NCBI GenBank assembly: GCA_019873645.1
Contig: JAIOAX010000002.1
Location: 1 to 64,000, forward strand
Direction of reading: 5' to 3'
Origin: Chloroflexota bacterium
Lineage (GTDB): Bacteria; Chloroflexota; Anaerolineae; B4-G1; SLSP01
Length of the DNA stretch: 64,000 nucleotides
The notes under the pieces are model-generated. The model had not been told where the DNA came from, did not search any database, and saw nothing but the letters and a program-made list of their open reading frames with translations. Made by a program: the position numbers and the translations under genes. This document shows positions 1 through 64,000 of this stretch, piece by piece; within the stretch, counting starts at the first letter, position 1; every line of letters begins with the position of its first letter.

Positions 1-293
1 GATGTAGCGCAAGCTGTCAGCTTGCGGCAAGAGCAAACTAACAGTTTGCTCTACAGGGGTATTGGGGAAGGGATGTAGCGCAAGCTGTCAGCTTGCGGCA
101 AGAGCAAACTAACAGTTTGCTCTACAGGGGTATTGGGGAAGGGATGTAGCGCAAGCTGTCAGCTTGCGGCAAGAGCAAACTAACAGTTTGCTCTACAGGG
201 GTATTGGGGAAGGGATGTAGCGCAAGCTGTCAGCTTGCGGCAAGAGCAAACTAGCAGTTTGCTCTACAGTGGTATTGGGGAAGGGATGTAGCG
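1..293. repeat. 71-bp tandem repeat with paired hairpins
   Basis: Four near-identical 71-bp units start at 1, 72, 143 and 214, and a fifth is truncated at 285-293. Each unit holds two perfect hairpins: GCAAGCTG-T-CAGCTTGC and AGAGCAAACT-AAC-AGTTTGCTCT, enclosed by GTAG/CTAC ends and followed by a GGGGTATTGGGGAAGGG spacer. Unit four carries the only visible substitutions (AAC to AGC in the second loop, and a change in the spacer). The same element reappears in opposite orientation at 42285-42520. No gene is seen here; the array ends directly before the regulator gene at 316. Confidence 0.95.
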
Positions 294-315
294 GTTTTTG
301 ATTGTGGAGGTGCTT

Positions 316-1302
316 ATGCGCGCCGATCGTTTGTTATCCTTGTTGATGCTATTGCAGACGCGCGGCAAGATGTCGGCCCGCGAACTGGCGGCGGAACTGG
401 AAGTGACCGAACGCACGATCTATCGCGACATCGAGGCGCTGGAGATGGCGGGCGTCCCCATCTATGCCGAGCCGGGACGCGACGGCGGTTACGCCCTGGT
501 GGATCGCTATCGTACCAGCCTCACGGGGTTATCGGAGGGCGAGGTGCGCGCGCTGTTCATGCTCAGCATTCCCACGCCGCTGGTCGAATTGGGCGTGGCG
601 CAGACGTTGAAGGCGGCCCTCCTCAAGCTCACGGCGGCACTGCCTGCCGCCCGGCGCGGCGACGAAGCGCACGTGCGCGACCGCTTCTATCTGGACGCGG
701 TGGGCTGGGAGCACGACGGCGGCCCGACGCCCCATCTGCGCGTTATTCATCAGGCCGTGTGGCAGGATCGCCGCCTGGTGCTGAGATACCGACCCATCTT
801 CTCCGCCGAAATCGAGCAGACTGTAGATCCTTACGGGCTGGTGGTGAAAGCCGGGGAATGGTATCTGGTCTTTGCCCACCGCGAGCGTGTCCGCGCGCGA
901 CGGGTGAGCGAATTTATGGACGTGCGACTGACCGGGGAATCCTTCACCCGCCCGGCCGATTTCTCATTGGAAGCGTTCTGGAAAGCATGGTGCGCCGAAC
1001 GCGCCGAGCGGCAGCAGCAGTTTCACGTGCGTGTGCGCATCGCGCCGGGAGCGCGGGAGTGGCTGGCGTATTACCTGGGCAGCCGCGCCCGCGAGGCGCT
1101 GGCGCACGCCGGCCCGCCGGATGCGGAGGGATGGTTCACGCTCGATCTCACTTTTGACGCTTTGGAGACGGCCCGCGCGCGCCTGTTGCCCCTCGGCGGC
1201 GCGGTGGAGGTGCTGGAACCCGACGCGCTGCGGCTGAGTATGGCAGATTTCGCGGCGCAGACGTTGCGGGTGTATCGAATGATTGAAAAAGGGAAATGTT
1301 GA
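316..1302 (+). CDS. WYL-domain transcriptional regulator (YafY-like)
   Basis: A predicted DNA-binding regulator of 328 residues. The N-terminal part (about 1-60) is an HTH_11-type winged helix with the typical segment ELAAELEVTERTIYRDIEAL. A WYL domain follows (about 135-215, including YGLVVKAGEWYLVF) and then a WCX-like C-terminal extension, a domain order and length usual for YafY/PafC-type regulators that sense small ligands or nucleic acids. The ATG at 316 is chosen because GGAGG lies five bases upstream; the frame also opens at a TTG at 298 inside the tandem repeat, which is unlikely. It is convergent with the next gene, and its target is not visible. Confidence 0.9.
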   Translation: MRADRLLSLLMLLQTRGKMSARELAAELEVTERTIYRDIEALEMAGVPIYAEPGRDGGYALVDRYRTSLTGLSEGEVRALFMLSIPTPLVELGVAQTLKAALLKLTAALPAARRGDEAHVRDRFYLDAVGWEHDGGPTPHLRVIHQAVWQDRRLVLRYRPIFSAEIEQTVDPYGLVVKAGEWYLVFAHRERVRARRVSEFMDVRLTGESFTRPADFSLEAFWKAWCAERAERQQQFHVRVRIAPGAREWLAYYLGSRAREALAHAGPPDAEGWFTLDLTFDALETARARLLPLGGAVEVLEPDALRLSMADFAAQTLRVYRMIEKGKC

Positions 1303-1400
1303 TCTGAAAATTCCTCGTATCTTGCACAGGCATGGTCTGGAGACCGGCCTGAGCGGAGCAACAACTTGCGGTGGCCAGTCTCTGACCGCGCCACAGCCGG

Positions 1401-2069
1401 TTATCTGTGAACGGCATCGCACTTCAACGCCTTGGCGACGGCGGCAGCCAGGATAGGGTCAACCTCGATGGACGCAGTTGTGAGTTTGCCTGCTTTTTCG
1501 CTGCTCTCCAGTTCGCGCGTGGCTTCAATGAGCCATTTGACCGCCATGTCGGGAGATATTTTGCTTGTATCAATGAGCAAATCGAAGGCGTTGGAGGCAT
1601 CCCATTGGATGTTGTAAAACGACTTGATGAAGTTTGCTCGCACTTCATCGTTTTGCTTCACCAACGCCGTCGCGGCTTCGCGCGTTAACTTCTCTTTCGC
1701 CATCATTTGTTCGATTCTGAAACTCAGCGGCGCCTGGATGCGCACATTCAGGACATCGGCGTAATCCTGGAACAGAGAAAAACCACTGCGTCCCAGGATA
1801 ACTACATTCCCGTGGTGGGCAACGGCGCGCATGACACGGTTCAGCATATCCACCATGATTTCGCGGCGCTCTTCCTTTTGGGCGTCGAAGCGCTCCCAAA
1901 AACTGGGGAGGCGGTCATATTTGGCGCCGAATTCGATGAAGCCGTATTGACTGAGGATTTCGCCGATGAACTCTTTGTCCACATAATGGTATCCCAGCGC
2001 CTGCGCTGCCTGGGCGGCAATTTCGTCGCCGCGGCTGCCTAGTTTTCTGGAAACTGTGATCACGGCCAT
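1401..2069 (-). CDS. Cytidylate kinase-like family protein
   Basis: 222 residues resembling the cytidylate-kinase-like family (Pfam Cytidylate_kin2). The start MAVITVSRKLGSRGDEIA contains the variant P-loop GSRGDEIA, followed by the conserved YHYVDKEFI segment and a central VILGRSGF strand. Members are nucleotide-binding and presumed phosphotransferases, but their substrate is generally unknown, so housekeeping CMP kinase activity should not be assumed. AAGGAGG is well spaced before the ATG at 2069. The gene is monocistronic, convergent with the WYL regulator and divergent from the restriction enzyme. Confidence 0.8.
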   Translation of the reverse strand: MAVITVSRKLGSRGDEIAAQAAQALGYHYVDKEFIGEILSQYGFIEFGAKYDRLPSFWERFDAQKEERREIMVDMLNRVMRAVAHHGNVVILGRSGFSLFQDYADVLNVRIQAPLSFRIEQMMAKEKLTREAATALVKQNDEVRANFIKSFYNIQWDASNAFDLLIDTSKISPDMAVKWLIEATRELESSEKAGKLTTASIEVDPILAAAVAKALKCDAVHR

Positions 2070-2225
2070 AGCTGCGCCTCCTTGTGTTTATAGTCAGGTA
2101 GTCGTGAGTCGGATAGTCGTGAGTGATGCTTGACGAGAAAGGTGTGACGTTTTTCGTCGGTTTGGTTTACTCCAATAGTATTTTAATTGCAGGCAAAAGT
2201 CAATATGATTTTCAACTTGTCCTAC

Positions 2226-2253
2226 GTGACGCTTTGCGCTAGATGCGTATAAT
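2226..2253 (+). promoter_or_regulatory. Candidate promoter of the restriction enzyme gene
   Basis: GTGACG (2226-2231) and a perfect TATAAT (2248-2253) are separated by 16 bp, placing transcription start near 2260. This supports translation from 2291 rather than from the in-frame ATG at 2267, which has no ribosome binding site. Confidence 0.5.
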
Positions 2254-2290
2254 ATAGCTATCATCCATGCATCCTGGTGGAGGCGCGCGT

Positions 2291-5200
2291 ATGCAAGCAA
2301 AAGCCTTGTTCACTGCCTATCTCAAAGCGTTGGCCGAGACAAACCAGCGTGGTGATGCCCGTGAGGAGAGCTTCTACCCCGCGCTGCGCGATATGCTGCT
2401 GAACGTAGCGCAAGCGCAAGCTAACCGTTTGCGCCACATTGCTGTTACCGTGTTGCCCAAAGCCACCGACGCCGGCAACCCTGACTTCCGTCTGTGGAAT
2501 GGCACGGATCGCATCATCGGCTACATCGAGGCCAAGAAGCCCACCGAGGAGCTGCTGGATCGCGTGGAGGAGTCGGAGCAACTGCGTCGCTACCGCGCCA
2601 CCTTCCCTAATCTCATCTTGACCAATTTCCTGGAATTCCGCCTGTATCGCCACGGCGAGTTGGTGGCGTCGGCGCTGCTCGGGCGTCCCGTAGTGCTGAA
2701 CCGCCTGCGCACTGCGCCACCGGTCGAAAAGCCGGAGGCACTCGCGGCGCTGCTGGAGCAGTTCCTTGCTTTTTCGCTTCCCCCGGTTTTCACGGCGGAA
2801 TCGCTGGCGGTGGAGCTGGCGAAGCGCACGCGCTTTTTGTGCGACGTGACGGCGCAGCAGATCGTTGCCGAGCAGACCCACCCCGGCGTGCTCACCGGCT
2901 TCTACGAGGCGTTCCAGCACTACCTCATTGGCAGCCTCACGCCGGAGGATTTCAGCGATCTCTATGCCCAAACGATTACCTACGGGCTGTTTGCCGCTCG
3001 CGTGCGCGCCAACGGCAATTTCTCCCGCCACACCGCCTTCGACAGCATCCCGCACACGATTGGTGTGTTGCGTGATGTGTTCCGTTATATCTCGTTGGGC
3101 GATTTGCCCGATCAACTGGCCTGGTGCGTGGACGACATCGCCGAGGTGCTGGCGGTGGCCGACGCGCCTGGCATCCTCGACCGCTACTACCGCGAGGGCA
3201 AGGGCAGCGACCCGATTGTCCATTTCTACGAGACGTTCCTGGCGCAATACGACCCCGCCGAGCGCGAGCGGCGCGGCGTCTATTACACGCCCGAACCGGT
3301 GGTGGGCTACATCGTGCGCTCGCTGCACGGCCTGTTGCAGACCGAATTCGGCAAGCCCGACGGCCTGGCCGCGCCCGAGGTGACGCTGCTCGACCCCGCC
3401 GCCGGGACGATGACGTTCGTGGCGCGCGCGGCGCAGGAGGCGGTACGCGAGTTCACCGCCCGCTACGGCGCGGGCGCGCGCGGCGAGTTCATCCAAACGC
3501 ACATCCTGCGCCACTTCTACGCCTTCGAGCTGATGATGGCCCCCTACGCCGTCGGCCACCTGAAAATGGCCTTCTTCCTGGAAGAACTGGGCTATCGCTT
3601 GCAGGATAACGAGCGCATGCCTTTCTACCTCACCAACACGCTCGACGACGCCGAGCTGGAACAGAGCAAGTTGCCGGGCCTCTCGGCGCTGGCGGAGGAA
3701 TCCCGCCTGGCCGGCGCGGTGAAGAAGCGCACGCCGATCCTCGTCATCCTGGGCAACCCGCCGTATTCCGGTCATTCCAGCAACACCGGTACGTGGATCA
3801 CCGGGCTGATTGACGATTACAAGCAGGTGGACGGCGCGCCGTTGGGTGAAAAGAACCCCAAATGGCTGCAAGATGATTACGTCAAGTTCCTGCGCTTCGC
3901 CCAGTGGAAGATCGAGCAGGCCGGGCGCGGCGTGGTGGGGATGATCACCAACCACGGCTACCTCGATAACCCCACCTTTCGCGGGATGCGCCAGAGCCTG
4001 TTGCGGACGTTCGACGCGATCTATGTGCTGGATTTGCACGGCAACGCACTCAAGCGCGAGACGACGCCCGACGGCGGCAAAGACGAGAACGTCTTCGACA
4101 TCCGCCAGGGCGTGGCGATTGCGTTCTTCGTCAAACGCGGTCCTCAACAAGTTGAGGACTCCGGTAAAGCGGCCGGAGTCCCGAACTTGTTCGGGGCGGT
4201 CTACCACGCCGATTGCTACGGCCTGCGCCAGGAAAAGTACGCCTGGCTCGACGCGCACACCCGCGCCGATACGCCGTGGGCCGCCCTGACGCCGCAGACG
4301 CCGTTCTACCTGTTCACGCCGCACGACGCCGCGTCGGAGGCCGAGTACCGCCGGTATCCGTCTGTTCCTGACGTGTTTCCGGTCAACTGTGTTGGACTTT
4401 TTACCTCGCGGGATAGATTAGTTTATGATTTTGATTTGGAAGCACTGAAACGTCGGATAAGGATGTTGCGTGATACAACTGTGTCAGATGAACTGGTCAG
4501 CCAGACTTTTCAGTTAGAGGACAAGAAAAACTGGACAATTAACGCAGTGCGCGCGATTCTGCGTCAGGATGCAGTATGGGAAGAAAAGTTTGTGAATTGT
4601 CTCTATAGGCTATTTGATTCACGTAAGCTCTTTTATCATCCTACGTTTATCGAACGTAGCCGACGCGATGTTATGTACCACATGTTGGTTGGAGAAAATC
4701 TGGCATTGATTACAAATCGCCAAGTGATGGTTGAAAGCTTTAGACATACATGGGTCTCCCAGCAACCTGTAGATCTTCACATTCTTGAAACTGCTCATGC
4801 CTCTGCCTATGTTTTCCCCCTTTACCTCTACCCCGACCCCGACGCCGCGCAGAAAAACCTCTTCGCCGCGCTCGAACCGGCGGAGCGGCGGCCCAACCTG
4901 CACCCCAAACTTCTGCCCGCGCTCGCGGCGGCCTACGGGCGGGAACCATCGCCAGAGGAGGTATTCTATTACATCTACGCCGTCCTCTACGCGCCCACCT
5001 ACCGCGCGCGGTACGCCGCCTTCCTGCGCATGGACTTCCCGCGCGTGCCCTTCACGGCGGAAGCGGAAGTCTTCGCTGCGTTGAGCGCACTTGGCCGACG
5101 GCTGGTGGACTTGCACCTGCTGCGCTCCCCGGAACTCGACCCGCCCGCGTGCCGCTTCGAGAACGCCGCCGCCCCGCTCTCTGCTCCCCAATCCTCAATC

Positions 5201-5506
5201 CCTACTCCCCAATCCCCAACCGTGGAACGCGGCAAAACCGGCCTGCGCTACGACGCGGCAACAGAGCGGGTCTACATCAACGCGACGCAATACTTTGGCC
5301 CCGTCCCACCAGACGTGTGGGCGTACCAGGTGGGCGGGTATCAGGTCTGCGAGAAGTGGCTCAAAGATCGCCAGGAGCGGCGGCTGACACTGGACGACAT
5401 CCGCACATACTGCCGCATCGTCACCGCGCTGGGGATCACGCTGACGATTCAGGAGGAGATTGACGGGGTCTATGCGGCGGTGGAGCGGGCAATGGTATCG
5501 CTCTGA
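2291..5506 (+). CDS. Type ISP-like restriction/N6-adenine methyltransferase, no helicase
   Basis: A single-chain restriction-modification enzyme of 1071 residues. Near the N-terminus a PD-(D/E)xK-type nuclease signature is visible (D65 in GNPDFRL, then E80-A-K82). A gamma-class N6-adenine methyltransferase follows, with motif I LLDPAAGTMTF (about 367) and motif IV GNPPYSG (about 488), then a long target-recognition region. Type ISP enzymes such as LlaGI carry a helicase between nuclease and methyltransferase; here there is no room for one, so the enzyme is closer to a type IIG layout. ATG 2291 has GGTGGAGG seven bases upstream. Bases about 4370-4800 are markedly AT-richer, and two repeat-derived segments (4142-4195 and 5177-5224) lie in frame. 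Confidence 0.85.
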   Translation: MQAKALFTAYLKALAETNQRGDAREESFYPALRDMLLNVAQAQANRLRHIAVTVLPKATDAGNPDFRLWNGTDRIIGYIEAKKPTEELLDRVEESEQLRRYRATFPNLILTNFLEFRLYRHGELVASALLGRPVVLNRLRTAPPVEKPEALAALLEQFLAFSLPPVFTAESLAVELAKRTRFLCDVTAQQIVAEQTHPGVLTGFYEAFQHYLIGSLTPEDFSDLYAQTITYGLFAARVRANGNFSRHTAFDSIPHTIGVLRDVFRYISLGDLPDQLAWCVDDIAEVLAVADAPGILDRYYREGKGSDPIVHFYETFLAQYDPAERERRGVYYTPEPVVGYIVRSLHGLLQTEFGKPDGLAAPEVTLLDPAAGTMTFVARAAQEAVREFTARYGAGARGEFIQTHILRHFYAFELMMAPYAVGHLKMAFFLEELGYRLQDNERMPFYLTNTLDDAELEQSKLPGLSALAEESRLAGAVKKRTPILVILGNPPYSGHSSNTGTWITGLIDDYKQVDGAPLGEKNPKWLQDDYVKFLRFAQWKIEQAGRGVVGMITNHGYLDNPTFRGMRQSLLRTFDAIYVLDLHGNALKRETTPDGGKDENVFDIRQGVAIAFFVKRGPQQVEDSGKAAGVPNLFGAVYHADCYGLRQEKYAWLDAHTRADTPWAALTPQTPFYLFTPHDAASEAEYRRYPSVPDVFPVNCVGLFTSRDRLVYDFDLEALKRRIRMLRDTTVSDELVSQTFQLEDKKNWTINAVRAILRQDAVWEEKFVNCLYRLFDSRKLFYHPTFIERSRRDVMYHMLVGENLALITNRQVMVESFRHTWVSQQPVDLHILETAHASAYVFPLYLYPDPDAAQKNLFAALEPAERRPNLHPKLLPALAAAYGREPSPEEVFYYIYAVLYAPTYRARYAAFLRMDFPRVPFTAEAEVFAALSALGRRLVDLHLLRSPELDPPACRFENAAAPLSAPQSSIPTPQSPTVERGKTGLRYDAATERVYINATQYFGPVPPDVWAYQVGGYQVCEKWLKDRQERRLTLDDIRTYCRIVTALGITLTIQEEIDGVYAAVERAMVSL
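4142..4196. repeat. In-frame compound palindrome inside the restriction gene
   Basis: Hairpin CCTCAAC-AA-GTTGAGG (4142-4157), outer stem GGACTCCGG/CCGGAGTCC (4156-4164 with 4173-4181) and hairpin CCCGAAC-TT-GTTCGGG (4180-4195) nest together. The element keeps the reading frame and encodes about 19 residues between the methyltransferase and specificity parts. Its two-hairpin architecture is like that of the intergenic repeats at 1-293 and 57470-57534. Confidence 0.85.
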
Positions 5507-5604
5507 ACTGCGTGTATAGCGCCTCCGCTGGCAACGACCGGTGCGGGATAAAAAGATAGATGTCCACAAAAACGCCAGAAACGCGTTAGAACATCCTCAT
5601 TTTA

Positions 5605-5961
5605 TTACGTTTGAAAATAGCGCTCTACGTCGGCCAGAAACTCGGCAAAAGTCATCGGTGAGCAAGCATGATGCTGGTCGGCGGCATCGAAAGGATGCTT
5701 ATGCCACCCCATTTTTGCATTATCGGCTCCGTACACCCGTCGCCCGGCGCTGATTAAAGCGAAAGAGGTTTTGTTCGTCACGGCGTTGTAAAAAATGTCA
5801 ATGAATGGCGCCTCTATTTCCTCTGACGCCAGGTATATCCGCACTCTAAGGATGTCTGCGTCCACCAACACTTCTTCCACGTAGAGGACGATTGAAGAAG
5901 TGTAGCAAGCCTGTTGGACTTCGGCTAAGCGTTGTAATGGCGTTGCGTTTAGGGAAGCCAT
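5605..5961 (-). CDS. Putative TumE-like toxin (DUF6516 type)
   Basis: 118 residues from the ATG at 5961, overlapping the upstream partner by 13 bp in an antitoxin-first order. The central block RVRIYLASEEIEAPFIDIFYN and the motif GWHKHPFD resemble the DUF6516/TumE group of small toxin-antitoxin proteins, which end with a helix such as FAEFLADVERYF. A longer frame to 6009 would lie deeper in the partner gene and is less likely. A second pair of the same kind is at 43819-44528. Family assignment rests on pattern recognition; the enzymatic activity is unknown. Confidence 0.6.
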   Translation of the reverse strand: MASLNATPLQRLAEVQQACYTSSIVLYVEEVLVDADILRVRIYLASEEIEAPFIDIFYNAVTNKTSFALISAGRRVYGADNAKMGWHKHPFDAADQHHACSPMTFAEFLADVERYFQT

Positions 5962-6263
5962 GCCAGGCTCTCTTCCAGACGCGCGCGGCGTGTGACTAGC
6001 CCCTCCCATTCCAGGTAGTCTTGTTCGGCTTCATAGGTATAGTCGGCGTCTGTTTCTTGTGTCTCCCAGCGTTGACGGTAATCGGCAAAAGTCATGCCGT
6101 ATTTTTCCTTATATGCTTGTTCCGCCGCCGCGATTTCGGCTAACTTGTAACGCGCATAGTCGCGCATAATCAACGCCAGCGCAGCATCCGCCCGTGTTGC
6201 TCCGGTCAACGTGGTGAGCAACTGGGAGGTTTTCTTCGGTAAAGTCATCGCTAAGGTTGTCAT
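5949..6263 (-). CDS. Putative antitoxin partner of TumE-like protein
   Basis: 104 residues, mostly helical and charged, with GGGAG before the ATG at 6263. The core KYGMTFADYRQRWETQE followed by YLEWEGLVTRRARLEESL matches the pattern of the protein at 43819 (KYGCSYDLFAYRTA then WEADLIAWEFYATEL), which also precedes a TumE-like gene. Coupled translation with the downstream gene and this recurrence suggest an antitoxin. No DNA-binding fold is obvious, so repression of its own promoter is uncertain. Confidence 0.55.
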   Translation of the reverse strand: MTTLAMTLPKKTSQLLTTLTGATRADAALALIMRDYARYKLAEIAAAEQAYKEKYGMTFADYRQRWETQETDADYTYEAEQDYLEWEGLVTRRARLEESLAWLP

Positions 6264-6358
6264 GACGCACTCCCTTTTGGGTATTCAAGATGGTTCTATA
6301 AACTGCTTTTAGTGTAATACAATCTTGGAGAAAAGGCAAGATATGCGTGGACGTTCAC

Positions 6359-6386
6359 TTGACACGTCATATCCGGGGTTTATAAT
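6359..6386 (+). promoter_or_regulatory. Consensus promoter of the fluoride operon
   Basis: TTGACA (6359-6364) and TATAAT (6381-6386) with a 16-bp spacer match the sigma-70 consensus in all twelve positions. The predicted start, near 6392, coincides with the first base of the riboswitch aptamer. Confidence 0.85.
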
Positions 6387-6391
6387 TCTCA

Positions 6392-6457
6392 CCTGGGCGA
6401 TGAAGCTCGCTCGGCGTTAGCCGCACTGCCTGGAAATGGCTGACAGCTTCTAATGAC
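6392..6457 (+). ncRNA. Fluoride riboswitch (crcB motif) 1
   Basis: The aptamer has the crcB-motif order. GGGCGATGAAGCTCGC forms P1 with the conserved GCGATG, a second paired element includes ACTGCC..GGCTGA, and the AGCTTCTA segment can form the ligand-sensing pseudoknot with GAAGCT near the 5' end. It starts right after a perfect promoter and runs into an intrinsic terminator just upstream of the MFS gene. Known members turn genes on when fluoride binds; a transcriptional ON switch is inferred here because the terminator 5' arm overlaps the pseudoknot strand. Confidence 0.85.
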
Positions 6458-6488
6458 AACAGGATATTGTCGTTAGAAGCTGTTTTTT
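6444..6488 (+). terminator. Expression-platform terminator of riboswitch 1
   Basis: Stem CAGCTTCTAATGAC (6444-6457) pairs with GTCGTTAGAAGCTG (6469-6482) with one G-U pair, followed by TTTTTT. The 5' arm shares AGCTTC with the aptamer pseudoknot, so the two structures exclude each other. Confidence 0.9.
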
Positions 6489-6504
6489 ATGGAAGGGAGG
6501 AAAT

Positions 6505-7725
6505 ATGGACACTGAATCGCTTGAGAAAACGGCTGTGAATACATCGTCTGCGGAAGAAAAAAGCCTGGAGCGCAACGTGGTGGCTTTGGGCTGGGTGGCG
6601 TTCTTTGGCGGGTTGGCGCAGGATATGATCCAACCCATTCTGCCGGTGTTTTACACTTCGGTTTTGGGATTGAGCAAAGAGTTCATCGGGCTGATCGAGG
6701 GCTTGCTGACGACGATTGTGAGCCTGATGAAAATCGGCGCCGGTTACCTCTCGGACGCGCTCGGCGTGCGGAAAGCCATTGTGTTCGTCGGTTATGCGTG
6801 CTCGGCTGTGGCACGTTTTCTGATGGGCTTTGCCGGCAGCGGGGCCGCTGTGCTGGGACTGCGCTCCACCGATGGCGTCGGGAAGGGTCTCAAGGACGCT
6901 CCGCGCGATGCGCTGGTCGCCGGGTCGGCGGGCAAGCGCAAGCTGGGCTTTGCTTTTGGCATCCAGCGCACCCTGGATACGCTGGGATCCGCGGTCGGGC
7001 CGTTGATCAGCTATGGCTTGCTGCGCCTGTGGGTCGAACACACCAACAAATACCGCGAGGTTTTCCTGGTGGCGGGCGTCGTCGCTGCGCTACCGCTGTT
7101 GATCATCGGCCTGTGGGTGAAAGAACGCAAGCAGCCGGTCAACAAACAGGCCATTTCCTTGAAAGTTCTGCGCGGCCCCTTCGTCGGATTCCTGGTCGTG
7201 ATGCTCGTTTTTACGCTGGGCAATTCTTCGGACGCCTTCCTGATTTTGCGCGCCAACGACGTCGGTGTTGCTTCCGAGACGATCCCCCTGATCGTCGCCG
7301 CTTTCAACCTGGTCTCGGCGCTGGCGGCGATTCCGGCAGGAAAGCTCTCCGATCGCATCGGGCGTCGCAAAGCCATCACGATTGGCTGGGCGATCTACGT
7401 GATCACTTACCTGGGATTCGCGTTGATGAAAGTCGCCTGGCTGGCCTGGGGATTTTACATCCTCTACGGGTTGTATTATGCGTTCACCGAGGGTGTGGGC
7501 AAGGCCATGGTGGCGGAATTGGTGCCTGAGACCAATCGCGGCGCGGCCTTTGGACTGTACAATGCCTCCATTGGCGTCATGGCCTTGCCGGCCAGTTTGA
7601 TCGCCGGCGTTTTGTGGAACCGCGTCTCTTCGGCGGCGCCTTTCGCCTTCGGCGCGCTGATGGCTTTCATCGCCTTCGTCGGATTGTGGTTCCTGCCCCG
7701 AAAAACCGACCACCAGGAGGCGTAA
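6505..7725 (+). CDS. MFS transporter under fluoride riboswitch control
   Basis: A 406-residue major facilitator protein with a hydrophilic N-terminal tail (about 25 residues) and about twelve membrane segments. The segment RSTDGVGKGLKDAPRDALVA (about 116-136) is the conserved cytoplasmic loop of a drug/anion-type MFS group, and DRIGRRKA marks the loop between segments eight and nine. GGGAGG precedes ATG 6505. It is the first gene after fluoride riboswitch 1 and lies 10 bp before the reduced P-type ATPase, so the two are almost certainly co-transcribed. The substrate is unknown; fluoride or a compound linked to fluoride stress is inferred from the riboswitch alone. Confidence 0.85.
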   Translation: MDTESLEKTAVNTSSAEEKSLERNVVALGWVAFFGGLAQDMIQPILPVFYTSVLGLSKEFIGLIEGLLTTIVSLMKIGAGYLSDALGVRKAIVFVGYACSAVARFLMGFAGSGAAVLGLRSTDGVGKGLKDAPRDALVAGSAGKRKLGFAFGIQRTLDTLGSAVGPLISYGLLRLWVEHTNKYREVFLVAGVVAALPLLIIGLWVKERKQPVNKQAISLKVLRGPFVGFLVVMLVFTLGNSSDAFLILRANDVGVASETIPLIVAAFNLVSALAAIPAGKLSDRIGRRKAITIGWAIYVITYLGFALMKVAWLAWGFYILYGLYYAFTEGVGKAMVAELVPETNRGAAFGLYNASIGVMALPASLIAGVLWNRVSSAAPFAFGALMAFIAFVGLWFLPRKTDHQEA

Positions 7726-7735
7726 GCGCCGGACA

Positions 7736-9430
7736 ATGTCAGCCAACGCCGTCACGATTGTCCAGGAGGGCAAGCTCGTCAACACCGAGGTGTCGCAACT
7801 CCGTCTGGGTGATGTGGTCGTCGCGCAGGCCGGCGATGTCGTGCCTGCCGACCTCCAACTGGTCGAGGCGCGCGGGCTGGAGGTGGATGAGTTCGAGATC
7901 ACCGGCGAAATCATGCCGGTGCTCAAAAAGGTCGGCGCGGCGGATGCCGTTCTGTACATGGGCAGCCGCGTCGTGCGTGGCGCGGCCAAAGGGACGGTCG
8001 TCGCTGTCGGCGAGCACACCGAATACGGCAAGGTGTTGCGGGAGGATTGGGAAGACGAGAAACCGGCCAAATTTCCTCTCTTCAAGACACGCTATCTGGG
8101 CCTGATCCTCGCGCTCTTGCCCGCTGTGCTCATTGCCATTGTGCGCACCCACCAGGTTGTGGGAGCGGTGGGACTGTATGGATTGGCAGCGCTTGCGCTG
8201 ATCGTGCTGCAAAATGACGCGCTTTTCCGTTCCTATCTGACCAATGCCGAATTGAAAACCCTGCAACGGCGCGGCATCCGTATCCGCAGCATAAGCGCAT
8301 TGGCAAAGCTGCGTGACGTTGATCTGATGTGCTTCGACAAAACCGGCGTTTTGACCACACGGCGCATGGCTGTCAAAACGCTCTACTTTGCGGACAGGGT
8401 GGCACAGGGCGACGACCCGCTGGCCGACAAGGCAAACGCCGACATCGCTGCGCTCGTCAAGCTGGGCTGCGCGTTGGGCAACGATGTCCTTTTCTACGAA
8501 AAGCTGGATCTGGCCACGCCGGTAGACAAGGCGCTCCTGGCGTATGCAACGCACAATGGCGTGGACGTGCAAGCCACGCTGGCGCGCTACCAGCGCATCT
8601 ACGATGAACCCTTTGACTCCGAAAAGCGTTTTATGGCGTCCGGCTTTGCGCGGGATGGACAGGCACTTTACTTTCTCAAAGGTGATCCGGATGTGGTGCT
8701 GCGCAAATGCCGTTCCTACGTCACCACGGACGGCGCGCAGCACCCGCTGGATTGGGAATTTCGACGTTTACAGGATGGATACCTGGACGCCGTCAGCCAG
8801 CAGCGCGACACCGCCATTGCACTGGCTTACCGGACCGAGTCGCCGGATCTCCCGCCCACCGGCTACACGTTCCTGTGCCTGTTCCAATTGGAGAATCCTT
8901 TACAACCCGACGCCCGCGACATCGTGAGCGCGCTCGCTGCGCGGGGGATTCGCAGTATGATGCTCACCGGCGACCGGGCTGCCACCGCTATCAAGATCAG
9001 CGCCGCGTGCGGGATCACGGCGGGATCGCAGGCTTGCCTGACCGGGCGGGTGCTGGAGCGGATGGGCGCAGTGGAGATCGCGCGGCAGTCGGACTATTGC
9101 GCTGTTTTCGCCCAACTGATGCCCTCGCAAAAGGGCTTCCTGATCCGCTTCCTGCAACGCGACGGGCACCGCGTCGCTATGATCGGGGACGGCCCCAACG
9201 ACGGCATCGCGCTGCGGGCGGCGGATGTCGGGATATCGTATGTCAACGACAGTTCGCCTATCGCGCGCCGGCTGGCGAAGATCCTGATCCACGAGTTGGC
9301 CGATCTATCGCTACTCATCGAAAGCGCCTTCAGGATAGAGCGAAGATCCAGAGATTGGAAGGTTTTCAGGATTGTGATCATCGTTGCATCGTTACTCGGC
9401 CTCTATCTGTATGTTTATGCCTTATCATAG
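7736..9430 (+). CDS. Reduced P-type ATPase in fluoride operon
   Basis: 564 residues carrying a complete set of P-type ATPase cytoplasmic domains but few membrane helices. The actuator domain starts at residue 1 and its usual TGES is TGEI (56-59). Two helices follow (about 119-136 and 142-160), where the second shows LQN in place of a PEGL/CPC ion-binding motif. The phosphorylation site is DKTGVLT (D201), then KGDPD (315), TGD (411) and hinge GDGPND (484-489). One last helix (about 543-561) ends the protein. Helices M1-M2 and most of the C-terminal bundle of 800-900-residue relatives are absent. AGGAGG lies 15 bases before ATG 7736, unusually far. Intact motifs argue against a pseudogene; MFS partnership is inferred. 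Confidence 0.8.
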   Translation: MSANAVTIVQEGKLVNTEVSQLRLGDVVVAQAGDVVPADLQLVEARGLEVDEFEITGEIMPVLKKVGAADAVLYMGSRVVRGAAKGTVVAVGEHTEYGKVLREDWEDEKPAKFPLFKTRYLGLILALLPAVLIAIVRTHQVVGAVGLYGLAALALIVLQNDALFRSYLTNAELKTLQRRGIRIRSISALAKLRDVDLMCFDKTGVLTTRRMAVKTLYFADRVAQGDDPLADKANADIAALVKLGCALGNDVLFYEKLDLATPVDKALLAYATHNGVDVQATLARYQRIYDEPFDSEKRFMASGFARDGQALYFLKGDPDVVLRKCRSYVTTDGAQHPLDWEFRRLQDGYLDAVSQQRDTAIALAYRTESPDLPPTGYTFLCLFQLENPLQPDARDIVSALAARGIRSMMLTGDRAATAIKISAACGITAGSQACLTGRVLERMGAVEIARQSDYCAVFAQLMPSQKGFLIRFLQRDGHRVAMIGDGPNDGIALRAADVGISYVNDSSPIARRLAKILIHELADLSLLIESAFRIERRSRDWKVFRIVIIVASLLGLYLYVYALS

Positions 9431-9435
9431 TATTG

Positions 9436-9469
9436 AGACCTGACAGGTTTCAGAAAACCTGTCAGGTCT
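9436..9469. repeat. 15-bp perfect inverted repeat
   Basis: AGACCTGACAGGTTT (9436-9450) and AAACCTGTCAGGTCT (9455-9469) form a 15-bp stem with a four-base loop, five bases after the ATPase stop codon. There is no T-run, so it is more likely a dispersed palindromic element than a strong intrinsic terminator, although it could protect the 3' end of the mRNA. Confidence 0.8.
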
Positions 9470-9488
9470 GGCGGAAACGCCCATCGGT

Positions 9489-9516
9489 TTGCCTTTGGCG
9501 CAATCGGTGGTACACT
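9489..9516 (+). promoter_or_regulatory. Candidate promoter of the second fluoride transcript
   Basis: TTGCCT (9489-9494) and TACACT (9511-9516), 16-bp spacer, place the start near 9523, at the base of the second aptamer. Each hexamer matches consensus in four positions. Confidence 0.5.
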
Positions 9517-9521
9517 TTCTC

Positions 9522-9592
9522 CTGCGCAAGCGATGAGGCTCGCTTGGGAAACCCAACTGCCGGTCACCGGATGATAGCCTCTACCCGTCAAC
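9522..9592 (+). ncRNA. Fluoride riboswitch (crcB motif) 2
   Basis: A textbook crcB-motif aptamer. GCAAGCGATGAGGCTCGCTT makes P1 with the conserved GCGATG. AACTGCCGG pairs with CCGGATGAT, and GCCTCTAC forms the pseudoknot with GAGGC. Fluoride binding is expected to stabilise the pseudoknot and prevent the overlapping terminator. It governs an unknown protein and enolase, a gene known from other genomes as a fluoride-riboswitch target because fluoride with Mg2+ and phosphate inhibits the enzyme. Confidence 0.95.
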
Positions 9593-9611
9593 ACGTGGTA
9601 GGGGCTTTTTT
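9576..9611 (+). terminator. Expression-platform terminator of riboswitch 2
   Basis: AGCCTCTACC (9576-9585) pairs with GGTAGGGGCT (9597-9606) and a T-run follows. The 5' arm is the aptamer pseudoknot strand, giving mutually exclusive folding. Confidence 0.9.
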
Positions 9612-9616
9612 GTTGT

Positions 9617-11399
<1,783 letters not shown>

Positions 11400-11412
11400 A
11401 GATCATCCCCTG

Positions 11413-11456
11413 GCTTCCGGGAGGCAAGACACCGCTTCCCGGAAGCTCATCTTTTT
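11413..11456. terminator. Terminator between eno and trpB
   Basis: GCTTCCGGGA (11413-11422) pairs with TCCCGGAAGC (11437-11446), followed by TCATCTTTTT on the plus strand. It sits between convergent genes and mainly ends the eno transcript. Confidence 0.8.
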
Positions 11457-11461
11457 ATCTG

Positions 11462-12670
11462 CTACACTCCTCCCAACGCTCCCGCGATAGTGTGCATATC
11501 CTTATCGCCGCGCCCGCTGATGTTGACGATCATGATCTGTTCGGGCGATAGGGTCGGCGCGCGTTTGATGGCTTCGGCGACGGCATGCGCGCTCTCCAGC
11601 GCAGGGATGATGCCTTCCAGGCGGCTGAGCATCTGCAAGGCATCTAACGCCTCGACGTCGGTGGCATAGACATATTCGGCGCGGCCCAGATCGCGCAGCC
11701 AGGCATGTTCCGGCCCGACGGCGGCATAATCCAGCCCCGCCGAAATGCTGTGCGTGAGTGCGATCTGCCCATCGGCATCTTGCAGCACATAGGTCCGCGT
11801 CCCGTGGAGCACGCCGAGCCGTCCCAGCGCCGGGTCGGCAAAACGCGCCGCATGCCGTCCACCGGCAATCCCCTCACCGCCGGCTTCCACGCCGATGAAC
11901 GCGACGCCTGCATCGCGCAGGAACGGATGAAACAGGCCGATGGCGTTCGAGCCGCCGCCGACGCAGGCCACCAGCGCATCGGGCAAACGTCCCGCGGCGG
12001 CAAGGATTTGTGCGCGCGCTTCCCTCCCGATGACCGATTGGAAGTCACGCACGATGCGTGGATAGGGGTGCGGCCCCAATGCCGAGCCGAGCAGGTAGTG
12101 GGTGTCGCGCACGTTCGTCACCCAGTCGCGGATGGCTTCGTTGATGGCGTCTTTGAGCGTGCGACTGCCGGCGTCCACGCCGCGCACCTCCGCGCCGAGC
12201 AAGTTCATCCGCAGGACGTTGAGCTTTTGCCGTTCGATGTCCACCGTCCCCATATAGACCACACATTCCAGCCCCAAGAGCGCGCAGACGGTGGCCGTGG
12301 CGACGCCGTGTTGCCCGGCCCCGGTCTCCGCGACGATGCGCCGCTTGCCCATACGTTTGGCGAGCAGCGCCTGACCGAGCGCATTGTTGATCTTGTGCGC
12401 GCCGGTGTGCGCCAGGTCCTCGCGTTTGAGATAGATTCGCGCCCCACCGAGCGTCTCCGTCAGCCGCCCGGCAAATGAGAGCGGCGTAGGCCGTCCGGCA
12501 TACTCGTGCAGCAGCCGTTCAAACTCCCGGACGAACGCCGGATCGGCGATGGCGGCGGTGTAGGCGGCTTCCAGTTCGCGCACGGCCGGCGTGAGGACTT
12601 CGGGGATGAATGCACCGCCGTAAGGGCCGTAGTAAGGACCGTTGGAAAGGGATAGGTCTGAATGGTTCAT
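11462..12670 (-). CDS. trpB: Tryptophan synthase beta chain
   Basis: Condenses indole with serine to tryptophan using PLP. The 402 residues include the PLP-binding lysine K93 in [13 protein letters not shown], the phosphate-binding GGGSNAIG loop and the C-terminal SGRGDKD. It is a TrpB1-type protein, as expected for a partner of TrpA. GAGG before the ATG at 12670 supports this start over an upstream in-frame one at 12709. It is the last gene of the minus-strand trp group and lies 13 bp after trpF. The normal neighbour trpA is absent from the window, since eno lies immediately downstream in opposite orientation. Confidence 0.97.
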
Positions 12671-12683
12671 TTTTTCCTCAAAA

Positions 12684-13361
12684 TTAGTTGTTCTTGATGG
12701 CGCTGACAAACGCGCGTACTTTCGCGTGATCTTTCCTCCCTTTCGTCGCTTCTACCCCGCTCGATACGTCTACACCCCACGGCTGCACCTGCGCGATGGC
12801 GTCCGCCACGTTTTCCGGTGTGAGGCCGCCCGCCAGTAGCAGACGACAGCGTTCCGCCAGCCAGCGCGCGATGGTCGCATCTGCCGTCAGTCCTGTGCCC
12901 CCCTTTTGTTGGGGGTGATAGGCGTCGAGAAGCAGATCAGGAGTAGACGGTAGACGGTAGACAGTAGACGGGGGGGAGGAGGGGATGGCAGCCAGGTAGT
13001 CCTCCAGCGCTGCTTGCGCCTCGGCGAGCGTTTGGGGGCGCAGGGCTTTGAAGGCATGCGGAGCCAGGGCCGCGACTGCGGCAGGCGTTTCCGCACCGTG
13101 CAGTTGCGCGAGGTCCAGGCCGGCGATTTCGATGATAGCGCGCACGGTGGCTACCGGTTCATCCACGAACACGCCCACGCAGCGCGGCGCCGCTTCCCCA
13201 AATTCTTCCCGGATTGCCCGGATGATCTCTCCCGCGCGTTCCGGCACAATGTAGCGCGGACTCGGCGGATAGAAGATAAAGCCCAAAAAATTCGCCCCGG
13301 CCTCGGCTGCGCAGCGCGCGTCCTCAAGATTCGTAATCCCACAAATTTTCACGTAGACCAT
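12684..13361 (-). CDS. trpF: Phosphoribosylanthranilate isomerase
   Basis: Catalyses the Amadori rearrangement in tryptophan synthesis. The 225 residues form a TIM barrel with the catalytic cysteine in VKICGIT (C7) and the general acid aspartate region [19 protein letters not shown] and VDVSSGVE bind the phosphate. Between barrel strands (about residues 129-143) lies a non-conserved stretch, [12 protein letters not shown], encoded by copies of the GTAGACGGTAGACAG word repeat also found between genes at 45307-45385. The barrel motifs after it are intact, so the protein is probably functional. It lies between trpC and trpB. Confidence 0.95.
12935..12977. repeat. In-frame GTAGACGGTAGACAG repeat inside trpF
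   Basis: Tandem GTAGACGG/GTAGACAG words form a short low-complexity block that stays in frame. The same words make up the intergenic stretches at 45307-45330 and 45362-45383. Confidence 0.85.
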
Positions 13362-13640
13362 AGTTATCTTCAGCCGACAGCCTTACTGAAAGCGGTTAGT
13401 AAAATCCGCGTCCCAAAGGTTTTGCGCTATTCACCGGGGATCTGGCGATCCCCTCGAAGCGAGAGAAGACAGAAATCTGCTCAATCTGCTCAATCTATTC
13501 CGAAAATACCACAGAGAACACAGAGGACACAGAGAAAATCTAAAAATTCTCCGTGCTCTCTGTATGCTCTGTGGTGAATAAGCTACCTGCACATTTTCAT
13601 CCTGGGTGGAGCGCATAGCTCATGATGTCTGCTGAAAAAA
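13362..13640. repeat. Repeat-filled spacer between trpC and trpF
   Basis: No gene. It holds hairpin GGGGATC-TGGC-GATCCCC (13437-13454), an imperfect inverted repeat built from CACAGAGAACACAGAGGACACAG words (13509-13575) and, at 13588-13632, a copy of a dispersed element reading CATTTTCATCCTGGGTGGAG then GCTCATGATGTCTGCTG. That element recurs three times at 27160-27510 and once at 57548-57590. Confidence 0.75.
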
Positions 13641-14450
13641 TTAGCGCAAATTCGCATGATCCGCAGTTAGCGTTGTGAATTGGCGCACTGTCTCCCCCAC
13701 ATCGCGCGCTGTGACCAGCGCTTCGCCCACCAGCATCGCATCCACGTTCATTGCCGCCAGGCGCACTACATCCTCCGGCGTGTGGATACCGCTCTCGGCA
13801 ACCAGAACCACATCGGCGGGCACGCGCGGGCGTAATGCGGCGGTCGTGTCGAGCGTGACGTGGAATGTGCGCAGATCGCGGTTGTTCACGCCGATGAGGC
13901 GCGGGCGCAGCGATAGCGCGCGTTCCAATTCCACCGCATTGTGGACTTCGATCAGCGCCGCCATACCCAGTTGGCGGATCAGCGCGTAGAGATTATACAG
14001 CGATGCATCGTCCAGCGCGGCAACGATGAGCAGCACGGCGTCCGCCCCAACAGCGCGCGCTTCATAGACCTGATACGCATCCACGATGAAGTCCTTGCGC
14101 AGCACAGGGATATCCACGGCCTGCCGCACGGCGCGCAGGTCGTCCAGGCTGCCCTGGAAGAAGCGTACATCGGTCAGCACACTGATCGCCGCCGCGCCGT
14201 TGGCGGCGTAGGTCTGCGCCAGTTTCACCGGATCAAAATTCGGGCAGAGCAGGCCCTTGCTCGGCGAGGCTTTTTTCACCTCGGCGATCAGGCTCACACC
14301 GGGCGCGCGCAAGGCCGCCAGAAAGTCGCGGGGCGGCGGGGCTGCTTCGGCTTCGTTGCGCCAGATGTTTAGCGGCCTGGTTTGCTTCTGCGAGGCGATT
14401 TCTTTGTGCTTGTGCGCGATGATTACATCCAAAATAGTGTCGGTTTGCAT
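13641..14450 (-). CDS. trpC: Indole-3-glycerol phosphate synthase
   Basis: Closes the indole ring from CdRP. The 269 residues match the family length, with the catalytic-lysine segment LIAEVKKASPSKG (about 53-65), VLRKDFIVD, LIGVNNRDL and the phosphate-binding AESGI and LVGEAL segments. The gene starts four bases after the methyltransferase stop, so it is translationally linked to the non-trp group upstream (toxin, antitoxin, methyltransferase) rather than to trpD, which lies 2.3 kb away. The next gene, trpF, follows after a 279-bp repeat-filled spacer. Confidence 0.97.
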   Translation of the reverse strand: MQTDTILDVIIAHKHKEIASQKQTRPLNIWRNEAEAAPPPRDFLAALRAPGVSLIAEVKKASPSKGLLCPNFDPVKLAQTYAANGAAAISVLTDVRFFQGSLDDLRAVRQAVDIPVLRKDFIVDAYQVYEARAVGADAVLLIVAALDDASLYNLYALIRQLGMAALIEVHNAVELERALSLRPRLIGVNNRDLRTFHVTLDTTAALRPRVPADVVLVAESGIHTPEDVVRLAAMNVDAMLVGEALVTARDVGETVRQFTTLTADHANLR

Positions 14451-14454
14451 AGGC

Positions 14455-15294
14455 TTACTCTATGACGCCGAAGCTGATTTTTCGTTCTTTCCGCGCCGTC
14501 AGGGTGAAAATCCACGGCAGCTTTCCGGCATACTGCGGATAGTGGTACCAGCGCTCAGTACAAGGTGCCATGCCGGGGAATAGCTTGAAAAACAGGCGGT
14601 CGTACTCGTTGAACGATTCCAGGCGCAGCCCGGCTTTGAGTAGTGCGTTGAGGATATCGCTGATGCCCCACGTCCATTCGTAGGAGGCGGTTGCGTGCCT
14701 GTAGGTGTCGTCAGCATAGTCGTCGCTGGCTTCCCAGTACCTTGGTTCGGCGGTGTGAAAGTACGAGTATAGCGGCTTCAGTTCCCCGGTTTCGGTCTCC
14801 TCGAAGGCGTTCCACATAGGATGCGATTCCATGATATAGAACAGCCCGCCCGGCTTGAGGAAGTGCGCGATGATACGCGCCCATGCGTCGAGATCGCGCA
14901 GCCAGCACAGTACACCGCGCGAGGTGTAGACGATGTCGAACTGCCCTTCCAGGACGTTGGGCAAGTCATAGATTCCCGCTTCGATAAACGTTGTGGCCAG
15001 TCCGATCTCTTGTGCCAATTGCCGCGCTGCTGCAATGGAAGCCGCCGAGAAATCCACACCCGTGACAATTGCGCCGCGCCTGGCCCACGAGAGTGTGTCC
15101 GTCCCGATATGACATTGCAGGTGCAGCAACGTCTTACCGGTCACATCGCCGACCTCGCGCAGCTCGATCTCGTCCAGCGCGCTGCCGCCGGCCTTGAGCA
15201 GCGTCACTTCCTCGTATGCTTCGACGTGGATGGGCGTGACTTCATCCCAATGAGCTTGATTCGTTTGTTCTGCTGGCGTCAAGGTGTTTTTCAT
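14455..15294 (-). CDS. Class I SAM-dependent methyltransferase
   Basis: 279 residues. The SAM-binding motif I appears as LLHLQCHIGTDTLSWARRG (about 56-74), followed by VTGVDFSAASIAAAR and the motif IV region FDIVYTSRGVLCWL. The sequence resembles small-molecule methyltransferases of the UbiE/Methyltransf_25 type; the substrate is unknown. Its ATG overlaps the antitoxin stop codon by four bases (ATGA), and its own stop is four bases before trpC, so it bridges a toxin-antitoxin pair and trpC in one minus-strand unit. An aromatic or tryptophan-pathway substrate would fit the neighbourhood but is speculation. Confidence 0.85.
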   Translation of the reverse strand: MKNTLTPAEQTNQAHWDEVTPIHVEAYEEVTLLKAGGSALDEIELREVGDVTGKTLLHLQCHIGTDTLSWARRGAIVTGVDFSAASIAAARQLAQEIGLATTFIEAGIYDLPNVLEGQFDIVYTSRGVLCWLRDLDAWARIIAHFLKPGGLFYIMESHPMWNAFEETETGELKPLYSYFHTAEPRYWEASDDYADDTYRHATASYEWTWGISDILNALLKAGLRLESFNEYDRLFFKLFPGMAPCTERWYHYPQYAGKLPWIFTLTARKERKISFGVIE

Positions 15295-15533
15295 GGTGTC
15301 TCTGGCGATATGTCGTAAGTGCGGCGGCCTTCGTGGATGAAATTCACGATTTCAGTAGCCGTGATGTTGAGATTAACGCCAGCGACATCCAAAGGGGAGT
15401 CAACGCGTGATTGCGGTTTGAGCACAAATACCTGCCCGTCTCTACGCTTGATCAGCACTTCGCCTTCCTGCAAGGCTCGATTTAGCAACGTGGCCAGTTT
15501 TTGACGTGCTTCAGTATATGTGTATACGTTCAT
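15291..15533 (-). CDS. Phd/YefM-type antitoxin
   Basis: 80 residues. The N-terminus YTYTEARQKLATLLNRALQEGEVLIKRRDGQVFVL is the typical Phd/YefM DNA-binding fold with its beta-hairpin. The C-terminal tail (EIVNFIHEGRRTYD) would wrap the toxin. It overlaps the PIN toxin upstream and the methyltransferase downstream by four bases each. The order is toxin first and antitoxin second, the reverse of most vapBC pairs. Confidence 0.8.
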   Translation of the reverse strand: MNVYTYTEARQKLATLLNRALQEGEVLIKRRDGQVFVLKPQSRVDSPLDVAGVNLNITATEIVNFIHEGRRTYDISPETP

Positions 15534-15928
15534 GCGTTCACCTCAATAATTCGGATATTCTTACTCTCCGCCAGATGCCTTAGGCTTTTGTCGAGCGAAA
15601 TCAATGGTGCATTGTATCGCAACGCGCAGCGGATCAAATAGGCATCGTAAGCATAGATGTTCAGTTCCGCCGCGATTTTCAGCGATTCATCCAGTTCTAC
15701 TTCGACAAATCGCAGCGGGATATGGCGGTAAGCCTGAAGCGCTTGGCGTGCTTGAAACAACGTGATTCGATTCTGCTTCAGCATTGCCGAAAACGCATTG
15801 CCGATCTCCCAATGAATCGAAGTTGGTGCGATCAGATTTGTTTTGCGTGTCAATGTGATAAGTTGACTCTTTGTTGGTTCGTTTGCGATAACGGCGATGA
15901 TGACTGAAGCATCTACGACAAGATCCAT
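15530..15928 (-). CDS. PIN-domain toxin (VapC family)
   Basis: A predicted Mg2+-dependent RNase of 132 residues. The four acidic PIN residues are visible: D6 in VVDASVI, E41 in HWEIGNAF, D95 in YAYDAYLIRCAL and D113 in LISLDKSL. It is the first gene of a minus-strand unit running through antitoxin and methyltransferase to trpC, and it has its own promoter and a palindromic site upstream. AT content is higher than in the surrounding trp genes, suggesting later acquisition. Confidence 0.85.
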   Translation of the reverse strand: MDLVVDASVIIAVIANEPTKSQLITLTRKTNLIAPTSIHWEIGNAFSAMLKQNRITLFQARQALQAYRHIPLRFVEVELDESLKIAAELNIYAYDAYLIRCALRYNAPLISLDKSLRHLAESKNIRIIEVNA

Positions 15929-15944
15929 GTGACACCTCGCTATG

Positions 15945-15989
15945 GTACAATTGTACTTATATTATACTTGTACATTGTCAGTAATACAA
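15945..15989 (-). promoter_or_regulatory. Toxin-antitoxin promoter and operator
   Basis: On the minus strand TTGTAT is followed after 17 bp by TATAAT (15966-15961). Just downstream lies the perfect 12-bp palindrome GTACAATTGTAC (15945-15956), a plausible binding site for the Phd-type antitoxin. Confidence 0.55.
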
Positions 15990-15990
15990 A

Positions 15991-16217
15991 TCCAGATTGG
16001 GATGGTTCAGAATAGGTTGACACTTTCAGAAATTAGGCTCTCCTGAAAAGCTGTATTTGGAAAGACGGGTATCGTCCAAATCGCAGTTTGAGGCTATTTT
16101 AACGCTCAAATCAGAGAGATTTTCGCCGATTTCACGAAATTTTGATAAATAGAATTTTCGTGTCGAATTGAAATTGTAAACCTATTTCCGCCGCAAATTG
16201 AACCATCCCTCCAGATT
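15991..16217. mobile_element. MITE with 8-bp target duplication
   Basis: Inverted ends GGGATGGTTCA (15999-16009) and TGAACCATCCC (16199-16209) bound a 211-bp AT-rich insert. The perfect direct repeat TCCAGATT (15991-15998 and 16210-16217) is a target-site duplication. Similarity continues inward: AATAGGTTGACACTTTCA on the left matches AATAGGTTTACAATTTCA on the inverted right end, after a short gap. There is no open reading frame for a transposase. It sits between the GNAT gene and the toxin promoter. Eight-base duplications are made by several IS families, so no parent is named. Confidence 0.85.
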
Positions 16218-16237
16218 GATCAGGAATGTATTTTGTC

Positions 16238-16693
16238 TCACACCTTCTCCAAAAACACAATCGTATGCGTCGGCATATCCTGGCGTTTGAACTCACGATA
16301 CCCCAGTTTGTGGTAAAGGTGCAACGCCGGCTCGCTCTTGTGACCGGTGAACAGCTCAAAGCGCCGTGCTGTGGAAAAGTGATGCTCTACGGCCCGCATA
16401 AGCTGCGTCCCGATGCCCCGGTTTTGCAGGTCTGGGTGGACGATTAGCCGTCCGATGTAACAGGTGTCGTCTTTCACATAGCCGCGCACCGAACCAACAA
16501 TGCGCTCTCCGACCATGGCTTTGAAAAACGCCATACGCGCAAAGTCCGCCTGGATTTCTTCCAGAGTTTGGCGCAGCGGCGGCAGATCAAAATCGTTATA
16601 CCGCTGCGCCTCGCTCTGATAGGCCAGCTTCTGCAAGGCCAGAATGACTTCTAAATCGGCTTCTGTCGCCGGTACGATGATGATGTTTGACAT
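16238..16693 (-). CDS. GNAT family N-acetyltransferase
   Basis: 151 residues forming one GNAT domain. Acetyl-CoA binding motif A is RLIVHPDLQNRGIGTQLM (about 83-100), and the C-terminal LYHKLGYREFKRQDM is the usual motif B end. The substrate is unknown. It lies 67 bp downstream of trpD on the same strand and is probably the last gene of the trpEGD transcript, with a MITE directly after it. Confidence 0.88.
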   Translation of the reverse strand: MSNIIIVPATEADLEVILALQKLAYQSEAQRYNDFDLPPLRQTLEEIQADFARMAFFKAMVGERIVGSVRGYVKDDTCYIGRLIVHPDLQNRGIGTQLMRAVEHHFSTARRFELFTGHKSEPALHLYHKLGYREFKRQDMPTHTIVFLEKV

Positions 16694-16760
16694 AGTGGTT
16701 TAGCCTCCAATACCCGTGAATAAGTCATTTGGTACAGCAGCTCGTTCACGGATATGAGCT

Positions 16761-17795
16761 TTAGCCTGCCAACCCCTGGCTGTATGCGATCAACGCCTCC
16801 AGTTTTCCTAACGCCGCTCCGCTATCCAGGCTCTCGGTTGCTTTGCGGACGCCATCCGCCAGGTCCGTCGCCAGCCCACCGACGTGCAGGGCCGCCGCCG
16901 CGTTGAGCAACGTCACGTCGCGTTTGGGGCCACGCTCCGTCCCATCCAGAATGGCGCGGGTGATGGCGGCATTCGTCGCCGGATCGCCGCCGCGTAGATC
17001 GGCGGGCGCAGCGCGCTCGAAGCCCAGGTCGCGCGGATCGAGCATTTGCGTCACCACAGCCCCGTTCCCCGGCGCGACGCCGAAGACGCTGATGCGGTTC
17101 GGGCCGGTTGTTGTCAACTCGTCCAGGCCACCGGCGCCGTGGACGACGTAGGCGGCGCGTGAACCGAGCGCCCGTAGCACGTTCGCCAGTGCCTCGGTGA
17201 GCGCTGGATCGTAGACGCCGAGCACCTGCGCCTGCGCGCCCGCCGGGTTGGTCAACGGCCCCAGGATGTTGAAGATGGTGCGCACGCCCAACTCGCGGCG
17301 TGGGCCGATGGCGTATTTCATCGCCGGGTGCAGTTTGGGCGCGAAGAGAAAGCCGATGCCCACCTCATCAATGCACTGCGCAACCTGCTCCGGTGTCAAA
17401 TCGAGGCTGACGCCCAGGGCGGCGAGCACATCCGCGCTGCCCGATTGACTGCTGACGCTGCGGTTGCCGTGTTTGGCAACGTGCAGTCCCGCGCCTGCCG
17501 CCACGAATGCCGCCGTCGTGGAGATGTTGAAGGTGCCGGCGCGGTCGCCGCCGGTACCGCAGGTATCCACCAGGTTGCTATGGCGCGGCGTCACCCTGAC
17601 GGCGGCCTGCCGCATCGCCCGCGCGCAACCGGTGATCTCCTCTACTGTCTCCCCTTTGGCGCGCAAGGCGATGAGGAACCCGGCAATCTGCGCTGGCGTC
17701 GCTTCCCCGGCCATCACCTGCGCCATGACCCCCTCGGCCTGCTCCATAGACAACGATTGTCCCGCTAACAGTTGATTCAAAGCTGCTGTAATCAT
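16761..17795 (-). CDS. trpD: Anthranilate phosphoribosyltransferase
   Basis: Transfers phosphoribose from PRPP to anthranilate. The 344 residues contain the PRPP loop DTCGTGGDRAGTFNIST, the KHGNRSVSSQSGSADVL anthranilate/PRPP segment and the FAPKLHPAMKY region; length is normal. AGGAGG precedes ATG 17795. It follows trpG after 82 bp of word repeats, and the two are separate proteins here rather than the TrpGD fusion of enterobacteria. It should be controlled by the T-box ahead of trpE. Confidence 0.97.
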   Translation of the reverse strand: MITAALNQLLAGQSLSMEQAEGVMAQVMAGEATPAQIAGFLIALRAKGETVEEITGCARAMRQAAVRVTPRHSNLVDTCGTGGDRAGTFNISTTAAFVAAGAGLHVAKHGNRSVSSQSGSADVLAALGVSLDLTPEQVAQCIDEVGIGFLFAPKLHPAMKYAIGPRRELGVRTIFNILGPLTNPAGAQAQVLGVYDPALTEALANVLRALGSRAAYVVHGAGGLDELTTTGPNRISVFGVAPGNGAVVTQMLDPRDLGFERAAPADLRGGDPATNAAITRAILDGTERGPKRDVTLLNAAAALHVGGLATDLADGVRKATESLDSGAALGKLEALIAYSQGLAG

Positions 17796-17809
17796 CGCAT
17801 TCCTCCTGT

Positions 17810-17880
17810 GATTAGGGATTAGGGATTAGGGATTAGGGATTGGGGATTGGAACCCCCTACTTCCTGCTCCCTAATCCCTA
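17810..17880. repeat. GGGATTAGGGATTGGGGATT word repeat
   Basis: Tandem ATTAGGG and ATTGGGG heptamers fill the trpD-trpG spacer and are mirrored by CCCTAATCCCTACTCCC at its end, allowing a hairpin. The same words fill the spacers at 20080-20130, 33305-33410, 40590-40690, 43660-43690 and 54040-54120. Confidence 0.85.
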
Positions 17881-18444
17881 CTCCCGCATTTCCAAAAAAT
17901 TCTTCAAAATTGTCTTCCCATGTTCGGTCAGGATGCTCTCCGGGTGAAACTGGACGCCGATGAGCGGCGCGGTTGTGTGGCGGAGTGCCATGATCTCGCC
18001 TTCAGTGGTGAACGCGGTCACTTTGAGGCACTCCGGCAGCGGTTCGTGGACGAGCAGGCTGTGGTAGCGCATCGCGTTGAATGGACTGGGGACGCCCTCG
18101 AACACATCCGTCCCGTAGTGGTAGACGCGGCTGGTCTTGCCGTGCATCAACCGCGCTGCGCGTCCCACCGTCCCCCCGAAGGCCGCGCCGATGCACTGAT
18201 GCCCGAGGCATACGCCGAGAATGGGTGTCGTGGTGTAGAATGTGCGGATAATATCCAGCGACACCCCGCCATCTTCCGGCGTCCCCGGCCCCGGCGAGAT
18301 GACGATGTGCGAGGGCCGCAGCGCACGGACTTCGTCCAGTGTCACCACATCATTACGCCGCACCGCCACCTCGGTCCCCAACTCCCCCAAATACTGCACC
18401 AGATTGTACGTAAACGAGTCGTAATTATCTATGACCAGAATCAT
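17878..18444 (-). CDS. trpG: Anthranilate synthase component II
   Basis: The glutamine amidotransferase subunit that supplies ammonia to TrpE. The 188 residues carry the class I triad: the nucleophile in GVCLGHQ (C79), plus His and Glu in the late QFHPESIL segment. [12 protein letters not shown] is the oxyanion region. It starts 55 bp after trpE. It could also serve p-aminobenzoate synthesis, as in several bacteria with one shared subunit; no pabB is seen here. Confidence 0.95.
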
Positions 18445-18499
18445 TGCGTCCCTCCTGTTCCTCCTAAAATCTGCAATCTACAATCTGCAATTTGCAATC

Positions 18500-20011
18500 C
18501 TAAATCCCTTCCTCCGCCATCACAATTGCCTTGCTCAATGCGCCGGCCTTATGAAGCGTTTCGTGATATTCGGTCGTGGGGTCGCTGTCGGCGACGATGC
18601 CCGCGCCGGCCTGCAAGTAAGCCACGCCGTCTTTGAGGATGATGGTACGGATGGTAATGCAGGTGTCCATGTTGCCGTTGAAGCCGAAGTAGCCCACCGC
18701 GCCGCCATAGGGGCCGCGCTTGACGCCCTCGAGTTCGTCAATGATCTCCATCGCGCGGATTTTGGGCGCGCCGCTGAGCGTCCCTGCCGGGAACGTAGCG
18801 CGCAGCAGGTCGTAGGCGTCCAACCCATCGCGCAGGCGGCCTTCCACGTGGCTGACCAGGTGGATGACATGCGAATAATATTCCGTGACCAGCAGTTCGG
18901 GGACGTGCACGGTGTTGAAGTCACACACCCGCCCCAGATCGTTGCGCCCCAGATCAACCAGCATCACATGTTCGGCGCGCTCTTTGGGATCGGCGCGCAG
19001 TTCCGCTTCGAGGGACTGATCCTCGGCGGGCGTCGCGCCGCGCGGGCGCGTCCCGGCGATAGGGCGCACGGCGGCGGTGCGGTCTGTCAGCCGCACCAGC
19101 ACTTCCGGCGACGATCCCACCAGATAGACGCCATCCAGTTCAAGGAAGAACATATACGGCGAGGGGTTGATGCGCCGCAGCGCACGGTAAATACTGAACG
19201 GCTCGGCCTGTGTAGGACGCGCCAGCCGTTGCGAGAGGACCACCTGGAAAATATCGCCCGCCGCAATGTACTCTTGGGCGCGCCGCACGGCTTCCTCGTA
19301 TTGGGCCTGCGTCATCGTAGAAGTGAGGGGAACGTCGGCGCGACCGGGGGCGACAGGGGTGCAGGTCAACGGCGTCTGTATCTGTGCGGCGAGGGCGTCC
19401 AGGCGGGCAATGGCGTCGTCGTAAGCGGCATCCAGGTTGCAGCCGGGCGGCGTGGGCGCGTTGGCGAAGAGCAACAGGCGATGCTGGACATGATCGAAGA
19501 CGACAAGCGTGTCGGTGATGAGCAGGTGCATATCGGGCAGATCGCGGTCATCCGGTAGCGCGGCCCATGGGCGGTTAGCCGGTCGGGTCTCGAAGTGGCG
19601 CACCATGTCGTAGCCCAGATAGCCTACGGCGCCGCCGAAGAAGCGCGGCAATCCCTGCGTGAGTTTGTGGACCGGCGCGACAGGCTGATAAGCCGCGAGT
19701 TCCGCCTTGACGACGTGCAGTGGGTCTTCGCTGGGAGCCAGAGGGTGCGTCTGACTGTGGCCGTTGTCGCGTACCGTCACCTCGCGTCCGCGGGCGATGA
19801 TCTGGCGGCGCGGGTTAAAGCCGAGGAACGAGTAACGCCCCAACTGCTCGGCGCGTTCCACGCTTTCCAGCAGGAATCCCGGCCCCGTCCCGCGCAGCTT
19901 GAGATAGACCGACACCGGTGTCTCCAAATCCGCTGCCAGTTCTCGATATACCGGCACCAGCCTGCCCTGTTGTGCGACACTATAAAATTGCTCGCGTGTG
20001 AGTGTGTTCAT
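18500..20011 (-). CDS. trpE: Anthranilate synthase component I
   Basis: Makes anthranilate from chorismate and is the first committed step. The 503 residues contain the feedback-site region TPVSVYLKLRG with LLESVE near the N-terminus, and the chorismate-binding C-terminal half with IFQVVLSQR, PSPYMFFLEL, IAGTRPRG, EHVMLVDLGRND, SHVIHLVSHVEG and GAPKIRAMEII. The ATG at 20011 follows AAAGGAGG; an in-frame ATG at 20074 lies in word-repeat DNA and is rejected. It is the first gene behind a tryptophan T-box, so transcription should rise when tRNA-Trp is uncharged. Confidence 0.97.
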   Translation of the reverse strand: MNTLTREQFYSVAQQGRLVPVYRELAADLETPVSVYLKLRGTGPGFLLESVERAEQLGRYSFLGFNPRRQIIARGREVTVRDNGHSQTHPLAPSEDPLHVVKAELAAYQPVAPVHKLTQGLPRFFGGAVGYLGYDMVRHFETRPANRPWAALPDDRDLPDMHLLITDTLVVFDHVQHRLLLFANAPTPPGCNLDAAYDDAIARLDALAAQIQTPLTCTPVAPGRADVPLTSTMTQAQYEEAVRRAQEYIAAGDIFQVVLSQRLARPTQAEPFSIYRALRRINPSPYMFFLELDGVYLVGSSPEVLVRLTDRTAAVRPIAGTRPRGATPAEDQSLEAELRADPKERAEHVMLVDLGRNDLGRVCDFNTVHVPELLVTEYYSHVIHLVSHVEGRLRDGLDAYDLLRATFPAGTLSGAPKIRAMEIIDELEGVKRGPYGGAVGYFGFNGNMDTCITIRTIILKDGVAYLQAGAGIVADSDPTTEYHETLHKAGALSKAIVMAEEGI

Positions 20012-20133
20012 GCGCCTCCTTTCTGTGGAGTGTAATCGGTAACTGGTAATCGGTAATTGGTGATGAGTGCCCAAAGCCGGTTCCTAATCCCTGGTTACTA
20101 ATCCCCAGTCCCCAGTTACTAATCCCCAATTAC

Positions 20134-20511
20134 TAAAAACAAAAACGCCCCTCATCCCCTAAGCAGGGACGAGAGGCGTCAGGCTTCCCGTGGTGCCACC
20201 CTGGTTGAGCCGGTGTCCATATCCTGAAAACAAACAATCGCGCCAAGTGACGCGATTGTTATGTAAGCCAGCTCCACTCCTTGCGGGTACGGTCCTGGTA
20301 TGGACGATACCCTCAGCCCTGATAACGGTGGCGATTCCGGCTAACTCTACTTGAACGAGGGCTAGTCAATCCCCCTTGCGCTTTCGAGTTAGCAGCTCCC
20401 CGGCCCATTCACGTTGGTCGTGTGCGAGTGGACTCTCACCTGTGTATCCACATCTCTGGCGCGCGTGCCGACGCTACTTTTCCGGTTCGACGCTGTTGGC
20501 GTGCTCAACTA
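20134..20511 (-). ncRNA. Tryptophan T-box leader of trpE
   Basis: A minus-strand leader carrying the T-box core AGGGTGGCACCACGGGAA (20202-20185) and then a terminator (20179-20145, stem ACGCCTCTCGTCCCT with AGGGGATGAGGGGCGT, followed by TTTTTGTTTTT). In stem I the GGTGAGAG loop and the sequence GTGAATGGGCC are visible. The TGG in the latter (20407-20405) is the likely specifier codon for tryptophan. Uncharged tRNA-Trp is expected to stabilise the antiterminator. The specifier is inferred without a fold. Confidence 0.92.
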
Positions 20512-20517
20512 TGTATA

Positions 20518-20545
20518 ACTATACGCCAAGTACACAAAATGTCAA
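20518..20545 (-). promoter_or_regulatory. Promoter of the trp T-box transcript
   Basis: TTGACA (20545-20540), a 16-bp spacer and TATAGT (20523-20518) on the minus strand. A MITE begins three bases upstream of the -35 box. Confidence 0.85.
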
Positions 20546-20548
20546 GCG

Positions 20549-20721
20549 TAGGGCTATCGCATTTGGCCGCTTCCGGCAACTGAATATGGCCTAAAGGCCG
20601 GGGAAAGGGGGATTTTTGTGGCGGGGCGAAGCCCCGCCACAAAAATCCCCCCTAAAAACGCCGCTTTAGCGGCACAACAGACAGCACGACGGGACAAAGT
20701 TTTCCAAATGCGATAGCCCTA
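20549..20721. mobile_element. MITE with 18-bp inverted ends and inner hairpin
   Basis: TAGGGCTATCGCATTTGG (20549-20566) and CCAAATGCGATAGCCCTA (20704-20721) are perfect 18-bp inverted ends of a 173-bp non-coding element, with TA at both outer edges as expected for a TA target duplication (IS630/mariner-like). Inside is a perfect 21-bp stem with a GAA loop (20607-20627 with 20631-20651). The element lies directly against the trp promoter and upstream of the GDT1 gene. Confidence 0.85.
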
Positions 20722-20807
20722 AAAAGGGATGTCGCCGGCTAAAACTGGTGGTATAATTATGGTTTGACCGGATGTTCTGAGTATCCGTTGGCTTGTATGA
20801 GGAGTAT

Positions 20808-21413
20808 ATGAACTGGAGCGCATTGTTATCAACTTTTGGTCTCGTCTTCATCGCTGAACTGGGTGACAAGACACAATTGGCGGTGATGACGCAGACGTGT
20901 AAATTCCGCCGCCCGTGGCCGGTCTTTTTAGGCGGCAGCCTGGCCTTGACGGCAGTGACGGCCTTGGGCGCGCTTGGCGGGCGCGTGCTGGGCGAATTGA
21001 TCCCGGCCGAGGTCATCCGTCTGGTTGCCGCGGCGGCCTTTGTAGGGATGGGAGTGTTAATCTGGCGTGAAGCGGCAAAGTCCCAGGATGCAGAATGTGT
21101 GACGGACGTCGAATGTGTGGATGATACCGGGCGCGCCGCGAAGTTGAACTGGCAGGCGTTTGGGACGACGTTCACCTTGCTCTTCTTTGCCGAGTTGGGC
21201 GATAAGACACAGTTGGCCGTTCTGGGCCTTTCAAGCAAACAGGCGGCGTTGCCGGTCTTCGCCGGCGGTGCGCTGGCCTTGACCGTGGTAACGGCGCTCG
21301 GCGTCATCGGCGGGCAGCAGTTGACCCGCTGGATCCCCGAGAAGCTGCTGCTCAAAATCTCCGCGGCGGCTTTTGTGGTTATGGGCTTTTTGATGGGTCT
21401 GGGAATTTTGTAA
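20808..21413 (+). CDS. TMEM165/GDT1 (UPF0016) family transporter
   Basis: 201 residues with six predicted membrane helices in two repeats, each starting with the family signature ELGDKTQLAV (about 16 and 126 residues in). GDT1/UPF0016 proteins export Mn2+ or transport Ca2+ and Mn2+ in bacteria, plants and the Golgi. A short acidic loop joins the two halves. AGGAG lies just before ATG 20808; an upstream TTG in frame is not needed. A TATAAT at 20752-20757 may be the -10 box. It precedes the copper locus but has its own spacing. Confidence 0.9.
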   Translation: MNWSALLSTFGLVFIAELGDKTQLAVMTQTCKFRRPWPVFLGGSLALTAVTALGALGGRVLGELIPAEVIRLVAAAAFVGMGVLIWREAAKSQDAECVTDVECVDDTGRAAKLNWQAFGTTFTLLFFAELGDKTQLAVLGLSSKQAALPVFAGGALALTVVTALGVIGGQQLTRWIPEKLLLKISAAAFVVMGFLMGLGIL

Positions 21414-21421
21414 ATCTCCCC

Positions 21422-21480
21422 TTGACAGTATTGTAAATCGTTGTATACTTTAATTATACCCCCCCCAGGGGGGAGGGGAT
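21422..21480 (+). promoter_or_regulatory. csoR promoter with CsoR-type operator
   Basis: TTGACA (21422-21427), 16 bp, TATACT (21444-21449). Just downstream, TATACCCCCCCCAGGGGGGA (21455-21474) is the G/C-tract inverted repeat typical of CsoR/RcnR operators. Repressor bound here would block transcription until Cu(I) is sensed. Confidence 0.85.
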
Positions 21481-21526
21481 GTAAATCACAACTTGCGGAT
21501 TTTGGTCAAGACAAATTGGGGGAATC

Positions 21527-21844
21527 ATGCACGAATACGAATATCACGAGCATACAGCCGCTATGCGCCATGGCGTACACCATGAAGATGCCCTCAAACG
21601 GCTCAAGACTATCGAGGGACACCTGCGCGGCATCCAACGCATGCTGGAGGAAGATGCTTATTGTATTGACATCTTAAGGCAAATTCAGGCGGTGCAGGCA
21701 GCCTTGAACAAGGTCAGCGTTCAAATCCTGGAAGAACACCTTAACTCGTGCGTCATCACCGCCGTGCGCGGCGATGATCCAGAGGAACGCGAGCGTGTGC
21801 TGAAAGAAATCGCCGCTGTCTTCGAGGCAGCGACGAAAGTGTAG
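21527..21844 (+). CDS. csoR: CsoR-family copper-sensing repressor
   Basis: 105 residues of the all-helical CsoR/RcnR family, with the Cu(I) ligand set C46 (AYCIDIL), H71 and C75 (EEHLNSCV), matching the C-H-C pattern of true CsoR rather than the Ni/Co RcnR pattern. RLKTIEGHLRGIQRMLEED is the usual first helix. The N-terminus is His-rich (MHEYEYHEHTAAMRHGVHH), an extra that may bind metal. It is the first gene of a copper-resistance transcript with doxX, copZ and copA and has a matching operator upstream. Confidence 0.93.
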   Translation: MHEYEYHEHTAAMRHGVHHEDALKRLKTIEGHLRGIQRMLEEDAYCIDILRQIQAVQAALNKVSVQILEEHLNSCVITAVRGDDPEERERVLKEIAAVFEAATKV

Positions 21845-21908
21845 GGTTTGTCAAATCCGGTGGCTCTTGGAAAAGGTTCAACATATTAACATCAACGGAG
21901 GTGAGCAA

Positions 21909-22391
21909 ATGGACAGGAAAGCGCGTTATTTGGTGGCTGCATTGCGTATCAGTTTAGGGTGGATTTTCCTCTGGGCCTTTCTCGATAAACTATTCGGCCT
22001 GGGACGCTCAACTGCGCCGGAGAAAGCGTGGTTGGCCGGCGGTTCACCCACAGCCGGATTTCTCAGCGCTGTTGCGCGCGGCCCATTGGTCGCATGGTTC
22101 AAAAGCCTGACAGGCAATCCCGTCGTGGATGTGCTCTTTATGGTCGGTCTCCTGGGGTTAGGGCTGGCGTTGCTCCTGGGCATCGGGTTAAAAGTCGCCA
22201 GCGTCACAGGCCCGCTGCTGATGGTATTGATGTGGCTGGCGCAACTCCCTCCGGCGACCAATCCCTTTATGGACAACCACATCATCTATGCGTTGCTTTT
22301 GGCGCTGTTCCCGCTATTGAAAGCCGGGGATACCCTCGGCCTGGGGCATTGGTGGGCCAAAAAGACTCACGCCTGGCCGATTTTACAATAG
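21909..22391 (+). CDS. DoxX/DoxD-like membrane protein
   Basis: 160 residues with about four membrane helices, beginning with LVAALRISLGWIFLWAFLDKLFGLG, the usual start of DoxX/TQO-small-subunit proteins, and containing the GLLGLGLALLLGIGLK helix. Relatives include the DoxD subunit of thiosulfate:quinone oxidoreductase, but many are of unknown role. GGAGGTGAG precedes ATG 21909, and an upstream in-frame ATG (21867) lacks a site. It sits between csoR and copZ, so copper control is likely; the molecular role is not evident. Confidence 0.8.
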   Translation: MDRKARYLVAALRISLGWIFLWAFLDKLFGLGRSTAPEKAWLAGGSPTAGFLSAVARGPLVAWFKSLTGNPVVDVLFMVGLLGLGLALLLGIGLKVASVTGPLLMVLMWLAQLPPATNPFMDNHIIYALLLALFPLLKAGDTLGLGHWWAKKTHAWPILQ

Positions 22392-22410
22392 AACAAGTAT
22401 GGAGATTAGT

Positions 22411-22617
22411 ATGCAAACTGTAACCTATACAATTCCCAACATTTCATGTCAACATTGTGTACGCACCATCAAACGAGAGGTGGGCGACATGCGCGGTGTA
22501 TGGAACGTCGAGGGCGACGTACAGACCAAGCAGGTCACTATTTCTTTCGAGGCTCCGGCATCTGAAGAAGCGATTCAATCCCTGCTGGCCGAGATCAATT
22601 ATCCGGTAGGAGAGTAG
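22411..22617 (+). CDS. copZ: Copper chaperone (HMA domain)
   Basis: 68 residues forming one heavy-metal-associated domain. The Cu(I) site is ISCQHCVRTIKREV, a CxxC in the first loop, and the remainder fits the beta-alpha-beta-beta-alpha-beta fold (GVWNVEGDVQTKQVTISFEA). It presumably hands Cu(I) to the P-type ATPase encoded next. GGAG precedes ATG 22411; an ATG at 22399 in frame is less well placed. Confidence 0.92.
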   Translation: MQTVTYTIPNISCQHCVRTIKREVGDMRGVWNVEGDVQTKQVTISFEAPASEEAIQSLLAEINYPVGE

Positions 22618-22706
22618 TCTGATAGTCAAGTAGTCAGGTAGTCGGGTAGTCGGGTAGTTATGACTACGCGACTACCCGACTATAAGACTAACAAAGGAAA
22701 AAGTTT
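22618..22706. repeat. GTAGTCGG word repeat hairpin before copA
   Basis: Words GTAGTCAG, GTAGTCGG and GTAGTTATGACTAC form an inverted repeat (GTAGTCGGGTAGT with ACTACCCGACTA). The same words occur at 2094-2125. There is a weak ribosome binding site at the end for copA. Confidence 0.7.
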
Positions 22707-25199
22707 ATGACCGATACTGTTACTTTGCCCATCACCGGCATGACCTGCGCTAACTGCGTGGCGACGGTCGAACGGAGCTTGAAGCGCGTCAACGGCGTGA
22801 GCAACGCCGTCGTCAATCTCTCTTCAGAGCGCGCGACGGTGGAATTCGATCCCACGCTGGTTTTCCTGCCCGATCTCATTGGACGGGTGGAGCGCGCGGG
22901 CTACGGCGTGGCGACGGGCGAAGCCGATCTCATCATCAAGCGGCTGGCCGATGACAACGACGCCCGACGGCTTGAGAAAGCCCTATTGAGCCTTGAAGGC
23001 GTGCTCGAAGCGCACGTTGCATTGGCAACCGAGAAGGCGCGGGTGTGTTATGTGCCCACCATCGTCAGCCAGGCGGAAATCCGCAAGGCCGTCACCCGGG
23101 CCGGGTTCGAGGCGCTGGAATTGGGCGGCGAGGCCGACGACGCGGAAGCCAGAGCGCGCGCCGCCGAAATCGCCCATCAAAGGCGGATGCTCATCATCGG
23201 CCTGCTCTTCGCTGTGCCGTTGTTCCTGTTTTCGATGGCGCGCGACTTTGGGCTGTTTGGGATGTGGGCGCATGCCGGTTGGGTGCACTGGCTGATGCTC
23301 GCCTTCGCTACGCCGGTACAATTCTATGTCGGCGCGCAGTATTATGTGGGTGCGTATAAGGCACTGCGTAACGGCGCACCTAATATGGAGGTGCTGATTG
23401 CGCTCGGAACAACGGCGGCCTACGTCTACTCGCTGCCCATCGTTTTCGGCTGGCTGGCTGGGCACGTTTACCTGGAAACATCCGCCGTCATCATTACCCT
23501 GGTACGGCTAGGTAAACTCCTGGAGGCGCGTGCCAAGGGCGGCGCCTCGGAAGCCATCAAGAAATTGCTAGGGTTGCAGGCAAAGACGGCGCACGTCGTG
23601 CGTGACGGTATTGAGATGGCAGTCCCTGTGGATGAGGTTCGCGTGGGCGATGTGGTGCTGGTGCGCCCCGGCGAGAAAATCCCCGTAGATGGCGTGGTGG
23701 TCGAAGGGCGTTCGGCGGTGGATGAATCCATGCTCACCGGCGAATCGCTGCCGGTGGCGAAAGGGCCGGGCGACCCGGTCATCGGCGCGACACTCAACAA
23801 ACTGGGGCTGCTCAAATTTGAGGCCACAAAGGTAGGCAAGGAAACTGCGCTCGCACAGATCATCCGCCTGGTGGAAGAGGCGCAGGGCAGCAAAGCACCC
23901 ATTCAGCAACTGGCCGATAAAATTTCGGCAGTGTTTGTCCCCATCGTCATCGCGATTGCCGTGCTCACCTTCCTGGGATGGTACTTTTTCGGCCCGCCCT
24001 TGCCGGTCAACGCCGACGTCAATGTCTTCACCCGCGCCTTGATCAACATGGTCGCCGTGCTGGTGATTGCCTGCCCATGCGCAATGGGGCTGGCGACGCC
24101 GACTGCCGTGATGGTGGGCACCGGCAGAGGCGCCGAATTGGGCATCCTGTTCAAAAGCGGCGAAGCTCTGGAACGCGCCGGGCGCATCACCACCGTCGTC
24201 CTGGACAAGACTGGCACAATCACGAAGGGGCAACCGGCGGTGACGGACATTGTGACGAATCAAGAATCGGCGAATCAGCGAATCAGCGAATCAGCGAATC
24301 AGCAATCCCTAATCCCCAATCCCCAATCCCTAATCACCGATTACGAATTATTACGCCTCGCCGCTTCCGTCGAAAAAGGCAGCGAGCATCCGCTAGGCGA
24401 GGCAATCTGGGCAGAAGCAACCACGCGCGGGCTGTCCTTATCCGAACCGATAGGCTTTCAAGCCGAGGCCGGGCTTGGCGTTTCCGCCGAAGTGGACGGG
24501 CATGCGGTAGCCGTAGGCAATCTGCGCATGATGGAAGCGCGCGGTTATCCGCTCAATGGCTTGCAATCCGAAGTCGAACGCCTGCAGGCGGAAGCGAAGA
24601 CGGCGATGCTCGTCGCCGTGGATGGCGCGGTACGTGGGGTGATTGCCGTGGCCGATACGCTCAAAGACGGCTCGGTCGAAGCCGTTGCGGACTTGCGGCG
24701 CATGGGGCTGCATGTTGTCATGATTACCGGCGACAATCGCGAGACGGCTGAAGCCATTGCCGGACAAGTGGGCCTTGATGCAGTGCTGGCGGAGGTGCTG
24801 CCGGAAGGCAAAGCCGAGGCCGTCAAACGTTTGCAGATGGATACCCCCCAACGTTTCAACATCGTCGCAATGGTCGGTGATGGGGTGAACGATGCCCCAG
24901 CGTTGGCGCAAGCGGATGTCGGCATTGCCATCGGCACGGGAACGGATGTCGCCATTGCCGCCGCGCCGGTCACGCTGATGTCCGGCGACTTGCGCGGCGT
25001 GGTGCGGGCGGTCAAACTCTCACGCCAAACCCTGCGCACCATCAAGCAAAATCTGTTCTGGGCGTTCTTTTATAACGTTATCCTCATTCCGGCGGCGGCT
25101 TTCGGCCTGCTCAATCCCATGCTGGCCGCCGGCGCTATGGCCTTCAGCAGTGTGTTTGTCGTCACCAATAGCCTGCGGCTCAAAAAGGCGGATGTGTAG
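22707..25199 (+). CDS. copA: Copper-exporting P1B-type ATPase
   Basis: Pumps Cu(I) out of the cytoplasm. The 830 residues include an N-terminal HMA domain with GMTCANC (C14, C17), a second HMA-like domain that lacks a CxxC (about 76-145), eight membrane helices, the actuator TGES, the transport motif ACPCAMG (about 455-460), phosphorylation site DKTGTITKG (D about 500), SEHPLGEA in the nucleotide domain and GDGVNDAP. Between TDIV and DYELLRLAA about 28 residues ([12 protein letters not shown] and following) are encoded by GAATCAGC and AATCCCCAATCCC word repeats. It is co-transcribed with copZ. Confidence 0.95.
24256..24340. repeat. In-frame word-repeat insert inside copA
   Basis: Tandem GCGAATCA words followed by AATCCCTAATCCCC words, the same two families seen between genes at 49390-49425 and 17810-17880, lie in frame in the nucleotide-binding domain of the copper ATPase. 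Confidence 0.85.
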
Positions 25200-25271
25200 G
25201 GAGTAGGGAGTAAGAAGCATAAACATACTCCGTACTTCATATTTCATACTCCATCAACAAGAGGTGCACCT

Positions 25272-25787
25272 ATGGTAAAGAAATGGATTCTGGTACTGTT
25301 GGTTTTGATCACCGCGAGTGTTTTGGTGACGTGCGTGCCCAAGCAGAAGATGGGCGCAACGGCCATTATGCCGGTCGGGAAGGCTTATGCCGAAGGACAG
25401 GAAATTTATTTCATGCATACTGAGGCATCTGATCCGGATATAGCGGAATTGCTGACAAAGATGATGGACTCGCCGGTGCTGTACGTTCCCTCGCTGGCAG
25501 AGGTACCTGCTGACGCGCTGGCAAACGTCTATGTGTTCACCAACGGCCTCAAAGGTATGGGCCCGCTCGGTTTTGCCGCAGATGTGTTCGACAACCCACC
25601 GGGCACGGATGGTTATACCCCACTGCGTCGCCTGATGCTGGTAACGTGGACGAATCCGGCATCCGCGCGCGAATTAAAATCGGCAACGGAGGTGCTGGAC
25701 GCCGCGGCGACGGGTGCCGTGACGCTCGAAGAGCCAGGCGTGGTCATCAATATGCCCTTCGTTGTGTGGAACGGCGGGAAACGGTAA
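25272..25787 (+). CDS. Conserved lipoprotein (DUF7482-like)
   Basis: 171 residues with a lipoprotein signal: a short positive start (MVKKW), a hydrophobic stretch and a lipobox-like LVTC with C21. The mature part contains VLYVPSLAEVPADAL, VYVFTNGLKGMGPLGF, DVFDNPPGTDGYTPLRRL and PGVVINMPFVVW, a pattern I associate with the DUF7482 family often found beside cupredoxins. No catalytic site is evident. Placement between copA and the cupredoxin-domain protein suggests an extracytoplasmic role in copper handling, which is an inference. Confidence 0.7.
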   Translation: MVKKWILVLLVLITASVLVTCVPKQKMGATAIMPVGKAYAEGQEIYFMHTEASDPDIAELLTKMMDSPVLYVPSLAEVPADALANVYVFTNGLKGMGPLGFAADVFDNPPGTDGYTPLRRLMLVTWTNPASARELKSATEVLDAAATGAVTLEEPGVVINMPFVVWNGGKR

Positions 25788-25856
25788 AGGTAATTGGGGA
25801 TTAGAGAGTTAGGAACATACTCCCTACTCCGTACTCCATAAAAAGGAGGAATGATC

Positions 25857-26939
25857 ATGAACCAATTGATGATAGCCTTCGTTACCGGCTTGACCACAGG
25901 GGGCTTGAGTTGTCTGGCCGTGCAAGGTGGCTTGCTGACAACGGCATTAGCACCGCAGGTCTCTGCACCTGAAGCGTCATCGCGCAAGGGCGGCAAACAG
26001 AAAAAAGTCGCCGCACAACCGGCGCCTGCTTCGCCGGGCGCGCTGCCGATTCTGCTGTTCCTGGCGGCGAAGCTGGTTGCCTACACCTTGCTTGGTTTGC
26101 TACTCGGCGCGCTTGGTTCAATGCTGCAACTGACGCCGTTCACCCGCGCGCTCTTATACATTGCCATCGGCGTCTTTATGATCGGCAACGGCCTGCGGAT
26201 GTTGAACGTGCACCCGATCTTTCGCTATTTCGTCTTCGAGCCGCCGGCCGCCGTGACGCGCTACCTGCGGCGCAAGACCAGGAACGGCGCGGACGCGGTC
26301 ACCCCTTTACTCCTCGGCGCGTTGACTGTGTTGATTCCCTGTGGCGTCACCCAGGCGATGATGGCGCTGGCAGTGGGGACGGGCGACGCGCTGCAAGCGG
26401 CCGGGCTGATGGCCGCGTTTACCCTCGGCAGCAGCATCGTTTTCTTCGGCGTGGTTTACCTGGCGACCCGCCTCCACGCGTTGCTGGAACGCAACTTTGC
26501 GCGCGCCGTGGCGGTCGTCTTGCTGATTTTAGGGGCGGTTTCTGTGGGTTCAGGGATGAATCTACTGGGCGCGCCGTTCTCTTTCGCGTGGCTCGCACAA
26601 GCAGCCACCACGCCTGCTGCGACGCCGACGTCAGACACCACAGCACCAACAGAAGTTATAGTTGAAGCTGTCAATGAGCTGCGGGTCACAGTTTTGAACC
26701 ACGGTTACAATCCCAAGACATTGTCGGCCCGCGCCGAGATCCCCACCCGTCTAACCTTTGTGAGTAACAATGTTCGTTCATGCGCTCTGGCGCTGGTCAT
26801 CCCGGAGTTGCGCGTGGAGCAACTCTTACCTTCGACCGGTGAGTTTACCGTCGAGATTCCCCCGCAACCGGTGGGCAAAGTGCTGCGTTACAGTTGTTCG
26901 ATGGGGATGTATACCGGCCAAATTGTCTTTGAGCAATGA
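25857..26939 (+). CDS. TauE/SafE-like membrane protein with C-terminal cupredoxin-like domain
   Basis: 360 residues in two parts. About 1-245 is a six-helix membrane domain of the UreH/DsbD_2 (sulfite exporter TauE/SafE-like) type, with GLTTGGLSCLAVQGGLL at the start and VLIPCGVTQAMMALAVG in the middle. After a Thr/Pro/Ala linker, about 275-360 is a cupredoxin-like domain (VLNHGYNPKTLSA, then VLRYSCSMGMYTGQIVFE) with Cys and Met near the end as potential copper ligands. AGGAGG precedes ATG 25857. Similar fusions occur with copper or iron export loci; it may move copper across or hold it outside the membrane. Confidence 0.8.
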   Translation: MNQLMIAFVTGLTTGGLSCLAVQGGLLTTALAPQVSAPEASSRKGGKQKKVAAQPAPASPGALPILLFLAAKLVAYTLLGLLLGALGSMLQLTPFTRALLYIAIGVFMIGNGLRMLNVHPIFRYFVFEPPAAVTRYLRRKTRNGADAVTPLLLGALTVLIPCGVTQAMMALAVGTGDALQAAGLMAAFTLGSSIVFFGVVYLATRLHALLERNFARAVAVVLLILGAVSVGSGMNLLGAPFSFAWLAQAATTPAATPTSDTTAPTEVIVEAVNELRVTVLNHGYNPKTLSARAEIPTRLTFVSNNVRSCALALVIPELRVEQLLPSTGEFTVEIPPQPVGKVLRYSCSMGMYTGQIVFEQ

Positions 26940-26947
26940 GGCCAAAG

Positions 26948-27160
26948 ATGAAACGAGTCTTTCATATTCCCGATATGCACTGTCCTGCGTGTGTGATGCG
27001 CCTGGAAGGCATCGAAGATGAGTTGCCGGGCATCCGACGCATCACCGCGAGTTACCACAAACAGCGACTCGAAGTGGAATATGACGAGGCGCAAGTCAGC
27101 GAAGCACAGATTGTGGCTGCTGCCGAAGCATTGGGGTATACGATGCGGAAATCTCAGTAG
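26948..27160 (+). CDS. Second HMA-domain copper chaperone
   Basis: 70 residues, one heavy-metal-associated domain with MHCPACVMRLEG as metal site. Compared with copZ it has a longer first helix and IRRITASYHKQRLEVEYDE as the central strands. GAGG before ATG 26948 is preferred over an ATG (26936) that overlaps the previous stop. It is the last gene of the copper unit and may serve the TauE-cupredoxin protein rather than CopA. Confidence 0.88.
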   Translation: MKRVFHIPDMHCPACVMRLEGIEDELPGIRRITASYHKQRLEVEYDEAQVSEAQIVAAAEALGYTMRKSQ

Positions 27161-27596
27161 ACATCATGAGCGACGCGCTCAACCCAGCATGAAAATGCAT
27201 ATCAACGGATTAAGCGGATTTGAACGGATTAGCTTTCAATTGTCGCATAAACTGCTTAATCCGCCAAGTATTTTCGGAATAGACATCATGAGCTACGCTC
27301 TCCACCCCGCATGAAAATGCGTCTTCCAGCGCCGTTCGTGCGGACGTGGTATACTGGTCAATCAGGCTGGTCTGAGGGCGATTGAATATCGGGGCCGTGA
27401 GCCTGATCAGCAGACGGTCACGGGTACCCTTTAGGCACCACTCATTGTTGCTGCGAGCACGCGGAATAGACCTCATGAGCGACGCACTCCACCCAAGCAT
27501 GAAAATGTATGTCAACGGATGAAACGGATTAGCTTTCAACTGTCACATAAATCTGCTCAATCTGCTGGCCTTTTTCGGAATAAAACCGCGCAGTTG
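27161..27596. repeat. Cluster of dispersed repeats, no gene
   Basis: Three copies of an element reading AGACATCATGAGCGACGC then CCAGCATGAAAATG lie at about 27159-27200, 27283-27320 and 27463-27508. Two copies of an AACGGATTAAGCGGATTT and TTAGCTTTCAATTGTC block lie at about 27203-27282 and 27513-27585. The central 27320-27460 holds an inverted repeat ATCAGGCT/AGCCTGAT and a GGTCACGGGTACC segment of unknown nature. No open frame or RNA family was recognised. Confidence 0.7.
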
Positions 27597-28637
27597 TCAC
27601 GCACCCACGTAGCGCGCGTACAGGGCGCGCGCCAACATGAGATCGGTACAGCCATAGATGATCGCGCGTCCATCGGGAAAAAGAGTCAGTTCGTAATTGT
27701 CTACGCGCAGGCGCAACAAATACTCGTTAAAGGTCACCTGCCCTGCCGCGCTTAGCCGTTCTGCCAGGCGCGGAAAATCCGGGCGTGGCGCGCCGCGCAC
27801 TTTAATCTGCACCGCATCACGTCCACACAATGTCGTAGCCCACGAACCGGCTTGCGCTTCGAGAAACTCATAACGAGCCTCATCGCAAGCCGGGCAGGAG
27901 TACTCACGCTTTTCGAGCCGGACACGCATCACATCTGCCGTCCATAGATCGAAGTAACGCAAGTCGCGGCACAGGGCTTCGGGATGACCGGTGAGCAGTT
28001 TGAGTGCTTCGGTCACTTGCAGCGCGGCGATGACCTGGGGGATCGTACCCAACACACCAGCAGTGTCACAGGTGTCGGTCGAGCCGGGCGACGGTAGATT
28101 GGGGAGCATACAGCGGAAGCACGGCCCGTCGCCGGGCAGGAATGGCATCATCATCCCATACGTGGCGATGGCTGCACCGTAAATCCAGGGACGCCGGTGT
28201 TTGAGACAGGCGTCGTTGAGCAACATCCGCACCTCGAAATTGTCACTGCCATCTAACACCAGGTCGCAGTCGGCAATAAGCGTTTCAACATTATCTGGAT
28301 TCACATCGGCCACCACCGGCTCTATCGTCACGAATGAATTAGCGCGGCTTAGCTTGCGCGCGGCTGCGATGGCCTTGGGCAAATTGGCGGCGATGTCATC
28401 TTCGTCGAAGAGCCATTGCCGCTGCAAGTTGTGGTCTTCGATGAAATCCCGATCCACCAGCCGCACAAATCCCACCCCGGCACGCACCATGCCGGAAGCC
28501 AATACAGTCCCCAGCGCCCCTACGCCGATGATCACGACACGCGCCTGGGACAGTTTTTTCTGTCCCGCCACCCCAATGGCAGGCAACAACATCTGCCGCG
28601 AATAGCGGCGCAGCGATACCGGTTCTGCTTCGATCAT
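27597..28637 (-). CDS. ThiF/MoeB/HesA family adenylyltransferase
   Basis: 346 residues. An E1-like enzyme that adenylates the C-terminal glycine of a ubiquitin-like sulfur carrier. It has the start RRYSRQMLLPAIG, the nucleotide loop VVIIGVGALGTVLASG, and two CxxC zinc pairs (CFRC and CPAC). A cysteine candidate for sulfur transfer lies in TDTCDTAGVLG. The last 90 residues are an extra domain beyond MoeB length. Its neighbours are cysK on one side and the molybdenum-cofactor operon 1.7 kb away, so MoaD is a likely partner, although ThiS or another carrier is possible. Confidence 0.85.
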   Translation of the reverse strand: MIEAEPVSLRRYSRQMLLPAIGVAGQKKLSQARVVIIGVGALGTVLASGMVRAGVGFVRLVDRDFIEDHNLQRQWLFDEDDIAANLPKAIAAARKLSRANSFVTIEPVVADVNPDNVETLIADCDLVLDGSDNFEVRMLLNDACLKHRRPWIYGAAIATYGMMMPFLPGDGPCFRCMLPNLPSPGSTDTCDTAGVLGTIPQVIAALQVTEALKLLTGHPEALCRDLRYFDLWTADVMRVRLEKREYSCPACDEARYEFLEAQAGSWATTLCGRDAVQIKVRGAPRPDFPRLAERLSAAGQVTFNEYLLRLRVDNYELTLFPDGRAIIYGCTDLMLARALYARYVGA

Positions 28638-28779
28638 ATACTCTCTTTCAAAGATAAACCGCTAATCTCGCCAATCTACGCAAATCTCTTTTAAATTAAC
28701 GAAAATTCGCGTGATTCACGGTTAGAATTTTCGTCCTCGCCGATGCCGTATCCCGACACAAACGCTGCTGGTGAAGAGT
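28638..28779. repeat. Imperfect inverted repeat downstream of cysK
   Basis: ACCGCTAATCTCGCC and AATTCGCGTGATTCACGGTTAG form an imperfect palindrome between moeB-like and cysK genes. Related words occur at 57690-57740. Confidence 0.5.
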
Positions 28780-29706
28780 TTATTCAGTCTCAAACAACGG
28801 TGTGCTCAAGTAGCGTTCGCCCGTGCTCGGCAAAATGACGACAATGAGCTTCCCCGCGTTTTCAGGCCGTTTGGCGACTTCGACGGCAGCATGAACCGCC
28901 GCGCCGGAGCTGATGCCGGCCAGGATACCTTCCTCCTGCGGAAGACGGCGCCCCATCGCCAGGGCCTCTTCGCTGGTGACGTGGAAAATTTCGTCAATGA
29001 TGCCGGTGTTCAGTACATCAGGCACAAAGCCCGCGCCGATGCCCTGGATTTTGTGTTTGCCGGGCGCCCCGCCCGCCAGCACCGGCGACTCGGTTGGCTC
29101 AACGGCGATGGCCTTAAATGCTGGTTTTCGGGCTTTTATCACCTCACTGATGCCGGTGATGGTGCCGCCGGTCCCTACACCTGCCACCAGGATGTCTACC
29201 TTGCCGTCAGTGTCGTTCCAGATTTCCAATGCCGTCGTCTCGCGGTGAATCTGCGGGTTGGCCGGGTTCTGGAATTGCTGTGGGATGAAAGCATTGGGCG
29301 TGGCGGCGGCTAATTCACTCGCCTTGGCGATGGCCCCTTTCATTCCTTCTGCACCAGGTGTGAGCACCAGTTCCGCTCCTAAAGCGCGTAAGAGTTTACG
29401 ACGTTCAACGCTCATGGTATCGGGCATGGTCAGGATGAGCCGATAACCGCGCGCCGCACACACAAACGCCAGCGCGATGCCGGTATTGCCGCTGGTCGGT
29501 TCGATGATGACTGTTTCCGGCTTGATCCGACCGGCCCTTTCAGCAGCGTTGATCATGCTGACGCCAATGCGGTCTTTGACGCTGCCCAGCGGATTGAAGA
29601 ATTCCAGTTTGGCGACGACTTCGGCAACCGCGCCCTCGGTCACGCGATTCAACCGCACCAGCGGCGTGTTGCCGATCAATTGGGTAATGTCTTGTGCGAT
29701 TTTCAT
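28780..29706 (-). CDS. cysK: Cysteine synthase (O-acetylserine sulfhydrylase)
   Basis: Makes cysteine from O-acetylserine and sulfide with PLP. The 308 residues carry the PLP lysine K44 in [11 protein letters not shown], the substrate loop [12 protein letters not shown], phosphate-binding [10 protein letters not shown] and the C-terminal [16 protein letters not shown] precedes ATG 29706. It lies 30 bp downstream of an Rrf2 regulator on the same strand, a common arrangement for cysteine or iron-sulfur responsive control. Confidence 0.96.
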
Positions 29707-29736
29707 CTTCAAATCTCCCTTAAAAATGTCAATGGA

Positions 29737-30183
29737 TTAAACGGATGGAACGGATGCCATAGGGGTTAGAAGCCGCGATTGTTCACACAGCTCGGCCAAA
29801 GTGACCGAGTCCAGCAACTCGACGATGCGCCGGCCCAATTGCGCCCACAGAAGATGCGTTACACAGGCATCTTGACGCGGACAAGCCATTTCGGGGGCAG
29901 CCGCGACGCAAAAGACCGGCTCCAAAATCTCATCCACCGCCCGCAGTACCTCTCCGGCGCTGATGTCGGCGGCGCTGCGCGCCAGCCTGTAGCCGCCGCC
30001 CGGCCCTTTGACGCTTTCAATCAATCCGGCCTCACGGAGTTTGACAAACAAGTGCGCCAGGTAGTGGGTGGAAATTGCCTGCCGGGCGACAATATCTTTG
30101 CGCTGCACGGGGCCGTGATCCTGGTGCAGGGCCAGATCAACCATTGCACGCAGTGCGTAACGCCCCAGGGTGGAAAGTCGCAT
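29737..30183 (-). CDS. Rrf2-family regulator (CymR/IscR-like)
   Basis: 148 residues with the typical start MRLSTLGRYALRAMVDLA and a winged helix including KGPGGGYRLARSAADISAGEVLRAVD. Three cysteines with spacing C-x8-C-x5-C (FCVAAAPEMACPRQDAC) correspond to the iron-sulfur cluster position in IscR. CymR proteins, which sense cysteine through CysK, lack these. It overlaps its own promoter with an inverted repeat, and cysK follows, so autoregulation and control of cysteine synthesis are inferred. Confidence 0.9.
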   Translation of the reverse strand: MRLSTLGRYALRAMVDLALHQDHGPVQRKDIVARQAISTHYLAHLFVKLREAGLIESVKGPGGGYRLARSAADISAGEVLRAVDEILEPVFCVAAAPEMACPRQDACVTHLLWAQLGRRIVELLDSVTLAELCEQSRLLTPMASVPSV

Positions 30184-30219
30184 CGTGTCTGCTCCTCATT
30201 GCTGCTTATTCTCCAACAG

Positions 30220-30253
30220 ATTGTATTATAGTTGTATAATTTTGTCAACTATA
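30220..30253 (-). promoter_or_regulatory. Rrf2 regulator promoter with overlapping operator
   Basis: Minus-strand TTGACA (30248-30243), 17 bp, TACAAT (30225-30220). The inverted repeat TATAGTTG (30227-30234) and CAACTATA (30246-30253) covers the -35 box and spacer, a likely site for the regulator itself. The divergent mog promoter is 25 bp away. Confidence 0.7.
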
Positions 30254-30277
30254 AGTATTTGCCCCTATACTTGCCTG

Positions 30278-30305
30278 TTGACAAATACCTCAGCCTCGAT
30301 ATACT
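30278..30305 (+). promoter_or_regulatory. mog promoter
   Basis: TTGACA (30278-30283), 16 bp, TATACT (30300-30305). A start near 30312 rules out the ATG at 30232 and supports the GTG at 30346 as translation start. Confidence 0.8.
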
Positions 30306-30345
30306 TTGCATCAGTTTCAAATTAAAGTCGCCAGAGGCTTTCGAA

Positions 30346-30873
30346 GTGAATCAACCGGCAATCTCTCAAAGTACGCATCAGCATAAGACGCTTGCCGCAG
30401 CGCAGGGAGCGGTCCCCGTGGCGTTGGTCACGGTGAGCGATAGCCGCACCGAAGCTACCGATGCGAACAAGCATTACCTTGAAGCTGCGTTGCAAGCGGC
30501 AGGACATCGTCTGGTGGCGTACCGGTTGATCAAGGATGAACCGGATCAGGTGATGGCGGTGCTGGATGAACTGGTTGCCGGTGAAGCGCGCATCCTGCTC
30601 TTCAACGGCGGCACTGGTATTTCACGGCGCGATACGACCATTGATGTGTTGACGGCCAGACTGGAAAAACACCTGGTCGGCTTTGGCGAGCTTTTCCGCA
30701 TGCTGAGTTATGAACAAATCGGCTCTGCAGCGATGTTTTCACGGGCTACGGCGGGCGTCTATCGGGGAAAAGTCGTTATTTCCATCCCCGGTTCTCCGGC
30801 GGCGGTGCAATTGGCCTGGGAAAAACTGATCGCGCCGGAATTACAGCATCTGGCGTGGGAAGTCGCACGCTAA
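30346..30873 (+). CDS. MoaB/Mog family molybdopterin adenylyltransferase
   Basis: Activates molybdopterin by adenylation before metal insertion. The 175 residues contain [31 protein letters not shown] and [21 protein letters not shown], all typical of MoaB/MogA. The start is GTG at 30346 with AGAGG eight bases upstream; an ATG at 30232 lies upstream of the promoter. It opens the cofactor group but is separated from moaA by a structured leader with terminator, so it may be expressed independently of the later genes. Confidence 0.92.
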
Positions 30874-30911
30874 CCCGTTTTTGCACCTTCACTCCGTAAA
30901 CTCCGACCCAT

Positions 30912-31095
30912 CCTACCTAAAGGAAACGGCCGGTTTTCCATGGCGGCTGGGCGATAGGGTATCACGGGAAACGGTGATGCCTCCCGTTTTGGAAAGGAGA
31001 TGGACGCGCGCTGCGCGTGTATGCGGCAGGCGCCGATGTGCGGGCGAGGACTGTGTATAAAGCGGCATTTCCTTTGCGGGAGATGCCGCTTTTTT
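30912..31095 (+). ncRNA. Structured leader of moaA (candidate Moco/Tuco riboswitch)
   Basis: A GC-rich non-coding stretch with several helices: GGTATCAC with GTGATGCC around GGGAAACG (30957-30982), then CCTCCCGTTTTGGAAAGGAG, then a final intrinsic terminator. Position ahead of moaA and the ATGCCTCCCG..GGAAAGGAG segment recall the molybdenum-cofactor RNA motif. The downstream tungstate transporter would fit the tungsten-responsive (Tuco) variant. I could not align it to a model, so the class is an inference; the existence of a leader and attenuator is well supported. Confidence 0.6.
31056..31095 (+). terminator. Attenuator terminator before moaA
   Basis: AAGCGGCAT pairs with ATGCCGCTT around a short interior segment and is followed by TTTTT, 45 bp before the moaA start codon. 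It allows premature termination controlled by the leader. Confidence 0.88.
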
Positions 31096-31139
31096 ATGTG
31101 GATGTGGGTGCCGCATTTCGACGCCTCATGGAGCTATAG

Positions 31140-32126
31140 ATGCTTAACGATACTTATCAGCGTTCGATTGATTACTTGCGGATTTCGATCACCGATCGTT
31201 GTAATCTGCGCTGTGTTTACTGTATGCCGGAACAGGGCATACCCACCTGGGCGCACGCCGATATTCTGCGCTACGAAGAAATCGAACGGGTGGTGCGTGC
31301 AGCGGCAGCGTTGGGACTCCGCAAGATACGTCTGACCGGCGGTGAGCCGCTCGTGCGCCTGGGTGTGGTGGACCTGGTCCGTACCCTGGCGCACATCCCC
31401 GGCATCGAAGCCGTGACCATGACGACCAACGGCATGTTGCTGAGCCGTTATGCTGTGCCGTTAGCCGAAGCCGGTCTGCAACGGGTCAACGTCAGCCTGG
31501 ATACCTTGCGTCCGGAGCGCTTTCGTGCCATTACCCGTTGGGGCGATTTAGACACCGTCCTGGCGGGCATCGAAGCGGCATTTGCCGCCGGATTGACACC
31601 GCTGAAGATCAACACGGTGGTCATACGTGGACAGAACGATGATGAGGTGGTGGCGCTCGCGCGTCGGGCCATGGCGTCAGGCTGGCATCTGCGCTTCATC
31701 GAGTGGATGCCGGTCGGTGAGGCGGCGCAGGATCACCGGTGGCGTGCGCAGGTGGTCACGGCGGCCGAAATTCGCGCCCGCATCGAGGCGGCATTAGGGC
31801 CGCTGGAACCGGTCACGGTGGTCGGCGCGGGGCCGGCGCGCACCTATCACCTGCCGGGCGCGCCGACCACCATTGGCTTTATCAGCGCGGTGAGCGAGCA
31901 TTTCTGCGGCAGTTGTAACCGCCTGCGCCTGACGGCGGACGGCAAACTCCGCCCATGTCTGCTATCCGCGGAGGAGCTTGACCTGCGCACCCCCCTGCGG
32001 CAAGGGGCGAGTGAGGCCGACATTCAGGCGCTGTTGCAGGAAGCCGTCCGTCTCAAACCGCAAGGCCATCATCTGGCAGATGATGCGTATGTCCAGGGAC
32101 GGGCGATGGCACAGATCGGAGGATAA
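31140..32126 (+). CDS. moaA: GTP 3',8-cyclase
   Basis: Radical SAM enzyme for the first step of molybdopterin synthesis. The 328 residues have the N-terminal cluster motif C21-x3-C25-x2-C28 ([12 protein letters not shown]), the second cluster [19 protein letters not shown] near the C-terminus and the [12 protein letters not shown] segment. The usual C-terminal double glycine is present (QIGG). GGAG lies before ATG 31140. It is the first gene after the leader and terminator, and moaC follows within four bases. Confidence 0.97.
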
Positions 32127-32130
32127 CATC

Positions 32131-32622
32131 ATGGAGTTAAGTCATCTGGATGCTGAAGGCCATATTCGTATGGTGGACGTGGGTGAAAAACCGGACACGG
32201 AGCGTGTTGCCGTGGCGCGCGGCGCGGTGCAGATGCGCCCGGAGACGCTGCGCCTCATTGTCGAGAAAGGGCTGCCCAAGGGCGACGTGCTCACGACGGC
32301 GCAGGTGGCGGGCATACTGGCCGCGAAGCAGACCGCCAACCTGATTCCCCTGTGCCATCCCCTGCCGTTGACCCAGATCGAGGTGGAGTTCGAGCTGGAC
32401 GAAAGCGCGGCGTGCATCCACATCACTGCGACGGTGCGCACGCACGGCAAAACCGGCGTGGAGATGGAGGCGCTGACGGCCGTCAGCATCGCCGCGTTGA
32501 CCATTTACGACATGGCCAAAGCCGTCGAGAAGACCATGCGCATCACCGACATTCGCCTGGTCAGCAAGCGCGGCGGCAAAAGCGGCGCCATCGTTCTGGA
32601 AGGAGGTTGGGGATGCAAGTGA
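32131..32622 (+). CDS. moaC: Cyclic pyranopterin monophosphate synthase
   Basis: Converts 3',8-cyclo-GTP to cPMP. The 163 residues include [18 protein letters not shown], the [17 protein letters not shown] active-site region and [28 protein letters not shown] precedes ATG 32131; longer upstream frames run through moaA and are not used. It overlaps moaD by ten bases. Confidence 0.97.
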
Positions 32623-32852
32623 CCGTACGATTTTTTGCAGCATCCCGCGAGATGGTTGGCGCGGAGCGACAAATACACACCCTGCCGGAAGGCGCAACGT
32701 TGCAGGATTTGCAGTCCCGCCTCTTCGCCGCTTATCCTGCCCTGGAAGCGCAGCGGGTGCGTTTCGCCGTCAATATGACCTATGCACCTCTATCGGTGAT
32801 ATTGCACACAGGGGATGAAGTCGCATGTATTCCGCCGGTGGGGGGGGGATGA
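32613..32852 (+). CDS. moaD: Molybdopterin synthase sulfur carrier subunit
   Basis: 79 residues of beta-grasp fold ([14 protein letters not shown] at the start, [13 protein letters not shown] at the end). The terminal glycine receives sulfur after adenylation. AGGAGG lies within the end of moaC. The stop codon is directly after a run of nine G (32840-32848), giving three terminal glycines instead of two. A one-base slip in that run would remove the stop and join the frame to moaE. Confidence 0.93.
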
Positions 32853-32896
32853 GAATTACGAATTACGAATTACGAGTTACGAATCAGGAGCCGGAG

Positions 32897-33322
32897 ATGG
32901 TTGGACTTATTGAGATTACGGAACGGGCGATCTCGGCGGATGAGGTGATTGCACGGGTGGTTAAGCCGACGGTCGGCGCGGTGACGACGTTCGTCGGCGT
33001 GGTGCGGGGGATGACGGAAGAACGCGCGACATTGTATCTCGAGTACGAAGCCTATCCGGAGATGGCGCTCCAAACGTTGCAGCAGATTGCCGATGAGGTG
33101 CGCGCGCGTTGGCCGGCCGTGTCCGAAGTCGCCATCGTGCATCGGGTTGGACGGCTGGAAATCGGCGAGACGGCCCTGGTCATCGCGCTTGCTGCGGCGC
33201 ACCGCGCGCAGACCTTCGACGCGCTGCGCTATACCATTGATCGCATCAAAGAAATCGTGCCGATTTGGAAGAAAGAATTTTGGGCCGACGGCGCGGAATG
33301 GAGAAGCGAGAATAGGGAGTAG
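32897..33322 (+). CDS. moaE: Molybdopterin synthase catalytic subunit
   Basis: Inserts two sulfurs into cPMP. The 141 residues contain GAVTTFVGVVRG, LEYEAYPEMA, VAIVHRVGRLEIGE and the catalytic IKEIVPIWKKEFW. AGGAG precedes ATG 32897. The same frame opens at an ATG at 32849 that overlaps the moaD stop (ATGA), and the intervening codons are an AATTACGA word repeat, so a 16-residue N-terminal extension cannot be excluded. Confidence 0.95.
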   Translation: MVGLIEITERAISADEVIARVVKPTVGAVTTFVGVVRGMTEERATLYLEYEAYPEMALQTLQQIADEVRARWPAVSEVAIVHRVGRLEIGETALVIALAAAHRAQTFDALRYTIDRIKEIVPIWKKEFWADGAEWRSENRE

Positions 33323-33410
33323 GGAATAGGGAGTACGGAGGCTTCCTAATCCCCAATCCCTGATCCCTGATCCCTAATCCCCAATCCCCAATCCTCAATT
33401 ACCCATCCCA
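33305..33410. repeat. AATCCCTGATCCC word repeat before moeA
   Basis: AGGGAGTAGGGAATAGGGAG words followed by CCCCAATCCCTGATCCC words form a loose inverted repeat in the moaE-moeA spacer. AGGAG at the end serves moeA. Confidence 0.8.
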
Positions 33411-33420
33411 GGAGAAAACG

Positions 33421-34698
33421 ATGAAGCCTGAACATGAATTATATCCCTTACTGAGCGTCGAGGAGGCGCTGGAGAAGGTGCTGACGATGTTCCATCCCCT
33501 TGAGGCGGAACGGGTGCCGGTGTTGGAAACGCTTGGGCGCGTGTTGGCCGAGGACATTGTCGCCAAAGGAGACATTCCCCCTCACGCCAATACCGCTATG
33601 GATGGCTATGCGGTACAGGCTGCTGACCTCGTGGGTGCAGGCCCGGAGTCGCTCAAACGGCTGCGCGTCATCGCAAACCTGGCCGCCGGTTATGTTGCGG
33701 CGGAGCGGGTCACGCCGGGGACGGCTATCCGCATTATGACCGGCGCGCCTATGCCCGACGGCGCGGATGCGGTCATCCCCTTTGAGGAAACCCGGCAAGA
33801 CGGTGAGTGGGTGGAATGTTTTGCCGCCGTGCGCGTCGGCGAGAATGTCCGCCCGGCCGGTGAAGATGTGCGGGCAGGTGAACGGACGCTGAGGTGCGGG
33901 ACGCGCATCCGCCCACAGGAGATCGGGATGCTCGCGGCTTTGGGATACAGCGAAGTTGCCGTCATTCGACGGCCCCGCGTGGCGATCCTCGCTACCGGCG
34001 ATGAGTTAGTGGATATCGAAGCGCCGCTATTGCCCGGCAAAATCCGCAATGCCAACAGCTATTCCAATGCCGCGCAAGTCCTGCACTACGGCGGCATCCC
34101 CCTGCTTTTGGGCATCGCGCGGGATACGGTGGCCGATCTGACCGCCAAAATCCGCGCCGGCTTGAGCCAGGGCGCGGACCTGCTGATCACCTCGGGCGGC
34201 GTCTCGGTGGGCGACTTTGACGTGGTGAAGACCGTGCTGGCTGCCGAGGGCGAAATTTCCTTCTGGCGCGTGCGGATGAAGCCGGGCAAGCCGTTGGCTT
34301 TTGGGTACATCACGGCGGATGTGGACGGCAGGCCGCGCACGGTGCCGTTACTGGGGATGCCGGGCAATCCGGTTTCGGCGATGGTCTCGTTTGAACTCTT
34401 TGCACGTCCGGCGATTTTGACCATGCTCGGCGTAAGAGATGTACACACGCCCACCACCGAGGCCGTCCTCGATCAGGCCATTCCACGCAAGGATGGACGG
34501 CGGCATTATGTGCGCGTGCGCCTTGAACGTCGCGCCGATGGTCTCCACGCCGTACTGACCGGCGACCAGGGATCGGGGATCCTCAACTCGATGGTCCAAT
34601 CCGACGGCCTGGCGATCATCCCGGAGGCATGGGATCACGTTCCGGCAGGCGCGCGCGTTCAAGTGTTGCTCTTTGAATGTGGCAGGCTCCCTGGTTAA
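33421..34698 (+). CDS. moeA: Molybdopterin molybdenumtransferase
   Basis: Inserts molybdate or tungstate into adenylated molybdopterin. The 425 residues contain the MoeA signatures NTAMDGYAV, IMTGAPMPDGADAVIPFE, GDELVD and TSGGVSVGDFD, and the substrate segment GMPGNPVSAMVSFELF. The C-terminal domain IV is complete. It follows moaE and precedes the tungstate transporter, so tungsten may be the metal inserted here. Confidence 0.96.
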   Translation: MKPEHELYPLLSVEEALEKVLTMFHPLEAERVPVLETLGRVLAEDIVAKGDIPPHANTAMDGYAVQAADLVGAGPESLKRLRVIANLAAGYVAAERVTPGTAIRIMTGAPMPDGADAVIPFEETRQDGEWVECFAAVRVGENVRPAGEDVRAGERTLRCGTRIRPQEIGMLAALGYSEVAVIRRPRVAILATGDELVDIEAPLLPGKIRNANSYSNAAQVLHYGGIPLLLGIARDTVADLTAKIRAGLSQGADLLITSGGVSVGDFDVVKTVLAAEGEISFWRVRMKPGKPLAFGYITADVDGRPRTVPLLGMPGNPVSAMVSFELFARPAILTMLGVRDVHTPTTEAVLDQAIPRKDGRRHYVRVRLERRADGLHAVLTGDQGSGILNSMVQSDGLAIIPEAWDHVPAGARVQVLLFECGRLPG

Positions 34699-34721
34699 AA
34701 CACTCTATCCAAGAGGGATTT

Positions 34722-34795
34722 ACCACGAATCTTCACGAATCCACACTAAATTTGATTCCCATTCGTGAAGATTCGTGTGGATTCGTGGTTGATCT
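34722..34795. repeat. ACCACGAATC/GATTCGTGG inverted repeat
   Basis: ACCACGAATCTTCACGAATCC is mirrored by GAAGATTCGTGTGGATTCGTGG around an AAATTTGATTCCC loop, between moeA and tupB. Related words lie at 44520-44540. Confidence 0.75.
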
Positions 34796-34809
34796 TCAAA
34801 GGGACGTGT

Positions 34810-35517
34810 ATGGAATTCATCTGGGAAGGGCTGCTTGAAAGTTTGCGCCTCTTGCTCGCCGGAGATCCGTATCTCTGGGGAATCATCTGGCTTTCGGCGC
34901 GGGTGAGTGGGGTGGCGCTGCTGTTCAGTGCGCTCGTTGGCATCCCCCTTGGAGCGCTCATCGGACTGACGCATTTCCCAGGACGGCGTGTGGTGCAGGC
35001 GTTAATTTACACCGGCATGGGACTGCCGCCGGTCGTGGTCGGGCTGGCGGTTTATCTGTTGCTCTCGCGCAACGGCATCCTCGGCGTGCTGAACTGGCCC
35101 TGGATGCCCCAACTGTTTACCGTTCCGGCGATGGTGCTGGCGCAGGTGATCATCGCCACGCCGCTGGTCAGCGGTTATACGATGGCCGCCGTCTCCGAAG
35201 TAGATGTGAATTTGCGGTTACAATTAGGCGCGCTCGGCGCCACGCCGCGTCAGACGACCTGGACCATTCTCCAGGAAGCGCGTCAGGGCGTCATCGTTGC
35301 ACTTGTGGGCGGGCTGGGCAGCATCATTTCCGAAGTCGGCGCGGTGATGCTGGTCGGCGGCAATATCGAAGGTTCAACGCGCGTGTTGACGACTGCCATC
35401 CTCCTGGAGACGCGCCGGGGCAATTTCGACTTTGCCCTCGGTCTGGGGATGGTCCTGTTGGTCATCTCATTTCTGGTCAATTGCGTTGTGGCCCAGTTTC
35501 AGAGGAAGGGGCGATGA
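34810..35517 (+). CDS. tupB: Tungstate ABC transporter permease
   Basis: 235 residues with about five to six membrane helices. GALGATPRQTTWTILQEARQGVIVALVGG is the cytoplasmic EAA-type loop that docks on the ATPase, and SEVGAVMLVGGNIEGSTRVLTTAI follows, as in TupB/WtpB-like permeases. AAGGGA lies before ATG 34810. Its stop overlaps the ATPase start (ATGA). The assignment to tungstate depends mainly on the binding protein. Confidence 0.88.
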   Translation: MEFIWEGLLESLRLLLAGDPYLWGIIWLSARVSGVALLFSALVGIPLGALIGLTHFPGRRVVQALIYTGMGLPPVVVGLAVYLLLSRNGILGVLNWPWMPQLFTVPAMVLAQVIIATPLVSGYTMAAVSEVDVNLRLQLGALGATPRQTTWTILQEARQGVIVALVGGLGSIISEVGAVMLVGGNIEGSTRVLTTAILLETRRGNFDFALGLGMVLLVISFLVNCVVAQFQRKGR

Positions 35518-36245
35518 ACGACGCACCGTTATACGTCCTGGAACAAGTGACCAAATCCTATGCCGGCCGCACCGTCCTGCATGTGGAAGCGCTCGATATT
35601 CGACGCGGTGAAATCCTGGCGCTGGTCGGACCAAGCGGCGCCGGCAAATCCACCCTCTTACGGCTGCTCAACTTCCTGGAGTTCCCGGATAGCGGTACAC
35701 TGCGCTACCGTGGGCACCCGATTCAACCCAATAACGCGCCTCTGTCCCTGCGCCGCGAAGTGACCACCGTATTCCAACGCCCGGCATTGCTCTCCACGAC
35801 CGTCTGGCGCAATGTGGCTTACGGTCTGCGACTGCGCGGCGAGCGAGATGGCAAAGCGGAGATGTTGCCGGTTATGGAGCGGCTGGGACTGACGGGGTTG
35901 GCGCACGCGCCGGCCCGCACACTTTCAGGAGGCGAAGTGCAACGGGTGGCGCTGGCGCGCGCGATTGTGCTGCACCCCACCGTCTTGTTGCTGGACGAAC
36001 CGACGGCCAATCTCGACCCTTACAATGTCGGGCTGATCGAAAACGTCGTCGCCGAACTAAACCGCGAACAAGGTTGTACTGTCGTGTTGGTGACGCACAA
36101 CATCTTCCAGGCGCGCCGCCTGGCGCAGCGCGTGGGGCTGCTGTTGAGCGGCAACCTCATCGAGCTGGCCGACGTTAAGGCGTTTTTCGAGTCGCCCCGT
36201 GACGCACGCACGGCGGCTTTTGTCAACGGTGAAATGGTGTATTGA
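35514..36245 (+). CDS. tupC: Tungstate ABC transporter ATP-binding protein
   Basis: 243 residues with Walker A GPSGAGKST, Q-loop VFQRPALLS, signature LSGGEVQRVALARA, Walker B VLLLDEPTANLD and the H-loop VTHN. It lacks the long regulatory C-terminal domain of ModC, as expected for TupC-type ATPases. It is translationally coupled to tupB. Confidence 0.9.
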   Translation: MNDAPLYVLEQVTKSYAGRTVLHVEALDIRRGEILALVGPSGAGKSTLLRLLNFLEFPDSGTLRYRGHPIQPNNAPLSLRREVTTVFQRPALLSTTVWRNVAYGLRLRGERDGKAEMLPVMERLGLTGLAHAPARTLSGGEVQRVALARAIVLHPTVLLLDEPTANLDPYNVGLIENVVAELNREQGCTVVLVTHNIFQARRLAQRVGLLLSGNLIELADVKAFFESPRDARTAAFVNGEMVY

Positions 36246-36246
36246 G

Positions 36247-37098
36247 ATGATGGCTGTGCCGTCGTCCGGGTTCAGAGTCGTCGCCGGGATCATCGGGTTG
36301 GCCGTTGTTTTGGGGGCATGCGCCGCGACGCAGCCAATGGCTGCCACGCCACAGAAGCTGATCCTCGCCACCACGACCAGTACCGAAGATTCCGGCTTGC
36401 TGGCCTACCTCTTGCCGGATTTCGAGCGGGCGTACAACGTCAAAGTCGCGGTCATCGCCGTAGGCACCGGACAGGCCCTGCAACTGGGCCGGGACGGCAA
36501 TGCCGATGTGTTGCTGGTTCATGATCGCGCCCAGGAAGACGCCTTTATGGCCGAGGGACACGGCGCACGCCGCGAGGATGTGATGTACAACGACTTCGTC
36601 ATCGTCGGCCCCCCCGACGACCCGGCCAACATCCGTGGGATGGCCGGGGCGGTGCAGGCCCTGGCGACAGTAGCGACGGTTCAGGCGACGTTTATCTCGC
36701 GCGGCGACGATTCGGGCACCCACAGCAAGGAAGAGGCGCTCTGGAAAGCTGCCGGGATCACGCCATCCGGCGCCTGGTACATCTCCGCCGGGCAAGGCAT
36801 GGACGCGGTGCTCACGATGGCGGCCGAACAGCAGGCCTACACTCTCAGCGACCGGGCGACCTACCTGGCGCGAACGCCGGAAGGTTTAGCGTTGGAAATC
36901 CTGGTGGAAGGCGATCCATTGTTGTTCAACCCTTACGGCGTCCTGGCCGTCAACCCGGCGAAAAATCCGTACATTCAAGGGGAGCTGGCGAATCAGTTTA
37001 TTGACTGGCTGATTTCTGCTCCCGTTCAGGAAAAAATCGGCGCTTTCGGCGTGGAAAAATTCGGCATGCCGCTCTTCATCCCCAATGCACAGCCGTAA
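36247..37098 (+). CDS. tupA: Tungstate-binding lipoprotein
   Basis: 283 residues. A signal sequence ends in lipobox VLGAC (C25). The mature protein begins with LILATTTSTEDSGLL, where TTTST is the oxyanion-binding signature of TupA and is not found in ModA. FISRGDDSGTHSKE and LLFNPYGVLAVNP are also family-typical. Unlike molybdate-binding ModA, TupA is highly selective for tungstate. With moeA upstream, the operon joins metal uptake to cofactor assembly. Confidence 0.93.
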   Translation: MMAVPSSGFRVVAGIIGLAVVLGACAATQPMAATPQKLILATTTSTEDSGLLAYLLPDFERAYNVKVAVIAVGTGQALQLGRDGNADVLLVHDRAQEDAFMAEGHGARREDVMYNDFVIVGPPDDPANIRGMAGAVQALATVATVQATFISRGDDSGTHSKEEALWKAAGITPSGAWYISAGQGMDAVLTMAAEQQAYTLSDRATYLARTPEGLALEILVEGDPLLFNPYGVLAVNPAKNPYIQGELANQFIDWLISAPVQEKIGAFGVEKFGMPLFIPNAQP

Positions 37099-37131
37099 AC
37101 TTTATCCGTTGATTTTTTTTCTTCCCCGGCC

Positions 37132-38220
37132 TTATAACCCCAATACGCCAAAGATGATTGAGGCCGCCCCCAGGGCCAACAGGGTATTGAAGATGGTCGC
37201 TGCCATATAGACGAAGAACGGTTTCCATCCCAGGCCACGCAAATCACCTGGCGCCAGGTCAATGCCGATAGCAATAAAGGCGAACGTGAAAGCCCACTTC
37301 GACAGCGTGTCGAGCGCCTTGAGCGCGTCGGCATTGAAGACGCCCAGCGAAGTCAGCACCGAAAGCAGCATAAAACCGATGACGAACTTGGGAAATCGCT
37401 GCCAGATCACCGCTGGGCTGGGTTTCTCATGGGGTTTGCGCTCGACTGTGGTGACAAAATACAGGGCCAGCAGAAAAGCGGCGACGCCGATAAAAACGTT
37501 CTGCGCCATCTTGACGACCGCTGCGACTTCCTGGGCTGCGGGACCGTACATCGTACCCGCGCCCACGACCGCCGCCGTCGTGTCAATGTTGCCGCCAAAC
37601 CAGGCACCGGCCACCGTAGGCGACAACCCAATCGCCTGCGCGATCCAGGGCATGAGCACCATCATCGGTAAGGCGGTGATGATCACCAGCGTCGTTACAT
37701 AAGTCACTTCTTCTTTCTTGGCGAGCACCGCGCCGGCTGCCGCAATCGCCGCCGAAACGCCGCAGATCGAAACTGCAGTCGCCATCACCGCCTTGAGCGT
37801 CGTTGCGAGTTTGAACTTCCCCGCCAGCCACCAGGTAAAGAAGAACACCGCACTGACCATGATGACGGCCTGCACCAGCCCGCCCAGGCCCTTGCTCATA
37901 ATTTCACCCAGGCTGATGCGCGACCCTAACAATACCAGCCCGATTTTGAGAAACAGCTCGGTGCGGATGCCGGGCTTGACAAAGGCGCGCGTTCGGGTGC
38001 GGTGCAAAACCCAGTTCGCCAGCAATCCCACGAGTACCGCCGTGAGGGGATATTCCAGTGGATTTTTACCTACCCCACGGCTTTTGAACCAGGTTGCGAT
38101 GCCGGTATCCAACTCGGCCACCAGCACCGCCAGGACAAAGATTAATCCTAAGCCGGCCAAAACCTGCAAGACCTGTGAGCGGGGGGGAGTTTGATTCGCT
38201 GTTGATTTTGACGTGTTCAT
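37132..38220 (-). CDS. YeiH-family putative sulfate exporter
   Basis: 362 residues with about ten membrane helices, UPF0324/YeiH type. Typical segments are FLKIGLVLLGSRISLGEI, ATAVSICGVSAAIAAAGAV, WFGGNIDTTAAVVGAG and the FAFIAIGIDL end region. The substrate is not proven for most members; a role in sulfate or sulfonate export is a database-level suggestion. It is convergent with tupA and preceded, 13 bp upstream on the same strand, by a tiny membrane protein gene. Confidence 0.85.
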   Translation of the reverse strand: MNTSKSTANQTPPRSQVLQVLAGLGLIFVLAVLVAELDTGIATWFKSRGVGKNPLEYPLTAVLVGLLANWVLHRTRTRAFVKPGIRTELFLKIGLVLLGSRISLGEIMSKGLGGLVQAVIMVSAVFFFTWWLAGKFKLATTLKAVMATAVSICGVSAAIAAAGAVLAKKEEVTYVTTLVIITALPMMVLMPWIAQAIGLSPTVAGAWFGGNIDTTAAVVGAGTMYGPAAQEVAAVVKMAQNVFIGVAAFLLALYFVTTVERKPHEKPSPAVIWQRFPKFVIGFMLLSVLTSLGVFNADALKALDTLSKWAFTFAFIAIGIDLAPGDLRGLGWKPFFVYMAATIFNTLLALGAASIIFGVLGL

Positions 38221-38233
38221 CTTCCCTGCCCCC

Positions 38234-38374
38234 TCACTTCAACCAACCGAACATCGGCCAGGGAATCTTCCCCAGCACTCCAATCCCTACCAGCAACGCC
38301 AGCGCCAGCCCGATAATCAGCGCCAGCCAATCTTCGTTCTGCCCTACTTTCTTCAACACCTCAGACGTTCCCAT
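38234..38374 (-). CDS. 46-residue membrane protein upstream of yeiH
   Basis: A small gene with GGAGGAG before its ATG at 38374. The 46 residues are MGTSEVLKKVGQNEDWLAL, a hydrophobic helix (IIGLALALLVGIGVLG) and a short IPWP tail. The NEDWLALIIGLAL motif resembles the extreme N-terminus of some longer YeiH-type exporters, so it may be a split-off first helix acting as a small subunit. A TATAAT-like box on the minus strand lies at 38439-38434. Confidence 0.7.
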   Translation of the reverse strand: MGTSEVLKKVGQNEDWLALIIGLALALLVGIGVLGKIPWPMFGWLK

Positions 38375-38563
38375 TTTACTCCTCCGCAGTCATATAACCA
38401 TGAGTTGTGTCGGTGATTGATCTTTTAATCAGGATTATATAACGTCCGGACGAGCCTGTTGCTATCAATTGTGTTTCAATTGGGAGACAAATGCAGGAAC
38501 AGCGGCGCAGTCTCGATTTAGCGGCGTCGGTATAAACTTTAATGGCTACGGTGTGTTACAACC

Positions 38564-39430
38564 TTATTCAGAAGATAACTCGTACCAGAATTCAGTTGGA
38601 TACCCCTGGGGATCCACGTTGAGAATCTGCTTGACAACCGCCGGTTTTCCCGCGTCACATTTCCATTCATAAACGGTGGCGTGCCCGGTCACGGCTGCCG
38701 GAATAACATCGGCGGCAGGATTCTCTTCACAAAACTTGTTCATCTCGGCGGTTGGCGTTTGGTTGGTGTCCGCCTTGTCAAGGCAGGGGATGTTGGCCCC
38801 GAAATGGCACACCCACACTTTTCCATCCATACATCGCCACGTGGCTTGCTGCTGAAATTCTAACGGCGCCTCGGCGGTGACCACCCCGGCCCGTATCATA
38901 GCATCCAGGACAGACTGAGGTAGTTTTTCCCCGGTGTAACGCGCATCTGGCGCATCCACCGTCCCTACCGCCGCGCAATAGGCGAAGGGATCACTGTATG
39001 AGGCTTCAGGCGCGGTATTCGGGTCACATTTTCCCATAAAATAGTCGCTGGCGTCACAAACTCGACCATTTTTGAATGTGCAGCTCCCTTGCTCTTGCTC
39101 CGTTCCGCTGTTGCCGGTGATTTGATACGTGCCTCCGGTGATCGCGCAGTACTGTGCGGCCTGCGTGGCGTAGCCTGTGATCTTGAGGCCGCCGACCGGG
39201 CAGTCGCCGCGTTGCAAAGCCCATTCCTCACATTGCCGGTTATCTTCAAAGAAACAGACGCCATATTCGCCGCCATCGCCGCGTTTCTGCATCTTGAGGG
39301 TCCCACCTTGCTTGACGCAGTTCTCAGAAGCCGGGTTGGGCAGGCCTGCTTTCGGCGTGGGGGTAGTACAGGCGCTTAGAAAAGCTAAAACCAACATCAA
39401 ACTCAACAGGTATTGAAACATAGTACGCAT
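38564..39430 (-). CDS. DUF333-repeat lipoprotein
   Basis: 288 residues. A signal sequence and lipobox FLSAC (C21) are followed by two DUF333 domains: NPASENCVKQGG to CEEWALQRGDCP (about 32-77) and AAQYCAITGGTYQI to DASDYFMGKC (about 91-135). The remaining half is Cys-rich with WRCMDGKVWVCHFGANIPC and has no recognised domain. DUF333 proteins are often labelled putative hemolysins without evidence. An ATG at 39421 is an alternative start. It appears monocistronic. Confidence 0.8.
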   Translation of the reverse strand: MRTMFQYLLSLMLVLAFLSACTTPTPKAGLPNPASENCVKQGGTLKMQKRGDGGEYGVCFFEDNRQCEEWALQRGDCPVGGLKITGYATQAAQYCAITGGTYQITGNSGTEQEQGSCTFKNGRVCDASDYFMGKCDPNTAPEASYSDPFAYCAAVGTVDAPDARYTGEKLPQSVLDAMIRAGVVTAEAPLEFQQQATWRCMDGKVWVCHFGANIPCLDKADTNQTPTAEMNKFCEENPAADVIPAAVTGHATVYEWKCDAGKPAVVKQILNVDPQGYPTEFWYELSSE

Positions 39431-39515
39431 AAACTAATTCTCCTTGATGCTAAACGGATTTAGAAACCTGTATACATCGTCGTAGCATGACGGAAAAGGT
39501 AACAGCCTGAAACTG

Positions 39516-39551
39516 AAGAGGCAACGCAGCTATTCAAGTGCGTTGCCTCTT
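39516..39551. terminator. 13-bp hairpin downstream of the epimerase
   Basis: AAGAGGCAACGCA (39516-39528) and TGCGTTGCCTCTT (39539-39551) form a perfect stem with a ten-base loop, between the epimerase stop and the DUF333 gene. A long T-run is missing, so termination efficiency is uncertain. Confidence 0.65.
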
Positions 39552-39586
39552 ATGAAGTGACGCGCCCCTTGTTTTGTGTCTACCCT

Positions 39587-40570
39587 TTACCGCCCATACG
39601 CTGCGATGATTTCATCCATCTCCTGATTGACTCTCTCGTCTACCCATTTCCGGGCGGGGTCCGCGTCGAACCAGGCCAGCGTGCGGCGGATGCCTTCGCG
39701 GAAGGGGATCGTCGCCTGGAAGGTGGGGACGAAGGTCTTAATTTTGGTGTTGTCAAAGATGACGCTCCACGTTTTGTCGCCGAGCAGGCCCGCGCCGAGC
39801 GGCGGGTTGATTTTGTAAATAAAATCCGAAGGGATGTGGACGACGTTCGCTTCCACACCAAGCGCGTCGGCAATCGTCGCGTAAATCTGATTCCACGTCA
39901 GCACCTCATCTGACGTGATGTGGAAGGCATGACCGATGGTCTGCGGATTGCCGAGCAGCCCCACAAAGCCTTTGGCGAAGTCCGCCGCGTGCGTCACCGT
40001 CCACAGCGAGCTGCCGTCGCCGTGGATGATGATCGGGCGGCCTTTGAGCAGCCGGTCGGCCAGCGTGTAGCACCCCCACCCACCGATTGCTACCGGGAAC
40101 ACCGAGGAATAAGTTAGCGACGGGCGCACGATGACCATGGGGAAGTTTTCCTCGCGGTAGGCGTGTTGCAGGCGTTCCTCGCAGGCGATTTTGTTCTGCG
40201 AGTACGTCCAATAGGGATTGTGTAGCGGTGTGGACTCGGTAATGAGTGGATGCGCGGGCGGCTTCTGGTAGGCCGACGCCGAGCTGATGAAGATGTACTG
40301 CCGCGCGATGCCCCGGAACAGCTCGATGTCGCGCTCGATATGGTCGGGCGTGTAGGCGACCCAATCCACAACGGCGTCGAAGGTCAGGCTGCGCAAGGCG
40401 GCCTGGACTTGCGCTGGCTGGTGGATGTCGCCGATAATCACGTTCGCGCCTGCAATCTCCACCTTGTGCTGCCCGCGATTGAGCAGGTACAGATCTATGC
40501 CGCGTTCCACCGCCAGCTTGCTGACTTCTGTGCTGATAATCCCCGTGCCGCCGATAAAGAGAACTTTCAT
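39587..40570 (-). CDS. NAD-dependent epimerase/dehydratase (extended SDR)
   Basis: 327 residues with a Rossmann start MKVLFIGGTGIISTEV (GxxGxxS variant), the IFISSASAY serine and the YSQNKIACEE catalytic YxxxK pair. The C-terminal half is closest to a CSP41/nucleotide-sugar epimerase-like group. The substrate is unknown; the neighbouring rhamnulokinase suggests sugar metabolism. It follows rhaB on the same strand after about 100 bp of word repeats. Confidence 0.88.
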   Translation of the reverse strand: MKVLFIGGTGIISTEVSKLAVERGIDLYLLNRGQHKVEIAGANVIIGDIHQPAQVQAALRSLTFDAVVDWVAYTPDHIERDIELFRGIARQYIFISSASAYQKPPAHPLITESTPLHNPYWTYSQNKIACEERLQHAYREENFPMVIVRPSLTYSSVFPVAIGGWGCYTLADRLLKGRPIIIHGDGSSLWTVTHAADFAKGFVGLLGNPQTIGHAFHITSDEVLTWNQIYATIADALGVEANVVHIPSDFIYKINPPLGAGLLGDKTWSVIFDNTKIKTFVPTFQATIPFREGIRRTLAWFDADPARKWVDERVNQEMDEIIAAYGR

Positions 40571-40589
40571 AGTTGCCTCTCCTGATGAT

Positions 40590-40690
40590 AGTGAATAGGG
40601 ATTCGGGACCAGGGACTAGGGATTAGGAATTAGGAATACGGGATTCTTCCAAATCCCCAATCCCCAATCACCAATCCCTAATCCCTAAGT
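40590..40690. repeat. GGGATTAGG/CCAATCCCC word repeat
   Basis: GGGATTAGGAATTAGG words are mirrored by AATCCCCAATCCCC words between the epimerase and rhamnulokinase genes, overlapping the last codons of rhaB at 40668-40690. Confidence 0.8.
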
Positions 40691-42170
40691 AACGTTGGTA
40701 CGCCGCGTCCCACGCCGCCGTGTCGCGCGGCGCGAAGGTCTTCAGCTCGAATGAACGCGCGACGACTTCACGGCCCTCGGCAATCGAGCCGATGTGACCG
40801 AGCGCAATCGCCTGCACAAGCACGTTGCCGAGCGCGGTCGCTTCGATGGGCCCGGTGACGACGGTACGCCCGGTGGCATCCGCCGCGAATTGGTCAAGCA
40901 GCTCATTCCGAGAGCCGCCGCCGATGATGTGAATCGTGCCCAGACGCTTGCCGGTGAGGGCATCCAGCTTCTCCGCCACCCAGCGATACTCCAGCGCCAG
41001 ACTTTCGAGCGCGCAACGCAACACCGCGCCTTTCGTCGCCGGGACGGCTTGCCCGGTCTCGCGGCAGAACGCCTGGATGCGCGGCATCATATCGCCCGGG
41101 GGGAGAAAGCGGGTATGACCCGGATAGATCAGCGGCCCGAAGGCGGGCGCGTCCGCGGCCATCGCGACCAGCTCGTCGTAGCTGTGAGATTCACCGGCGC
41201 GCTGCCATTCGCGGCGACATTCCTGCACCAGCCACAGCCCCATGATGTTCTTGAGCAGGCGGAATGTGCCGTTCACGCCGCCTTCGTTGGTGAGATTGTA
41301 GGCCAGCATCTCCGCGTTGATGATCGGGACTTTGGATTCCACGCCCATGAGCGACCAGGTGCCGGAGCTGAGGTAGATGGCGTTCTCCGGGTCCATCGGT
41401 ACGGCGGCGACTGCCGAGCCGGTGTCGTGTGTGGCCGGCGCGATGACGGGCACGGCGCCCAGGCCGGTTTCCTCCATCACGGACGGCAGCAACGTCCCCA
41501 GAATTGTCCCCGGCGGCACAATGCGGTCCCCGTCCTCGCTGCGGAAGATGTGTGTGGGGATGCCCAATGACTCCAGCATCCCGTAAGCCCACGTTCCTGC
41601 GCGGGGGTCATAGCACTGACTCGTTGTCGCGTCGCTGAACTCGTTCGCCTTGCAGCCTGTTAGCCAGAAGTTGAACAGATCGGGCATCATCAAAAGGGTG
41701 TGCGCCATCTCCAATTGTGGCGAGTGCGCCTCGACCATGGCCACAAGTTGAAACAGTGTGTTCAATTGCATAAACTGGATGCCGGTTGCCTCGAAGATAG
41801 CCTCGCGTGGCACTTTCTCAAAGGCGCGCTCCATCATCCCATCGGTACGGCTGTCGCGGTAGTGGTAGGGATTGCCGAGCAACTCGTCGTTTGCATCCAG
41901 CAGGCCAAAATCCACGCCCCACGTATCCAGCCCGATGCCAGCGATATGACGACCGTATCGCTGCGCCGCCTTCGCCAGCCCGGCCTTGATGTCACTCCAG
42001 AGGCGCAGCACATCCCAGTGCAGATGCCCCAGCACATTGACCGGGCCGTTGGGGAAGCGGTGGACTTCTTCCAGCCCTATCCGGGCACCATCGAACGTCC
42101 CGGCCACTACCCGGCCACTTTCCGCGCCAAGATCAACGGCAAGAAAGATAGGATTTTCTATCTCAGACAT
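40668..42170 (-). CDS. rhaB: Rhamnulokinase
   Basis: Phosphorylates L-rhamnulose. The 500 residues are an FGGY-type kinase with the N-terminal FLAVDLGAESGRVVAG phosphate loop and GLDTWGVDFGLLD. The middle has PATHDTGSAVAAVP, YLSSGTWSLMGVE and NEGGVNGTFRLLKNIMGLW, which are characteristic of RhaB, and IIGGGSRNELLDQ closes the ATP site. AAGGAG precedes ATG 42170. No rhaA or rhaD is present in the window; the GH127 glycosidase 3 kb away may release deoxy- or pentose sugars. Confidence 0.95.
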   Translation of the reverse strand: MSEIENPIFLAVDLGAESGRVVAGTFDGARIGLEEVHRFPNGPVNVLGHLHWDVLRLWSDIKAGLAKAAQRYGRHIAGIGLDTWGVDFGLLDANDELLGNPYHYRDSRTDGMMERAFEKVPREAIFEATGIQFMQLNTLFQLVAMVEAHSPQLEMAHTLLMMPDLFNFWLTGCKANEFSDATTSQCYDPRAGTWAYGMLESLGIPTHIFRSEDGDRIVPPGTILGTLLPSVMEETGLGAVPVIAPATHDTGSAVAAVPMDPENAIYLSSGTWSLMGVESKVPIINAEMLAYNLTNEGGVNGTFRLLKNIMGLWLVQECRREWQRAGESHSYDELVAMAADAPAFGPLIYPGHTRFLPPGDMMPRIQAFCRETGQAVPATKGAVLRCALESLALEYRWVAEKLDALTGKRLGTIHIIGGGSRNELLDQFAADATGRTVVTGPIEATALGNVLVQAIALGHIGSIAEGREVVARSFELKTFAPRDTAAWDAAYQRYLGIRDW

Positions 42171-42182
42171 CGTTCACTCCTT

Positions 42183-42536
42183 AAACTTACTCGACGATTT
42201 CCACGAACACCGGCTGCACGGTGACACCGGTTCCGGCATCCACGTAGACCGCTTCGTACTCTGGCAATCCTCCTCCGCCAATCGCGTTTGTAGCGCAAAC
42301 TGTTAGTTTGCTGCCGCAAGCTGACAGCTTGCGCTACTCTTTTGGCAATCCTCCTCCGCCAATCGCGTTTATAGCGCTTTGTAGCGCAAACTGTTAGTTT
42401 GCTGCCGCAAGCTGACAGCTTGCGCTACTCTTTTGGCAATCCTCCTCCGCCAATCGCGTTTATAGCGCTTTGTAGCGCAAACTGTTAGTTTGCTGCCGCA
42501 AGCTGACAGCTTGCGCTACATTCGAGGCCGCTCACC
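42183..42536. repeat. Gene-end remnant amplified with paired-hairpin repeats
   Basis: On the minus strand 42290-42192 reads as a plausible protein end (AIGGGLPEYEAVYVDAGTG, then VTVQPVFVEIVE and a stop). Its upstream part is lost. The first 27 bases, GGCAATCCTCCTCCGCC and following, recur at 42263, 42344 and 42435, each joined to a copy of the paired-hairpin element GTAGCGCAAACTGTTAGTTT.. known from 1-293. The unit is 81-91 bp. I see no intact gene between rhaB and the Ldh2 gene. Confidence 0.75.
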
Positions 42537-43643
42537 CTAAAAATACTGTTCGTAGCCGGCGATCTGCAACGCATCCCGCATCGTCTGCAACTCTTTGCGC
42601 AGGTTCGCGTTGACGGGGACGCCCTGTTCGCGCACGCGCTTCTCGTTCTCGAATTCCTTTTCGCCTGCCACGTAGATGCGGTCGTGACCCGGCGCTTTGT
42701 GGGCAGCCTGCAACGCGCGCATAATGTCGCCCGTCACCTTGCGCGAGACCTCCAGCGGGATGAAGTGCGCGATGTCAATGGCCAGGAAGAAATGGCCGAC
42801 CATGAACGGGCGGCGCGAACCATCCGGCGCGAAGCCGAGCAAGTCCTTCAGAAACGCGCCGTTGGAAAGCGACGCGCAGAGAATTTCCACCATCGTCGCC
42901 AGGCCGTAGCCCTTGTAGCCGGCGAACAGCTCCCCCGCCCCGCCGAGCGGCAGCAACGCGGCCTTGTCCTTGCCCAGGTCCACCAGAATCTGCGCCGGAT
43001 CGGTCAACAGCTCGCCTGTGGAGCTGATGACCCAGCCTTCGGGGATGGGTTTGCCGGCGCGATCTGCCACCTCGATTTTGCCGCGCTGGCAGATGGACGT
43101 GGCGCCGTCGAAGCAGAAGGGGTAGTCCATATCCGAGGGGGCAGCGAAGGCAATTGGATTCGTCCCCAGCATCGGTTCCGCGCCGAAGGTGGGCGTAATC
43201 GAAGGCCGGGCGTTGGTCACCGTCAGACCCATCATCCCCTCCTGCACGGCCATCAGTGAGTAATACCCGGCAATGCCGAAGTGCGTGGAGTTACGCACTG
43301 CCACCGCGCCTAAGCCGTACTGCCTGGCTTTCTGGATTGCCAGCTTCATCGCGCGGTAGGCCGTAGGATGGCCCATGCCGTGATGCCCGTCAATGAGCGC
43401 CGTGGCGCCCTCGTCTTTGACGATCTCCATCTGCGCCGTGGGGAACTGCACACCGGCCTGGATGCGGTCGTAGTAATACTTAAGCCGTCCGATGCCGTGG
43501 GATTCGATGCCGCGCAGATCGGAGGCGATGAGCACATCGGCGCAAATCCGCGCGTCCTCGTCGGAAACGCCTTGCGCCTTGAAGGTCTCTATCATAAAGG
43601 CGTGGAGCACATCCACCGGAATGTAAATAACATCGTTGTCCAT
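42537..43643 (-). CDS. Ldh2/MdhB-family malate/lactate dehydrogenase
   Basis: 368 residues of the NAD(P)-dependent Ldh2 (YlbC/YbiC) oxidoreductase family, which differs from classical Rossmann LDH/MDH. Characteristic segments are ADVLIASDLRGIESHGIGRL, GHHGMGHPTAYRAM, VAVRNSTHFGIAGYYSLMA, MLGTNPIAFAAPS and GYKGYGLATMVEIL. The histidine in NSTHFG is the family active-site residue. Substrates vary (malate, lactate, ureidoglycolate, 2,3-diketogulonate), so no exact activity is given. GAGG precedes ATG 43643. Confidence 0.9.
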   Translation of the reverse strand: MDNDVIYIPVDVLHAFMIETFKAQGVSDEDARICADVLIASDLRGIESHGIGRLKYYYDRIQAGVQFPTAQMEIVKDEGATALIDGHHGMGHPTAYRAMKLAIQKARQYGLGAVAVRNSTHFGIAGYYSLMAVQEGMMGLTVTNARPSITPTFGAEPMLGTNPIAFAAPSDMDYPFCFDGATSICQRGKIEVADRAGKPIPEGWVISSTGELLTDPAQILVDLGKDKAALLPLGGAGELFAGYKGYGLATMVEILCASLSNGAFLKDLLGFAPDGSRRPFMVGHFFLAIDIAHFIPLEVSRKVTGDIMRALQAAHKAPGHDRIYVAGEKEFENEKRVREQGVPVNANLRKELQTMRDALQIAGYEQYF

Positions 43644-43818
43644 CGTAACCTCGCTTTTGGGTGACTTGGGATTGGTGATTAGGGATCGGGGACTGGTTGT
43701 CAATCCTCTCCTCCAACAATTCTACTCATTCGGTGATCAAGTCAAGACAGAACAGAAGGTAGTTTGTAATGAGAAACATGATACAATAAGGGCGAGGTTT
43801 CCAAAAAGGAGGTTGAAT

Positions 43819-44154
43819 ATGGAAACATTGAGGCTAAATCAATCCTACGCCCAAGTCCTGGAACACCTGGGCGATGTTCAAAAGCACGTGGATGAGGCAC
43901 TCTATCGCTATGCCCTGCAACAGGCGCAACAACAAATCCTTGACCTTGAGGGCCAGGTGCAACAGTGGGAAGAAAAGTACGGGTGCAGCTACGACCTTTT
44001 CGCTTACCGCACTGCTGTTGATGAAACCTACGTTCACGAACTCAACGCCCATCCAGAAACTTGTATGTGGGAAGCGGACCTCATCGCGTGGGAGTTTTAC
44101 GCGACGGAGTTAAAGGCATGGCGTCAACGACTGCGTACTTTGACTATGTCTTGA
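43819..44154 (+). CDS. Putative antitoxin, paralogue of the 5949-6263 protein
   Basis: 111 residues, helical, with a coiled-coil-like segment YALQQAQQQILDLEGQVQQ and the KYGCSYDLFAYRTA block followed by WEADLIAWEFYATELKAWRQR. This pattern matches the small partner protein at 5949-6263. AAGGAGG precedes ATG 43819. The gene overlaps the next by 37 bp in a different frame, an arrangement typical for toxin-antitoxin pairs. No DNA-binding motif is recognised. Confidence 0.55.
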   Translation: METLRLNQSYAQVLEHLGDVQKHVDEALYRYALQQAQQQILDLEGQVQQWEEKYGCSYDLFAYRTAVDETYVHELNAHPETCMWEADLIAWEFYATELKAWRQRLRTLTMS

Positions 44155-44528
44155 CCCTTTGTCAAAGGGTATGCGCATCCGTCAATCTTGTGATGCGCGA
44201 CGAACGTCCCGAACGTGCTTTGTTGAAACTCACCGCCAGATATGAGGATTTCGCTCTCTACATATCGGAGGTTGTATTCCCCAATGAGTCACGCAAATAC
44301 GCATACTATGTCCTGCAGCAGCAAAAAGTGATCGCGGGATTCGACAATGCCCCCGATCCAGAAGTGCTCAAACTCAGGTATGGTGTAGAATACGTACAGC
44401 ATCGTCTCGAACAACTTCCCCACATGCACGGCATAGACAAAATGGCAGTTACACTTACGGATATTATGGATGTCGAAAAGTTCCTTGCGTGGATTCAGAC
44501 GAACCTGTCTATGCGTGCAGATTCGTGA
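44118..44528 (+). CDS. TumE-like toxin (DUF6516 family)
   Basis: 136 residues starting at ATG 44118 with GGAG upstream. ALLKLTARYEDFALYISEVV, KYAYYVLQQQKVIAGFDNAP and the late LPHMHGIDKM are typical of DUF6516/TumE proteins, which end with a helix like VEKFLAWIQTNL. It shares this layout with the toxin candidate at 5605-5961. The last codons lie in ATTCGTG word-repeat DNA, which may have changed the true C-terminus. Confidence 0.65.
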   Translation: MASTTAYFDYVLTLCQRVCASVNLVMRDERPERALLKLTARYEDFALYISEVVFPNESRKYAYYVLQQQKVIAGFDNAPDPEVLKLRYGVEYVQHRLEQLPHMHGIDKMAVTLTDIMDVEKFLAWIQTNLSMRADS

Positions 44529-44537
44529 GAATTCGTG

Positions 44538-45302
44538 GTGAATGTCCTGCCTCTCGAAACCACCCTCACCTACGGCCCGCTGTTCTCGCGGCGGCTCGGA
44601 CGCTCATTGGGCGTGAACGTGCTGCCGTTCAACTGCAAGGTTTGCTCTTTCGATTGCCTCTATTGCCATTACGGGCGCACGACAATGCACACAGTTTCGC
44701 CGGAAGGGGTTGCCTTTCCCGATGTGGCTGTTGTGCTCCAGGCCATCGAAACCGCGCTGCGGCGCTATCCCTACGTGGACGCGCTGACCTTCTCCGGCAA
44801 CGGCGAACCGACGCTGCACCCACACTTCCCGGCCATCGTCGCCGCGGCGCGCCGCCTGCGGGACGCACTCGCGCCGCACGTGAAGCTGGCGCTGTTTTCC
44901 AACGCCACGACCGCGCACTTGCCTCACATCCAAGAGAGCCTGGGCGACTTCGACCTGCCGATCCTCAAACTGGATGCCGGCGATCCGGCGACGCTGGCGC
45001 AGGTCAATCGCCCGGCGGCAGGGGTGACATTAGAGGACATTCTCACAGGCTTGAAGGCGACGTCCCATCTGATTGTGCAAAGCGTGTTGATTGACGGCAA
45101 AGTCAGCAATATCACCGCGGAGGCATTAGAAACGTGGGCGGCGGCGCTGGATGCCATTCGTCCCGCCGCCGTGCAAATCTACAGCACTGACTACCCGGTC
45201 CCCGATGCCGGCGTAGAGCGCGTGCCGCCCTACATCCTCAAACGTATCGCCAGCGATGTTACAAAACGAACGGGGATAAACGTCGAGGCGTTTTGGTGGT
45301 AA
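44538..45302 (+). CDS. Radical SAM protein (COG0731-like)
   Basis: 254 residues from a GTG start inside word-repeat DNA; homologous proteins begin close to the YGPLFSRRLGRSLGVNVLP segment, so the true start cannot be far off. The cluster motif is FNCKVCSFDCLYCHYG, with C-x3-C-x2-C embedded. SGNGEPTLHP is the GGE-like SAM segment. This is the group annotated as wyosine-synthase-like radical SAM (COG0731); in bacteria its substrate is unknown. Confidence 0.82.
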   Translation: MNVLPLETTLTYGPLFSRRLGRSLGVNVLPFNCKVCSFDCLYCHYGRTTMHTVSPEGVAFPDVAVVLQAIETALRRYPYVDALTFSGNGEPTLHPHFPAIVAAARRLRDALAPHVKLALFSNATTAHLPHIQESLGDFDLPILKLDAGDPATLAQVNRPAAGVTLEDILTGLKATSHLIVQSVLIDGKVSNITAEALETWAAALDAIRPAAVQIYSTDYPVPDAGVERVPPYILKRIASDVTKRTGINVEAFWW

Positions 45303-45385
45303 CCTGGTAGACAGTAGACGGTAGACAGAAGACAGGGCTTGCCTGACAACGCCCCCGTTTGCCGTCTACTGTCTACCGTCTACCG
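45303..45385. repeat. GTAGACAGTAGACGG word repeat hairpin
   Basis: GTAGACAGTAGACGGTAGAC (45307-45326) is mirrored by GTCTACTGTCTACCGTCTAC (45364-45383), making a long hairpin between convergent genes. The same words are found in frame in trpF. Confidence 0.85.
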
Positions 45386-47284
45386 CTTCAGCGCCGGAAA
45401 TTCGGTGATGCGCAGATTCGTGCAGCCGTAGGGGATCAGCGTGAGCGTCTCTAGCGGTTCGGTGGATGTGACTGGACTGCGTGGCGCGTCGGCGGCGGAG
45501 CCGTGAGCCATACCCCATTCCGGCAGGCGGCGGCCCTTGACCGTCGCCGAAACCGGCGCGCCGTCGGGCGAAAAGGGTTTATCCCCCACCGGATGTTCGA
45601 CGAACGTAACGTCCGCCACAAGGCTATCTTCATCAATCGCCAGCGCGTAATTCCACGGCGTCGTCGGGTAGACCTCCCAATCGGCATGCGGCAGCTCGCG
45701 GTAGGGCGCGTCCGCGTTGATGCGCCGCCAGTCCTCGCCGATTTTGAGCGCGTAGACCAACGGCCCGCGCGTGATGGCGACGGCGTCGTTGTAGCCATGC
45801 CAAAGTGCCGGCTTCATCGGCAGGTTCAGCGTTACTTCGGTCGTGCTGCGCCATTCGCGCGTGAGGCAATAGAACGTTCCGGCTTGAGGATGCTCAATTT
45901 TGCCGTCCGCAACACGCAACGTTGCCTCAGTTGTCCACGCGGGGATGCGCAGCCACAATGGGAAGGTGACGGGACGCTCGACGGTTACGGTAAAGCGCAA
46001 TGTTGAACGGAACGGATACTCCGTATCCAGCGTAACCGTGATCGGCGCGCCGTCAATTTCCGTCTCGACGCGACTGGGAGCGTAAGCGACGGCGGCCAAT
46101 CCTCCCTCTGCCGGCATCAGCCATAGATGCGCGGCAAATTTCGGCCAGCCCTGGCTCAGGTTCGCGGTGCAACAGCCGTAGTTCGGGTCCACGCCGAAAA
46201 TGTTGGATGCCGGGCCGTTGGTGTTCCAGATGCGGTTCTCGACGACACTGCACTCCACCTGGTTCACCTGCTGATCGTACTGATGCGCCCACATATCGGG
46301 CGAGAACGTCGCGGGCAGCGCATTGAAGATGATCTTTTCCAGGCGGTCGCCGAAGGCCGGATCGCCGAGCACGGAGAGCAGCACTTCCAGCGAGAAGGCG
46401 TACTCGACGACGGCGCACAGTTCCGTCCCGTGGGTGGGCTGCTTGCCTGCCAGGCACTCGTCGCCGGTAAAGACGCCTGTGACCATGCCGTGATAGCGAT
46501 CCAGCTTCTCGATGATGGCGTACACGGCGGCGCGGTCGCCGTCATCGCCGGTAAGACGCCACCAGAGTGCGGGGCCTTTGGGCGCCATCGCGTTGTTGAC
46601 GACGTGCCCCATAAAGTTCCAGCGGTGTTTTGGCGTCGGTGCTGTGAGAGGCCAGCGCGCGAAAAAGCTGCGCCAGTCGAAGCCCTGCGCGTGAAGTTTG
46701 ACGGCGAGATCGAGCAGCCACGGCGCGCCGGTCTGCTCATAGAGCCAGAAGATGGCGAGCAATCCCTCGAACCAACGGAACTGCCCCCAGTTGAAGAGCG
46801 GCGCGGTGTCAATATGGCGGTCGAGGCGACGCAGACACTTTTCGACAGCCGCGACGGCGCGACTGTCACCTGTGGCGTCGTGGTACTGCACCAGCACTTT
46901 CAACGCCAGCAGTTGCGCCCAGAGATCGTAATGGGCATCCTCCGGGCGGCCGGCAGCGACGATCATCTCGCGTGGGCCAAGCCAACCGTCCTCGTGCTGG
47001 TGGGTGAGGATGTAGTCTACATAGCGCACCGCCTTTTCCTTGAGCGCCGCATCATCCAGCACAAACGCCAGCGGAATCAGGCCGTCCAGCCAGTACGGAG
47101 CGCGCTCCCATGCTTCCGTGTCCCCGCCAAACCAGCGGCTATCCTTCACATCCGGCCAGAATTCGTCCAAATGCCCGCTGATTCCATCCGCCTGAATTCG
47201 CAACTGCCGTTCCAGCCACCCCAACGGCTGAATCTTCCCCAACGGCAAAGGCCGAAATGTGACAGGAATAAGGTTGTTCTGCAT
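45380..47284 (-). CDS. GH127-family glycoside hydrolase (beta-L-arabinofuranosidase type)
   Basis: 634 residues. The DUF1680/GH127 fold with an (alpha/alpha)6 barrel. VDPNYGCCTANLSQGWPKFAA carries the double cysteine that includes the catalytic nucleophile. AHQYDQQVNQVECS and EYAFSLEVLLS supply the Zn2+ and acid/base region. The N-terminus PLGKIQPLGWLERQL is also typical. No signal peptide is seen, so it acts on imported oligosaccharides. GH127/GH146 members remove beta-L-arabinofuranose, and exact specificity is not predictable. Confidence 0.9.
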   Translation of the reverse strand: MQNNLIPVTFRPLPLGKIQPLGWLERQLRIQADGISGHLDEFWPDVKDSRWFGGDTEAWERAPYWLDGLIPLAFVLDDAALKEKAVRYVDYILTHQHEDGWLGPREMIVAAGRPEDAHYDLWAQLLALKVLVQYHDATGDSRAVAAVEKCLRRLDRHIDTAPLFNWGQFRWFEGLLAIFWLYEQTGAPWLLDLAVKLHAQGFDWRSFFARWPLTAPTPKHRWNFMGHVVNNAMAPKGPALWWRLTGDDGDRAAVYAIIEKLDRYHGMVTGVFTGDECLAGKQPTHGTELCAVVEYAFSLEVLLSVLGDPAFGDRLEKIIFNALPATFSPDMWAHQYDQQVNQVECSVVENRIWNTNGPASNIFGVDPNYGCCTANLSQGWPKFAAHLWLMPAEGGLAAVAYAPSRVETEIDGAPITVTLDTEYPFRSTLRFTVTVERPVTFPLWLRIPAWTTEATLRVADGKIEHPQAGTFYCLTREWRSTTEVTLNLPMKPALWHGYNDAVAITRGPLVYALKIGEDWRRINADAPYRELPHADWEVYPTTPWNYALAIDEDSLVADVTFVEHPVGDKPFSPDGAPVSATVKGRRLPEWGMAHGSAADAPRSPVTSTEPLETLTLIPYGCTNLRITEFPALKR

Positions 47285-47364
47285 CGGCGTACCTTTCTAT
47301 TTTGGATTTTAGATTTTGGAGGAAGCAACATCTCCATCTTGCTCCCTGCCCCTTGCCTCCTGCA

Positions 47365-49374
47365 TCATTTCTCTCTGTCCCGCTTCCACAACGGCGACTT
47401 GTTCTCCAAAATGCCGCGCATCTCGAAGATTTGATCGCGCAGAGCAGCGGCTTTCTCGAACTCCCAGTTCTCGGCGGCGGCTTTCATTTCCTTCTCCAGC
47501 TCGCGGATGAGCTTCTCCAGCGCGGCGGGTTCCAGCTCCTCCGGCTTGAGTGCGCGTTCTTCTTCTTTCTGCGTTGTGGCGCGGACGCGCTCGGTGAGGT
47601 CGTGGACTTCCTTGATGATCGTTTGCGGGACGATGCCGTGTTCCTGGTTGTACGCCATCTGCTTCTCACGGCGGCGGTTCGTCTCGTCAATCGCCTCGCG
47701 CATGGCGTCGGTGACGGTGTCGGCGTACATGATGACAGCGCCGGCAGTGTGGCGCGCGGCGCGGCCCATCGTCTGGATGAGCGCGGTGGCGCTGCGCAGG
47801 AAACCCTGCTTGTCCGCGTCGAGGATCGCCACGAGGCTCACCTCCGGCAGGTCGAGACCCTCGCGCAAGAGGTTAATGCCCACCAGCACATCGTACTGGC
47901 CCAGGCGCAGGTCGCGCAGAATCTCGACGCGCTCAATGGTCTGCACTTCGCTGTGCAGATACGTGACTTTGATATTGAGTTCGCGCAGGTAATCGGCCAG
48001 GTCTTCGGCCATCTTCTTGGTCAGCGTGGTGACCAGGACGCGCTGCCCCTGGTTCACCCGTTCGCGGATGCGGCCCACCAGATCGTCAATCTGGCCTTTC
48101 GTTGGCAGGACGATGATCTCCGGGTCGAGGATGCCGGTTGGACGGATGATCTGTTCCACCACCTGATCGGCGCGCGTCAATTCGTATTCGGCGGGCGTGG
48201 CAGTGGTGTAAATCACCTGGTTCAGGCGCGCGTTGAACTCGTCAAAGGTGAGCGGGCGGTTGTCGAGCGCCGACGGCAGGCGGAAGCCGTAATCCACCAG
48301 CGTCTGCTTGCGGTTGCGATCCCCGAAGAACATGCCGCGCACCTGCGGGATGGACATGTGCGATTCGTCCACGATGAGCAGAAAGTCGGCAGGGAAGTAG
48401 TCGAGCAGCGTCCATGGTGGTTCGCCCGGCGCACGCTGATCCATGTGCCGCGAGTAGTTCTCGATGCCGGAGCAGTAGCCGATCTCGCGGATCATCTCCA
48501 GGTCGTAGCGCGTGCGCTGTTCCAGGCGTTGCGCTTCCACCAGCTTCCCCTGGGCGTTGAGTTCAGCCAGGCGTTCTTCCAGCTCGGCTTCGATATCCAC
48601 AATGGCCTGCTTAACACGCTCTTCCGACGTGACATAATGCTTGGCAGGGAAGATTTTGATCTCCTTTGGAGAATCCAACACCTCGCCGGTGAGCGGATTG
48701 ACTTCGGTGATGCGCTCGATCTCATCGCCCCAAAAGGAGACGCGATATGCAGTTTCGGTGTAGGCCGGGCGGATTTCGAGGACATCGCCGCGCGCGCGGA
48801 AGGTGCCGCGTTTGAACTCCAGGTCGTTGCGGGTGTAGTAGATGTTGACCAGGTGGCGCATTACCGTTTCGCGGCGAATCGCCTGCCCCACGTTGAGCGG
48901 CAGGATGACGCGCCCCCACTCCTGCGGATTGCCGAGCGCGTAGATCGCCGAGACCGACGCCACGACGACGACATCGCGCCGCGTGAGCACCGCCGCCGTC
49001 GCCGCCAGGCGCAAGCGGTCAATCTCATCGTTGATGTCGGCGTCTTTTTCGATGTACAGGTCATGCTGCGGGACGTAGGCTTCGGGCTGGTAGTAGTCGT
49101 AATATGAGACGAAGTATTCAACGGCATTGTGGGGGAACAGTTCCCGGAACTCCGCGTAGAGTTGCGCGGCAAGCGTCTTATTGTGCGCCAGTACCAGCGT
49201 AGGCCGCTGCGTTTGCGCGATGACCTGCGCCATCGTAAACGTCTTACCGGTGCCGGTGGCGCCCTTGAGCACCTGATGCCGGTAGCCTTTGTGCAGGCCG
49301 TCCACCAGTTGAGCAATGGCTTGCGGTTGGTCGCCAGTAGGTTTGAAGCTCGAAACCAGCTCGAATCCGGGCAT
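47365..49374 (-). CDS. uvrB: UvrABC system protein B
   Basis: Damage-verifying helicase subunit of nucleotide excision repair. The 669 residues match the family. Walker A is GATGTGKT (38-45), the damage-probing beta-hairpin is [14 protein letters not shown], and DESHMS is the helicase motif II. The C-terminal UVR motif, which binds UvrC, is [20 protein letters not shown]. It has AGGAGG at the ATG and a promoter that overlaps the divergent kimA promoter. Confidence 0.98.
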
Positions 49375-49430
49375 GGGGTTCCTCCTGTGAGAATGGGCGA
49401 ATGGGCGAATCGGCGAATGAGCGAATTGAG

Positions 49431-49480
49431 ATTATACGCCGAGAGGCCGATATGGCAAGTCGGCGTGGCTGTGCTATAAT
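49431..49480. promoter_or_regulatory. Divergent uvrB/kimA promoters
   Basis: For uvrB on the minus strand: TTGCCA (49458-49453), 16 bp, TATAAT (49436-49431). For the permease on the plus strand: TATAAT at 49475-49480 with a weak -35. No LexA-like box was recognised. A GCGAATGG word repeat (49390-49425) lies in the uvrB leader. Confidence 0.65.
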
Positions 49481-49526
49481 CTGGGGAGCAATTTAATTTC
49501 TATCCGGTGGAGAATAAAGTTTCAAT

Positions 49527-51392
49527 ATGTGGCATACCCTGAAATACTTGCTGATTGGGCCGCCGCTTCCGACACGGGAATTGGAAGGCAAACGGCTAAA
49601 CAAAATTCGCGCACTGGCCGCCTTCTCGCCTGACGCGCTTTCTTCTATTGCCTACGCCAATCAGGAAATTTACCTGGGGCTGGTGGTCGCCGGCAGTGCG
49701 GGATTGGCGCTTACTATGCCCATCGGCGTTGCCATTACGCTGCTGTTGGTGCTGGTCGCGTTTTCATATTTCCAGACGATCCACGCTTATCCTTCCGGCG
49801 GCGGCTCCTACATTGTGGCGCTCGAAAATCTGGGCACACTGCCGGGACTGGTCGCCGGCGCAGCGTTGATGATCGGTTATTTGTTGACGGCCGCCGTAAG
49901 CCTCACCGCTGCGGTGGCTGCCATTGCCTCGGCCTTCCCGGTGCTGTGGCCCTATCGGGTGCCGCTGGCGCTGCTCTTTCTAATGATCATCACTTTGGCA
50001 AACCTGCGCGGAATCCGTGAATCCGGGACGCTGATGGCGGTGCCCGTCTACTTTTTCGTCGTCACCTATCTGGGGATGCTGGCATACGGTGCATTGCGCT
50101 TGTTGATCGAAGGCCCCGGCGTGCCGACCCTGCCTGCGCCGCCGCCCCGTGTACCGTTGAGCCTGGGCCTGATTCTGAATGCCTTCGCGTCCGGGTGTAC
50201 GGCGCTCACCGGCATCGAAGCCATCAGCAACGGCGTGCCGGTCTTCCGGCCCCCGGAATCGAAGAACGCGGGGCAAACTTTGCTGGTTATGGCATTGCTG
50301 ATGGGACTGCTTTTCGTCGGCAGTGTCGGTTTGACCCAGGAATTTTCTGTTGTTGCCGATGGAGAGGAAACCATCCTTTCGGCGCTGGCGCATCGGATCC
50401 TGGGCAACTCGCTTGCCTATTACATCATCCAACTGGCGACGATGCTCATCCTGACCGTAGCGGCGAATACCAGCTTTGCAGGATTTCCGCGCCTTACGGC
50501 TGTATTGGCCGAAGCCGGCTTTGTGCCGCGCCAGTTGCGCAACCTGGGGGAACGCCTGGTCTATACCAACGGCATTATGCTGCTGGCATTGGCGACGGGG
50601 TTACTGATTGTGCTTTTCGGCGGGGATACCCATGCCCTGGTGCCGCTTTTTGCCGTGGGCGTTTTTTCGGCGTTCACGCTGTCGCAGGCGGGGATGGTGG
50701 TGCATTGGTGGCGTGAGCGCGGCGCGGGCTGGCTATGGAAACTGGTGCTCAACGGCATCGGCGCGCTGGCCACAGGGTTGACCGTGTTGATCGTGGGGGT
50801 GAGCAAATTCGTCGCCGGCGCGTGGATTACCATTGTCCTGGTCCCCCTGCTGGTGGTGATGTTCCTGCGCATCCGGCAATACTACAAAGAAGTGCGGGAA
50901 CAACTCTCGCTAAGGGAGTATCCCCCTATGACCAAAATACCATCTGCACCGCGCATTGTGATTCCCATCAGCGGCGTACATCGTGGCATTTTCGACGCGG
51001 TCGCTTACGCTCGCTCCATTTCACAGGATGTCACGGCGGTCTATGTTGCCATTGATCCCGAACAGGCCACGCATACCCGTGAAACATGGGAACGCTGGTT
51101 TCCCGATGTGCCGCTGGTGATTGTTCCGTCGCCCTACCGTGCTGTCCTCAAACCGCTGTTGGATTACCTCGACCAGACCGATCAGGAGCATAACGACGGC
51201 CAGCTTGCCACCGTGGTCGTGCCGGAGCTGGTCCCCCCACGATGGTGGCAGGGCGTATTTCACAATCAAACGGCGCTGTTGCTTAAGGCGGCCCTGCTTT
51301 ACCGCCGTCGGCGGCTGGGCTACCAGCGGGCGATTATTGACGTGCCTTACCATTTGCGCAGCGGTTCTCAGCCACCGGCGCAGGCCGATTGA
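49527..51392 (+). CDS. KimA-like APC-family permease
   Basis: 621 residues with about twelve membrane helices and a cytoplasmic C-terminal domain (about 470-615). The start WHTLKYLLIGPPLPTRELEG and AFSPDALSSIAYANQEI are typical of the KimA/YdaO K+ importer group; YPSGGGSYIVA is the unwound first-helix region. The C-terminal part (PRIVIPISGVHRGIFDAVAYA) resembles a universal-stress-like fold that binds c-di-AMP in KimA. K+ import is likely but not proven, and no c-di-AMP riboswitch was seen upstream. A good ribosome binding site near ATG 49527 is lacking (GGTGGAG is about 14 bases away). Confidence 0.82.
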   Translation: MWHTLKYLLIGPPLPTRELEGKRLNKIRALAAFSPDALSSIAYANQEIYLGLVVAGSAGLALTMPIGVAITLLLVLVAFSYFQTIHAYPSGGGSYIVALENLGTLPGLVAGAALMIGYLLTAAVSLTAAVAAIASAFPVLWPYRVPLALLFLMIITLANLRGIRESGTLMAVPVYFFVVTYLGMLAYGALRLLIEGPGVPTLPAPPPRVPLSLGLILNAFASGCTALTGIEAISNGVPVFRPPESKNAGQTLLVMALLMGLLFVGSVGLTQEFSVVADGEETILSALAHRILGNSLAYYIIQLATMLILTVAANTSFAGFPRLTAVLAEAGFVPRQLRNLGERLVYTNGIMLLALATGLLIVLFGGDTHALVPLFAVGVFSAFTLSQAGMVVHWWRERGAGWLWKLVLNGIGALATGLTVLIVGVSKFVAGAWITIVLVPLLVVMFLRIRQYYKEVREQLSLREYPPMTKIPSAPRIVIPISGVHRGIFDAVAYARSISQDVTAVYVAIDPEQATHTRETWERWFPDVPLVIVPSPYRAVLKPLLDYLDQTDQEHNDGQLATVVVPELVPPRWWQGVFHNQTALLLKAALLYRRRRLGYQRAIIDVPYHLRSGSQPPAQAD

Positions 51393-51456
51393 GCGGGTTG
51401 TGAAGCAATCTGCTTTTCTGAAGGTGATCAGCAGATTGAGCAGATTTATGTGATAT

Positions 51457-52524
51457 ATGAGCCATACCTGGACGAACTATCTCATCAACCTGGCGCGCAT
51501 GGCCGTCGCGGCGACGCCGTTGCGTCCACTGGTGGTGGTGTATTGCCTCACGACATATTGCAACCTTAACTGCGTCTATTGCGAAGATTTTGGGGCGCGA
51601 CGCAACGCCCTTCAACCGCCTCCTCTGTCCCTGGATGACGCCAAACGGCTGCTCGCCATCATCCGCCAGGCCACGAGCAGCCTCATCATCACCGGCGGGG
51701 AGCCGTTGCTGTACCCGGAGCTGCGGGCGTTGCTGGCTTACGCCCGTCGCGACTTGCGCTTCCACATCACGCTGTTGACCAATGCGGCGCTGCTCCACGA
51801 ATATATGGACGTACTGCCCCTGCTCAACCGCTTGATGGTGAGCGTGGATGCCGCCGATCCCACGTTATGGGAACAGACCATCGGGGCCCCGCCCGGCGCG
51901 GCGTACATCATTCGTGATAACGTCATCACGGCGGCGCGGCGTCAGAAGGCGGACGGGTTTCGGCTGGTCATCAATTGCGTGGTGACGCCGGAGACGTTGA
52001 CACAGGTGCCGGCGGTACTGGATTGGTGCATCGCGCACGGAATGTTATTTTCCTTTTCACCGCAATCGGCCAATAACTGGCCGCGCTATGAATTGTTGGT
52101 CTCGCAAGCCTACCGCGATCTGGTGCTGACCATGATCGCCCGCAAACGCCGCGGCGCGCCGCTTCTGGGCAGTATGGCCTATTTGCAGATGGTGTGGGGC
52201 TTTGATCCATACCCCTGTTATCCGCTGCTGGCTCCGCGCGTGATGCCTGATGGCGGCCTGGCCTATCCCTGTCGCCCCATTGAGCGCGCCGGCGACGCTC
52301 ATGGCGGACACGATATCAATCTGCTGGCAATCGGCGACTGGTGCAAAGCCGTGCAGCGCGCTATGGAAGTTTACGGCGCGCCGCCTTCAACGTGTGGCAG
52401 TTGCTATCAACAATGTTACGTGGAGCCATCGCTGATGCAGGCCCGTCCCTGGGCGCTGCTGAGCGAATGGCTGTTCTACAAAGCCTCGCGGCAGGGGGGC
52501 CTGGCCACTTATGCGCCAGGGTGA
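51457..52524 (+). CDS. Radical SAM protein with C-terminal cysteine cluster
   Basis: 355 residues. The SAM cluster motif is YCLTTYCNLNCVYCEDFG with C-x3-C-x2-C, and LIITGGEPLLYPEL contains the GGE motif. Near the end CGSCYQQC resembles a SPASM/twitch-type auxiliary cluster site. Substrate unknown. The start codon has only a weak ribosome binding site, and the upstream spacer is a CAGATTGAGCAGATT word repeat. It shares the strand with the kimA-like gene 64 bp upstream. Confidence 0.82.
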   Translation: MSHTWTNYLINLARMAVAATPLRPLVVVYCLTTYCNLNCVYCEDFGARRNALQPPPLSLDDAKRLLAIIRQATSSLIITGGEPLLYPELRALLAYARRDLRFHITLLTNAALLHEYMDVLPLLNRLMVSVDAADPTLWEQTIGAPPGAAYIIRDNVITAARRQKADGFRLVINCVVTPETLTQVPAVLDWCIAHGMLFSFSPQSANNWPRYELLVSQAYRDLVLTMIARKRRGAPLLGSMAYLQMVWGFDPYPCYPLLAPRVMPDGGLAYPCRPIERAGDAHGGHDINLLAIGDWCKAVQRAMEVYGAPPSTCGSCYQQCYVEPSLMQARPWALLSEWLFYKASRQGGLATYAPG

Positions 52525-52622
52525 GAAGAATCGGCGAAGAGGGAATCAGCGAAGAAAGAATCGGCGAAGAGAGAATCAGTGAAGATTCGCAATTCTACCC
52601 CCCAAACTCATAGCCCCAACCC

Positions 52623-54023
52623 CTAAACCCACATCAAATCCGGGTCCTCGATCAACTGCTTAATATACTGTAGGAAGCGCGCCGCCGGGCCGCCGTCCAC
52701 CAGGCGGTGATCGAACGTCAGGCTTAGCCACATCAGCTTGCGGATGCAGATTGCGCCGTTGTAGACCGCCGGTTTCTCCTGGATGCGTCCCACGCCGAGG
52801 ATGGCGATTTCGGGCAGGTTGATGATCGGCGTGAAAGCGTCAATGTCGAACATCCCCAGGTTGGTGATGGTGAAGGTCCCGCCGGTCAATTCATCGGGGA
52901 GCACCTTGCCCGCGCGGGTACGCTGTACCAGATCGTGCGTGGCGCGGGCGATCTCCAGCAGCCCCAGACGATCCACATGGCGCACCACCGGCACGATCAA
53001 ACCGCGTTCGGTATCCATCGCCAGGCTGATGTGGATGTCTTCCAGTTGGCGGATGACGCCGGCCACTTCGTCGAGCCGCGCGTTGACGGCGGGGAACTTG
53101 CGCAGCGCCTTCGCGCAGATCACCATCAACAGGTCGTTGTAGCTGATGTTGAAGCCGAGCTCCTTCGCAAAGCGCGTCTTGAGCTTCTCGCGCAGCGCGG
53201 CGAACGCCGTCGCATCCACCTCCATCGTAAGCGTCGTTTCCGCCGTGGTGACGTGGCTCGTGTGCATCCGCTGCGCGATGATTGCCCGAATCCCACTCAT
53301 CGGCGTCTCCGTAGGAGCGGGAGAGGGGGAGATGGAGAGAGAGGGGGAAGGAGGGAGGGGGAGAGCGAGAGATTCGCTGATTCGCTCATTCGCCGATTCT
53401 TTCATTCGCTCATTCGCTCTCTCTACATCCGCCTTCGTGATCTTCCCCTCCGGCCCGCTGCCGACGACGGTGCGCAGGTCTACGCCCAGGCTTTCCGCCA
53501 GACGGCGCGCCACCGGCGTCACCTTTGGCGCGGCGGCGATATAGGCGGCGACATCCTTCTCCACAATGCGCCCGTTCGGCCCGCTGCCGACGATTTCCGT
53601 CAAATCAACCCCGTGCGCTTCGGCCAGCTTCCGCGCCCGCGGCGAGGCGAAGAGGCGCGCGGGTGCAGGGGTGACGGGGTGAGGGGATGACGGGGTGACT
53701 GGCTGATTCGCCCATTCGCTCATTCGCTGATTTGCTGATTCTTCCGTTCGCTGATTCGCTGATTCTCCCATCCGCTCATCCGCCGTATCCGTCATCCGCG
53801 CGATCACCGCCAGCACGGGCATGCGCGTACCGGCAGGCGCCAAAATCTCGCGCAGATAGCCGTCAGCAGCGGCTTCGACTTCCAGCACGGCTTTATCGGT
53901 TTCCACCGAAAATAAGGGTTCGCCGCGTTTCACCGGCTCACCCACGGATTTCAACCACTCGACAATCACACCATCGTTCATCGTTTCGCCCAACATGGGC
54001 AGGATAATTTCTTTGATTGCCAT
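52623..54023 (-). CDS. Dihydrolipoamide acyltransferase (E2)
   Basis: 466 residues, core of a 2-oxoacid dehydrogenase complex. Lipoyl domain 1-76 (lipoyl lysine K44 in VETDKAVLE), then two peripheral-subunit-binding domains (about 118-155 and 163-198, both with the GSGPxGxI signature), then the acyltransferase domain ending with DHRLVDG. Two such binding domains in one E2 are unusual. The linkers (about 78-115 and 200-235) are full of ANQRMSE and ANERISE words coded by the GAATCAGC/GAATGAGC repeats that also lie between genes. It is downstream of the fused E1 gene, 104 bp away. Confidence 0.93.
   Translation of the reverse strand: MAIKEIILPMLGETMNDGVIVEWLKSVGEPVKRGEPLFSVETDKAVLEVEAAADGYLREILAPAGTRMPVLAVIARMTDTADERMGESANQRTEESANQRMSEWANQPVTPSSPHPVTPAPARLFASPRARKLAEAHGVDLTEIVGSGPNGRIVEKDVAAYIAAAPKVTPVARRLAESLGVDLRTVVGSGPEGKITKADVERANERMKESANERISESLALPLPPSPSLSISPSPAPTETPMSGIRAIIAQRMHTSHVTTAETTLTMEVDATAFAALREKLKTRFAKELGFNISYNDLLMVICAKALRKFPAVNARLDEVAGVIRQLEDIHISLAMDTERGLIVPVVRHVDRLGLLEIARATHDLVQRTRAGKVLPDELTGGTFTITNLGMFDIDAFTPIINLPEIAILGVGRIQEKPAVYNGAICIRKLMWLSLTFDHRLVDGGPAARFLQYIKQLIEDPDLMWV
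53330..53430. repeat. In-frame word repeats in E2 linker 2
   Basis: GATTCGCTCATTCGCC-type words and a purine-rich GAGAGGGGGA run encode the second linker of the acyltransferase. Confidence 0.8.
53680..53792. repeat. In-frame word repeats in E2 linker 1
   Basis: GATTCGCTGATTCTTCCG-type words in tandem encode the linker between the lipoyl and first subunit-binding domain. They belong to the same family as 24256-24300 in copA and 49390-49425 upstream of uvrB. Confidence 0.85.
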
Positions 54024-54039
54024 AGAATGCTCCTTGAAG

Positions 54040-54125
54040 AAGATAGGGATTGGGGACTGGGGATTTGGGATTAGGGATTGGGGATTGCACCCTATTCCCT
54101 AATCCCCAATCCCTAATCCCCTGAG
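54040..54125. repeat. GGGATTGGGGATT word repeat between E1 and E2
   Basis: Tandem GGGATTAGGGATTGGGG words and mirrored CCCTAATCCCCAATCCC words form a hairpin in the 104-bp E1-E2 spacer. Confidence 0.85.
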
Positions 54126-54127
54126 CT

Positions 54128-56194
54128 TTATAAAATTTTACGTATTCCCGCGATGATTGCCTCCACCGACGGCACCATGACGCTCTCCAGGCTTTCGCTC
54201 ATCGGTACGGGGGCGTCGGCGCCGGTGATGCGCACGACCGGCGCATCGAGCCAGTCGAACAACTCTTCCTGGATGCGCGCTGCCAGCTCACTGATGAACG
54301 AGTTGATGCGGTACGCCTCGGTGACGCCGACCACGCGCCCGGTCTTCATGACCGACGCGGCGACGGTCTCCATATCCAGCGGCTTGAGCGTGCGCAGATC
54401 AACCACCTCCACGCTGATGCCTTCCGCCGCCAGTTTCTCGGCCGCTTGCAGGGCGCGGTGCACCATCTGCGAGTAGGTGATGACGGTCACATCCGTCCCT
54501 TCGCGTTTCACATCGGCCACGCCCAAGGGGATGATGTAATCTTCTTCGGGGACAAAGCCCTCGATCCCATAAAGCATTTTGTGCTCGATGAACATCACCG
54601 GATTGTCGTCGCGGATGGCGGCCTTGAGCAGACCCTTCGCATCGTAGGGAGTGGACGGCATCACCACGTAAATGCCGGGGAAGTGCGTCCACAGCGCTTC
54701 AAGGCTTTGCGAATGGTGCGCGGCGATCCCGCGCCCGGCGCCGCCCTCGGTGCGGATGACCAGCGGTACCGTCGTCTTGCCGCCGAACATGTAGCGGTTT
54801 TTTGCGCCCTGGTTGGCGATTTGATCCATCGCCAGCGGGGTGAAGTCCACGTACATAATCTCGGCCACCGGGCGCATGCCGCACATCGCCGCGCCCACCG
54901 CCGCCCCGCCGATGATCGCTTCGGAGATGGGAGTATCGCGCACCCGTTCAAAGCCGAACTCCTCAAACAGCCCGCGCGTTGCGCCATACGCGCCGCCGTA
55001 CAGGCCGATGTCCTCGCCCATCAGGAACACATGGGGATCGCGCAGCATCTCTTCACGCAGCGCATCGCGGATGGCTTCCCAGTAACGCGCTTTCTTGACG
55101 CCGGGGCCGCCGTTGCGGACCCGCTCGCGCAGCGACTTCTCGCGGGCAACATCGGCTTCGGTCCATGGCGAAGGGGCGTAGACGTATAGCTCCAGTTCCT
55201 CGACGGGTGGTAGGGGCGAACTGAAAGCGAAATCGGTCGCTTTTTGGATTTCACCCTTGACTTTGGCCTCGATGGCGTCAATTTCCGCTTCGGTCGCCAC
55301 ACCCTCGGCGACCAGGCGCGCGGCAAAATTGGGGATGGGATCGCGCTTCTTCCATTCGGCTTCCTCTTCGCGGGTGCGATAGGCGCGCGGATCGGAACGC
55401 GAGTGCCCGTACCAGCGGTAGGTCTTGCACTCCAGAAGGAAGGGGCCGTTGCCGCTGCGGGCATGTTCGATGGCGCGTGCTACGGCCTCACGCACCGCCA
55501 GCACATCCATCCCGTCTACGATGGCATAGGGAATATTGTACGCCGCGCCGCGCGTGGCAATATCGGGGGTGCAGGTCGAGCACGACACCGGCACGGACAT
55601 GCCGTACAGGTTGTTTTCGACAATGTAGACCACCGGCAGTTTCCACAGGGACGCCAGGTTGAGCGATTCGTGGAAGTTGCCGGTATTCGACGCGCCATCG
55701 CCGAAGAAGCACAGGACGACGCGCCCGGTGTTCTGCATCTGCTGTGCCAATGCGGCCCCCGTCGCCACGGGGATGTTGCCGCCGACGATGCCCGTCGCAC
55801 CCAGGTTGCCGTGCTCCACATCGGCGATGTGCATCGAGCCGCCGCGTCCCCGGCAGTATCCCGTGGCGCGGCCGCACAACTCGGCCATCATCTTGTTGTA
55901 GTGTTCCTGGCGTTCGGCGTCGCCGGTGTACAACACCGCCCCGCGTGCGTGACAGTGCCCGTGCCCGCGGTGCGTGCTGGTGATGAGATCGTCCGCGCGC
56001 AGGGTGGAGATGGCGCCAACGGCGACTGCTTCCTGTCCGGCGTAGAGGTGTGACGCGCCGCGAATCAAGTTCTTGCCCAGCAGATCGTAAACTGTGTCCT
56101 CGAACATGCGGATTTCCCACATCTGCTGCAACATATCCAGGGCCTGCGCCTTCGTCAGGCCGGTTTTCTGCAAAAATTCAACACCATCGCTCAT
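54128..56194 (-). CDS. Fused 2-oxoacid dehydrogenase E1 alpha-beta
   Basis: 688 residues joining both E1 subunits. The alpha half (about 1-330) has the thiamine diphosphate motif GDGASNTGNF..ENN and the phosphorylation-loop region GHSRSDPRAYR. The beta half (about 360-688) has EDIGLYGGAYGATRGL, DTPISEAIIGGAAVGAA and ITYSQMVHRALQAAEKL. Most bacteria with alpha/beta-type E1 encode two separate chains. With E2 it forms a pyruvate, acetoin or branched-chain dehydrogenase; which one is not decidable by eye, and no E3 gene is present here. Confidence 0.92.
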   Translation of the reverse strand: MSDGVEFLQKTGLTKAQALDMLQQMWEIRMFEDTVYDLLGKNLIRGASHLYAGQEAVAVGAISTLRADDLITSTHRGHGHCHARGAVLYTGDAERQEHYNKMMAELCGRATGYCRGRGGSMHIADVEHGNLGATGIVGGNIPVATGAALAQQMQNTGRVVLCFFGDGASNTGNFHESLNLASLWKLPVVYIVENNLYGMSVPVSCSTCTPDIATRGAAYNIPYAIVDGMDVLAVREAVARAIEHARSGNGPFLLECKTYRWYGHSRSDPRAYRTREEEAEWKKRDPIPNFAARLVAEGVATEAEIDAIEAKVKGEIQKATDFAFSSPLPPVEELELYVYAPSPWTEADVAREKSLRERVRNGGPGVKKARYWEAIRDALREEMLRDPHVFLMGEDIGLYGGAYGATRGLFEEFGFERVRDTPISEAIIGGAAVGAAMCGMRPVAEIMYVDFTPLAMDQIANQGAKNRYMFGGKTTVPLVIRTEGGAGRGIAAHHSQSLEALWTHFPGIYVVMPSTPYDAKGLLKAAIRDDNPVMFIEHKMLYGIEGFVPEEDYIIPLGVADVKREGTDVTVITYSQMVHRALQAAEKLAAEGISVEVVDLRTLKPLDMETVAASVMKTGRVVGVTEAYRINSFISELAARIQEELFDWLDAPVVRITGADAPVPMSESLESVMVPSVEAIIAGIRKIL

Positions 56195-56258
56195 ACTTGC
56201 CTCCTAAGGTAAACGTTTGAACGTTCTAACGTTCCAACGTTTCAACGTTCAAACGCAA

Positions 56259-57020
56259 TTAGACTAACAGGACTTCAACGCCGGCAGCGCGCACCTGGGC
56301 GACCATGTCGGCGGGCGCGCCCGTGTCGGTGATAATCAGGTCTGCATCCGCCAGAGCGGCATACGAGGTCACACCGATCCGTCCCCACTTGGTTGCATCC
56401 GCCACCACGATGACTTTGTGGCACAAAGCGGCCAGGGGGCGTTTGATTTCCGATTCCGGCGCGCTCCCGTCGGTCAGACCGGCGGTCAGGTTGAGGCCGT
56501 AGGCGCCGAAAAAGCCTTTGTGGATGTGGTACTTGTTCAGAAACGTCAGGCTATCCGGCCCGATGAGTGAGACGGTATCGTGGTGTAGCGTCCCGCCGGG
56601 CATGACGACGGTGATATTTGAGAGTCCCAACATCTCCTGGGCAATCACCAGGTTGTTGGTGATGAGGGTGAGGTCGCGCCGGGCCTTGAGGTGTTGCGCT
56701 ACGGCAATCGCCGTGCTGCTGCTGTCGAGGAACACGACTTCGCCGTCGGCGACAAGCGCCGCGCCGGCCGCGCCGATGCGTTGTTTTTCGGAGATGTGCT
56801 GTTGCCGACGCTGTAGCAGTGAAAGCTCTTGTAAGCCGTAGGTGGGAGAAATCGCGCCGCCATACGTGCGGATGAGCAACCCGCGTTCGGCGAGCGCCTG
56901 CAAGTCGGCGCGGATGGTGACTTCGGAGACATCGAAACGTGCGCTGAGGTCCGCTACAGCCACACGTCCGTGTTCTGCGATCAGTTGGAGGATGATTTGC
57001 CGCCGTTCTTCGAGATACAC
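56259..57020 (-). CDS. DeoR-family transcriptional regulator
   Basis: 253 residues. DeoR-type winged helix at the N-terminus (RRQIILQLIAEHGRVAVADL, then DVSEVTIRADLQAL and the GGA wing) and a DeoRC sensor domain with isomerase-like fold (VFLDSSSTAIAVAQHL, SEIKRPLAALCHKVIVVADATKWG). Such proteins usually repress sugar genes and sense phosphosugars. The upstream 57021-57080 holds GAAA/TTTC-rich direct repeats. Targets could be the downstream E1-E2 genes or distant sugar genes. Confidence 0.9.
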   Translation of the reverse strand: MYLEERRQIILQLIAEHGRVAVADLSARFDVSEVTIRADLQALAERGLLIRTYGGAISPTYGLQELSLLQRRQQHISEKQRIGAAGAALVADGEVVFLDSSSTAIAVAQHLKARRDLTLITNNLVIAQEMLGLSNITVVMPGGTLHHDTVSLIGPDSLTFLNKYHIHKGFFGAYGLNLTAGLTDGSAPESEIKRPLAALCHKVIVVADATKWGRIGVTSYAALADADLIITDTGAPADMVAQVRAAGVEVLLV

Positions 57021-57095
57021 ACGCGCCTTAGCCTTCGTTTGCTTTCGATTTCTTTCATTGTAAAGCGAAGGCGCGAAAAGTCAAATGCTCAAGGA

Positions 57096-57305
57096 TTATA
57101 GCGCGTCGCCGAGGATGATGCCGAACAGGCCCAGCGCTGCTCCCAGATGCAGAAACAGGTCCGTCTCCGCCAGCCAGGCGACGACGGGCCAGTGTGGCAG
57201 GAGGTTGAACAGCAGGTTGAGCAGAATCATCCCTACGCCGATGAGGACGGGCAGTCCTTTGTGGTGCGCGAGAAATTCACTGACTTTCTTCAAAAGTTCA
57301 TTCAT
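57096..57305 (-). CDS. Small two-helix membrane protein
   Basis: 69 residues with two hydrophobic helices (LPVLIGVGMILLNLLFNLL and LHLGAALGLFGIILGDAL) separated by a short loop with an acidic residue pair. GGAG precedes the ATG at 57305. I recognise no family. It lies upstream of the DeoR gene on the same strand, 75 bp away. Confidence 0.65.
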   Translation of the reverse strand: MNELLKKVSEFLAHHKGLPVLIGVGMILLNLLFNLLPHWPVVAWLAETDLFLHLGAALGLFGIILGDAL

Positions 57306-57930
57306 CGCTTTCTCCTCGTACTCGTACAGAGTAAAACCGTTGATTGCGCTAGTACACGACGGCGGGAATAACTTCCCGGTTAAATTGCTCTCCCAGTGCT
57401 TAAAGGGGAACGCCAGTTCCCCGCGCGGTCTGCGACGCGCCCGTTATGTCTGTTCCGAAAATTCCCTATGGACGCTTGCGCGGGATCACAATCCCGCGCT
57501 GCCGGCGACGGCGGATTGTGATCCGCGCAAGCGTTGAAAATACGGCATTTTCATACTTCGTGGAGAGCGTAGCTCATGATGTCTGCTGTGCAGCGTCAGC
57601 GCCCGGCATAACACCTCAAAACCACGGATCTGACGATCCGCTTCAAGCCTTGCTAACCAGTGCAGGATTTCCGCCGCGATGTACGAGTCTCCGCGAATCT
57701 TTTTTAAATCAGCGAGGACTGGCGTAATTCGCGGTTAAATTTCACATTTTGAGTGTATGGTTTTGCACAAGATTCTTTACCTGATTCTCGAATATATCGA
57801 GTATGATTGTAGCACAGGGCTTGAAGGAGGCAATTTTGACAAGTTCACCGTTTCGACTACAATGAGACAAAATACATAAAGGATTCTTTATGTATCCACA
57901 TTATCATTCACGAGACAGGAGGCTTTAACT
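57306..57930. repeat. Repeat-rich spacer upstream of ino1
   Basis: No gene. Contents: hairpin GGGGAAC-GCCA-GTTCCCC (57403-57420); a compound palindrome 57470-57534 with outer CGCTTGCGCGG/CCGCGCAAGCG and inner hairpins GCGGGAT-CACA-ATCCCGC and GCGGAT-TGTG-ATCCGC; a copy of the CATTTTCAT..GCTCATGATGTCTGCTG element (57548-57590); hairpin CGGATC-TGAC-GATCCG; and the ino1 promoter. Confidence 0.8.
57836..57863 (+). promoter_or_regulatory. ino1 promoter
   Basis: TTGACA (57836-57841), 16 bp, TACAAT (57858-57863). The leader of about 60 bases ends in AGGAGG before ATG 57931. Confidence 0.8.
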
Positions 57931-59046
57931 ATGACGAAGAAGAAAGTCCGCGTCGCCATCATCGGTGTTGGCAACTGCACCTCGGCGCTGGTACAGGGGG
58001 TGGAATTCTACAAGAATGCGCCGGACGATGCTTTCATCCCCGGTCTGATGCATGCGCGCTTGGGGCCGTACCACATCAGCGACATCGAGTTCACCGCCGC
58101 GTTCGACATCAATGCGACCAAAGTGGGCAAAGACCTGTCGGAGGCCATTTTCGCCTATCCCAACAACACGCTCAAGTTTGCGGATGTGCCGCACCTGGGC
58201 GTACCGGTGTATCGCGGGATGACGCACGACGGCCTAGGCAAGTATCTTTCTGAGATCATCGAAAAGGCCCCCGGCCCCACGGCAGACATCGTCGGCATCC
58301 TCAAAGACACCCACACCGACGTGGTGGTCAACTTCCTGCCGGTAGGCAGCGAGATGGCGACCAAGTGGTATGTCGAGCAGGTGTTGGACGCCGGATGTGC
58401 CTTTGTCAACGGCATCCCCGTCTTCATTGCGCGCGAGGCGTACTGGCAGCGCCGTTTCGCTGAGCGCGGCCTGCCGGTGATCGGCGACGACGTCAAGAGC
58501 CAGGTCGGCGCGACGATTTTGCACCGCATCCTGGCAAAATTGTTCGTAGATCGCGGCGTGCGCATTGATCATACCTACCAGTTGAACTTCGGCGGCAATA
58601 CCGACTTCCTCAACATGCTGGAGCGCGAGCGGCTGGAATCTAAGAAAATCTCCAAGACCTCGGCTGTGACCAGCCAGGTACCCTACGACATAGGGGAGAA
58701 GAACATCCACGTTGGGCCAAGCGACTACGTGCCGTGGCTGGAAGACCACAAGTATTGCTACATCAAGATGGAAGGCACGACCTTTGGCAATGCGCCGTTG
58801 CTATTGGAAGCCAAACTCGAAGTGTGGGACAGCCCCAACAGCGCGGGGGTGATCATTGACGCCATTCGCACGGCCAAGATCGCGCTAGATCGCGGATTGG
58901 CCGGCGCCATCGTGGAACCGTCCGCCTACTTTATGAAATCCCCGCCGATCCAATTCCCCGACGATCAGGCGCGCGACCGCCTGGAAGCCTACATCGTCGG
59001 CGACACCGTTACAACGCTCGGCCCGGAGTCGCTCAAAGACAAATAA
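57931..59046 (+). CDS. ino1: Inositol-3-phosphate synthase
   Basis: Makes myo-inositol 3-phosphate from glucose 6-phosphate using NAD. The 371 residues are of the prokaryotic length seen in mycobacteria and archaea. [20 protein letters not shown] binds NAD, and [26 protein letters not shown] and the lysine-bearing KISKTSAV segment line the active site. The product feeds inositol phospholipids or inositol-type osmolytes. It has a strong promoter and a clear ribosome binding site. Confidence 0.95.
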
Positions 59047-59069
59047 CATCGTTCCGGCTTAACGACGCA

Positions 59070-59135
59070 TAAAGACGTAAAACGTGATGCGTGATGCGTA
59101 AAAGATCACCCATCACGTTTTACGTTTCACGTTTT
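59070..59135. repeat. ACGTAAAACGTGATG inverted repeat
   Basis: ACGTAAAACGTGATG and CATCACGTTTTACGT (15 bp, perfect) flank GTGATGCGTAAAAG words directly after ino1. It could act as a terminator-like hairpin, but resembles the other word-repeat palindromes. Confidence 0.75.
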
Positions 59136-59185
59136 AGATGATCCGGCCGTTTTGACAGTTACCCCGGTGTGGATACAATAGGTAT

Positions 59186-59671
59186 ATGCAATACATCTAC
59201 TGGGTCATCGAGAATTGGCTTGCCGGACGCCCCGGACCCGTGCGCGCACCCTGGGATCCGGCGGAACTCTATGCCGGCGGGTTTCGGGCGGTGGTGTCTC
59301 TGGCGGCGGAGGAACCCATAGACGATCTGAGCGCATACGGACTGGAGCATTACCGCGCTGCCTTTCCCCCGCTCAATCTGTTTTCGGTGGGGATGCGCAA
59401 AGCCTTCATCTATGAGGCACTGCCGGTATGGGAATTCATCCACACCCGACTTGAAGCCGGAAAACCCGTACTGGTGCACTGCCACGCCGGCGCCGACCGC
59501 ACCGGGTTGATCCTGGCCGGCTATCTGGTGGTCTACCGCGCCATCCCGCCGGAAGTAGCCATTGCCCAGCTACGACAGGCGAATCCCTCCGCCATGGCGG
59601 CGCCGGGATACGCCGAAACCGTGAGCCTGTTGCGTCCCGGACAAATCCCCGACCGCAGAACCCTGCTGTAG
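59186..59671 (+). CDS. Dual-specificity-type protein phosphatase
   Basis: 161 residues of the cysteine-phosphatase superfamily. The signature is VHCHAGADRTG, with nucleophile C99 and R105 in the HCx5R motif. The N-terminus WVIENWLAGRPGP is typical of small DSP-like proteins (MTMR/PTEN-type fold) of bacteria. The substrate could be protein, phosphoinositide or another phosphomonoester. Its location next to ino1 makes an inositol-related substrate worth noting, as an inference only. It precedes a Rieske gene by 28 bp. Confidence 0.85.
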   Translation: MQYIYWVIENWLAGRPGPVRAPWDPAELYAGGFRAVVSLAAEEPIDDLSAYGLEHYRAAFPPLNLFSVGMRKAFIYEALPVWEFIHTRLEAGKPVLVHCHAGADRTGLILAGYLVVYRAIPPEVAIAQLRQANPSAMAAPGYAETVSLLRPGQIPDRRTLL

Positions 59672-59699
59672 TTAAGGAGCTGATAGTTAAGGAGCTGAG

Positions 59700-60056
59700 A
59701 TGATGAACTGGATCAAGGTTTTACCCACAGCTGAACTGCCCGAAGGGACGCGGCAAGTGGTGAAAGTACAGGATCATTCAATTCTGCTTATCCATGAAAA
59801 CGGTAAAATCTACGCGATGCTCAGCGCCTGCCCCCACATGCGCCTGCCCCTCAAAGGCGGCAAAATCACGGCGGATGAGGCCATCATCTGTCCTTTCCAC
59901 CGCAGCGCTTTCGATCTTAACACCGGCGATGTGAAAGCCTGGTCGCCCTGGCCGCCGGGTATAGGGAGAATGTTGGGTGCCGTCGCCCGCGAAAAAGCCC
60001 TGCGCGTTTTTCCCACGCGCATCGCCGAAGGAAGTATCTGGATCGCCCTGGATTAG
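59700..60056 (+). CDS. Rieske [2Fe-2S] domain protein
   Basis: 118 residues, one Rieske ferredoxin domain with C44-P-H46 and C64-P-F-H67 as cluster ligands. The absence of the disulfide cysteines of cytochrome bc1 Rieske proteins points to a soluble, ferredoxin- or NirD-like protein. The partner oxygenase or reductase is not evident. It is in a same-strand run between the phosphatase and an aldo/keto reductase (28-bp spacer). Confidence 0.9.
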   Translation: MMNWIKVLPTAELPEGTRQVVKVQDHSILLIHENGKIYAMLSACPHMRLPLKGGKITADEAIICPFHRSAFDLNTGDVKAWSPWPPGIGRMLGAVAREKALRVFPTRIAEGSIWIALD

Positions 60057-60084
60057 TAACGGCCAGACCGGCCAAGGAGGACCT

Positions 60085-61038
60085 ATGCTCCCCTCAACCA
60101 CAGAACGCCTGCTACTGGGCAACACCGACATTGCCATCTCTCCCCTGGGCATCGGTACATGGGCCTGGGGGGACAAATGGATGTGGGGCTACGGAAAGAG
60201 CCACACCGATGCCGACATTCGCGCAGCCTTTGACGCCGCGTTGGCAGCGGGAATCAACTTCTTCGATACGGCAGAAGTCTACGGTTTGGGACGTTCGGAG
60301 CGGCTGCTTGGACAATTGATCCGTGAGTCCGGGCAATCCGTAGTGGTGGCTTCCAAATTTATGCCCTTTCCTTTCTGGCTGACCCGGCACGCGCTGTGCC
60401 GGGAGCTACGCGGCAGCCTCAAGCGTCTGGGGATGACACAGGTGGACCTCTACCAGATGCATTTTCCTCTCCCACCTGTGCCTATCGAAACATGGATGGA
60501 CGCGATGGCCGATGCTGTTGAAGCGAGACTGGTGCGCGCCGTGGGCGTCTCTAACTACAACCAGGCGCAGATGGAGCGTGCGCATCGAGCGCTTGCCCGG
60601 CGCGGCATCCGCCTGGCTTCCAATCAGGTCTTCTACAGCTTGCTGCACCGCGACCCGGAATTCAACGGCGTGGCGCAATTGTGCAAAGACCTCAACGTCA
60701 CCCTCATCGCTTACAGCCCCCTGGAGAAAGGCATCCTCACCGGCAAGTATACCCCCGACAATCCACCACCCGGCATGCGGAAGCGCATCTACAATCGCGA
60801 GTATCTGCAAAAAACGCAACCCTTACTTGAAATCATGCATGACATCGGCGAAGCGCACGGCGGCAAGACCGCAGCGCAAGTAGCCCTCAATTGGCTGATC
60901 TGTAAAGGCGCCGTCCCGATTCCCGGCGCAAAGAACCAGCGGCAAGTCGTTTCCAACATCGGTGCGCTCGGCTGGCGGCTCACCGATGATGAAGTGGCCA
61001 TCCTTGACGAACTAAGCCTGGCGGTCAGAAAGTCTTAA
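60085..61038 (+). CDS. Aldo/keto reductase
   Basis: 317 residues forming an NADPH-dependent TIM barrel. Catalytic residues in FFDTAEVYGLGRSE (D and Y) and VVVASKF (K) are visible, as is VGVSNYNQAQM. The C-terminal PIPGAKNQRQV binds NADPH. AAGGAGG precedes ATG 60085; the frame upstream runs through the Rieske gene and is not used. Substrate unknown; the AKR group is plant-like/bacterial (YajO/PdxI-like). Confidence 0.93.
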   Translation: MLPSTTERLLLGNTDIAISPLGIGTWAWGDKWMWGYGKSHTDADIRAAFDAALAAGINFFDTAEVYGLGRSERLLGQLIRESGQSVVVASKFMPFPFWLTRHALCRELRGSLKRLGMTQVDLYQMHFPLPPVPIETWMDAMADAVEARLVRAVGVSNYNQAQMERAHRALARRGIRLASNQVFYSLLHRDPEFNGVAQLCKDLNVTLIAYSPLEKGILTGKYTPDNPPPGMRKRIYNREYLQKTQPLLEIMHDIGEAHGGKTAAQVALNWLICKGAVPIPGAKNQRQVVSNIGALGWRLTDDEVAILDELSLAVRKS

Positions 61039-61065
61039 ACAGTGGTTACGCGGTTATTTTCTTTG

Positions 61066-61325
61066 GACAGGATTGACAGGGTGAAAAATCTCTCATAAAG
61101 CCTTTTTTGACTCTCCTGAAAAAAGTCTAATTCACCGCAGAGACGCAAAGAACGCCGAGAAAAATTTAAGTTTATATCAATAAAATTAGTAATGAAACGC
61201 GAAAGACTTAAGCTTATTGAATCCGACATAAAAATCTTTGCGCCCTCCGCGACTCGGCGGTGAGATTTTTAGTTTTTTTCAGTAGACTCTTTTTTAATCT
61301 TGAAAATCCTGTTCATCCTGTCAGA
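61066..61325. repeat. Nested inverted repeat, about 260 bp
   Basis: Three nested inverted pairs: ACAGGATTGACAGG with CCTGTTCATCCTGT (outer), GACTCTCCTGAAAAAAG with TTTTTTTCAGTAGACTC, and TCACCGCAGAGACGCAAAGA with the TCTTTGCGCC..GGCGGTGA end (inner), around an AT-rich centre. No gene. It fills the spacer before the rhomboid gene and may be a decayed palindromic element. Confidence 0.7.
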
Positions 61326-61365
61326 AAATGACGAAGTACGTAACTCCCAAAAGGAAGATACCCAT

Positions 61366-62085
61366 ATGATCCCGCTCAATGACGATATCCCATCGCGGCG
61401 TTTTCCCGTGGTCACTCTCGGATTGATTGTCGTCAATACCATCGTCTTCTTCTTTGAGGTATTGCTTGGTCCGCGGGCCGATGTGCTGGCGCAAATGTTC
61501 GGCGCGACGCCGATTCACATTACGACCAACTGGACGAACCCCTTGACGCTGGCGACCTTGTTCACGGCGATGTATCTCCATGGGGGGTGGGCACACTTGA
61601 TCGGCAACATGCTCTACCTGTGGATTTTCGGCGACAATGTCGAAGATCGCATGGGTCATGGACGTTTTTTCGTTTTCTATACCCTCTGTGGCCTGCTGTC
61701 GGGGATGGCGCAAGTGTTGGCGATGCCCACCTCACGCATCCCGGCGATTGGCGCAAGCGGGGCGATTGCCGGGGTGTTGGGCGCTTACCTGCTGTTGTTT
61801 CCGCAAGCGCGGATTCGCACCCTATTGCCATTGTTCTTTTTCTACACCACCGTCTACCTACCCGCTGTGCTGGTGCTGGGTGGATGGTTCCTGGTGCAGT
61901 TTCTCAATGGTCTGGCTTCACTCAACGTCAATGTGCAGGTGGGAGGCGTGGCGTGGTGGGCGCACATCGGCGGCTTTGTCTCCGGGATGCTGCTGATGCC
62001 CATCTTTCGCCAGAAACAGCCCCCCACACCGCCATCTTTTTCTTACTACTATGATGGCAGTCGTTACTGGCACGATGACTTCTGA
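61366..62085 (+). CDS. Rhomboid family intramembrane serine protease
   Basis: 239 residues with six membrane helices. The catalytic pair is S131 in GASGA and H200 in WWAHIGG. HGGWAHLIGNM carries the supporting histidine and asparagine. The first loop with NWTNPLTLATLFTAMYLH is typical. AAGGAAG precedes ATG 61366. The C-terminus ends in a Tyr-rich cytoplasmic tail. It overlaps the next gene by 11 bp. Confidence 0.93.
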   Translation: MIPLNDDIPSRRFPVVTLGLIVVNTIVFFFEVLLGPRADVLAQMFGATPIHITTNWTNPLTLATLFTAMYLHGGWAHLIGNMLYLWIFGDNVEDRMGHGRFFVFYTLCGLLSGMAQVLAMPTSRIPAIGASGAIAGVLGAYLLLFPQARIRTLLPLFFFYTTVYLPAVLVLGGWFLVQFLNGLASLNVNVQVGGVAWWAHIGGFVSGMLLMPIFRQKQPPTPPSFSYYYDGSRYWHDDF

Positions 62086-62821
62086 GACCATTCCGACAAA
62101 CCTGGCGCGGTTGCGTGAACGTATCGCCGAAGCCGCGTTGCGTGCGGGACGGCATCCCGCTGATGTGCGACTGGTGGCCGTGACCAAGACCTTTCCGGTG
62201 GACTCGCTCCTGGTGGCCTGGGAAGCCGGACAGCGCGACTTTGGCGAAAACCGTCCCGAAGAGGGCGCACAAAAAGTGCTGGAACTGGCGGCACGGCTCC
62301 CCATCGCAGCGTCACGACCGACCTGGCACATGATCGGACACATCCAGCGGCGGAAGGCCCATCTGGTCAGCATGCACTTTGATATGGTACATTCTGTTGA
62401 TCGGTTGGCGTTGGCGCAGAAACTAAGCGCGCTGGCGCTCGATGCGGGACGTGAACTACCGGTACTGCTGGAGTGCAACGTTTCCGGCGAGGCGAGCAAG
62501 TACGGCTATCAAGCCGCCGGCTGGGAGCACAATGCCGCGCTCCGTGAGCGTCTGTACGCCGAGGTAGCCGCCGTGCTGGCGCTCCCTGGCTTGCGGTTGG
62601 AAGGGCTGATGACGATGGCGCCGCTTGTCGAAGATGCCGAGGCCGTGCGCCCGGTCTTCGCTTCGCTGCGTGCGTTACGTGATGCGCTCCGTGAACGTTT
62701 CCCGGAGGTGACGCTGCCGCACCTTTCGATGGGCATGAGCGATGACTTTGAAATCGCTATTGAAGAGGGCGCGACCCTGGTGCGTATCGGGCGGGCCATT
62801 TTCGGCCCGTATCGCGTTTAA
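62075..62821 (+). CDS. YggS-family PLP homeostasis protein
   Basis: 248 residues with an alanine-racemase-like TIM barrel that binds pyridoxal phosphate through K38 (VAVTKTF). [24 protein letters not shown] and [23 protein letters not shown] are the conserved family segments. Such proteins buffer PLP and affect amino-acid metabolism; in cell-wall operons they sit next to sepF/ftsZ, but not here. Start 62075 is inside the rhomboid end, and 62051 is an alternative. Confidence 0.92.
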
Positions 62822-62867
62822 TGTCACGCGTTTAATGTCAATGGAGCGGATGAAAAGGGAGGTCCCA

Positions 62868-64000
62868 ATGACCGGCTGGATGGGCAAGTCAACCACAGAT
62901 TTGAATATGCGTGCGGGAACAGGGCTGGACTATCCTGTCATCACCGTTCTGGCAGAGGGTACCCTGTTTGATATTCTCGACGAGGCCGGCAGCAACTGGT
63001 TGCATATCCGCGTGGGGGAACAGGAAGGTTATGTCTACCGTAGCTACGTGCAGATGCCCCGCGCCGGCAAGACGGCAACGGCGATTGCGGTACGCAACAC
63101 CCCCGGCGAAACCCTACCCATCGTTACCGCGCTGTATGAGGATACGCAACTGCTGGTTTTCGGCGAAGAAGGCGGCTGGTATGAGGTCGTCGCGCTGGGC
63201 ATGCCTGGCTATGTGCCGGTGGAGGCCATTTTGTTTCCTAAGATTGGCAAGACGACCGATTATGTCAATCTGCGCGCCGGATCAAGCCTTGAAGCTAAAG
63301 TCCTTGAAGTGCTGCCGCCCGGTACGCAAGTCCATATCTGGCAAAGCCAGGGTGAATGGATGTACATCGCCGATACGGTGCGCTCCGGGCATATCCACAG
63401 CACTTACGTCCAGGTGCTCGAGACACCCACCGGCGAACAAGGCGGCGAGAAGCCGCGCCCCTTACCGGCTGTGCCGGAAGAACCGCCGGAGGCCGAGAAA
63501 ATTCGACTTGGCCCTAACCCCACTTATATCGAGCGTCAGGTCGCCGATTTGTGGAATCGCATGGGCGGCCTGCTCAAGGCGCTCGCCGCGCAATTGGGGA
63601 TTGACCCGGCGACCGCCGTCGCCGTATTGACGGTGGAATCGGGCGGGCGCGCGTTCGATGCCGCTGGACGACTGATCATCCGCTTCGAGAATCACGTCTT
63701 CTATGACCGCTGGGGTAAAGACAACCTCAGCATCTACCAGCAGCATTTCCAGTTCAACGCCGGTCAACGCTGGACAGGCCACGTCTGGCGGCCCTCAGTC
63801 TATGAATCATGGCGCACATGTCACACTGGCCAGGATGAAGAATGGCGCGTCTTTGAGTTCGCCCGCAGTCTGGACGACACGGCGGCCAAGCTTTCCATCA
63901 GCATGGGCGGCGCGCAGATTATGGGCTTCAACTACGCCGCGCTCGGCTACGATTCCGTCCAGCAGATGTTCGACGCCTTCTCGACGAGCGAACGTGCGCA
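62868..64000 (+). CDS. SH3-repeat N-acetylmuramidase (3' end beyond window)
   Basis: An open frame of more than 377 residues with no stop before the window edge. AGGGAGG precedes ATG 62868. Three bacterial SH3 repeats (about 8-65, 72-125 and 132-188; LNMRAGTGLDYPVI, VRNTPGETLPIV, VNLRAGSSLEAKV), a Pro/Glu-rich linker (about 190-215) and an N-acetylmuramidase (DUF3380) domain follow. The likely catalytic glutamate is in TVESGGRAF (about 257), and GGAQIMGFNYAALGYDS is the family signature. There is no signal peptide, so release would need another route, as for phage endolysins or contractile-injection cargo. Confidence 0.88.
   Translation, partial: MTGWMGKSTTDLNMRAGTGLDYPVITVLAEGTLFDILDEAGSNWLHIRVGEQEGYVYRSYVQMPRAGKTATAIAVRNTPGETLPIVTALYEDTQLLVFGEEGGWYEVVALGMPGYVPVEAILFPKIGKTTDYVNLRAGSSLEAKVLEVLPPGTQVHIWQSQGEWMYIADTVRSGHIHSTYVQVLETPTGEQGGEKPRPLPAVPEEPPEAEKIRLGPNPTYIERQVADLWNRMGGLLKALAAQLGIDPATAVAVLTVESGGRAFDAAGRLIIRFENHVFYDRWGKDNLSIYQQHFQFNAGQRWTGHVWRPSVYESWRTCHTGQDEEWRVFEFARSLDDTAAKLSISMGGAQIMGFNYAALGYDSVQQMFDAFSTSERA

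Follow-up and report, generated by a model that had tools for sequence, protein, structure and literature searches.

Reduced P-type ATPases of a rare, single-origin family, encoded under predicted fluoride riboswitches and with a probable role in fluoride defence

According to a recent review, all P-type ATPases have six core membrane helices, with 7 to 12 helices in total (PMC10654040). Within the 64,000-nucleotide stretch of Chloroflexota DNA analysed here (positions 1 to 64,000 of contig JAIOAX010000002.1, assembly GCA_019873645.1; hereafter the window), one gene encodes a member of this superfamily in which only three of the helices M1-M6 can be recognized. Its catalytic residues are kept whilst its cation site and gates are gone, raising the question of what the cycle of such a protein is for. 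Our literature search found no three-helix P-type ATPase, and queries on FUPA/MFS fusions and on minimal or soluble P-type ATPases returned nothing matching within a coverage that leaves out the gene list of Baker 2012.

The reduced ATPase gene (7736..9430, on the forward strand, as are all window features from its promoter to the enolase gene) is an intact open reading frame of 564 aa, matched above Pfam cut-offs by E1-E2_ATPase (residues 2-135), Hydrolase (196-497) and Cation_ATPase (261-327). As the original prediction stated, nothing precedes the A domain in the protein; the P and N domains come after it, and hydropathy and alignment give the order A-M3-M4-P-N-P-M5. Three helices were detected by hydropathy (residues 118-136, 140-158 and 546-564), corresponding to the M3 and M4 pair between the A and P domains (8087..8269, also supported by conservation) and a C-terminal equivalent of M5 (9356..9424), in keeping with the predicted count of about three, one of them after the hinge. 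An AlphaFold2 model, used for helix positions only (mean pLDDT 59.8, with a poor A domain where the alignment was too shallow), agreed at low confidence, placing helices at 118-137, 141-159 plus 161-178 (with a break at N160) and 515-563. A PDB search with this model retrieved P-type pumps, with poor superposition. Above the ATG only 25 more codons are open (589 aa in total), so M1-M2 are not hidden in the frame, and the missed frameshift or truncation against which the original prediction had cautioned is rejected, the start being shared by orthologues of 560-567 aa. Five more P-type ATPases are encoded in the window's genome, and their open frames, at 783-978 aa, are far longer.

Translation confirmed every catalytic motif that had been read from the DNA, namely DKTGVLT (residues 201-207; 8336..8356), KGDPD (315-319), TGD (411-413) and the Mg-binding hinge motif GDGPND (484-489; 9185..9202), together with TGEI at the TGES position (56-59; 7901..7912) and LQN within M4 (158-160; 8207-8215). 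Across an alignment of seven reduced ATPases, DKTGVLT with its predicted phosphorylation site D201, TGD, GDGxND, KGDP and the Glu of TGE are invariant, and the superfamily motifs DKTG, TGD, GDGxND and TGE are thereby all retained. The Ser of TGES is replaced by Ile or Leu in every member, and the Asp of the P-domain DPP[R/K] motif by Asn (N387) in all aligned members. The PEGL site has become L-x-N (LQN, LVN or LPN), and its Asn (N160) is invariant in the intact members and in the seven aligned sequences, with a register uncertain by one because two alignments set it opposite the Pro or the Glu of PEG. Further invariant membrane residues are LLP in M3, F164 and, in or beside the C-terminal helix, R545 and Y557. 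Judged by these residues, a phosphorylation cycle looks possible for the reduced ATPase, but the canonical cation path does not.

Profile comparisons placed the catalytic part nearest to the P2A Ca2+ pumps, which are also its best structure matches, and the A, P and N domains align end to end with those of LMCA1 (lmo0841) and the SPCA1/PMR1 type. The reduced protein differs from them in being without M1-M2 and M6-M10 and in having LQN for PEGL, TGE[I/L] for TGES and Asn for the Asp of DPP[R/K]; the reduced ATPases do not have PEGL in M4, and the window protein scores 232.8 bits against TIGR01522, for which the equivalog cut-off is 798.3 bits. The P6 group (CtpE, FUPA23) is likewise a P-type family that was defined late and is present in Chloroflexi (PMC5615198), but its members have about 791 aa, ten helices and VPEGL in M4.

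Eight further loci encoding the reduced ATPase were recovered at 40-53% identity, mostly from one class of Chloroflexota (L009/L019, which are two records of one gene, L010, L011, L020, L021, L022, L023 and L024). L009, L010 and L011 came from a GTDB contig scan, whilst 396 genomes of the class yielded six further members, one of which (G325) lies on the same contig as L009, so that nine independent loci are available with the window. Carriers are very sparse, amounting to 7 of 396 class genomes with that of the window included, and a search of the sister groups of three carriers returned no new members. Intact proteins have 559-567 aa and a common start point; L022 encodes 537 aa from its first usable start, the N-terminus in L023 is degenerate, and frameshifts interrupt L011 (a Bacillota MAG) just before the DKTG motif and L024 near GDGxND. 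At none of these loci did we find M1-M2 upstream, M6 downstream or any helix encoded by a gene of its own. In three genomes, moreover, the ATPase start comes immediately after a riboswitch leader, leaving no room for M1-M2. Phylogenetic analysis resolved the reduced ATPases as one clade (100/100 support) on a long stem apart from the full-length pumps, a set small enough that the exact parent is not placed. The reduced P-type ATPases are a rare, single-origin family with a conserved architecture.

The window gene is the second of a two-gene operon that opens with a sigma-70 promoter (TTGACA-16-TATAAT, 6359..6386; 12/12 consensus matches) and a leader preceding an MFS transporter gene. Within this leader, Rfam, a structural descriptor and covariation point to a fluoride riboswitch aptamer (RF01734; 6396..6454), in which a P1 hairpin with an AUG loop forms a 6-bp pseudoknot (GAAGCU/AGCUUC) with the 3' strand; its Rfam score is 17.5 bits (E 0.21 when 4.6 kb were searched), under the gathering score of 34 bits. 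A second aptamer (9529..9585), downstream of the ATPase gene and before genes for a small protein and enolase, matched the descriptor and scored 29.8 bits (E 2.1e-5), also below the gathering score. The strict form of the descriptor (P1, AUG loop, 6-bp pseudoknot, TGAY..TA) recovered both window leaders and gave 0 matches in 4.0 Mb of random strand-sequence. When leaders were compared by their cores, whole-leader DNA alignment being unusable, the pseudoknot of the MFS-ATPase leader was found to carry a two-sided change relative to most others (GAGGCU/AGCCUC), and P1 covaries too. An intrinsic terminator follows (6442..6484; 18 pairs, fold -42.6 kcal/mol, z -4.3), its 5' arm including the pseudoknot strand. 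Placement of the 3' pseudoknot strand inside the terminator is the arrangement expected of a fluoride ON-switch, and the leader fits a predicted fluoride riboswitch controlling termination. Elsewhere in the window, a molybdenum/tungsten cofactor riboswitch (RF01055) occupies 30889-31015 (63.5 bits).

In seven of the nine loci a fluoride riboswitch stands before the ATPase gene or at the head of the gene run that contains it. Aptamer and overlapping terminator directly precede the ATPase gene in three (L011, L019 and L022) and a MutS-MutS-ATPase run in L010 and L024, whilst in L020 the aptamer heads a long same-strand run with enolase, the ATPase and a MutS pair, presumably a single transcript. 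Rfam matches reach gathering level in L024 (ahead of the MutS-MutS-ATPase run), in L023 (ahead of a dynamin-like gene) and in two ATPase-free relatives (L046/L047), with L010 near the threshold; the leaders of L019 and L011 have TAAT for TGAT and were recognized by reading, L011 also scoring 23.3 bits in Rfam. No fluoride riboswitch was found directly before the ATPase gene in L023, where the enolase gene just downstream carries one, and L021 is cut by the contig end. The L023 region has a further fluoride riboswitch (13295-13356) directly before a gene for a dynamin-like GTPase (13340-15265). From this placement under fluoride riboswitches one would expect the reduced ATPase to be produced only at raised fluoride, alongside enolase, MutS-like proteins, transporters and, in some cases, CrcB.

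The gene neighbourhood points the same way. Behind the second aptamer, the window encodes a small conserved helical protein of 137 aa that belongs to no family (9617..10030; nothing above Pfam cut-offs) and enolase (10077..11399, identified by sequence), a classic fluoride target. Near the reduced ATPase, enolase and a MutS_V pair each occur in six of the nine loci, the 137-aa protein in five and a phosphoglycerate-mutase-like protein in four; no TM-rich gene is fixed downstream of the ATPase across the loci. Homologues of the 137-aa protein occur in L019, L021 and L023 and, next to enolase, in ATPase-free relatives (L046, L047, L048 and L049), where the two genes stand together behind fluoride riboswitches. 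In L046/L047 a fragment of an Nramp-type divalent metal transporter (L047 69-932) lies upstream of this unit, in the slot that the MFS and ATPase genes occupy in the window. The MutS-like proteins are paralogue pairs with MutS_V only, in tandem with the ATPase behind fluoride switches in L010 (821-3933), L020 (4684-7781) and L024 (4363-7394) and in tandem with it also in L021 (2-2970). Enolase, pyrophosphatase, Na+/H+ antiporters and HAD proteins are described fluoride-regulon genes (PMC11139923), as mutS and transporters are fluoride-riboswitch genes (PMC2864571), so that the fluoride assignment has support beyond the leader in the window.

The reduced ATPase resembles the CrcB/Fluc and CLC-F exporters in being a membrane protein under fluoride riboswitches; unlike it, these are not ATPases and have unrelated folds. 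They are the only fluoride exporters named in a review that mentions neither P-type ATPases nor MFS proteins (PMC11139923). CrcB was present in 4 of 9 ATPase carriers and 7 of 29 non-carriers, and in genome G280 it lies with a Na+/H+ exchanger behind the same fluoride switch. The window's own genome (G000) gave no CrcB match despite two fluoride switches in 64 kb, and a CLC-F motif search confined to the fetched loci gave no credible match. We rejected simple replacement of CrcB by the ATPase, for which no clear pattern emerged: CrcB is missing in five carriers, and its co-occurrence in the other four argues that the ATPase is not a simple substitute.

From the conserved catalytic residues and this regulatory placement, we infer that the reduced ATPase is induced by fluoride, undergoes a phosphorylation cycle and acts in fluoride defence, a role that we regard as probable. 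How it would act is far less certain. Tentatively, we favour ATP-driven fluoride export (as F- or HF), or the ATP-driven gating of a path for it, carried out by a homo-oligomer or together with a partner that the operon does not fix. An E1/E2-like cycle would move the three membrane helices, and N160, F164, R545 and Y557 could form an anion site in the place of the former PEGL cation site. A more specific form of this proposal, in which a minimal three-helix P-type ATPase itself exports fluoride at the expense of ATP, is somewhat more doubtful; we know of no precedent for a transporter with three helices that lacks M1-M2 and M6.

Speculatively, a non-transporting function is about as likely as export or gating, the protein being a membrane-anchored HAD-type ATPase or phosphatase, or a sensor or sink for metal fluoride, and a partner-coupled role comes next. 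P-type active sites bind metal-fluoride complexes as phosphate mimics. Solved pumps among the PDB matches hold MgF, AlF or BeF in the active site according to their titles, genes for HAD proteins frequently follow fluoride riboswitches (PMC11139923), and M1-M2, M6 and PEGL have been lost whilst the catalytic motifs were kept. Against such a function stands the conservation of N160, F164, R545, Y557 and the helices at about 40-50% identity, beyond the needs of an anchor.

It seems unlikely that the protein is an energizing or regulatory subunit coupling ATP hydrolysis to the MFS protein or to other transporters of the fluoride regulon, as KdpB does with KdpA, although a path within the ATPase itself would seem to need more than three helices. 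KdpB (P1A) has few helices and depends on a separate transport subunit. It nevertheless has seven helices (PMC10654040) against three here, its profile match to the ATPase is weak (2.2e-20, whole protein), and no KdpA-like neighbour is fixed. The original prediction, that the ATPase could drive its MFS neighbour, correctly placed the MFS gene (6505..7725; 406 aa, Pfam MFS_1 3.7e-45) 10 bp upstream, and the two genes share one promoter and riboswitch leader. The coupling itself was not borne out, since an MFS gene directly precedes the ATPase only in the window (one of nine loci), its place elsewhere being taken by the MutS-like pair, enolase or neither. Homologues of the window MFS (43-46% identity) occur in 20 of 60 related genomes that contain no ATPase orthologue (0/60), with no fluoride switch detected at their fetched loci. 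MFS genes of other subfamilies lie directly behind fluoride riboswitches in L019 (3592-4803) and L054 (18929-19978, with which L020 is grouped), which favours coupling to transporters in general; the L019 protein is only 24% identical to that of the window, and no membrane partner is fixed across loci. MFS transporters thus recur in the fluoride regulon but not as a fixed partner, and a fixed MFS-ATPase system was rejected.

It is less likely still that the protein is a P2A pump relic that handles divalent cations, Ca2+ or Mg2+, under fluoride stress: the nearest profiles and structures are indeed Ca2+ pumps (PMR1 type, LMCA1, SPCA1) and divalent cation transporters are over-represented in fluoride-exporter operons (PMC11139923), but M4 lacks the cation-binding Pro-Glu and M6 is wholly absent. 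That the gene is an ordinary pump in decay or distorted by assembly, to which the two frameshifted members, the two altered N-termini and the sparse distribution might point, is highly improbable: orthologues from independent genomes share its boundaries and a large number of invariant residues, which rules out truncation or frameshift, they form a single clade, and the promoter and riboswitch in the window are intact.

The reduced ATPase is therefore a candidate fluoride-defence protein of a kind not yet described, and its placement under fluoride switches offers a direct phenotype to test. If three-helix export were true, it would be the first fluoride pump driven by ATP and, among P-type ATPases, the smallest that transports. 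More broadly, the reduced ATPases may be a new class of protein in fluoride resistance.
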